Positions 1 to 35,008 of a stretch of DNA of 35,008 nucleotides are shown here, in pieces. This stretch comes from Aeromicrobium sp. (GTDB taxonomy: Bacteria; Actinomycetota; Actinomycetes; Propionibacteriales; Nocardioidaceae), in the NCBI GenBank assembly GCA_008017265.1, contig SSHC01000105.1:1-35008 (forward strand), in the 5' to 3' direction. Every line of letters begins with the position of its first letter. The first letter of the stretch is position 1. The translations under genes and the position numbers were made by a program. The notes beneath the pieces are model-generated. The model saw only the letters and a program-made list of their open reading frames with translations, was not told where the DNA came from and made no database searches.

Positions 1-1272
1 ATCCCCGGCGGCGTGCAACACAACCTCGCGTTCAACTACCCGTTCCCGCTCGCCATCGACAAAGCCGAAGGCGCACACCTGGTAGACCGCGACGGCAACA
101 CCTACATCGACTTCCTGCAAGCTGGCGGCCCCACGATCCTGGGCAGCAACTACGCCCCAGTGAACGAGAAGGTCGCTGAAGTCATCCGCGAATCAGGTCC
201 GGTCACGGGCCTGTTCCACGAATACGAACTCAAACTCGCCGAATCGATCCACCGCTACATGCCGCATATCGAGATGTATCGCGCGCTGGGTTCGGGCACC
301 GAAGCCGTCATGGCCGCTGTGCGCGGTGCTCGCGCTTACACGGGCAAGAAGGTCGTCATCAAACTGGGCGGCGCCTACCACGGTTGGTCCGATTCGATGG
401 TTTACGGCCTGCGCGTTCCGGGCACGTTCCGCCTGAACGCGAAAGGCATCCCGTTCGCCACCACCAGCAGCACGCGCGAATCGTTCCCACACGATTTGGG
501 CCAACTGCGTCGCAAACTCATGGAGAACCGCGCACGTGGCGGAACCGCTGCCGTCATCGTTGAACCGCTCGGCCCTGAGTCGGGCACACGTCCCGTCCCG
601 TTCGACTTCAACGCTGGCGTGCGCGAATTGTGTGACGAGTTCGGTGCGATGTTGATCTTCGACGAGGTCGTCACCGGTTTCCGCATCGGTATGGGCGGCG
701 CGGCCGGCTACTTTGGCGTCACCCCTGATCTGACCGTCCTAGGCAAGGCGGTTTCGGGCGGCTACCCGATGGCCGGTGGCGTCGGCGGTAGCGCCGAAGT
801 GATGAGTGCATTCGGTTCGGGCCTCGACGGCAAATCCGGCTCGCACATCCAGGTCGGCGGCACGCTGTCGGCCAACCCCTTGTCGAGCGCAGCCGGTCAC
901 TTCGCGATCGAAGAAATGGCACGCACCAACGCGCCAGTCATTGCCGGTCGCGCTGGCGATCGCCTCACCCGCGGACTACAGCGCCTCATCGACAAGCACG
1001 GCTTGCCATATGTCGCCTACAACCAAGGTTCAATCGTGCACTTGGAGTCAAGCGGCGTCATGTTGCTCGACATGAAGAACCCCGTCAAGCTCCTCAAAGA
1101 AAACAAGCCACGCAAGCAGTTGATGGAACACTTGGGTGCGGCCTATGCCTCGCGCGGGCTCATCACGCTGGCAGGCTCACGCCTATACACCTCGATGGCC
1201 CACACCGACGAGATCATCGATGACGCGTTGGCTCGCTTCGACGAAGTGTTCTCAAGGATCGAAGGCGTCTGA
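1..1272 (+). CDS. Class III PLP-dependent aminotransferase (glutamate-1-semialdehyde aminomutase-like), truncated at the 5' window edge
   Basis: The open frame runs from the window edge (IPGGVQHN...). It contains FDEVVTGFRIG and the PLP-lysine region TVLGKAVSGGYPMAGG. The true start lies outside the window. Confidence 0.88.
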   Translation: MPGGVQHNLAFNYPFPLAIDKAEGAHLVDRDGNTYIDFLQAGGPTILGSNYAPVNEKVAEVIRESGPVTGLFHEYELKLAESIHRYMPHIEMYRALGSGTEAVMAAVRGARAYTGKKVVIKLGGAYHGWSDSMVYGLRVPGTFRLNAKGIPFATTSSTRESFPHDLGQLRRKLMENRARGGTAAVIVEPLGPESGTRPVPFDFNAGVRELCDEFGAMLIFDEVVTGFRIGMGGAAGYFGVTPDLTVLGKAVSGGYPMAGGVGGSAEVMSAFGSGLDGKSGSHIQVGGTLSANPLSSAAGHFAIEEMARTNAPVIAGRAGDRLTRGLQRLIDKHGLPYVAYNQGSIVHLESSGVMLLDMKNPVKLLKENKPRKQLMEHLGAAYASRGLITLAGSRLYTSMAHTDEIIDDALARFDEVFSRIEGV

Positions 1273-1322
1273 GGGGTGAGCCGAGTAGGCTCGTGTCCCT
1301 GCGGTGAGTCGAAGGAGCACGC

Positions 1323-2906
1323 ATGACCCGGTACGTTGTGGGCGTCGATTTGGGCACGAGTGGCCCGAAGGTTGCCTTGGTGACCACTCAAGGCGAGGTC
1401 GTCGATCACGATACCGAGAAGGTGAGCCTGACGCTGCTGCCTGAAGGCGGAGCAGAGCAAGACCCTGACGAGTGGTGGCACGCCATCGTCGTCTCAACCC
1501 GACGGTTGATCGACCGCAATCCGGAGGCGGCCACGCAGGTTGCGGCGCTCTGCATGAGCAGCCAGTGGGGCGGGCTCGTTCCCGTTGATGCAACCGGCAA
1601 CCACCTGCACAACGCGATCATCTGGATGGACGCGCGCGGCGTGGAATACGCCGAGGAACTCACTTCGGGTGGCATCACGATTCCTGGCGCTGGCTACAAC
1701 GCCTGGGCGCTTCGCCATTGGATCAGCCGCACCGGAGGCGTTCCGTCGCGCAGCGGTAAGGATCCCGTGGGTCAGGCCCAATTCTTGTTCCACGACCGCC
1801 CCGATGTGTATGCGGCGACCGCCTATCTGCTCGATGTTCCCGAATACCTCACGATGCGCGCGTGCGGGCGTGCCGTCGCGGGCTACGACACGTCGGCGCT
1901 GCGCTGGAGCACCGATAATCGCGACCCGTCTCATGTGCGGTGGGATCCGAAGTTGGTGAAACGTTCACGGCTCGACATGTCCAAACTGCCAGAACTCGTT
2001 CCACCTGCGTCAGTCGTTGGCACGCTGTTGCCCGAGGTGGCTGCCGAGTTGGGTTTGAGCACCGAAGTGAAGGTAGTTGCCGGTACTGGCGACACCACGT
2101 CGGCTGCTATCGGTGCGGGCGCCGTCGCGGACTATGCCGGACACCTCTACATCGGCACCTCGGCCTGGTTGACCGCTCACGTTCCCTATAAGCGAACGGA
2201 CGTGCTGAACGGTATTGCTTCGCTGCCGGCTGTGGTACCGGATCGCTATTGGATTGCGACTGTGCAGGAAGCTGCCGGCAAGGCGATCGAGTGGCTGATC
2301 GATAACGTCGTTTATCCCGAAGATGGAATGCTGGAAGATGGCCCCCGGCCCGTTGACGCTCTTGAACGCCTCAACGCGCTCGCGGAAAGCGCCCCGCCTG
2401 GCAGTAACGGCGTGTTGTTCGCGCCGTGGCTCAACGGCGAACGCACTCCGGTCGATGATCCGTACGTGCGTGGTGGCTGGCACAACGTGTCGCTGAGCAC
2501 CACGCGCGCAGACTTGGCCCGAGCCACCTTTGAGGGGATCGCTTTGAACGTGCGTTGGATGAAAGAGACCGTGGAGCGGTTTACCCGTAAGGAAATGCCC
2601 CACGGTTTCAGTTCTTTGACGTTCATTGGCGGCGGTGCGAAGTCGCCGTTGTGGTGCCAAGTGTTGGCCGATGTGCTCGGCTGTTCGATCAACCAAGCGA
2701 AAGATCCCGTGTTGGCGAACGCCCGCGGCGCCGGGCTGATTGCTTCGGTGGGTATCGGCGAAATCACCTGGGACGAGATTGCCGGCCGGGTCGAGATCGA
2801 GGAAGTGTTCCACCCCGATCCGAACCGCAAAGACCTCTACGACCGCCAGTTCTTGCGGTTCCGCGAGATGTATCGCAAGACCCGGAAACTCTCGCTCGAA
2901 AAGTAA
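1323..2906 (+). CDS. FGGY-family carbohydrate kinase (xylulokinase-like)
   Basis: 527 aa. N-terminal VGVDLGTSGPKVALV phosphate-binding motif, GTGDTTSAAIGAGAV, and FIGGGAKSPLWCQVLADVLG. Confidence 0.9.
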   Translation: MTRYVVGVDLGTSGPKVALVTTQGEVVDHDTEKVSLTLLPEGGAEQDPDEWWHAIVVSTRRLIDRNPEAATQVAALCMSSQWGGLVPVDATGNHLHNAIIWMDARGVEYAEELTSGGITIPGAGYNAWALRHWISRTGGVPSRSGKDPVGQAQFLFHDRPDVYAATAYLLDVPEYLTMRACGRAVAGYDTSALRWSTDNRDPSHVRWDPKLVKRSRLDMSKLPELVPPASVVGTLLPEVAAELGLSTEVKVVAGTGDTTSAAIGAGAVADYAGHLYIGTSAWLTAHVPYKRTDVLNGIASLPAVVPDRYWIATVQEAAGKAIEWLIDNVVYPEDGMLEDGPRPVDALERLNALAESAPPGSNGVLFAPWLNGERTPVDDPYVRGGWHNVSLSTTRADLARATFEGIALNVRWMKETVERFTRKEMPHGFSSLTFIGGGAKSPLWCQVLADVLGCSINQAKDPVLANARGAGLIASVGIGEITWDEIAGRVEIEEVFHPDPNRKDLYDRQFLRFREMYRKTRKLSLEK

Positions 2907-2930
2907 CGAGTGCCTGCAGTTTGGGCGGTT

Positions 2931-3191
2931 TCAGTTGCTGGCGGTACTTGAACCGTCGGCAACTGCGCCTTCGGAAGCTGTGCCGGCGGTTGCGTCGCTT
3001 TCGGTGCCTTCGCGCTCGGCCCACATCGCGTTGTTCTTGCGTGAGACGCGAACGAACGACCACATCAAAAGAACACCAGCGATGCAGAATGCGAGAGTGA
3101 ATCCACCAGCAAGCCAACCGATCGGTTCGCTGCCATCAGGTGCGACCGCGTCGCGTGCGGCAAACGTGGCCGCAAGAAAACTATTCAACAC
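2931..3191 (-). CDS. Small single-pass membrane protein, hypothetical
   Basis: 86 aa with one clear TM segment (IGWLAGGFTLAFCIAGVLLMWSFV). Fits the gap between neighbours. Confidence 0.5.
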   Translation of the reverse strand: MLNSFLAATFAARDAVAPDGSEPIGWLAGGFTLAFCIAGVLLMWSFVRVSRKNNAMWAEREGTESDATAGTASEGAVADGSSTASN

Positions 3192-3259
3192 CCCTACAGC
3201 CTAACCCTTGAAGAAAACAAAGCGATCGGAAATTCCGGCTCGCGAACATTGACAACGTC

Positions 3260-3556
3260 TTAACCCGTGGCAACCAAGCGAACGACGTGAGGGATCCCAA
3301 CCGCACGTTCTTGGGCTAGATCGTAGGCCGACTGCAGATCAAGCCATGTTTTCGCTGTGCTGACTCCCGCCTCTTCTAATCGAATGGCGAGATTGGGGCT
3401 AATCCGCGCATGACAATGGAGCACACGACTCAATGTCACACGCGAAACACCCAAGCGTGCAGCAACTTCACCAACAGTCAGGTCTAACTCGGCGAGGACG
3501 TCTTCACGAAGGATCTCACCTGGATGCGCGGGGGCCTTCATCACCATGTTCCTCAT
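3260..3556 (-). CDS. higA: HigA-family antitoxin (XRE-type HTH)
   Basis: 98 aa; AHPGEILREDVLAELDLTVGEVAARLGVSRVTLSRVLHCHARISPNLAIRLEEA is the typical HigA/VapI HTH sequence. It lies 3 bp downstream of the toxin gene. Confidence 0.9.
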   Translation of the reverse strand: MRNMVMKAPAHPGEILREDVLAELDLTVGEVAARLGVSRVTLSRVLHCHARISPNLAIRLEEAGVSTAKTWLDLQSAYDLAQERAVGIPHVVRLVATG

Positions 3557-3559
3557 TCC

Positions 3560-3877
3560 TCAGTGATAATCCTGATAGTCGACGAGTTCAACATCCCCAT
3601 CGATGAACCGAAAAGTAACCCGCCAATTTCCGCTGACCCTGACCGACCAATAGCCCATGAGGTCACCTCTCAATGGGTGCGTACGGAAACCGGGGATGGC
3701 CAAGTCGCGGGGATGCGAAGCGACATCAAGAACCGACAGAATTCTCCGCAACTTAGATACATGCTCGGCTTGCACCCCTCTCCAACGACCGGTCTCATAT
3801 AAGTCTTGCAGCCCTTTATGCCGAAAACTCACGATCACAGGACACCCCAGCGTATCGCGTATCGCAACACGATACAA
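3560..3877 (-). CDS. higB: HigB/RelE-family toxin (plasmid maintenance system killer protein)
   Basis: Contains SFRHKGLQDLYETGRWRGVQAEHVSKLRRILSVLD and PLRGDLMGYWSVRVSGNWRVTFRF, typical of HigB. The start may be internal (..VIVSFRHKGL). Confidence 0.9.
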   Translation of the reverse strand: MYRVAIRDTLGCPVIVSFRHKGLQDLYETGRWRGVQAEHVSKLRRILSVLDVASHPRDLAIPGFRTHPLRGDLMGYWSVRVSGNWRVTFRFIDGDVELVDYQDYH

Positions 3878-4079
3878 GTTGCTTTATGTACAACACTCAC
3901 TATCAGCCCCTGAAATTTCGATTACACCTAGGCGCGCATGGTGCCACATGGCCCAAGTTCCCATCCAAACAATTCACACTTTTCGACACAGTGTGAAGCG
4001 GAATAACCGACGGAGTCGGTACAGCCTAAGTCGCCAATCGCCAGACAAAGCTAGCGCCGGGGCAAGGATGGCCGCTGAA

Positions 4080-4271
4080 TCAGCGACCCGTCAACTTCGC
4101 CCAGAAGCCGCCACCCGACTTAGCTGCAGCGGCCGCTTCAAGTTGTTGCTTGGTGTGCTTGCCGTTGCACCATTGGCCGGCCGGCACCGAGCGCTTAACT
4201 TGGTCGATATGTTGACCGCATCCGCGCCAGGTCGTCTTTCCGCAGGTCTTGCACTTTGCTGCTGAACACAT
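4080..4271 (-). CDS. Small Cys-rich (zinc-ribbon-like) protein, 63 aa
   Basis: MCSAAKCKTCGKTTWRGCGQHIDQVKRSVPAGQWCNGKH... with five Cys. The start (CAT at 4269-4271) is internal to the listed 119-aa ORF. Resembles a small Cys-rich protein I recall from other actinobacteria. Confidence 0.8.
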   Translation of the reverse strand: MCSAAKCKTCGKTTWRGCGQHIDQVKRSVPAGQWCNGKHTKQQLEAAAAAKSGGGFWAKLTGR

Positions 4272-4293
4272 ATGGACTCCTCGTGTTGATTTG

Positions 4294-4309
4294 ATACCCC
4301 TAGGGGTAT
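4294..4309. promoter_or_regulatory. Perfect 16-bp palindrome ATACCCCTAGGGGTAT, candidate CsoR/CstR-family operator
   Basis: ATACCCCT|AGGGGTAT sits in the 49-bp divergent gap between the Cys-rich protein and the CoADR-rhodanese gene. Matches the general TACCCC..GGGGTA form of CsoR-family sites. Confidence 0.7.
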
Positions 4310-4320
4310 ACAGTAGCAGC

Positions 4321-5970
4321 ATGGTTGAGAACCCACGAATCGTCATCATCGGCGGCGTCGCCGGTGGCATGTCCGCAGCAACACGTCTTCGTCGCCTGAT
4401 GGAGCACGCCTCCATCACCGTTATCGAGCGCAGCGCCAACGTCTCTTATGCAAACTGTGGCCTGCCCTATCACGTGGGCGGCATCATCCCCGAGCGCGAT
4501 TCGCTCTTGCTGCAGACCCCCGAGTCGCTCCACCGCCGCTTCAACCTTGACGTGCGCATCAGCCACGAAGCGAGCAACATCAACCGCGATTCCAAAACAC
4601 TCGATGTGCTCAACCTGCTCACGGGCGAATCAGAAACGCTCGCTTGGGACTACCTCATCTTGTCCCCCGGTGCCCGCCCAGTGCTGCCACCCATCGAAGG
4701 CATCGAGCGCGCCTACACGCTCCGCACCGTTGAAGACGCCGACACGCTCATCGCCGCCAGCGCCGACGCGAAGCGCGTTGTGGTGATGGGTGGAGGATTC
4801 ATCGGCCTGGAACTCGCCGAAAACTTCCGCCACCGCGGCCTAAGCGTCGACCTCGTTGAAGCGGCCCCGCAACTCATGGCCCCGATCGATATCGAAATGG
4901 CTCACTACGTACACGAACACATGGCCGAAAACGGCGTCAACGTGCACCTCGACAGTCGTGTCACCGCCATTGGCGAACACAGCGTCACCCTCGACAACGG
5001 CGACGTGATCGAGACCGATCTCGTCGTCAGCGCGATCGGTGTGCGCCCCGACTCCAGCATCGCCGACGCCGCTGGCCTCGAAACCAACGAGGTTGGCGCG
5101 ATCAAAGTCGACGCACTCCAACGCACCAACGACCCGGCCATCTTCGCCATCGGTGACGCCACCGAAACCCGCAATGCCAACGGCGACGCCGCCTTCATCC
5201 CGCTCGCCGGCCCCGCCAACCGGCAAGGCCGCCTCGTGGCCGACGTGATTGCTGGCAACACGGTGCGCGTCCCCAATTCGCTCGGTACTTCGATCCTTGG
5301 CGTATTCGGCCTCCAAGTGGCCGCCACCGGCCGCAACGAACGCGTCCTGCGCGCTCAAGGGCAAGAAGTGCGGGTCATTCACACGCACCCGCTCAATCAC
5401 GCTGGCTACCACCCCGGCGCGAAAACCCTGCGGCTCAAACTGATCGTTGACCCAGTCACCGACGACATACTCGGCGCGCAAGCAATCGGAGCCGAAGGTG
5501 CCGACAAGCGCATCGACGTCATCGCGACAGCTATGCGCGGTGGCTTGAAGGCGAGCGACCTCATCGACCTCGATTTGTCTTATGCCCCGCAGTTCGGCAG
5601 CGCAAAAGACCCGGTCAACATGCTCGGCTACATCAACGCCAACCAACACACCGGCGGAAGCACAACGGTGCAATGGCACGAAGTTGATGAGCTTGTTGCA
5701 GCCGGCACTCAACTTATCGACGTCCGCACGCCCGCCGAGTTCGCCGCGAACTCAATCCCCGGTGCGATCAACATCGAACTGGACACCCTGCGCGACCACA
5801 TCGACGAAATCGAACAAGGCGCCATCGTGCATTGTGCGGTCGGCTTGCGCGGCTATCTCGCCACACGCGTCTTGGCTGGCTATGGGATCGAAAGCAGCAA
5901 CCTCGACGGCGGAATCAGCACGTGGACGGCTGGCATCTCGACGAAAAAGCCCGTAGCCGCGAACGCCTAG
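4321..5970 (+). CDS. CoA-disulfide reductase-like FAD/NAD(P)-dependent oxidoreductase with C-terminal rhodanese domain
   Basis: Start at ATG 4321 (MVENPRIVIIGGVAGGMSAATRLRR), not at 4249. Contains SYANCGLPYHVGG (redox Cys), VVVMGGGFIGLELAE, AIGDATE, and C-terminal rhodanese LIDVRTPAEFAANSIPGAINI...IVHCAVGLRGYLATRVLAGYG. Confidence 0.93.
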   Translation: MVENPRIVIIGGVAGGMSAATRLRRLMEHASITVIERSANVSYANCGLPYHVGGIIPERDSLLLQTPESLHRRFNLDVRISHEASNINRDSKTLDVLNLLTGESETLAWDYLILSPGARPVLPPIEGIERAYTLRTVEDADTLIAASADAKRVVVMGGGFIGLELAENFRHRGLSVDLVEAAPQLMAPIDIEMAHYVHEHMAENGVNVHLDSRVTAIGEHSVTLDNGDVIETDLVVSAIGVRPDSSIADAAGLETNEVGAIKVDALQRTNDPAIFAIGDATETRNANGDAAFIPLAGPANRQGRLVADVIAGNTVRVPNSLGTSILGVFGLQVAATGRNERVLRAQGQEVRVIHTHPLNHAGYHPGAKTLRLKLIVDPVTDDILGAQAIGAEGADKRIDVIATAMRGGLKASDLIDLDLSYAPQFGSAKDPVNMLGYINANQHTGGSTTVQWHEVDELVAAGTQLIDVRTPAEFAANSIPGAINIELDTLRDHIDEIEQGAIVHCAVGLRGYLATRVLAGYGIESSNLDGGISTWTAGISTKKPVAANA

Positions 5971-6003
5971 GCGCGGCCAGGCCTGCGTCAGCGCAAGCGC
6001 GCC

Positions 6004-6882
6004 TCAGCGCAAGCCTGCAAACAAGTCGTCCTCCGGCAGGGTCGTCTCCACGAGGCTCGTTACGAGTTCGAAGTCCTCAGTGGGCCACGCTTCAGCCTGC
6101 ACTTCGCGCGGAATCGCGAACCAAAAACCGTGGGGATCGATCTGCGTGGCATGCGCCAAAAGCGCTTCGTCACGCACCTCGAACCAGTCGTCACAGCGCA
6201 CCTTTGTGGTCACGCGCGACTCGTGTGACGGATCAACGTCCCACTTCGCGAGACGATCGGCATAGGGCGACTCAAGGCCATGGCGTTTCATCGCAGCATC
6301 CAGCGCCACGGTGCGCTCGTGCGACCAGCCGTGGTGGTAATACAATTTGCTCACTTGCCAGGCTTCTCCCAAGTCCGGATACCGTTCCGGGTCAGCGGCA
6401 GCCTCAAACGCGTACACGCTGATTTCGTGGCACTTAATGTGATCAGGATGTGGGTAGCCGCCGTTCTCGTCGTACGTCGTCAGCACGTGCGGACGGAACG
6501 AACGAATCAATTTAACGAGCGGTGCAGCTGCTTCTTCGAGCGGCACAAGTGCGAAACACCCCGTGGGCAACGGCGGCTTCGGGTCACCTTCGGGCCAACC
6601 AGAATCCACAAAGCCAAGCCAATCTTGCGAAATCCCGAGAATCTCCCGGGCCCGATCCATCTCTTCACTTCGGATCGACGCAATCAATTCGGGGTTGTCG
6701 ATGATGCCCGGGTGCTCGAAACTGGGATTCAGAATGGAGCCGCGCTCCCCACCCGTACACGTCACCACATGAACGTCGACTCCCTCAGACACGTAACGTG
6801 CCGTCGAAGCCGCACCCTTGCTGGACTCGTCGTCAGGATGGGCGTGAACATGCATCAAACGCAAACCATTGGAATCAACCAC
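6004..6882 (-). CDS. mca: Mycothiol S-conjugate amidase (LmbE/PIG-L family)
   Basis: LRLMHVHAHPDDESSKGAASTARYV and GGYPHPDHIKCHEI. A GTG start at 6882 is more likely than the listed upstream start. Confidence 0.92.
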   Translation of the reverse strand: MVDSNGLRLMHVHAHPDDESSKGAASTARYVSEGVDVHVVTCTGGERGSILNPSFEHPGIIDNPELIASIRSEEMDRAREILGISQDWLGFVDSGWPEGDPKPPLPTGCFALVPLEEAAAPLVKLIRSFRPHVLTTYDENGGYPHPDHIKCHEISVYAFEAAADPERYPDLGEAWQVSKLYYHHGWSHERTVALDAAMKRHGLESPYADRLAKWDVDPSHESRVTTKVRCDDWFEVRDEALLAHATQIDPHGFWFAIPREVQAEAWPTEDFELVTSLVETTLPEDDLFAGLR

Positions 6883-6919
6883 GACCCCTATCTTTCCATG
6901 CGTTTGACACACTAGAACC

Positions 6920-7303
6920 ATGAGCAATCTCGAATCGCGATACGGACGCCACAAGAAGCCCCTGCCGAAGTGGTTTTGGCCCGTGATCGCGGCCATCGGC
7001 GTGAGCCTCGGAGTCGCGTGGGCGGCGTGGTCCGCAGCGAGCAACGATCGTCCGTGGCAGGCCGAAGTGTATGGCTACGAAGTCATCGACGACAACCACA
7101 CGAAAGTCTCCCTGCGCGTCTACCGCAAAGAACCGATCGAAGTGGTGTGCACGGTCTATGCCCAAGCCATTGACAAGGTGTATGTCGGTGAAAAAGAAGT
7201 CGTTATCCCAGCCGATGCGCCAGATCCGACCCGCGTCACCACCACGATTCGCACCCAGTACCGGGCGGTCACCGCGGAGATTCGTTCCTGCGAAGTTCGC
7301 TAA
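6920..7303 (+). CDS. DUF4307 domain membrane protein
   Basis: 127 aa; basic N-terminus, one TM, then ACT-like positional context. The mca-DUF4307-greA order is familiar in Actinobacteria. Confidence 0.8.
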   Translation: MSNLESRYGRHKKPLPKWFWPVIAAIGVSLGVAWAAWSAASNDRPWQAEVYGYEVIDDNHTKVSLRVYRKEPIEVVCTVYAQAIDKVYVGEKEVVIPADAPDPTRVTTTIRTQYRAVTAEIRSCEVR

Positions 7304-7324
7304 TTTTTGCTAAAGTAGGAATTT

Positions 7325-7348
7325 CACCCCGGGACAACCCCCGGGGTG
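7325..7348 (+). other. Hairpin CACCCCGGG-acaacc-CCCGGGGTG in the greA leader
   Basis: 9-bp perfect inverted repeat with a 6-nt spacer and no following T-tract. Confidence 0.7.
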
Positions 7349-7381
7349 CCGCATATTGAGGGGCCGCAAGGCTCACGAACG

Positions 7382-7403
7382 TTTCCGCGCTTCGGTGCGG
7401 AAA
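7382..7403 (+). other. UUCG-tetraloop hairpin next to the greA Shine-Dalgarno sequence
   Basis: TTTCCGCGC-TTCG-GTGCGGAAA, a 9-bp stem including one G.U pair, directly followed by GGAG. Confidence 0.7.
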
Positions 7404-7413
7404 GGAGACACAC

Positions 7414-7908
7414 ATGACAACGAACGAAACCGTCTGGGTAACCCAAGAGGCTCTCGACAGTCTTGTCGCTGAACTTGAGAACCTGAAAACCGTTGTCCGC
7501 CCCAGCATCAATGAACAAGTTGCGGCCGCCCGCGACGAAGGCGACTTGAAAGAAAACGGCGGCTATCACGCCGCTCGCGAAGAACAAGGAAAGACCGAAG
7601 CGCGCATCTCGCACCTCGAAGAGATGTTGCGTCGCGCAGTTGTCGGTGCGAAACCCGCCGATGACGGACTCGTCGAAGTCGGCATGAAAGTCACCATCCA
7701 GTTCGAAGGCGACGACGACACCCAAACGTTCCTGCTCGGTTCACGCGAACTGCTCAGCATGGACTCCAACGTCGAACTTGAAGTGTATTCGCCAACATCC
7801 CCGCTCGGCACTGCCCTGCTTGGAAAGTCTGCTGGCGACAGCGCAAGCTACGAAGCCCCCAACGGACGCACAATCAACGTCAAAATCGTTGATGCAAAGC
7901 CGTTCTGA
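7414..7908 (+). CDS. greA: Transcription elongation factor GreA
   Basis: AARDEGDLKENGGYHAAREEQGKTEARISHLEEMLRRA and SPLGTALLGKSAGDSASYEAPNG are diagnostic. Confidence 0.96.
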   Translation: MTTNETVWVTQEALDSLVAELENLKTVVRPSINEQVAAARDEGDLKENGGYHAAREEQGKTEARISHLEEMLRRAVVGAKPADDGLVEVGMKVTIQFEGDDDTQTFLLGSRELLSMDSNVELEVYSPTSPLGTALLGKSAGDSASYEAPNGRTINVKIVDAKPF

Positions 7909-7926
7909 CACGTACTCGCGCCAACG

Positions 7927-9117
7927 TCAGTACAGCTCGTAACCCAACGACAACAGATGGGCCCGGACGCTTTCGCGGTGTTCGGGCCCTCTCGTTGCCA
8001 CCTGCATGGCGACTTCAACCTCACCGATGCCCAACTTTTCTGAACCGCGATCGTGATTGACGTTGAGAATGTTGACGTCTTTGACAGCCAATTCGGTGAG
8101 CAGACGCATGAGTTCACCTGGCCGGTCAGTGATTCGCACCCGGAACATCATGAACCGACCTGCCGACGCCAGACCGTGACGAATCACTTCAAGCAGCAAG
8201 AGCGCGTCGATGTTGCCGCCCGACAAGATCGGCACGACGTTGCCACCAAACTCCTCTGGGTGCTGCAACAACGCCGCAACGCTCGTGGCACCAGACGGTT
8301 CAACAAGCAACTTCGAACGTTCGAGCAGGCCGATGAGTCCCCGACTCATCGACTCTTCTGTCACGGTAATAACGCGATCGATCCGGTCACGAATCACATC
8401 GAACGGAACGTTGCCAGGGTCAGCCACAGCGATACCGTCGGCCATCGTCAATCCGAGGTCAGCGTGACGCGGGGCTCCGTGAGCGAGCGCTAGCGGCCAA
8501 GCAGCAGCAGCTTCAGCTTGCACGCCCACAATCTCGACGTTAGGGTACCGCTCTTTGAGCAGACAAATCCCTGCAGCAAGTCCGCCCCCGCCCATCGGTA
8601 CGACGATCGTGTCGACGTGAGCGAACTGCTCAATGATCTCAAGCCCTACCGTGGCCTGACCGGCAACGATGTCTTCGTGATCGTACGGGTGAATGAACGT
8701 CGCGTTCGTTGCGTGGGCACGCTCTTGTGCCGCGAGTAGCGCCCCGCTCACATCAAGGCCTGCCAACTCCACGCGTGCCCCATACCCCAGCGTGGCTTGA
8801 ACTTTAGGGAGCGCTGCCCCTTCAGGCATGAAGATGGTGGCATCGATACCCAATAACTGAGCAGCAAGCGCAACCCCTTGAGCATGGTTTCCGGCGCTCG
8901 CGGCGACTACGCCCGCCGCGCGTTCGGCGTCGGTCAGTCGTGCCATTCGCGTATAGGCGCCACGGATTTTGAACGAGCCAGTTCGTTGCAGGTTTTCGCA
9001 CTTGAGTCGCACGTCACCGCCGGTAGCCTCAGATAGCCATCTCGACTCGCGCAGTTCAGACACGAGACTGACGGCGACGAGATCTTTTTGCGCAGCTAAC
9101 GCATCATCGAAGTTCAC
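7927..9117 (-). CDS. ilvA: Threonine ammonia-lyase with C-terminal ACT domain
   Basis: PLP motif GSFKIRGAYTRM, SAGNHAQGVALAA, GGGGLAAGICLL; C-terminal ACT-like FRVRITDRPGELMRLLTELA. Confidence 0.93.
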   Translation of the reverse strand: MNFDDALAAQKDLVAVSLVSELRESRWLSEATGGDVRLKCENLQRTGSFKIRGAYTRMARLTDAERAAGVVAASAGNHAQGVALAAQLLGIDATIFMPEGAALPKVQATLGYGARVELAGLDVSGALLAAQERAHATNATFIHPYDHEDIVAGQATVGLEIIEQFAHVDTIVVPMGGGGLAAGICLLKERYPNVEIVGVQAEAAAAWPLALAHGAPRHADLGLTMADGIAVADPGNVPFDVIRDRIDRVITVTEESMSRGLIGLLERSKLLVEPSGATSVAALLQHPEEFGGNVVPILSGGNIDALLLLEVIRHGLASAGRFMMFRVRITDRPGELMRLLTELAVKDVNILNVNHDRGSEKLGIGEVEVAMQVATRGPEHRESVRAHLLSLGYELY

Positions 9118-9175
9118 ACTTTCAGCCTACGGCCGAATACGTCCCAACACCCAAACGAGCGGGCCAACTGGTCGA

Positions 9176-10294
9176 TCAGCCCGGCGCGGGTTCGGCTTCA
9201 GTGTCGCCGCCGCTCGCTTCGCGATCGGCAGCAGCAGAACGCAACTGGCGAACAATGCTGTTGAATACGGCAGCAGCAGGAACCGCGAGAAGTGCACCAA
9301 CGATGCCGTAGGCAGCGATCCCGATAGCGATTGCCAAGATGATCGCGAGCGGGTGAATCGCCACCAACCGGCCCGTCAAGAACGGCTGCAATACATGCGA
9401 TTCAATCTGTTGCACGACGATCACACCAATCAACATGAACACGGCCGTCCAGAAGCCGTGCGCAACTAGCGCAACCAACACCGCCACAAGCCCCGACATG
9501 AGCGCACCGACGATCGGGATGAACGCGCCAATAAAAACGAGAACGCCAATCGCTCCAGCTAGCGGAACATCTAGCAGAACCGCGACGAGCATGATGCCGA
9601 GCGCATCGGCAAGCGCGACCAACACGGTGGCCCGCACAAACCCGGTGAGCGACATCCACGCGACACGACCCGAAATGCCGATCTGTTCGCGCGCTGCGGA
9701 TGGGAAGAAACTCACCACCCATGTCCAGATTCGCTCGCCTTCGTAGAGGAAAAAGAACATCGCGAACAGGACGATAAAAATACCTGCCAAGAAATGACTG
9801 ATCTGGGAGCCAACCTGCGTCGCTTGCCCGAGCCATTCGCTGCCACCCGAGGCAATCATGTCTTGGAGTTTGTCGATCCAACTTTCAAGTTGCGAATCAC
9901 TCACCTGTAGGGGGCCCGTCCGCGCCCAGGTTTGGACTTGAGCGATTCCCTTCACCAACGCGAGAAGTAAGTCATCGAATTGAGTTGAAAGCTGTTGCCC
10001 GATGAGAGAGAAAGCGCCAACAAGTGCAGCTACGACAAGAACTACAGCACCGAGTGCGCCCACGATGCGCGGCACACCCCAGGATGCCAAACGATCAACA
10101 ATCCCGATGAGCAATGCGGTCCCTAGCAACGCGATGGCAATCGGGACTGAAACTTCCGACAACCGCGCAAGTAGCCACATCAAACCGGCAACACCTGCAG
10201 CGATAATGAGCAGTCGCAAGGACCAGGCGGCAGCAACCTCAACTCCTCGAGGGATGCCGTAGCGGGAGGCAGGTACGTTTTGATCGTCGGTCAC
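9176..10294 (-). CDS. AI-2E family transporter (YdiK/PerM-like)
   Basis: Multiple TMs; [34 protein letters not shown] is a typical family signature. Confidence 0.9.
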
Positions 10295-10349
10295 AAAATC
10301 AGCCTACGGGAAGAAACCCAATGCGGGCATGGTTCATATTGTGGGAGGC

Positions 10350-10991
10350 ATGATGTTCAGTTTTCGATCCGATAGTGAACCAATAACCGCCGAGACAGCA
10401 CTGCCTGGCCGCACCACCCGTGCGTTTGCGCTGCCGCCTCGCCATCTCGTGACTGGCAACCCCATCGAGACCGACCCCCCGGCAGCTTTCGACGTTGCCA
10501 TCTTTGGGTTGGGTTGTTTTTGGGGCGAAGAACAGACGTTTTGGCAACTGCCCGGCGTCTGGTCGACGTCAGTTGGCTATGCCGGCGGGTTTACCCCCAA
10601 TCCGACGTACGAGGAAGTGTGCACAGGACGAACTGGCCACGCTGAGGTGGTGCGCGTCATCTTTGATCCGAGCATCCTGACATACCAAGACCTCTTGACG
10701 GTTTTTTGGGAAAACCACGACCCAACTCAAGGCATGCGCCAAGGCAACGATCGAGGTAGTCAATACCGTTCGATCATCTTGACGACCAGCCCCGAACAGG
10801 AAACTCTGGCGCTGGCCTCACGCGACCACTTCCAGAAGGTGCTCAACCGAAACGGGTACGGAACCATCACCACCGAAATAACGCCGTTGGCTGAGTATTG
10901 GTATGCCGAGGATTACCACCAGCAGTACCTCGTCAAGAACCCGAACGGCTATTGCCCACTGCACGCCACCGGAATCAACTACGACATGTGA
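10350..10991 (+). CDS. msrA: Peptide-methionine (S)-S-oxide reductase
   Basis: [65 protein letters not shown]. Alternative start at 10329. Confidence 0.95.
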
Positions 10992-11045
10992 CGCTTAGCA
11001 CCCACTTCGGTCGAATCTATTTCACCGGCGCATACGATCGTCCCT

Positions 11046-12341
11046 ATGAGAACCCGCATCGACGCCATCGCCGACGGTCTCGACCGGTTTATCACTGCGG
11101 AACGCCTCAAGTTGTATCCACGAGCCATCCTCATCGGTCAAGTGATCCTGACCGTCGTGATGATCGGCATTCCGTTGTTGATTGCGGTCGAAAAGCAGGC
11201 TCTCTTTCCAGACTTTGCAGCCCCGTGGACGGGGGCTCGGTTCTTCCTCGATGGGCGCATGGATGAGCTCTACGATGTGCACGCCCAGTGGGCATTTCAG
11301 CAAGAACACGTGCGAAATGACGCGCCTTCTTGGTTCGTCTCACCGCCGCACGTAGCCCTTGTCTATTCTCCATTGGCCCTCGTGTCGTTCCGAACCGCCG
11401 GACTCATTTGGACACTGATTTCAATCGTGTGCGTTGTAGTTTCGATCCGTCTCATCGAGCCCTTCGCACCTCGTTTCTTTCGCAACCATCGCCTCGCAAC
11501 GACACTGCTCTTGCTGTCGACCTATCCGGTCTTCGAACTCCTCGGCGCAGGTCAACAAAGTGCCGTCACGTTCCTGTTGCTTGCCGCTGGCATCCGGTTA
11601 GCTCTGGCCGATCACCAGGGTTGGGCGGGCGTACTTTTCGCGCTCGGTGCAATCAAACCGCAACTGTTCATCATGGTTCCGTTTGTCTTGATTGCCATGC
11701 GCATGTGGAAGGCCCTCGCGACAGGTGCTGTCACCGGACTCGCGACCCTCGCGCTCAGCTATCTCGTTTTTGGACGCGAAGTCTTCGCCGCATGGTTCGA
11801 GGCGTTGGGCAGCCCCATGTACGCCGAGATGGTTCAGATCGATCAAGCCTGGAAAATGATCGGCCTACCTGCCTTGGCTGTGACTTTGGTTCCGCCCCAA
11901 GCAGCCGCGTTCGTCAATGGTCTCGGCACCCTCATCACGATTGCTGTCGTCGCTTTCGCATGTTGGAAAATATTTGGCTGGACGAAGGCGGGGGCTGATC
12001 CTCGTGCTGTGTGGGCGGGAGCCATTTTGGCAATGATTTTGGCCTCACCTCATCTCGTCGCGTACGACCTCATCATGGTGTTAGTTCCGGCGCTTTACCT
12101 TGCGGAAAACGCCCTTAACCGGACCACGCGCGTGACTCTTCTCGTTTTGTACTTGCTGACGTGGACGACGGCAGTTCGCCATCTTCTCGCCCTGCAACTC
12201 ATCTGGCCCGTGACATTGATCGACGCCAGCTGGGCGACGATTTCGATCGTATTCTTGTGGGTGGCGTTGGACCGACACCTGAGCGTCGAATCAGGAAGCG
12301 CACAACTCGACGGCACTGATCGGCCAGTCACAGACCGTTAA
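11046..12341 (+). CDS. GT87/DUF2029-type membrane glycosyltransferase
   Basis: Polytopic; early-loop DFAAPWTGARFFLDGRMDELYD, then GAIKPQLF and SPHLVAYDL. Confidence 0.8.
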   Translation: MRTRIDAIADGLDRFITAERLKLYPRAILIGQVILTVVMIGIPLLIAVEKQALFPDFAAPWTGARFFLDGRMDELYDVHAQWAFQQEHVRNDAPSWFVSPPHVALVYSPLALVSFRTAGLIWTLISIVCVVVSIRLIEPFAPRFFRNHRLATTLLLLSTYPVFELLGAGQQSAVTFLLLAAGIRLALADHQGWAGVLFALGAIKPQLFIMVPFVLIAMRMWKALATGAVTGLATLALSYLVFGREVFAAWFEALGSPMYAEMVQIDQAWKMIGLPALAVTLVPPQAAAFVNGLGTLITIAVVAFACWKIFGWTKAGADPRAVWAGAILAMILASPHLVAYDLIMVLVPALYLAENALNRTTRVTLLVLYLLTWTTAVRHLLALQLIWPVTLIDASWATISIVFLWVALDRHLSVESGSAQLDGTDRPVTDR

Positions 12342-13231
12342 GGCAGTCTGCGGACGCGAGGTTTGAGCCGCACTGGCGGCAACGGTGGCGCGGGAATCAC
12401 TTTTCCGTCATGTCCGTCTACGCTGCCGAAGCGTTCGTGCCCTGACTCCCAGTCTTCGCGAGCCTGATGAATCTCGTCGTGGGTTCGCGCCACGAAATTC
12501 CACCACATGATGAGCGGTTCTTCCCATGGTTCTCCTCCGAGCAAGATCACGGTCGTGCTGAAGGGAACCTCAATCGTGAGCTTGGATTCGCCCGCAGCAA
12601 GGAACCGGAGCGACTTCGACTCAAGTTGCTCGCCGTCAATGACCACCGACATGTCGACAGCGAGTAGTCCGTATTCGAACGCCGGGTCGAGGTCGATTTC
12701 GTGAAGCCCTGAACCCAACTGAATTTGTGCAGCCACAATCGGACTGAAGGTCGTGGCCGGGGACCTAGCGCCGTAAAACTCACCAACGAAAACCGTTGCT
12801 GCCCAGCCGTCTCCGTCAACGATCGGCAGTTCGGTGAAGTGTTCGAAGTCTGCCTTGCCGCCGCGCTCCGACTCCGGCAACGCGACCCAAAACTGCACCC
12901 CGTGCATTGACTCGTCGATATCACAACTGAACTCTGAGTGAGCCACACCGCGACCGGCCGTCATGATGTTGAGTTGCCCCGGCTTGACGCGCACGTTACT
13001 GCCGAGGTTGTCGCGATGCTCGATCTCACCAGATAACAACCAAGTCACAGTCTGCAGACCGATATGTGGGTGCGGCAACACATCCATCGCTTGAAACGTC
13101 GGCCCAAAATGGTCGAGGAAACACCACGGCCCGATCGTGGGCAAACCCTTCGTCGGCAAGGTGCGGCGCACTTCAAGCGCACGTATTCCACCAAGCGGAA
13201 CGAGCCGCGGCTCAATCGTCATCCCGGCCAT
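12338..13231 (-). CDS. Pirin family protein
   Basis: GPWCFLDHFGP, DVLPHPHIGLQTVTWLLSGEIEHRDNLG, MTAGRGVAHSE. The start overlaps the upstream stop as TAATG, so the listed upstream start is unlikely. Confidence 0.92.
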   Translation of the reverse strand: MAGMTIEPRLVPLGGIRALEVRRTLPTKGLPTIGPWCFLDHFGPTFQAMDVLPHPHIGLQTVTWLLSGEIEHRDNLGSNVRVKPGQLNIMTAGRGVAHSEFSCDIDESMHGVQFWVALPESERGGKADFEHFTELPIVDGDGWAATVFVGEFYGARSPATTFSPIVAAQIQLGSGLHEIDLDPAFEYGLLAVDMSVVIDGEQLESKSLRFLAAGESKLTIEVPFSTTVILLGGEPWEEPLIMWWNFVARTHDEIHQAREDWESGHERFGSVDGHDGKVIPAPPLPPVRLKPRVRRLP

Positions 13232-13917
13232 TACTGCACCATCGAATCTCTCAATTTGTCGATCGTGTTGTCGGTGCCACCAACTTCGGTGAACCAGCCG
13301 GTAGCACCGGTGGCGTGACTCTCCCACAGATCGAGAACACCATCGATCGCTGCAACAGGAGTGCGCAAAAAATTAGATTCGGGCACGGGTTCGTCAAGCC
13401 CATACATGGCCGCGAGCCGCATCCGAATATCGAGCGTGTTCTTGGCCGTCTCAAGATAGTCCGCGACAATCTCATCGCGCGGCACACCGATCAGTGACAA
13501 CACCATCGCAATAGAGATCCCTGTGCGGTCCTTACCAACGGCACAGTGCACGAGTGTGGCTCCTGTTGAGTCGGCAACGGTCTCGACAACTTGGACAAGC
13601 CGACCCGAATTTGACTTGAGAACAAGTTGATACAAGTCCACCAAGTTGTCGACCGGCACCTCGCCGGGGCTCAGTTCGGTGAGTAGCGGAATCTTGTGGA
13701 TTTCCACGCCTGCGCCGGCAAGCGGATGCCCGCTTTCAATGACCGATTCTTTGCTCGACCGCAAGTCGATAATCGTGGTCGGCGGCCAAGTAATGCCTTC
13801 GGGAACGAGGTCCGATGCGAACGGTACTGCGCTGCGAAAAAGCAGCCCCGGTTTGACCAGCCCGCCGTCCGCGGACATTCCGCCAACGTCCCGAAGATTG
13901 GGCAAGAACACGCTCAT
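13231..13917 (-). CDS. Tyrosine-protein phosphatase (DSP/PTP-like)
   Basis: VHCAVGKDRTGISIAMVLSLIG (HCxxGKDRTG) and N-terminal NLRDVGGM. Confidence 0.92.
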   Translation of the reverse strand: MSVFLPNLRDVGGMSADGGLVKPGLLFRSAVPFASDLVPEGITWPPTTIIDLRSSKESVIESGHPLAGAGVEIHKIPLLTELSPGEVPVDNLVDLYQLVLKSNSGRLVQVVETVADSTGATLVHCAVGKDRTGISIAMVLSLIGVPRDEIVADYLETAKNTLDIRMRLAAMYGLDEPVPESNFLRTPVAAIDGVLDLWESHATGATGWFTEVGGTDNTIDKLRDSMVQ

Positions 13918-14023
13918 TTATCTATCTTAGGCAAGCATTCAAGCTAGAGGGGCCACTCCTCAAAAATGACCCATCCGAGTACAGTTACCAAGCCGTTCTA
14001 GCCATCCGCACTAGACTTACGGA

Positions 14024-14950
14024 GTGAAATTGCTTCGTCACCGCCGGACGCGCCAGTCTGCCAAAGTGGCTCTCCGCGTGAGTTTGAGTTTGGCGAGCAT
14101 TTACGCATTCCTAATTGGCCAAGCACTCATCACCAAGAAACGAGTCGGTACGACGAGCGAAGTCCCCCCAGATAGTGGCACGGTTTATGGGATCGACTTT
14201 CCTGGCGAAGCAATTCGGCTGTTAGTGCTCGGCGACTCAACCGCTGTCGGCTACGGCATGAAAAAGGCCGAAGACACACCCACTGCTCTCATCGCTGACA
14301 GCCTTTCGTACGTGCTCGATACGCCTGTTAATGCACGTTCGGCGGCGGTCGTGGGCGCCCAATCCAAAGACTTGATCAACCAGATTAACGCGGCGGCCGA
14401 TCATCGTCCACAAATCGCAGTGATTCTGGTTGGAGCAAACGATATTCGGCACCAGGTTCGTCCTTCGACATCAGCTGAACGACTCGCCACCGCGATCCGG
14501 GCGCTGCGCGCTGAAGATTGTGAAGTTATTGTCGGCACCTGCCCAGACCTCGGCACGATCAAATTGATCCTTCCCCCGTTACGCACGGTGGTTCGCCATT
14601 GGAGCCGACGCCTAGCGAAAGCACAAACGGTTGCGGCCGTAGAAGCCGGCGCCCGGGTGGTTTCGGTGGGCGACTTGTTGGGCCCGCTCTATCTCAAACT
14701 CGGCGAGGGGTTCTTTGGCGACGACAGGTACCACCCCTCGAAGGCGGGGTACGCCCATGTATCGAGTTTCCTTGTCGCAGCGGCCGTCGCCTCGTGGCGT
14801 GCGCGCGATCACGAAGAAGCCCACGCAGATTTACACGAGTCGATCATGAGCGTCAACGCGGCAGCAATCGAAGCCTCAGAGCATGCCGGCACCGAAGTCG
14901 TGCGCAAGGGGCGCCTCGCTCGAGTGCTACCTGGACGAAGTGCAAACTAG
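14024..14950 (+). CDS. SGNH/GDSL hydrolase
   Basis: LLVLGDSTAVGYG (block I), VGANDI (block III), DDRYHPSKAGYAHVS (block V). GTG start. Confidence 0.9.
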   Translation: MKLLRHRRTRQSAKVALRVSLSLASIYAFLIGQALITKKRVGTTSEVPPDSGTVYGIDFPGEAIRLLVLGDSTAVGYGMKKAEDTPTALIADSLSYVLDTPVNARSAAVVGAQSKDLINQINAAADHRPQIAVILVGANDIRHQVRPSTSAERLATAIRALRAEDCEVIVGTCPDLGTIKLILPPLRTVVRHWSRRLAKAQTVAAVEAGARVVSVGDLLGPLYLKLGEGFFGDDRYHPSKAGYAHVSSFLVAAAVASWRARDHEEAHADLHESIMSVNAAAIEASEHAGTEVVRKGRLARVLPGRSAN

Positions 14951-14975
14951 TCTGCACAAATCGATCACCAAACAT

Positions 14976-15012
14976 CAAGAAACCCGACACCACACGGATG
15001 TCGGGTTTCTTG
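14976..15012. terminator. Bidirectional rho-independent-like terminator between convergent genes
   Basis: Perfect 14-bp inverted repeat CAAGAAACCCGACA-ccacacgga-TGTCGGGTTTCTTG. The stem itself carries A- and T-rich flanks. Confidence 0.9.
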
Positions 15013-15028
15013 TTGGACGTTAGCGCAA

Positions 15029-15874
15029 TTAGTTGCTTCGCAGAATTGCCAAGATGCGCAGGATCTCGATGTACATCCAGATGAGTGTGACGGTGAGACC
15101 GAAAGCCGCACGCCATGACTCTTGCTCCGGCAAGCCCATCGCGATGCCTCGTTCGATGTAATCGAAGTCAAGGATGAGCGTGAACACGGCCAAACCGACG
15201 GCGAATGCCGAAACGAGCAAACCGAGCGTGCCGAAACTGCGCAGGCCGCCATTCTCGAGAACTCCAAAAATGCTCAACACAAAGTTGACGAGCGTGACTG
15301 CGAAAAACGCGAAGACAGCGATGGTGATCATCTTGCGGAACTTCGGGGTGACCCGGATGTTGAAGAACTTGTAAGCCGCCAGCGTGGCTCCGAAAGCGAT
15401 CATCGTGGCCATAACTGCTTGGAAGACAATCGCTGAATCGCCAACATAGGCCGAAATCATCTTCGAGAATGCGCCGATGAAAACGCCCTCAACGACCGAG
15501 TAAGCGAGGATGAAGCCAACGCTCAACTTCTTACGGAAAGAGATAACGAGCGAAAGGATGAGGCCGACGATCGCGCCGCCCATGGCGAGGCCGCTTGCCA
15601 GCGCCATCTTTTCAGAATCGACGTAGTAGCCATCAACGAACAGATCGCCGATAAAGAACCACGTGGCAGCGGCGGACGCCATCACGAGACCGAGCGTAAT
15701 TGCGGACTTTTCAAGGACCGTTTCAATCGTCATTCGGCCAGTTGCGGGTGGCAGGCCGAATCCACCTGGCCCACCGACATCGCCATTAACGATGATCTGT
15801 GAGTTGTCGCCCGAATCGAACGGTTTGCCGTTGAAACCTTCGCTTCGCGAAAAGACGGGGTTCTTGCTCTGCAT
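15029..15874 (-). CDS. Bax inhibitor-1/YccA family membrane protein
   Basis: Seven-TM pattern; DFDYIERGIAMGLPEQESWRAAFGLTVTLIWMYIEILRIL is characteristic. Confidence 0.93.
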   Translation of the reverse strand: MQSKNPVFSRSEGFNGKPFDSGDNSQIIVNGDVGGPGGFGLPPATGRMTIETVLEKSAITLGLVMASAAATWFFIGDLFVDGYYVDSEKMALASGLAMGGAIVGLILSLVISFRKKLSVGFILAYSVVEGVFIGAFSKMISAYVGDSAIVFQAVMATMIAFGATLAAYKFFNIRVTPKFRKMITIAVFAFFAVTLVNFVLSIFGVLENGGLRSFGTLGLLVSAFAVGLAVFTLILDFDYIERGIAMGLPEQESWRAAFGLTVTLIWMYIEILRILAILRSN

Positions 15875-15982
15875 TTTTCCTCCGGATGTTGGCTGAGCAG
15901 CTATTGCATCTAGCGTACAGAATCCATCCCAAAACGGGCGACCGGCGCGGGCGTCTCACCCAGCGCCAGCCGCCCGCGAGAA

Positions 15983-17017
15983 CTACTCCGTGGTCTTCGG
16001 ATCTTGATTCGCCGGCGGGGCCGCCTTGGTGAGATCAAGTGCAGGCACCTTCACGAACGGAGGCTTGGCAACAACCGGTTCAGCACCTTCCTTAGGTTTG
16101 CCGCCTTGGGTGTCGCTCTCTTCAGTCATCAACTGCGGGAATACGTTCCAAGCAGGCGCACCGGTTTCGAGTTGACTTGGCACCCATACTCCAGTAGTCG
16201 GGCAGTCGTAGGCCTCGTCCGTCGTTTCTGGTGACTGCACCCATTCGAGGCAGCCACTTTCGCCTTCGATCGAGGCAATCACAGGGTTGCCGTCTTGATC
16301 GAATAGTTGCACCTGCGGGATCAACGTTCCGTTGGCATCGTAGGCAAATAGGTTGGTTACTTGGGTTCCGCCAAGGTAGAGGCCCACTGGGTCGGGGTCG
16401 CCGTAGGTGGTGTCTGAGGGATCCGCCTGTTGGGCCAGGAGTTGCTGATTCAGTGAGCCACCCACAAGGAAAAGCGCGAACACCGCGAATAAGTTTCCAG
16501 CCGTGATCACGCCCCGCATGATCCGCCCCCAGGAACGAAGGCCGAGCCAGACGCTACCCCCGATAAGCGCCAAGGCGAAGATGCCGCCGAGGAAGCTGGT
16601 GGGAAGAAGTGCCCAACTCCCCAGAACCGGTAGGGCGAAGAGTTGGTAGGCGAGATAGCCACGCAGCACCCACCAGGCCGGACGCAGGCTGACGAAAAAG
16701 TCGAGCATTGCCGCACCAGCGGGTGATTGTCGGATGGAAACGGCCAAGGCCGACAAGCGAGTCGAGATTGCCCGATTAGCGCGCGAAAGGGCTGTTCCGG
16801 TCGGCACTGCGTCGGGGAGCCCCGCTGCTTGGCGCAGTTCTTTCGCATAGCTGGCCGGGTCCGAGAGAGGCTGCCCGCCATTTTCTTGCCATGATTCGGC
16901 AAGATCGGCTTCGAGCCCCTCGGTGAGTTCGTCGACGTCGTCCGCCGGCAGGTCGGCCAGCGCTTCGCGTACCGCGGCAGCGTAGGCGCGAGTATCGGTG
17001 AGTGGTGTGGTGTTCAT
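15983..17017 (-). CDS. Membrane protein with PadR-associated N-terminal domain (DUF1700-like)
   Basis: AAAVREALADLPADDVDELTEGLEADLAE at the N-terminus followed by TMs. ATGA overlap with the PadR gene. Confidence 0.78.
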   Translation of the reverse strand: MNTTPLTDTRAYAAAVREALADLPADDVDELTEGLEADLAESWQENGGQPLSDPASYAKELRQAAGLPDAVPTGTALSRANRAISTRLSALAVSIRQSPAGAAMLDFFVSLRPAWWVLRGYLAYQLFALPVLGSWALLPTSFLGGIFALALIGGSVWLGLRSWGRIMRGVITAGNLFAVFALFLVGGSLNQQLLAQQADPSDTTYGDPDPVGLYLGGTQVTNLFAYDANGTLIPQVQLFDQDGNPVIASIEGESGCLEWVQSPETTDEAYDCPTTGVWVPSQLETGAPAWNVFPQLMTEESDTQGGKPKEGAEPVVAKPPFVKVPALDLTKAAPPANQDPKTTE

Positions 17018-17340
17018 GCTGCAACTCCTGTGAGCAAGCGGTCCATAGTTCGTGAAAATTCGTTCCAACTCCGGCGTTGTTCGTCGAGTTTCGTTCGGCC
17101 CTGATCAGTGATTCCGTAGTACTTACGGTGTGGGCCCTCTTCGGAGGGAACCACATATGACGTCAGCGCCCCGGCCGAATAAAGGCGACGCAAAGTTCCG
17201 TAAACCGAGGCATCTCCGACTTCAGTCAGGCCCGCGCTGCGCAAGCGACGCACGACGTCATAGCCGTAGCCGTCTTCCGTCTCGACCACCGCGAGAACCG
17301 CGACGTCGAGCACTCCTTTGAGTAACTGTGTGGCATCCAT
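17014..17340 (-). CDS. PadR family transcriptional regulator
   Basis: MDATQLLKGVLDVAVLAVVETEDGYGYDVVRRL...GDASVYGTLRRLYSAGAL..EEGPHRKYYGITDQG. The start is 74 codons inside the listed ORF. Confidence 0.93.
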   Translation of the reverse strand: MDATQLLKGVLDVAVLAVVETEDGYGYDVVRRLRSAGLTEVGDASVYGTLRRLYSAGALTSYVVPSEEGPHRKYYGITDQGRTKLDEQRRSWNEFSRTMDRLLTGVAA

Positions 17341-17351
17341 GCAGACGACAG

Positions 17352-17370
17352 TACCACGCAATGCAAAGTA
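17352..17370. promoter_or_regulatory. Imperfect palindrome upstream of padR, possible PadR operator
   Basis: Minus strand TACTTTGCA-T-TGCGTGGTA; arms match 6 of 9. Located 11 nt upstream of the padR start. Confidence 0.35.
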
Positions 17371-17440
17371 GTGCGCACAGCGTAAGTACCGGCGTGTTCG
17401 CCCGTAAACCTCCGAGTCATCAACCGTTAGGATCAATCCC

Positions 17441-18175
17441 GTGACTGCTCCCACTCGCGAACCCGCAAACCCACGATTCCACAAGGAAATCGTTTCCTTC
17501 ACGCGTCGCGGCGGCCGTCTCACCGAGCGCCAACAGGACGCCTGGGACGACCTTGCAAGCACCTACGTTCTCGATATCCCCCGGCACACCTCAAGCACAT
17601 CCGTTGACCCCGAGTTCCAACTCGATCTCACCGAAACCTTTGGGCGAGAAGCATCCACGATCATGGAAATCGGTAGCGGGCGAGGCGAAGCACTCGTCCA
17701 TGCCGCACATGAGAATCCAGACATCAACTTCCTAGGGCTTGAGGTCTATATCCCCGGGGTGGCCCAAGCGCTCGTGACGATGCGACACCTCGGCGTTACG
17801 AACATCCGGTTCGCCATCGTTGATGCCGCCGCCGCGCTCGCCACGATGCTGCCTGCTGCCAGCCTCGACGAACTGCGTATCTGGTTCCCCGACCCGTGGC
17901 ACAAGAAACGCCACCACAAGCGTCGCCTCATCACCGACGATTTCGTTCCCCTCGCCGCCCGCGTCGTCAAACCCAACGGAGTCTGGCGGCTCGCCACCGA
18001 CTGGCAAGAGTATGCCGACCAAATGCACGAGGTACTCCTGAGCGCCACCGGTTTCGAATACTCAGGCGTATGGGATGAGCGATTCGACGACCGCCCCATC
18101 ACCCGTTTCGAAGGAAAAGGAATCGCTGCCGGACGCGAGATTCGCGACTTGAGCGCGCGTAGGATCAACCCATGA
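17441..18175 (+). CDS. trmB: tRNA (guanine-N7-)-methyltransferase
   Basis: MEIGSGRGEALVHAA, FLGLEVYIPGVAQAL, LRIWFPDPWHKKRHHKRRLI. Confidence 0.95.
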   Translation: MTAPTREPANPRFHKEIVSFTRRGGRLTERQQDAWDDLASTYVLDIPRHTSSTSVDPEFQLDLTETFGREASTIMEIGSGRGEALVHAAHENPDINFLGLEVYIPGVAQALVTMRHLGVTNIRFAIVDAAAALATMLPAASLDELRIWFPDPWHKKRHHKRRLITDDFVPLAARVVKPNGVWRLATDWQEYADQMHEVLLSATGFEYSGVWDERFDDRPITRFEGKGIAAGREIRDLSARRINP

Positions 18176-18630
18176 CGCATCTTCCCGTTGCCGCACTGCT
18201 CGGAATCGAATCAGGTTCACGTGTCTGGCTCATCGGCGACACGGTCGAAGAGTCATCCTTGCTTGATCCGCTGCCAGACGGGGTCGAGATTTTCACCACC
18301 CACGACTTCGTCGATCACGCCACAGACGACGTCCAAGACCAAACCTGGGGTGCGGTTTTCCTTGAGCCAGAGCCTGAAGCACCGCACGAGCAAACCCGCC
18401 CACACGGCATCAATACGGCCGTGATCGTGGTTTCACACCCCCAAGAGTTTCACCGGACACTCGACGAAACCCTCCCGCGGATGGGCTCAGTGGCACGTGC
18501 CTGGATTCTGTATGCGGCGCAAACTCTGCCAACCGACGTCGTTACCACTGGTATCAGTGACTACGGCTGGTCACCGGCAGAGACGTTCCCCGTTAACGAC
18601 ACGTGGCAGGCCTTGCGCATCACGCAATAG
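18172..18630 (+). CDS. Hypothetical protein overlapping trmB
   Basis: 152 aa, ATGA overlap with trmB. No motif recognised. Fills the space up to the convergent glpD. Confidence 0.6.
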   Translation: MTHLPVAALLGIESGSRVWLIGDTVEESSLLDPLPDGVEIFTTHDFVDHATDDVQDQTWGAVFLEPEPEAPHEQTRPHGINTAVIVVSHPQEFHRTLDETLPRMGSVARAWILYAAQTLPTDVVTTGISDYGWSPAETFPVNDTWQALRITQ

Positions 18631-18636
18631 CGGCCA

Positions 18637-20172
18637 TCACGCTTCGCCGCGAACTGCCGCCAGCGCCCACTCAGCAACGCCCACAGCTGTCTCGCGATCG
18701 TCTGCACACATGCCCAAACGAGTGCGCCGATCTACTAGGTCGTCAATGCTCATGGCGCCTTCGTGTCGCAAGCCGAACAAGAACTGGGCCGCGCTCAAAT
18801 CAAGTCCGGGCCCGATCCGTTTGAGTAGTTCCGGATTCGCGCCGGCTTGCGCAACAACATCTTCTGCTTCGCTGCCATGCGCAGCCCTGATCCATGAAGG
18901 TACCCACGCTGCGCGCGACGTGCCCGAACCGACGAGTCCGAGCGTGGCCGTACGACATGGTCGCGGCAGGAATCGACCCGCGATCAACGCAGCATCGACT
19001 GCCTCCTCTGCCATCGCCCGGTAGGTCGTGAGTTTGCCGCCCGTCACGGTGACCATCCCGCTCGCGTCAGTGGTCACCAGATGCCGACGAGACACGTCTG
19101 CGCTATCGGTTTCGCCGTGGTCCACGAGCGGCCTCAAACCCGCGAACGTTCCCCGCACGTCGGCCCGCGTGAGCGGAGTTTCCAACGCCATGTTGATCGT
19201 CGACAAGAGAAAATCAATCTCAGGCTCGGTCGCGTGAGGAACGTCTACCACCGAATCAGTCTCAACGTCCGTGAGGCCAATGTGTGCCCTGCCGTGTGGT
19301 GCTTCAATCGCGAAAACAAACCGGGACGTTGAACCCTCAACTCCGACTGTGAGTGAACCCATAAGTCCCCCAAGCGCCGATTGATTCACGATGATGTGCG
19401 AGCCCCTGCTCGGACGAATCCGAATGTCCGGGTTGAGTTGCCCGGCCCACACGCCCGTCGAGTTAATGACGACTCGGGCCTTGACCTCAAAGTCGGCACC
19501 AGACACGGTGTCGCGAACCGTGATGCAGGTGCCAGTGGCTTCACGAACATCGCACCTCGTCAAGATTTTGGCGCCGTGAGCAGCTGCCGTGCGCGCCACC
19601 GCGATGACGAGCCGCGCGTCATCGAAAAGGTTTCCATCCCATTGGAGAAGCCCGCCGCGCAAGCCCTCTTGCTTCACGCCAGCCGAATAGGCGCGAACTT
19701 CGTCGGCACTGATTCGTCGCGAGTTCGGCAAGAAGTGAACCGGCGTTTTCGCGGCCCGGCGCAAGGTGTCGCCCGCCAAGAAACCGGCTCGAATCAACAA
19801 CTCGCTTCTGCGATCCATGTCCTGCAACAGCGGGAACCAGGTCGGCATGGGACGCACGAGATGCGGGGCGATGTGCTGGATAAGTCGGCCACGTTCCACC
19901 GCGCTTTCGTGGGCCACCGCGAAGTCTCCGTGAGCGAGATACCGCAATCCGCCATGTACGAGTTTGGAGCTCCAACGGCTCGTACCAAATGCAAGATCTT
20001 CTTTTTCAAACAGTGCAACCGACAAGCCTCGACTCGCAGCGTCGAGGGCAACTCCTGCGCCTGTGATGCCACCGCCAATGACGATCACGTCGAGTATTGA
20101 ACCCGACGCAATGTCATCGAGTTCGCGCTCGCGTCGCGCAACGTTCAGGGAGGCAGAGCTGCGTTCAGCCAT
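18637..20172 (-). CDS. glpD: Glycerol-3-phosphate dehydrogenase (FAD-dependent)
   Basis: DVIVIGGGITGAGVALDAASRGLSVALFEKEDLAFGTSRWSSKLVHGGLRYL, TVTGGKLTTYRAMAEEAVD. Confidence 0.95.
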   Translation of the reverse strand: MAERSSASLNVARRERELDDIASGSILDVIVIGGGITGAGVALDAASRGLSVALFEKEDLAFGTSRWSSKLVHGGLRYLAHGDFAVAHESAVERGRLIQHIAPHLVRPMPTWFPLLQDMDRRSELLIRAGFLAGDTLRRAAKTPVHFLPNSRRISADEVRAYSAGVKQEGLRGGLLQWDGNLFDDARLVIAVARTAAAHGAKILTRCDVREATGTCITVRDTVSGADFEVKARVVINSTGVWAGQLNPDIRIRPSRGSHIIVNQSALGGLMGSLTVGVEGSTSRFVFAIEAPHGRAHIGLTDVETDSVVDVPHATEPEIDFLLSTINMALETPLTRADVRGTFAGLRPLVDHGETDSADVSRRHLVTTDASGMVTVTGGKLTTYRAMAEEAVDAALIAGRFLPRPCRTATLGLVGSGTSRAAWVPSWIRAAHGSEAEDVVAQAGANPELLKRIGPGLDLSAAQFLFGLRHEGAMSIDDLVDRRTRLGMCADDRETAVGVAEWALAAVRGEA

Positions 20173-20226
20173 GCGTGCGATTCTAGTTAATGGAGGGCGT
20201 CACGGTCGATGCTCAGAAGGAAAATC

Positions 20227-21414
20227 ATGAAACTGTCTGCACGAGCCCACAGCATCGAGCCCTTTCATGCCTTGGCGATCGGGCAAGCCGCAGCCGGAAT
20301 GGAGTCGGCCGGTCAGCGCGTCATCAAACTCAGTATCGGTGAACCTGATTTCGGGGCTCCTGCTGCTGTTCGCGAGGCCATGCGGACTGTCATGGACGGC
20401 CGCCCCCTCCCATATACCCCCGCACTTGGCATCAGCGAACTTCGTGAAGCGATTGCCAACTTTTATCTGAACCGCCACGGTGTCATCGTCGATCCTGCTC
20501 GGATTGCCATCACGTCTGGCGCCTCGGCCGCGTTACTGCTCGCCCTCGCGGCCACCACTGATGTTGGCGACGAGGTACTCATGGCGGACCCGTCGTATCC
20601 GTGCAATCGCGAAATGGTGAACGCATTCGGTGGGGTCGTTCGACTCGCCCCGACCTCACCGGCCACGCGCTACCAATTGAGTGTCGAGGCTTTGCTCGAT
20701 ACCTGGACCGACGCCACCAACGCCGTGATGATCGCGTCGCCATCGAATCCGACCGGCACCTCCATCGAACCGACAGAACTTGCCGCGATGTGTCAGATCG
20801 CGCGCGAACGAAATGCTTGGCGCATCGTCGACGAAATCTACCTCGACCTCGCTGACGACGCAGCTGACGGAAGCACAGCCCAGACCGTCCTCGCCCACGA
20901 TCCGGACGCAATCGTGATTAGCAGTTTTTCCAAATACTTTTCGATGACGGGTTGGCGACTGGGCTGGGCGGTGTTGCCCGAAGAACTGGTGGAGGTCTTC
21001 GAGCGCATGTCGATGCACTATTTCTTGTGCGCCTCGGCCCCTGTCCAGTTCGCCGCACTTGCTGCGTTTAGTCCCGAAGCACTCGCTGAATGCGAATCAC
21101 GCAAAGTCGAATTGTTGGAACGGCGCACCCTCGTTCTTGCCACGTTAGAAGGCTCGCGTTTGCAGGTCCATGCGATTCCCGATGGCGCGTTCTATATTTA
21201 CATTGACGTCAGCGCAACCGGGCTGGATTCGTGGACGTTTTGTGAACGAGCGCTGGCCGAAGCGCACGTCGCGCTCACCCCTGGTCGAGATTTCGCTACC
21301 GAAACGGCCGACACGCATGTGCGATTGTCGTATGCGGCCTCGCGTGAAGACCTGATTGAGGCATGTCGGAGACTGAGCGAGTTTGTCGCAACGCTGCCCG
21401 AAGTGCGCGCATGA
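20227..21414 (+). CDS. Class I/II PLP-dependent aminotransferase (AspC-like)
   Basis: IKLSIGEPDFGAP, SPSNPTG, PLP-lysine motif SSFSKYFSMTGWRLGW. Confidence 0.93.
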   Translation: MKLSARAHSIEPFHALAIGQAAAGMESAGQRVIKLSIGEPDFGAPAAVREAMRTVMDGRPLPYTPALGISELREAIANFYLNRHGVIVDPARIAITSGASAALLLALAATTDVGDEVLMADPSYPCNREMVNAFGGVVRLAPTSPATRYQLSVEALLDTWTDATNAVMIASPSNPTGTSIEPTELAAMCQIARERNAWRIVDEIYLDLADDAADGSTAQTVLAHDPDAIVISSFSKYFSMTGWRLGWAVLPEELVEVFERMSMHYFLCASAPVQFAALAAFSPEALAECESRKVELLERRTLVLATLEGSRLQVHAIPDGAFYIYIDVSATGLDSWTFCERALAEAHVALTPGRDFATETADTHVRLSYAASREDLIEACRRLSEFVATLPEVRA

Positions 21415-21424
21415 TGCACAACGG

Positions 21425-22045
21425 TTAGGCGTCTTGCCAGATCTGGCCCGTAACTTCGAACTCGATTCGGTCGAGGTCGCTAAGGTCACGCACCGCCACC
21501 GCGAACTGAACGTCTGCCCCATAATCAACGCCGGTAACGGTGCCTAGATAGTGCAATCGGTGCTCGAGTGCTCCCGCTTGAGCGTGACTCGCCCGAACCT
21601 CCACTGCATGCCACAGTTCACGTTGTCTCACCCCAGCCGCATCGAGTGCCTCTGCTGCCGAATCGCCATAGGCCCGCGTCAATCCCCCGGTGCCGAGCAG
21701 CGTGCCACCGAACCATCGCGTCACCACCACTGCCACATCGACAAGGTCTCGACCCGAGATCGCATCCAGAATCGGCCGCCCGGCCGTGCCCGACGGTTCA
21801 CCGTCGTCGTTGCTACGCCGCACAGTGCCATCAGGCCCGAGCACAAATGCTGTGCAGTGATGTCGAGCATCGTGGTGCATCGCCCGAGTGTCCGCGAAAA
21901 ACTGACGCGCTTGTTCTTCGGATTCCACCCGCATGACCTGCGCACGAAACCGCGATCGCTGCACCACGGTCTCTGCCTCGACGAGACCGCGGACGGGCAG
22001 ATCGACCGTGCGGTAGGTGGCCCCTGATGTGCTGGGTTCGTTCAC
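21425..22045 (-). CDS. YigZ/IMPACT family protein (UPF0029)
   Basis: RFRAQVMRVESEEQARQFFADTRAMHHDARHHCTAFVLG...SNDDGEPSGTAGRPILDAI...VTRWFGGTLLGTGGLTRAYG. Confidence 0.95.
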   Translation of the reverse strand: MNEPSTSGATYRTVDLPVRGLVEAETVVQRSRFRAQVMRVESEEQARQFFADTRAMHHDARHHCTAFVLGPDGTVRRSNDDGEPSGTAGRPILDAISGRDLVDVAVVVTRWFGGTLLGTGGLTRAYGDSAAEALDAAGVRQRELWHAVEVRASHAQAGALEHRLHYLGTVTGVDYGADVQFAVAVRDLSDLDRIEFEVTGQIWQDA

Positions 22046-22057
22046 GCCTGTTCGCGC

Positions 22058-22654
22058 TCAACTCAGTTTCACGTCGGTGACGCAGGTGGGCGAATCGCCG
22101 CGGGTCGAGATCGATACGGTGGCGCTTTTCCCTTCGGATTCAACCTGCAAAGTGAAGTCCCTGTCGCGTGGCAACCACATGCCATAGAAACCGTTGTCGA
22201 ACGTTTTCGTCGTTTCAGACACGAACTGTTCGCCGCTCTCCTGATCCGTCACGGTGACGTGCATCGGCGTATTGCGAAGTTCGCCTAGGCACGTCGTCAA
22301 ACTATGAAACGTACATGGGTGGGTCTTGGTGAGGTAAGGCGCAAACGAGACGTAGAACGCGTCGCTGGGAAACTCCAACTTCTTTTCGTTCTTGTTCTCG
22401 TCGGACAACACAAGCGATGTGGCGCGTACCGAGGCCATGAGTCCGTCGGGACGTTTGTCAACAGGCAAGCGATCGAGGGCATCCACAGTTTCTCGCCCAT
22501 CGAGGCCATCGGCACCCACCTCAGCCAGCATCGACTGGATGCTCGGATCGGCCTTCGCCTCGTTCGCGCTGGGCGTCCCGCAGGCAGTCAGCAGGGCGAA
22601 CCCCGCAACCCAAAGGACAACGCGCCAAGGTGTCTGCTTGATTTTTCGGCTCAC
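22058..22654 (-). CDS. cueP: CueP-family copper-binding lipoprotein
   Basis: Lipobox LLTACG; PSDAFYVSFAPYLTKTHPCTFHSLTTCLGELRNTPMHVTVTDQESGEQF...FDNGFYGMWLPRD...CVTDVKLS matches CueP including conserved Cys. Confidence 0.85.
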   Translation of the reverse strand: MSRKIKQTPWRVVLWVAGFALLTACGTPSANEAKADPSIQSMLAEVGADGLDGRETVDALDRLPVDKRPDGLMASVRATSLVLSDENKNEKKLEFPSDAFYVSFAPYLTKTHPCTFHSLTTCLGELRNTPMHVTVTDQESGEQFVSETTKTFDNGFYGMWLPRDRDFTLQVESEGKSATVSISTRGDSPTCVTDVKLS

Positions 22655-22674
22655 ATTGACAGCCTAGTTCGCGG

Positions 22675-22695
22675 CACCGCGATAGAAACGCGGTG
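22675..22695 (-). terminator. Hairpin just downstream of the tRNA (weak terminator or processing signal)
   Basis: CACCGCG-atagaaa-CGCGGTG, a perfect 7-bp stem 4 nt past the tRNA 3' end. No T-tract. Confidence 0.35.
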
Positions 22696-22698
22696 TCG

Positions 22699-22771
22699 TG
22701 CTCCCGGCGGGACTCGAACCCGCACTGGGACGGGTTTAAGCCGTCTGCCTCTGCCATTGGGCTACGGGAGC
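22699..22771 (-). tRNA. tRNA with anticodon UAA (nominally Leu), short class-I variable loop
   Basis: Minus strand GCTCCCG TA GCC CAATGGCAGA GGC A GACGG CTTAAAC CCGTC CCAGT GCGGG TTCGAGT CCCGC CGGGAGC A folds into a 73-nt cloverleaf. CCA is not encoded. Confidence 0.9.
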
Positions 22772-22816
22772 CAGAGACCAGCCTAAACCTAGCCGAGCCT
22801 GCGCAAGCGACTCAGG

Positions 22817-25345
22817 TCAATCGGCTTTGAGCGATGGCAAAATTTCAAGCTTCGAGGCGCGGACTGCTGGCAGCCAAGCAGCGAACACCCCCACCACGGC
22901 CGCGATGAGGATATAGCCGAACAAGACACTCCACGGAATCACGAGTTCGGTGATGCCCGCATCGGTTTGGCTGCGCTGCACGGCAACTCCCATGATCGTG
23001 CCGGCCAGCACACCGAGCGCGGCTCCCAAGACCGCGATCGCGGCGGCCTCCACTTGAATAAGCAGCCGAACTTGCTTGACGGTCAAACCCATCGCGCGCA
23101 GCATGCCGAGTTCGCGCGTGCGTTCGAACACGGAAAGCCCGAGTGTGTTGGCAATGCCCAAGACTGCGATGACCAACGCGAGTGCCAAAAGTGCTTGAAT
23201 CAAGCCGAGCAAAACCTCGACCGGGGCTCGTTGGGCCGCGGCAAATTCCTCGCGGTCTTCCACGATGACCGCCGGTGCTTCGGCCAGCGCCGCTTCAACG
23301 TTCGGCCGAACTTGGGCGGCGTCGAGCCCCTCGCCGACCGCCGCGTACAGGAATTGATCGTTGGGTTGACCACCCGCTGCGTCGTACAAGCGAAGCGAAC
23401 CGATGTATCGCAGCAAGACGGCAGGGTTCTTGGCATAAATCCCCGAAACAGTGGCTTGGATGGGTGGACCGCCTGCGCTGACTCGAACTCGGTCACCCGC
23501 GTTCAGGCCCTGTTCCTCGGCTCGGTCTTGTTGAACCATCAGTTCGACCTTGCCCGCGCGCGGCAGGCGACCCTCGACGAGATCAAGCGCCACGATCTTG
23601 TTGAACGCTTTTGGGTCCACACCGGCGACTGCGTCTGGTCGCGTTCCGACGAAACCGCCCGAATAGCGCAGCCGGGCAGTCGTTTCGATGCCCTCAACCT
23701 CGCGCACCTTGTGGACGAGTTCGGGCGAAAACGGCGCCCCTACCGGATTGAACACCACGAAATCGCCTTTGAAGTTCTTGGCGATCAGCGTGTCAATGCT
23801 GACCTTCGCTGATTCCCCAAACACCGTCATCATCGACACGAGCGTGACGCCGATAGTGAGGGCGGAAGCCGTTGCGGCAGTACGGCGAGGGTTCCGAAGC
23901 GTGTTGCGGCGCGCCAAGAATCCTACGATCCCAAACGGAATCGTGAAGATCCATTTCGCCGTCCACAAGATGGGCGTCACGATCGACGGTGCCCAAGCGA
24001 TCACGCCAAGCAAGAGCGACAACGCACCGATGCCTAGCGCCGCGATCCGGGCGGCATCCCCGCTCGCGAACCAGAGTGCGATCGCGGCGATGGCCAACAA
24101 GACCGCGCCTGCGCGCAACCGGAAACTGGACGTTTCGGTAACCGGATCCGCCGTGGCACGCATCGCAGTAACCGGCGGAACGGAACTTGCTTTCAACGCT
24201 GGGAAGAGCCCCGAAAGCATCGTGATTCCGATGCCGACGGCGAGCGCGGTCACGATAGTCCACGTTGGCACGATGATCGGCGCGTCACTCAAATCCGGCC
24301 CGAAGAAGCCCGCGCCGTACGACGCGAGACGCGCAAGCACCCAGCCAACAAGGAGACCAATTGTTGAGCCCAACGCTGAGATCAAGAAGGCTTCGATGAG
24401 TACCGATGTGGTCACTTGCCACCGGCTTGCCCCGATCGCTCGCATGAGCGCGAGTTCACGAGTGCGCTGCGACACCAGAATTGAGAACGTGTTCATGATC
24501 AAGAAAGCGCCAACAGCCAACGAGATCACGGCGAAAAGCAAGAGAAATGCGGTCAGGAAGCCAAGGTTCTGTTGCAGCGTGCTCGCGGCTTGGGCAGCCG
24601 CTCGATCACCAGTGAAGGCTCGGGCCGAAGGCGGCAGAACGGCGCCCACCCGGCGCATCAAGTCGGGCTGATCGACGCCCTCGTCAGCAACCACCCACAA
24701 GTCGTGGAAACGCTTTTCACCGTTGAGGAACAGCACGCGAGCGGCGTGCTTGGTGAACATCACAACGCTTCCGCCAGAGGTCGAACTCCCGTAGGTAGCC
24801 AAGCCGACAATCGTGACGGTCAATTGCGGACGCGAACCGTCGGTGGCGACCTTAATTTCATCCCCGATTCCGTAGCCGGTCTTGTCCGCGGTTTTAGGGT
24901 CGATCGTGACTTCGTGGTCCGTTCGCGGCGCCCGGCCAAGCGTGAGCGTCGGCCCCTGGAGTCCACCGGCGGCAGGCGCCTCAAAGAAATTCATGCCGAT
25001 CGCGGGTTGGCCTTGCACTCCAACGGCCACGCCATCTTTGCCAATCACGAATGTGGCTGCCGACCACACTCGGCCGTGCGCTTGGGCCACGCCGTCAACG
25101 TCGCGAACCTTGGCGAGGACGGCTGCCTCAACTGATCCGGTCGGTTCGCCCGAGCCGTCATCGCCGAAAGAACGCACCATGACATCGGCGACTCGACTGC
25201 TCGTTGTGCCGAGTAGTGCACGGTCTAACGTCGAGACGAAGATGAGCGATCCAGAGACGAATGCGACACCGAGAACGATGGCGAGGAAGCTCATGAAAAG
25301 GCGCTCAGGACGCAGTTTGACATTGCGCCATGCCACACGAAGCAC
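22817..25345 (-). CDS. ABC transporter permease, FtsX/MacB-like with two FtsX domains
   Basis: 842 aa. FtsX-like repeats SQRTRELALMRAIGASRWQVTTSVLIEAFLISALGSTIGLLVG and FERTRELGMLRAMGLTVKQVRLLIQVEAAAIAVLGAALGVLAG. GTG start after GGAG. Confidence 0.93.
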   Translation of the reverse strand: MLRVAWRNVKLRPERLFMSFLAIVLGVAFVSGSLIFVSTLDRALLGTTSSRVADVMVRSFGDDGSGEPTGSVEAAVLAKVRDVDGVAQAHGRVWSAATFVIGKDGVAVGVQGQPAIGMNFFEAPAAGGLQGPTLTLGRAPRTDHEVTIDPKTADKTGYGIGDEIKVATDGSRPQLTVTIVGLATYGSSTSGGSVVMFTKHAARVLFLNGEKRFHDLWVVADEGVDQPDLMRRVGAVLPPSARAFTGDRAAAQAASTLQQNLGFLTAFLLLFAVISLAVGAFLIMNTFSILVSQRTRELALMRAIGASRWQVTTSVLIEAFLISALGSTIGLLVGWVLARLASYGAGFFGPDLSDAPIIVPTWTIVTALAVGIGITMLSGLFPALKASSVPPVTAMRATADPVTETSSFRLRAGAVLLAIAAIALWFASGDAARIAALGIGALSLLLGVIAWAPSIVTPILWTAKWIFTIPFGIVGFLARRNTLRNPRRTAATASALTIGVTLVSMMTVFGESAKVSIDTLIAKNFKGDFVVFNPVGAPFSPELVHKVREVEGIETTARLRYSGGFVGTRPDAVAGVDPKAFNKIVALDLVEGRLPRAGKVELMVQQDRAEEQGLNAGDRVRVSAGGPPIQATVSGIYAKNPAVLLRYIGSLRLYDAAGGQPNDQFLYAAVGEGLDAAQVRPNVEAALAEAPAVIVEDREEFAAAQRAPVEVLLGLIQALLALALVIAVLGIANTLGLSVFERTRELGMLRAMGLTVKQVRLLIQVEAAAIAVLGAALGVLAGTIMGVAVQRSQTDAGITELVIPWSVLFGYILIAAVVGVFAAWLPAVRASKLEILPSLKAD

Positions 25346-25382
25346 GCGTCGTTTCTCCTGTTCAGCGGAATTGCAACTCAGA

Positions 25383-25406
25383 GTTAAGAACTAAGTAGTT
25401 CTTGAC
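25383..25406. promoter_or_regulatory. 24-bp imperfect palindrome, candidate operator
   Basis: GTTAAGAACTA-AG-TAGTTCTTGAC (10 of 11 arm match). AACT-cag-AGTT lies just to its left. Confidence 0.55.
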
Positions 25407-25487
25407 TTTCTAGGTAATTTCTTTTGAAAACGCTACCCACTAACTAGTCCCTTTGGGCTACATTCGACAAAGTTGCACCTGTCTTAA

Positions 25488-26933
25488 ATGACACAAACAC
25501 CAACATTTGGCAGAAAAGAGGTTGCGTATGCAAGCCCATCTTTTACAGCCTCGGGATGTACCGGCGGGCCAACTCACGTGTGGTTCGCGAACAAAGCAAC
25601 GCAACGGGCAGTAGTGTCCGCACCGCTCGATGAACGCCCCCTGACCGCCGACCAGTCGGCCCATATTGACACGATTCCAACGGCGAATCCCGACGGCTCC
25701 GACCCTGCACCGTGGATCGGTTTGTCCTGCCTGATTGAGGGCTCCACACGGTCGTCCATTGCCGAAACGCTTTCCCGCTACGTCGACCGGCACGAGATCA
25801 TGCGATCCATTTTTGATACCGATGAGTTCGATGGCACGGCACGTTCACTATTGCCTATCGGCACCGCTGCGTTCGAGCCGTTGGAGTTGGGCGAACTCAC
25901 CTCCCAAGAGAATTTCAATCGGCTGAGCCGACATCTGGCGCGCGAAGCCCGCTGCACGTCTTGGCCATACGCAGGCTTCGCAACGATCGAAACGAACAAG
26001 GGCACGTTCCTGTTTGCTGCATTCGACCACATGGTGTTCGACGGATACTCGCTTTACATTTCGCTCGACGAATTCCCTCGGCTTCACGCCGGAGTTCTGG
26101 CCGGCGATTCGGCGCCGGCGCCCGCTCTGAGCCACGCTGATTTTGCCCACGTGGAACATAACCTCGCGACCGCCCTCGGCGCCGACTCTCCAGAACTCGC
26201 AACCTGGAAGAACGCACTGAACGAACGTCGCGAACTGCCCGGATTGCCCCGTCAAGCGGGCATCCGCGACGGCGAACGCCATCCGCACGAGTTCATCTCG
26301 ATTCCGCTCCTTGATGGCGCGGAGTCAGCCCAGGTCAAAGAACGATTCCGAGACCGAGACGTTTCGACTGGGTTTGGGTTCCTGTCGGTACTGCTCGGGA
26401 ATGCTGCATCCCTCGAAGCGGACCGGTCCATCAATTTCCTCGTTTCAACTCACAATCGGCCAAGCCCCGCGTGGGGCGAATCGATTGGCTGGTTCGCTGG
26501 TGTCGTACCGATGTCTCTGTGCGTTGCCGAGAATGCGTCTGGGCACGCAACCTATGAAGAGCTCAAAGAACAGTGGCAGGTCAGTCAGTTTGCGAGCGTG
26601 CTGCGCATGCCCGACGCCGCGCGCCGGTTGTCGGCAACGATCGAACCGGCTCTGGTTGTCTCCTATATGGAAGGTCGCCACGCGCCAGGTGCAGAACACT
26701 GGGAAAGGAATCGCGCCAAAGCACTCCTCGGCCCAACACCGCCCAGCAGCCAAATTCACTTGTGGATCAATTCGATGCCCAATGGAACCTTCCTCGAAGT
26801 TCGGTTCCCCAATACGCGTCGCTGCAGAGAGTGGATCCTTTCGATCGCGGCCCAGACACGTGAAACGTTAATTGGCATCGGTACCAGAACTCACGAATTC
26901 GACGAATGCCCTGAGGACATCCCATGCAAATGA
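25488..26933 (+). CDS. Stand-alone condensation-domain (PapA-like) acyltransferase
   Basis: HxxxDG motif in FAAFDHMVFDGYSLYI; GESIGWFAGVVPMS; VVSYMEGRHAPGAEHWERN...IHLWINSMPNGTFLEVRFPNT resembles PapA-type C-terminal regions. Confidence 0.8.
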   Translation: MTQTPTFGRKEVAYASPSFTASGCTGGPTHVWFANKATQRAVVSAPLDERPLTADQSAHIDTIPTANPDGSDPAPWIGLSCLIEGSTRSSIAETLSRYVDRHEIMRSIFDTDEFDGTARSLLPIGTAAFEPLELGELTSQENFNRLSRHLAREARCTSWPYAGFATIETNKGTFLFAAFDHMVFDGYSLYISLDEFPRLHAGVLAGDSAPAPALSHADFAHVEHNLATALGADSPELATWKNALNERRELPGLPRQAGIRDGERHPHEFISIPLLDGAESAQVKERFRDRDVSTGFGFLSVLLGNAASLEADRSINFLVSTHNRPSPAWGESIGWFAGVVPMSLCVAENASGHATYEELKEQWQVSQFASVLRMPDAARRLSATIEPALVVSYMEGRHAPGAEHWERNRAKALLGPTPPSSQIHLWINSMPNGTFLEVRFPNTRRCREWILSIAAQTRETLIGIGTRTHEFDECPEDIPCK

Positions 26934-28306
26934 CCCGACTTGAAGACCACCCCACCACAACGGGAACACTCGTTCGGTGGGTCCCCAGCGCAGTCAGCTT
27001 GCAGGCGATCGAAACGAACACGCCCACAAAACGTCGTGGCTCCTACATGCAAGAAGCTCATCTTGGCTTGCGTAACGCGATGGCTCGCGAAGGAAAGTCC
27101 GATGCGAGTTGGATTGGTCTCTCCTTCGATTTGCCAGCAAACACAGACATGAATTCAATTGCGCACGCGCTCGACAAGCTGGCTGAGCGGCACAGTATTT
27201 TCCGCGGCTGGTTCAGCGGCTCAGACGGTGAATACGCATGGCATGAACTCGCTGAAGGCGAACTGTCATTCGAAACCGAACTGGTTGGCGAAGCACCCAC
27301 CGAGGCTGACGTTAAAAGCTTCGTTTTGAACGAACTCACCACCGCATGCACACCATTTGACACGATCGGCTGGCGCCTATGCGGGGTCATCGGCGAGGAC
27401 AAGATGGTCTTGTACATCGGACAAGACCACATTTACACCGACGGATTCAGCGCCATCTTGATGTTCAGCGAGTTTATTGCGCTGCTCAACGATCCCAACG
27501 CCATCGACACCATGCACCCGGTGGGGGCGTTCCAAGATTTTGCTGAAATTGAACGTGCGGCTGCCGACCTGGCCACGATCGACCATCCTGCGGTCCAGCA
27601 GTGGGCAGCATTCGCGCTCGCCGATCCAGAAGGCGGCACACCCCGATTCCCGATGGACACCGGCATCGCCGTGGGCCAAAAGACCGAACTCGGCCCGTAT
27701 CGCCTCGACCTGTTTACCGCCGAGGAAGATGCTCGACTCGATGCCTACGCGCGTTCCATCGGAGCAACCTTCCCTAGCTTGCTGCACGCGGCACTAGCGA
27801 TTGCTACGCGAGACGTAGCCGGCAAATCGCTTCACCGCTTCCTCAACCCCGTACATACGCGCAATGATCCGCAGTGGTGGTTGTCAATGGGCTGGTACAT
27901 CAACGTGGTGCCCGTGATGGCACAACTGACCGAGACCGACACTCTCGAAAGTGTCGCGGTCACGATGCGAGAGAGCCTGCGCGCGGGTATGGATGTGGCC
28001 GAACTTCCCGCGCTGCGCGTCATGGAACTCATTCAGGAAGTGTTCGGGTTCGATCCCGAAAGCGCAGGTCGCCCGCCGATCATCTCCTACCTCGACGGCC
28101 GCAACCTGCCGGGTCAAGAGATTTGGGACGAGCACCGTTTCCACGGCCTCACCGGCGCCGGAGAACACGACGACGTCAACGTCTGGCTCAACCGTATGCC
28201 TCACGAAACCTACGTTATGTGTGCTGTACCTGATACGGAACAAGCAATGAAAGCGGTCGACGACTACTTCACCTACGCGCGTGACTTGCTGCGCGCCCTC
28301 TTGTGA
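26924..28306 (+). CDS. Second stand-alone condensation-domain (PapA-like) acyltransferase
   Basis: HxxxDG motif in LYIGQDHIYTDGFSAIL; LSMGWYINVVPVM; IISYLDGRNLPGQEIWDEHRFHGL...NVWLNRMPHETYVMCAVPDT. Paralogous to and overlapping the upstream gene. Confidence 0.82.
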   Translation: MQMTRLEDHPTTTGTLVRWVPSAVSLQAIETNTPTKRRGSYMQEAHLGLRNAMAREGKSDASWIGLSFDLPANTDMNSIAHALDKLAERHSIFRGWFSGSDGEYAWHELAEGELSFETELVGEAPTEADVKSFVLNELTTACTPFDTIGWRLCGVIGEDKMVLYIGQDHIYTDGFSAILMFSEFIALLNDPNAIDTMHPVGAFQDFAEIERAAADLATIDHPAVQQWAAFALADPEGGTPRFPMDTGIAVGQKTELGPYRLDLFTAEEDARLDAYARSIGATFPSLLHAALAIATRDVAGKSLHRFLNPVHTRNDPQWWLSMGWYINVVPVMAQLTETDTLESVAVTMRESLRAGMDVAELPALRVMELIQEVFGFDPESAGRPPIISYLDGRNLPGQEIWDEHRFHGLTGAGEHDDVNVWLNRMPHETYVMCAVPDTEQAMKAVDDYFTYARDLLRALL

Positions 28307-28325
28307 ACCGCAGTAATCGAGAACG

Positions 28326-29234
28326 CTAATTCGCCGCCGTGAGCGCGATCCCGTCAAGAATGTCGCGTTCACTCACGACAACCACCCGGTTCGAGACGTT
28401 GGCGTGGGTAAGGATCCGCTGAACAATTAGCGATCCACCACCGATGACGTCGGCGCGCCCCGGATGCATGAAACCAAGTTCGCTTCGTTGCTCGACCGTG
28501 CGCGCCACGAGGTCTGCGGCCGAGGCAGCGAAGTCATCGAATGAGATACGCGAACCGTGAATTCGTTCACTGTCGTAATCGCTCAGCCCCAGAGCATGCG
28601 CCGCGATTGACGTGACGGTCCCCGCGACCATGATGAGGGTTTCTGTCACTGGCAGCGAAGTCAGAATCGGCACAATATGGCTGTCGATCGTGGCAATGCA
28701 GGCATCAATTTCGCTCCGTGTGGGCGGATCGCTGGCGAGGTGCCGTTCGGTCAACCGCACACAGCCGATGTTGACCGACTGCGCGAACGACGGCACGCCT
28801 TCACCTTGGACGAACTCGGTAGACCCTCCGCCGATATCGATGACCAGCGTGGGGCCTTCGCCCAATTCGCGACTCGCCCCGATGAACGACGCGGTTGCTT
28901 CTTGTTCGCCTGTAAAAACCTGCGGATAGACACCCAAGACGTCATATACAACAGTCGAAAACTCCTGGGCATTGGCGGCGTCACGGGTGGCAGACGTCGC
29001 TGCGAACGAGATTTTCTCAACACCAGCGGTCTCAATTAGTTCGCGGTACTCGCGGCACGCTTCCAACGTTCGCGCGATTGCTTCATCCGCCAACCGACCG
29101 GTCTGGTCCACGCCTTGTCCAAGTCGCACAATCCGCATCTCGCGCACGAGATCCGTTTTTGAATCCCCGTCGATATCGGCAATCAACAACCTGATCGAAT
29201 TCGTGCCGCAATCGATCGCGGCGACCCTCGTCAT
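28326..29234 (-). CDS. ppx: Ppx/GppA family exopolyphosphatase/phosphatase
   Basis: AAIDCGTNSIRLLIADI and LVIDIGGGSTEFVQG. Confidence 0.93.
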   Translation of the reverse strand: MTRVAAIDCGTNSIRLLIADIDGDSKTDLVREMRIVRLGQGVDQTGRLADEAIARTLEACREYRELIETAGVEKISFAATSATRDAANAQEFSTVVYDVLGVYPQVFTGEQEATASFIGASRELGEGPTLVIDIGGGSTEFVQGEGVPSFAQSVNIGCVRLTERHLASDPPTRSEIDACIATIDSHIVPILTSLPVTETLIMVAGTVTSIAAHALGLSDYDSERIHGSRISFDDFAASAADLVARTVEQRSELGFMHPGRADVIGGGSLIVQRILTHANVSNRVVVVSERDILDGIALTAAN

Positions 29235-29743
29235 GCATCCGCCTGGACATCAGGCACCCAACCGGCCGCACAACGCGAATTGCCCCACCAGTCGCCCAGC
29301 AATGCGATTGCCTCATCACCAAGAGGATTGACACCGGGACCCTTGGCGAGCGAATGCCCCACTAAGACGTGCAAGCATTTGACCCGCGTGGGCATACCGC
29401 CAGCTGAAATCCCACCAATCTCAGGAACATGACCGAGTGCTTCTCGCTCGGCTAAATATGACTCGTGAGCGGCCTGATACTTCGCAGCGAGCTCGGCATC
29501 TTCGGTTAACCGCTGGGACCAGTCAGCCATCAACCCCGATGCTTCTAACGAACCGATCGCACCCGTCAGTCGTGGACACGTCAGGTAGTAGAGAGTTGGG
29601 AACGGCGTTCCGTCCGGCAAGCGCGGCTCCGTCTTCACCGCGTTCGGGTGCCCAGACGGACACCGTGACGACACCTCAATAGCGCCTCGTGGAACTCGCC
29701 CCAACTGTTCGGCGATCATCGCTTCATCGGCTGCGTCGATCAT
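29231..29743 (-). CDS. DUF501 domain protein
   Basis: IAEQLGRVPRGAIEVSSRCPSGHPNAVKTEPRLPDGTPFPTLYYLTCPRL; the conserved actinobacterial eno-ftsB-DUF501-ppx order. Confidence 0.92.
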   Translation of the reverse strand: MIDAADEAMIAEQLGRVPRGAIEVSSRCPSGHPNAVKTEPRLPDGTPFPTLYYLTCPRLTGAIGSLEASGLMADWSQRLTEDAELAAKYQAAHESYLAEREALGHVPEIGGISAGGMPTRVKCLHVLVGHSLAKGPGVNPLGDEAIALLGDWWGNSRCAAGWVPDVQADA

Positions 29744-30348
29744 CAGTCCTTCTTCTTTTTCAACACGGTTTCAGGGTCAAGATCACCCGTAGAAATGGAC
29801 TCGGGCGGATGATCTACAGCGTGAAATGAGCCACTCAGTCGATCAACCCACGTCTGTTCAACCAGCGGCACCGGCTCGTCCAATGTTGAGCCTTCGCCCT
29901 TCAACTGGCCATCAAGTCCAATGACGCGGTAGCCAACTTCGCCCGGCATGACCCAGCCGAAACGCTCCCGCGCCTGATTGCGAATGAACGCCGGATCTTG
30001 CCACCGTTCTTCGATGTCTTCAAGCTCCGCGATCTCATCTTCCGCGATCCTGATTCGAAGTTCGAGCGCAGCAATCTCTTGCCGCTGTTTCCACCAAGCG
30101 TTCAACGATGTGGCGTAGGAAGTAAGGAGCAAGATCCCAACGATCACGAGTGCTACGGCACGGCCGGTAAACCGTGAACCCGACGGCTTCTCGACCGCGG
30201 CCGCGCGCGGCGGCAAAGTCGCAACACCGCGAGCAGAACCCGAACCCGAGGACTTTCCCGAACCCGAGGACTTAGCCGAGCCCGTCACGGACTGTTCGCG
30301 CCGCTTGGATGCGGGGCGACGCGTCTCGTGACGGCCTCGTTCTGCCAT
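29743..30348 (-). CDS. Septum formation initiator family protein (FtsB/DivIC-like)
   Basis: One TM followed by a coiled-coil (WWKQRQEIAALELRIRIAEDEIAELEDIEERWQDPAFIRNQARERFGWVMPGE). Confidence 0.9.
   Translation of the reverse strand: MAERGRHETRRPASKRREQSVTGSAKSSGSGKSSGSGSARGVATLPPRAAAVEKPSGSRFTGRAVALVIVGILLLTSYATSLNAWWKQRQEIAALELRIRIAEDEIAELEDIEERWQDPAFIRNQARERFGWVMPGEVGYRVIGLDGQLKGEGSTLDEPVPLVEQTWVDRLSGSFHAVDHPPESISTGDLDPETVLKKKKD
30239..30274. repeat. Two-copy 18-bp tandem repeat inside the ftsB-like gene
   Basis: CCCGAACCCGAGGACTTT / CCCGAACCCGAGGACTTA (17 of 18), in frame, encoding KSSGSGKSSGSG. Confidence 0.85.
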
Positions 30349-30351
30349 CGA

Positions 30352-31683
<1,332 letters not shown>

Positions 31684-31721
31684 TCACTCGGATTCACCCT
31701 CGCCCGTGTCCCGACGAGAAG

Positions 31722-32330
31722 TCAGGACAGGTCGTGGAGCACGCGGATCTGATCACGGAGTGCAGTCTCGGCGTCAATTCCAGCCGCATGCGCCTGCGCC
31801 ACAAGCTGTATCAGTTGTTCAGCGATTGAATCGCCTTGCGGGACCAGTCCGCCACGCTCAATGTGTTTTTGTGCCATCAGCAAGGCCGGCAGTGCTGGCA
31901 ACTTCGCGGGCTCGATAGACCCTTCAGCGCCCTGGCCGGCTGACTGTTCGGCTTTCATGCGTTGCCAGAGCGCGTCCACCTCCGCGAGGTCTCGCACCTG
32001 TTCATCCCCGAAAACATGAGGACTCCGATGAATGAGCTTCTCTGTAATGGCCGCGGCGACGTCGTTGAAGCCCCAAGCTTCCGGCCCGCTTTCGGCGATC
32101 GCGGCGTGGAAAACGATCTGCATGAGGACGTCGCCGAGTTCATCCTTAATCGCGATGGGATCGCCCGAATCGATGGCATCGACTGCCTCAAACGCTTCTT
32201 CAAGGAGATATCGCCGTAACGATTCGTGCGTTTGTTCTTGCGTCCACGGGCACTCGGCCCTCAGGCGTGCCATCACCGCTACGAGACGGTCAACCTGATC
32301 TTCTGGCAGGTCAAACTCGCTCGTAGCCAC
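31722..32330 (-). CDS. mazG: MazG nucleotide pyrophosphohydrolase
   Basis: VMARLRAECPWTQEQTHESLRRYLLEEAFEAVDAID...IKDELGDVLMQIVFHA. Confidence 0.95.
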   Translation of the reverse strand: MATSEFDLPEDQVDRLVAVMARLRAECPWTQEQTHESLRRYLLEEAFEAVDAIDSGDPIAIKDELGDVLMQIVFHAAIAESGPEAWGFNDVAAAITEKLIHRSPHVFGDEQVRDLAEVDALWQRMKAEQSAGQGAEGSIEPAKLPALPALLMAQKHIERGGLVPQGDSIAEQLIQLVAQAHAAGIDAETALRDQIRVLHDLS

Positions 32331-32340
32331 GTTCGCGAAC

Positions 32341-32970
32341 CTAGTTGCTGCACTGAAGCGCGAGCGAACGCTCGTCCGGCGCAGGCGCGTCGAAGTTCAC
32401 TGTCGCGACTGACAGCGAACCGGAGTCGGCAATCTGGGTAAGTTCGGGAGACAAACCAAAGCGCGGATCGATCTCGATGTCTTGATCAGCGAGCGCCTTT
32501 TGCAGTTCCTGCATTCCCAACTGCGCAAGGGCTTCAGGGTTCTTTTCCTCAGGCGCGACGGCGCGACCCAACTCAGTGGCGATCGCACCCATGCGCATGT
32601 TCGCTTGGTAGATCGAATCGAACGCGGCACGATCGTCGGCGGTTAAAGAGTCGCGGAAGGCAGCAACTTCAGCGGTAAGTTCGTCATCCACGGTGACTTT
32701 GATGCCTCGTTCTTTGGCAATTTGTTCGGAAACCTCAGTGATAACGAGGCTCGCGATCGCTTGGAGTCGCATTTGCGTATTGTCGGTTGCCGAACCCTCA
32801 GGTTGGCCCACCATGTTCACCTGGCAGAACGTCCGGGCGGCTTCGTCGGCCGTCTGCATGGTGATTCGTTCACCGTTGACGACCGCGGCCGCTCCCGGGT
32901 TGACCGAACCACACGCCGACAACAAGCCAGCAACAACTGCTAATCCAAGAATGCGAGACTTCAAAGCCAT
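32341..32970 (-). CDS. SurA N-terminal-domain-like lipoprotein
   Basis: Lipobox LLSACGS; PGAAAVVNGERITMQTADEAARTFC; located between mazG and mfd as in other actinobacteria. Confidence 0.72.
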   Translation of the reverse strand: MALKSRILGLAVVAGLLSACGSVNPGAAAVVNGERITMQTADEAARTFCQVNMVGQPEGSATDNTQMRLQAIASLVITEVSEQIAKERGIKVTVDDELTAEVAAFRDSLTADDRAAFDSIYQANMRMGAIATELGRAVAPEEKNPEALAQLGMQELQKALADQDIEIDPRFGLSPELTQIADSGSLSVATVNFDAPAPDERSLALQCSN

Positions 32971-33039
32971 AGGTCACAGCCTAGCCTCGCTGTGCCAAGA
33001 AAAGGCTCACACCCACCTCGATTCGACGCGGTGACTAGC

Positions 33040-33978
33040 ATGAATCGCATGCTCGGCAACCCATCAGTGACAATCGCAGTGCTTACGTTCAAGCGTCCGC
33101 GCGACATCGACGAAGCCCTACCCCTACTTGTCGACCAAGTTGCGCGCTATGACGGTGCGGGCACAGTTCTCGTCATTGACAACGATGCGAACGCCTCAGC
33201 AGCCGACGTTGTGGGCTCACATACGGACCCTCGCATCAAGTATGTCGTTGAGAGTACGCCCGGGATCGCCGCTGCCCGCAATCGCGCACTCAGCGAGACC
33301 ACCACTGACCTGATCATCTTTATCGACGACGACGAACGTCCGAGCCACGATTGGCTCGCGCTCATGGTTGGCGAATACCGCAAGCATCCTGGCACGCTCG
33401 GCGTTTTCGGCCTCGTTGACTCAACTTTCGGTGACGATCCAGACCCGTGGCTCGTGGCTGGCAAGTTTTTTGAGCGACGCAAGCCCCCTACTGGCACGTC
33501 ACTTGATGTGGTCGCCACCAACAATCTGCTGCTCGATATGGCTCGCCTGCGCGAACTCGACTTGAAATTTGACAATGCTTACGGAATCAGTGGCGGTTCA
33601 GACACCATGTTCAGTCGTCAAGCACGCCAACGCGGCGGCACGTTTTTCTTCTGCGCCGAAGCGCTCGTACACGATGTTGTGCCGGAAGATCGGGCGACTC
33701 GACAGTGGGTTCTCCAACGTGCGCACCGGAGCGGGAACAGTTGGAGCCGCACCCAAATTGACGTCATCGATTCGGCGCCGAAGCGCCTCGCGGCCAGACT
33801 CAAACTCACCGCGAGTGGCCTCGCCCGCGTTGGTTTCGGAATTGTTCGAGGCACGTTTGGGTTTGTGACCCGAAATCTCTCACAGCGCGCTCAAGGCGCC
33901 CGCAATATCTACCGAGGTGCGGGCCTGATTTCCGGAGCGTGGGGACACACTCACGTCGAGTACGCCCGCAAGCAGTAG
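33040..33978 (+). CDS. Family 2 glycosyltransferase
   Basis: VTIAVLTFKRPRDIDEALPLLVDQV, TPGIAAARNRALSETTTDLIIFIDDDERPSHDWLALM. Start ATG 33040 or 33049. Confidence 0.92.
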   Translation: MNRMLGNPSVTIAVLTFKRPRDIDEALPLLVDQVARYDGAGTVLVIDNDANASAADVVGSHTDPRIKYVVESTPGIAAARNRALSETTTDLIIFIDDDERPSHDWLALMVGEYRKHPGTLGVFGLVDSTFGDDPDPWLVAGKFFERRKPPTGTSLDVVATNNLLLDMARLRELDLKFDNAYGISGGSDTMFSRQARQRGGTFFFCAEALVHDVVPEDRATRQWVLQRAHRSGNSWSRTQIDVIDSAPKRLAARLKLTASGLARVGFGIVRGTFGFVTRNLSQRAQGARNIYRGAGLISGAWGHTHVEYARKQ

Positions 33979-34004
33979 CCTGCCCGGATGTCCGGCCCGG
34001 GCGT

Positions 34005-35008
34005 TCACCCGTTGATCGTGTCGATCGTGTCCGAAACCCATGCCAGCAAGGCACGTCCGCGAAGGGGCTTACCTCCGAATCCCGGTTCTTTAGGTTGCGG
34101 AATCTGAAGCACGCCTGCGGCTTCCTTGTAGAGACTCTTGGGATGGATCCTCGCCATCCGCACTTTGCCGGACTCAGGCAACACGACTGGAGAGAAATGC
34201 ATATTTGAGCCGGCCGCCGTGACTTCACGCAAGCCACTGGCACGCACCTTGATGCGCAACAAGGCCACTTCGATGAGCAACTCGACCGGCTCGGGCAGTG
34301 GCCCGTATCGGTCCTTGAGTTCGGCGACGATCTGATCGACGTCTTCGCTCGTGCGCACCTGCGCCAAATGCTTATACATTTCGAGCCGTAGCCGCTCACT
34401 CGAAACATAATCGTGCGGCAAGTGGGCCTCGATTGGCAGCTCCATGCGCACTTCGGGTTCGGGCCCGTCTTCGCCACGGAACTCCGCCACGGCTTCGCCC
34501 ACGAGCCGGATATACAAGTCAAACCCGACATCAGCAATATGGCCCGATTGTTCACCACCCAAGAGGTTCCCGGCGCCTCGAATCTCAAGATCCTTCATCG
34601 CCACAGCCATACCGCCGCCCAACTCAGAGTGCGATGCGATCGTCTGCAGTCGATCGTGTGCGGTTTCGCTCAAGGGCTTGTCTGGCGGATACAGGAAGTA
34701 CGCGTACGCGCGTTCACGGCTTCGGCCGACGCGTCCACGCAATTGATGCAATTGTGACAACCCGAGCGTGTCAGCGCGTTCGATAATCATCGTGTTCGCG
34801 TTGGAGACGTCCAGACCCGATTCGACGATCGTGGTGCACACGAGCACGTCGAAGTTCCCTTCCCAGAACTGCACCATGACTTCTTCGAGTCGCGCCTCCC
34901 CCATTTGCCCATGTGCCGCCGCGATGCGCGCTTCGGGAACGAGTTCTTTCAACGCCGCGACTGCTCGATCGATGCTCTGCACGCGGTTATGAATGAAGAA
35001 CACTTGGC
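34005..35008 (-). CDS. mfd: Transcription-repair coupling factor, C-terminal part (truncated by window edge)
   Basis: MFFIHNRVQSI..., FDVLVCTTIVESGLDVSNANTMIIERADTLGLSQLHQLRGRVGRSRERAYAYFLYP, GAGNLLGGEQSGHIADVGFDLY. Confidence 0.96.
   Translation of the reverse strand, partial: QVFFIHNRVQSIDRAVAALKELVPEARIAAAHGQMGEARLEEVMVQFWEGNFDVLVCTTIVESGLDVSNANTMIIERADTLGLSQLHQLRGRVGRSRERAYAYFLYPPDKPLSETAHDRLQTIASHSELGGGMAVAMKDLEIRGAGNLLGGEQSGHIADVGFDLYIRLVGEAVAEFRGEDGPEPEVRMELPIEAHLPHDYVSSERLRLEMYKHLAQVRTSEDVDQIVAELKDRYGPLPEPVELLIEVALLRIKVRASGLREVTAAGSNMHFSPVVLPESGKVRMARIHPKSLYKEAAGVLQIPQPKEPGFGGKPLRGRALLAWVSDTIDTING

Follow-up and report, generated by a model that had tools for sequence, protein, structure and literature searches.

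Leucine tRNAs with long and short variable arms

The closest described counterparts of the tRNA analysed here are the class II UAA readers leuZ of E. coli and bldA of Streptomyces, the latter being the known UUA-dependent switch (PMC2000904). A 2023 review of tRNA identity considers tRNALeu to be long-armed everywhere but in animal mitochondria. The identity elements of E. coli LeuRS are A73, the A15-U48 Levitt pair, G18G19 and A20a; neither the sequence of the variable arm nor its folding correlates with charging by this enzyme, and arm-less variants stay active (PMC9976931). In Mycobacterium tuberculosis, Leu-2, -3 and -5 are reported to have long loops, a wording which hints that its other Leu tRNAs lack them (PMC11541572).

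Short variable loops have been described in the animal mitochondrial tRNA-Leu(UUR), which is charged by LeuRS via A73 and A14 (PMC9976931), and, in a passing remark of a further report, in a tRNA-Leu(TAG) of a mobile, horizontally acquired mycobacterial cluster, where it occurs beside a normal class II isoacceptor; the passages in question do not discuss a chromosomal UAA short form (PMC6582537). The allo-tRNAs, another group of atypical bacterial tRNAs of which some have Leu anticodons, are characterized by 12-bp acceptor domains of the 8/4 or 9/3 type (PMC7609411). Our literature search, which covered the main texts of openly accessible papers, found no work devoted to a bacterial tRNA-Leu(UAA) of class I.

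A class I tRNA-Leu(UAA) gene in Aeromicrobium

The window, meaning the whole 35,008-nucleotide stretch of DNA that was analysed, belongs to an Aeromicrobium MAG of 1.86 Mb in 124 contigs (G000, the window genome). Both ARAGORN and Rfam find a single tRNA in it, a tRNA-Leu(taa), which ARAGORN places at 22698-22771 on the minus strand and which matches the tRNA family RF00005 at 22699-22771 (58.2 bits, E 3e-10, cutoff 29). The gene (22699-22771, minus strand) is 73 nt long, does not encode CCA, and reads from 5' to 3' GCTCCCG TA GCCC AATGGCAGA GGC A GACGG CTTAAAC CCGTC CCAGT GCGGG TTCGAGT CCCGC CGGGAGC A. Its anticodon TAA (22736-22738), accompanied by A37, is that of a UAA isoacceptor reading UUA and possibly, by wobble, UUG. 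The Leu-type D-arm (GCCC-AATGGCAGA-GGC, 22747-22762) has a 3-bp stem and falls in invariant alignment columns that match the motif of the homologues. The variable loop (CCAGT, 22724-22728) has only 5 nt; its position 48 is U, the Levitt partner of A15, and this U, like the discriminator (22699), is shared with the homologues. All members of the LeuRS identity set, A73, A14, A15-U48, G18G19 and A20a, are present. The original prediction had read the anticodon loop, the Leu-like D-arm, A73, the A15-U48 pair and the 5-nt loop as we do, leaving the strand unstated.

The tRNA shares with leuZ and bldA its anticodon, A14, A15-U48, G18G19, the YAGA D-loop, the 3-bp D-stem, A73 and the decoding job. 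It differs from them in the variable region, which is a 5-nt loop in a class I form of 73-74 nt, as opposed to a long arm (at least 10 nt in class II) in tRNAs of 82-88 nt; for this reason it is not a class II UAA tRNA of the bldA type. Furthermore, position 13 of the D-arm is C in the class I form and G in the leuZ/bldA type. With the animal mitochondrial tRNA-Leu(UUR) it has in common the short variable loop and, as a prediction, charging by LeuRS; the mitochondrial tRNA, however, is organellar and structurally floppy, whereas the window tRNA forms a full canonical cloverleaf, and the two are presumably of unrelated origin. The mycobacterial tRNA-Leu(TAG) is likewise short-looped and actinobacterial, but it differs in its anticodon, its mobile setting and its class II companion. 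Finally, the ordinary 7/5 acceptor/T arrangement of the window tRNA sets it apart from the allo-tRNAs.

A hairpin in the 3' trailer (CACCGCG-TTTCTAT-CGCGGTG, 22675-22695, minus strand) is perhaps a processing or termination hairpin; it has no T-run and was not scored as an intrinsic terminator. A scan at the gene recognised neither a promoter nor a T-run terminator.

Upstream, a co-oriented FtsX/MacB-like gene stops 45 nt short of the tRNA, and a CueP-like gene lies downstream. In several congeners (e.g. G005, G006 and G017) the tRNA lies between Ppx/GppA-like and Methyltransf_4 (TrmB-like) genes, and these also flank it in the window, further off and with other genes intervening. Two condensation-domain proteins and a MacB/FtsX-like permease (22817-28306) separate the tRNA from the Ppx/GppA gene; since the latter is found near the tRNA in several congeners, this segment may be an insertion beside it. 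The window genome is an unusually low-GC Aeromicrobium, with 56-60% GC in the stretches read versus 64-73% in congeners, and its use of TTG and CTT is much higher than theirs. One congener, G008, is 100% identical to Aeromicrobium piscarium over 6 kb, which identifies the genus as Aeromicrobium (Propionibacteriales).

Conservation of the cloverleaf and of the leucine identity elements

Of 59 relatives, 44 match the tRNA by sequence, and none of the complete congeners lacks it. Identity is 86-99% within the genus and in family f2, and every locus read there is class I with anticodon TAA. Families f3 and f4 gave a few weaker matches (74-84% identity), among which are class I Leu tRNAs whose anticodon differs (CAA in G049, UAG in G050) and UAA tRNAs whose loop is slightly longer (G042 and G058).

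In an alignment of 22 divergent homologues the cloverleaf is kept in 99.8% of cells, 15 of the 20 pairs show compensatory change, and the covariation score was reached by none of 500 shuffles. This conservation is far from chance. It also outweighs the outcome of single-sequence folding, in which the cloverleaf was not the minimum free energy structure, a common result for unmodified tRNA. Among 148 distinct class I UAA tRNAs none lacks A14, A15, U48 or A73, and 146 have the D-loop motif; most class II Leu tRNAs share these features.

UUA is read as leucine, probably by a sole UAA tRNA

In order to determine how UUA is read, ORFs from 411 kb of the window genome were aligned with their homologues in 20 congeners, G017 among them. 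At 77 conserved UUA sites the homologues carry Leu in 76.5% of cases; in the same test, the other Leu codons gave 73-78% Leu, and the codons for Val, Ile, Phe and Met gave about 4-16%. Scoring of the UUA sites against amino-acid profiles gave a log-likelihood of -87.4 for Leu and of -175.8 for Met, the next best (a gap of 88 log units). UUA is thus read as leucine in the window genome. A smaller test on syntenic 60-kb stretches gave 67% Leu by majority from 21 sites only, a sample too small to be informative. The UUA count proposed in the original prediction, taken over the ORFs with homologues, came to 106 in 41,861 codons (2.5 per 1000). UUA is the rarest Leu codon, falling to 0-0.65 per 1000 in GC-rich congeners. 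Since the UUA codons of the window genome, which has 58-59% GC, lie in ordinary conserved genes, normal growth requires a reader for them. On computational grounds, the window tRNA would be charged with leucine.

The Leu tRNAs of the window genome with anticodons CAA, CAG and UAG are class II, the UAA tRNA being the class I form of the window. A full tRNA listing of the complete relative G017 gave class II Leu tRNAs with anticodons CAA, CAG, UAG and GAG and a sole UAA tRNA, of class I. A loose pattern found no second UAA tRNA in the complete congeners G004, G005, G007, G013 and G018. The search for a second, class II tRNA-Leu(UAA), which had also been proposed, likewise returned none in the genus, as judged by a pattern in the 59 relatives, the loose pattern in the five complete congeners and the G017 listing; class II UAA pattern matches in G000, G009 and G016 (L078-L080) and in G007 (L426) were not tRNAs. 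The window genome is 83.5% complete and a class II UAA tRNA could sit in the missing part, but the complete relatives argue against this. Because no other UAA tRNA came up in the complete relatives, the class I tRNA appears to be a housekeeping UUA reader and not a stress or recoding tRNA, and it is very probably the only UUA reader of the window genome. The gene looks essential and may be described as an ordinary tRNA-Leu(UAA) that happens to have the class I form.

Proposed recognition by LeuRS and alternative explanations

The explanation that we favor, and in which our confidence is high, is that of a functional housekeeping class I tRNA-Leu(UAA), charged by the ordinary LeuRS and acting as the sole UUA reader, which serves in place of the class II form in most sampled Actinomycetes and in some other bacteria. 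It is directly supported by the structure, the conservation, the sole-reader status in complete relatives and the reading of UUA as leucine. LeuRS would recognise A73 together with a tertiary core built by the D-arm, consisting of A14, the A15-U48 Levitt pair, G18G19 positioned by the extra D-loop nucleotides, and A20a. The long variable arm would not be required, since A73 and these core elements would suffice without it, and the short form would take the place of the class II tRNA-Leu(UAA) of the bldA/leuZ type. We infer that the gene is expressed, that LeuRS charges its product, and that replacement, rather than parallel origin, accounts for the short form.

A specialised, low-abundance tRNA of stress or development, limiting a few UUA-containing genes in the manner of bldA, was among the options originally proposed. 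The rarity of UUA lends this idea some appeal and makes a regulatory effect possible in the GC-rich relatives, and bldA itself provides the precedent; nevertheless, a tRNA that is the sole UUA reader, for a codon spread over ordinary conserved genes, must work in growing cells, and we consider such a switch improbable. For Leu a class I form comes as a surprise, which had raised the option that the tRNA is charged with another amino acid, UUA being recoded or ambiguous. Indeed, one non-Leu tRNA of the window genome, the class I tRNA-Lys(CUU), is alone among them in sharing A14, A15, U48, A73 and the D-loop motif; it differs, however, in its 4-bp D-stem and in a D-arm that is one nucleotide shorter. 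The codon test contradicts recoding, as UUA sites align with Leu exactly like other Leu codons, and this option can practically be set aside.

In favor of a pseudo-tRNA or a mobile-element relic, related class I Leu tRNAs occur in phages, plasmids and tRNA arrays and, as noted, the scan gave neither a promoter nor a T-run terminator. Against such a relic stand the retention of the gene in the relatives, its perfect cloverleaf with compensatory changes, where the original prediction had envisaged that the cloverleaf might prove unconserved, and a neighbourhood partly conserved in several congeners (Ppx/GppA on one side, Methyltransf_4 on the other). Retention combined with sole-reader status refutes the relic, which is hardly credible. 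What endures of the options first listed is a class I tRNA-Leu, which A14, A15, U48 and A73 in every homologue and the conservation of UUA sites as Leu support, although the term "divergent" then attached to it is misleading, since class I is the majority form in our Actinomycetes sample. It had also been foreseen that the form might turn out to be annotated and experimentally charged as a standard tRNA in many relatives. The first part holds, as annotation software and many phage records already label the class I form tRNA-Leu, ARAGORN doing so in many relatives; no report of charging was found.

Distribution of the class I and class II forms

A pattern combining the D-arm and the anticodon matched 79 of 397 Actinomycetota genomes, and a reversed control pattern matched none. 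Within the class Actinomycetes, 26 of 38 sampled genomes have only a class I UAA tRNA, 12 only a class II one and none both, as judged by exact-match patterns that could miss divergent class II tRNAs. Class I is the majority form in this sample. The class II carriers are 11 genomes of one Streptomyces-like genus and G263, and the Kribbella-like family f3, of the same order as the window genome, has class II UAA instead of class I; the names Streptomyces and Kribbella are here inferred, partly from GC and tRNA sequence. Among the named carriers of class I are Mycobacterium, Nocardia, Rhodococcus, Gordonia, Corynebacterium, Arthrobacter and relatives, Microbacterium, Amycolatopsis, Streptosporangium and Blastococcus. 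Within the window genome, then, the short-armed tRNA is ordinary; in free-living bacteria, Mycobacterium, Corynebacterium and Nocardia among them, it constitutes a broad exception made by nature, the UUA reader having lost, or never possessed, the long arm. The class I tRNA-Leu(UAA) in effect offers a ready natural experiment on the parts that LeuRS requires.

Class I UAA tRNAs or UAG/CAA relatives also occur in phages of Streptomyces, Gordonia and Mycobacterium and on some plasmids. The Streptomyces phage CeilingFan, for example, has a class I tRNA-Leu(UAA) (L057, 2501-2575), as do about 25 of its relatives (Karimacvirus and others). Every sampled Streptomyces-like host genome has the class II bldA form, and a phage class I tRNA-Leu(UAA) could bypass bldA control of UUA.

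Outside the phylum, the class I form was seen at named loci in MAGs of Rokubacteria, Deltaproteobacteria and Planctomycetota and in cyanobacterial and Chloroflexaceae tRNA arrays. We suggest tentatively, and at somewhat less than even likelihood, that a distinct class I tRNA-Leu lineage spread across bacteria, partly via phages, plasmids and tRNA arrays, displacing the class II tRNA-Leu(UAA) one-for-one in most Actinomycetes, while the class II bldA form persisted in Streptomyces and its relatives. Were this so, the evolvability of a bldA-type UUA switch may depend on which tRNA a lineage has kept, and the claim that short-armed tRNALeu occurs in animal mitochondria alone would be wrong. The tRNA class is worth checking when UUA regulation is compared between Streptomyces and other actinobacteria.

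Motif matches without a tRNA (L261, L273, L290, L297, L302 and L324 among them) were discarded. In a Rokubacteria MAG, the order Gly(GCC)-Cys(GCA)-Leu(UAA) (L277, 384-670) is that of E. coli glyW-cysT-leuZ, the last slot being occupied by a class I tRNA in the MAG and by the class II leuZ in E. coli. The same MAG has a second Gly-Cys pair followed by a class II UAA tRNA that is cut by the contig end (L414, 1202-1546), for which contamination is possible. Within the order of the window genome, G050 has a class I tRNA-Leu(UAG), and G049 has a class II UAA tRNA together with a class I tRNA-Leu(CAA) (L395 and L396). Finally, the arrays of cyanobacteria and of a Chloroflexaceae MAG (L317, L330 and L298) contain short class I Leu tRNAs with several anticodons.
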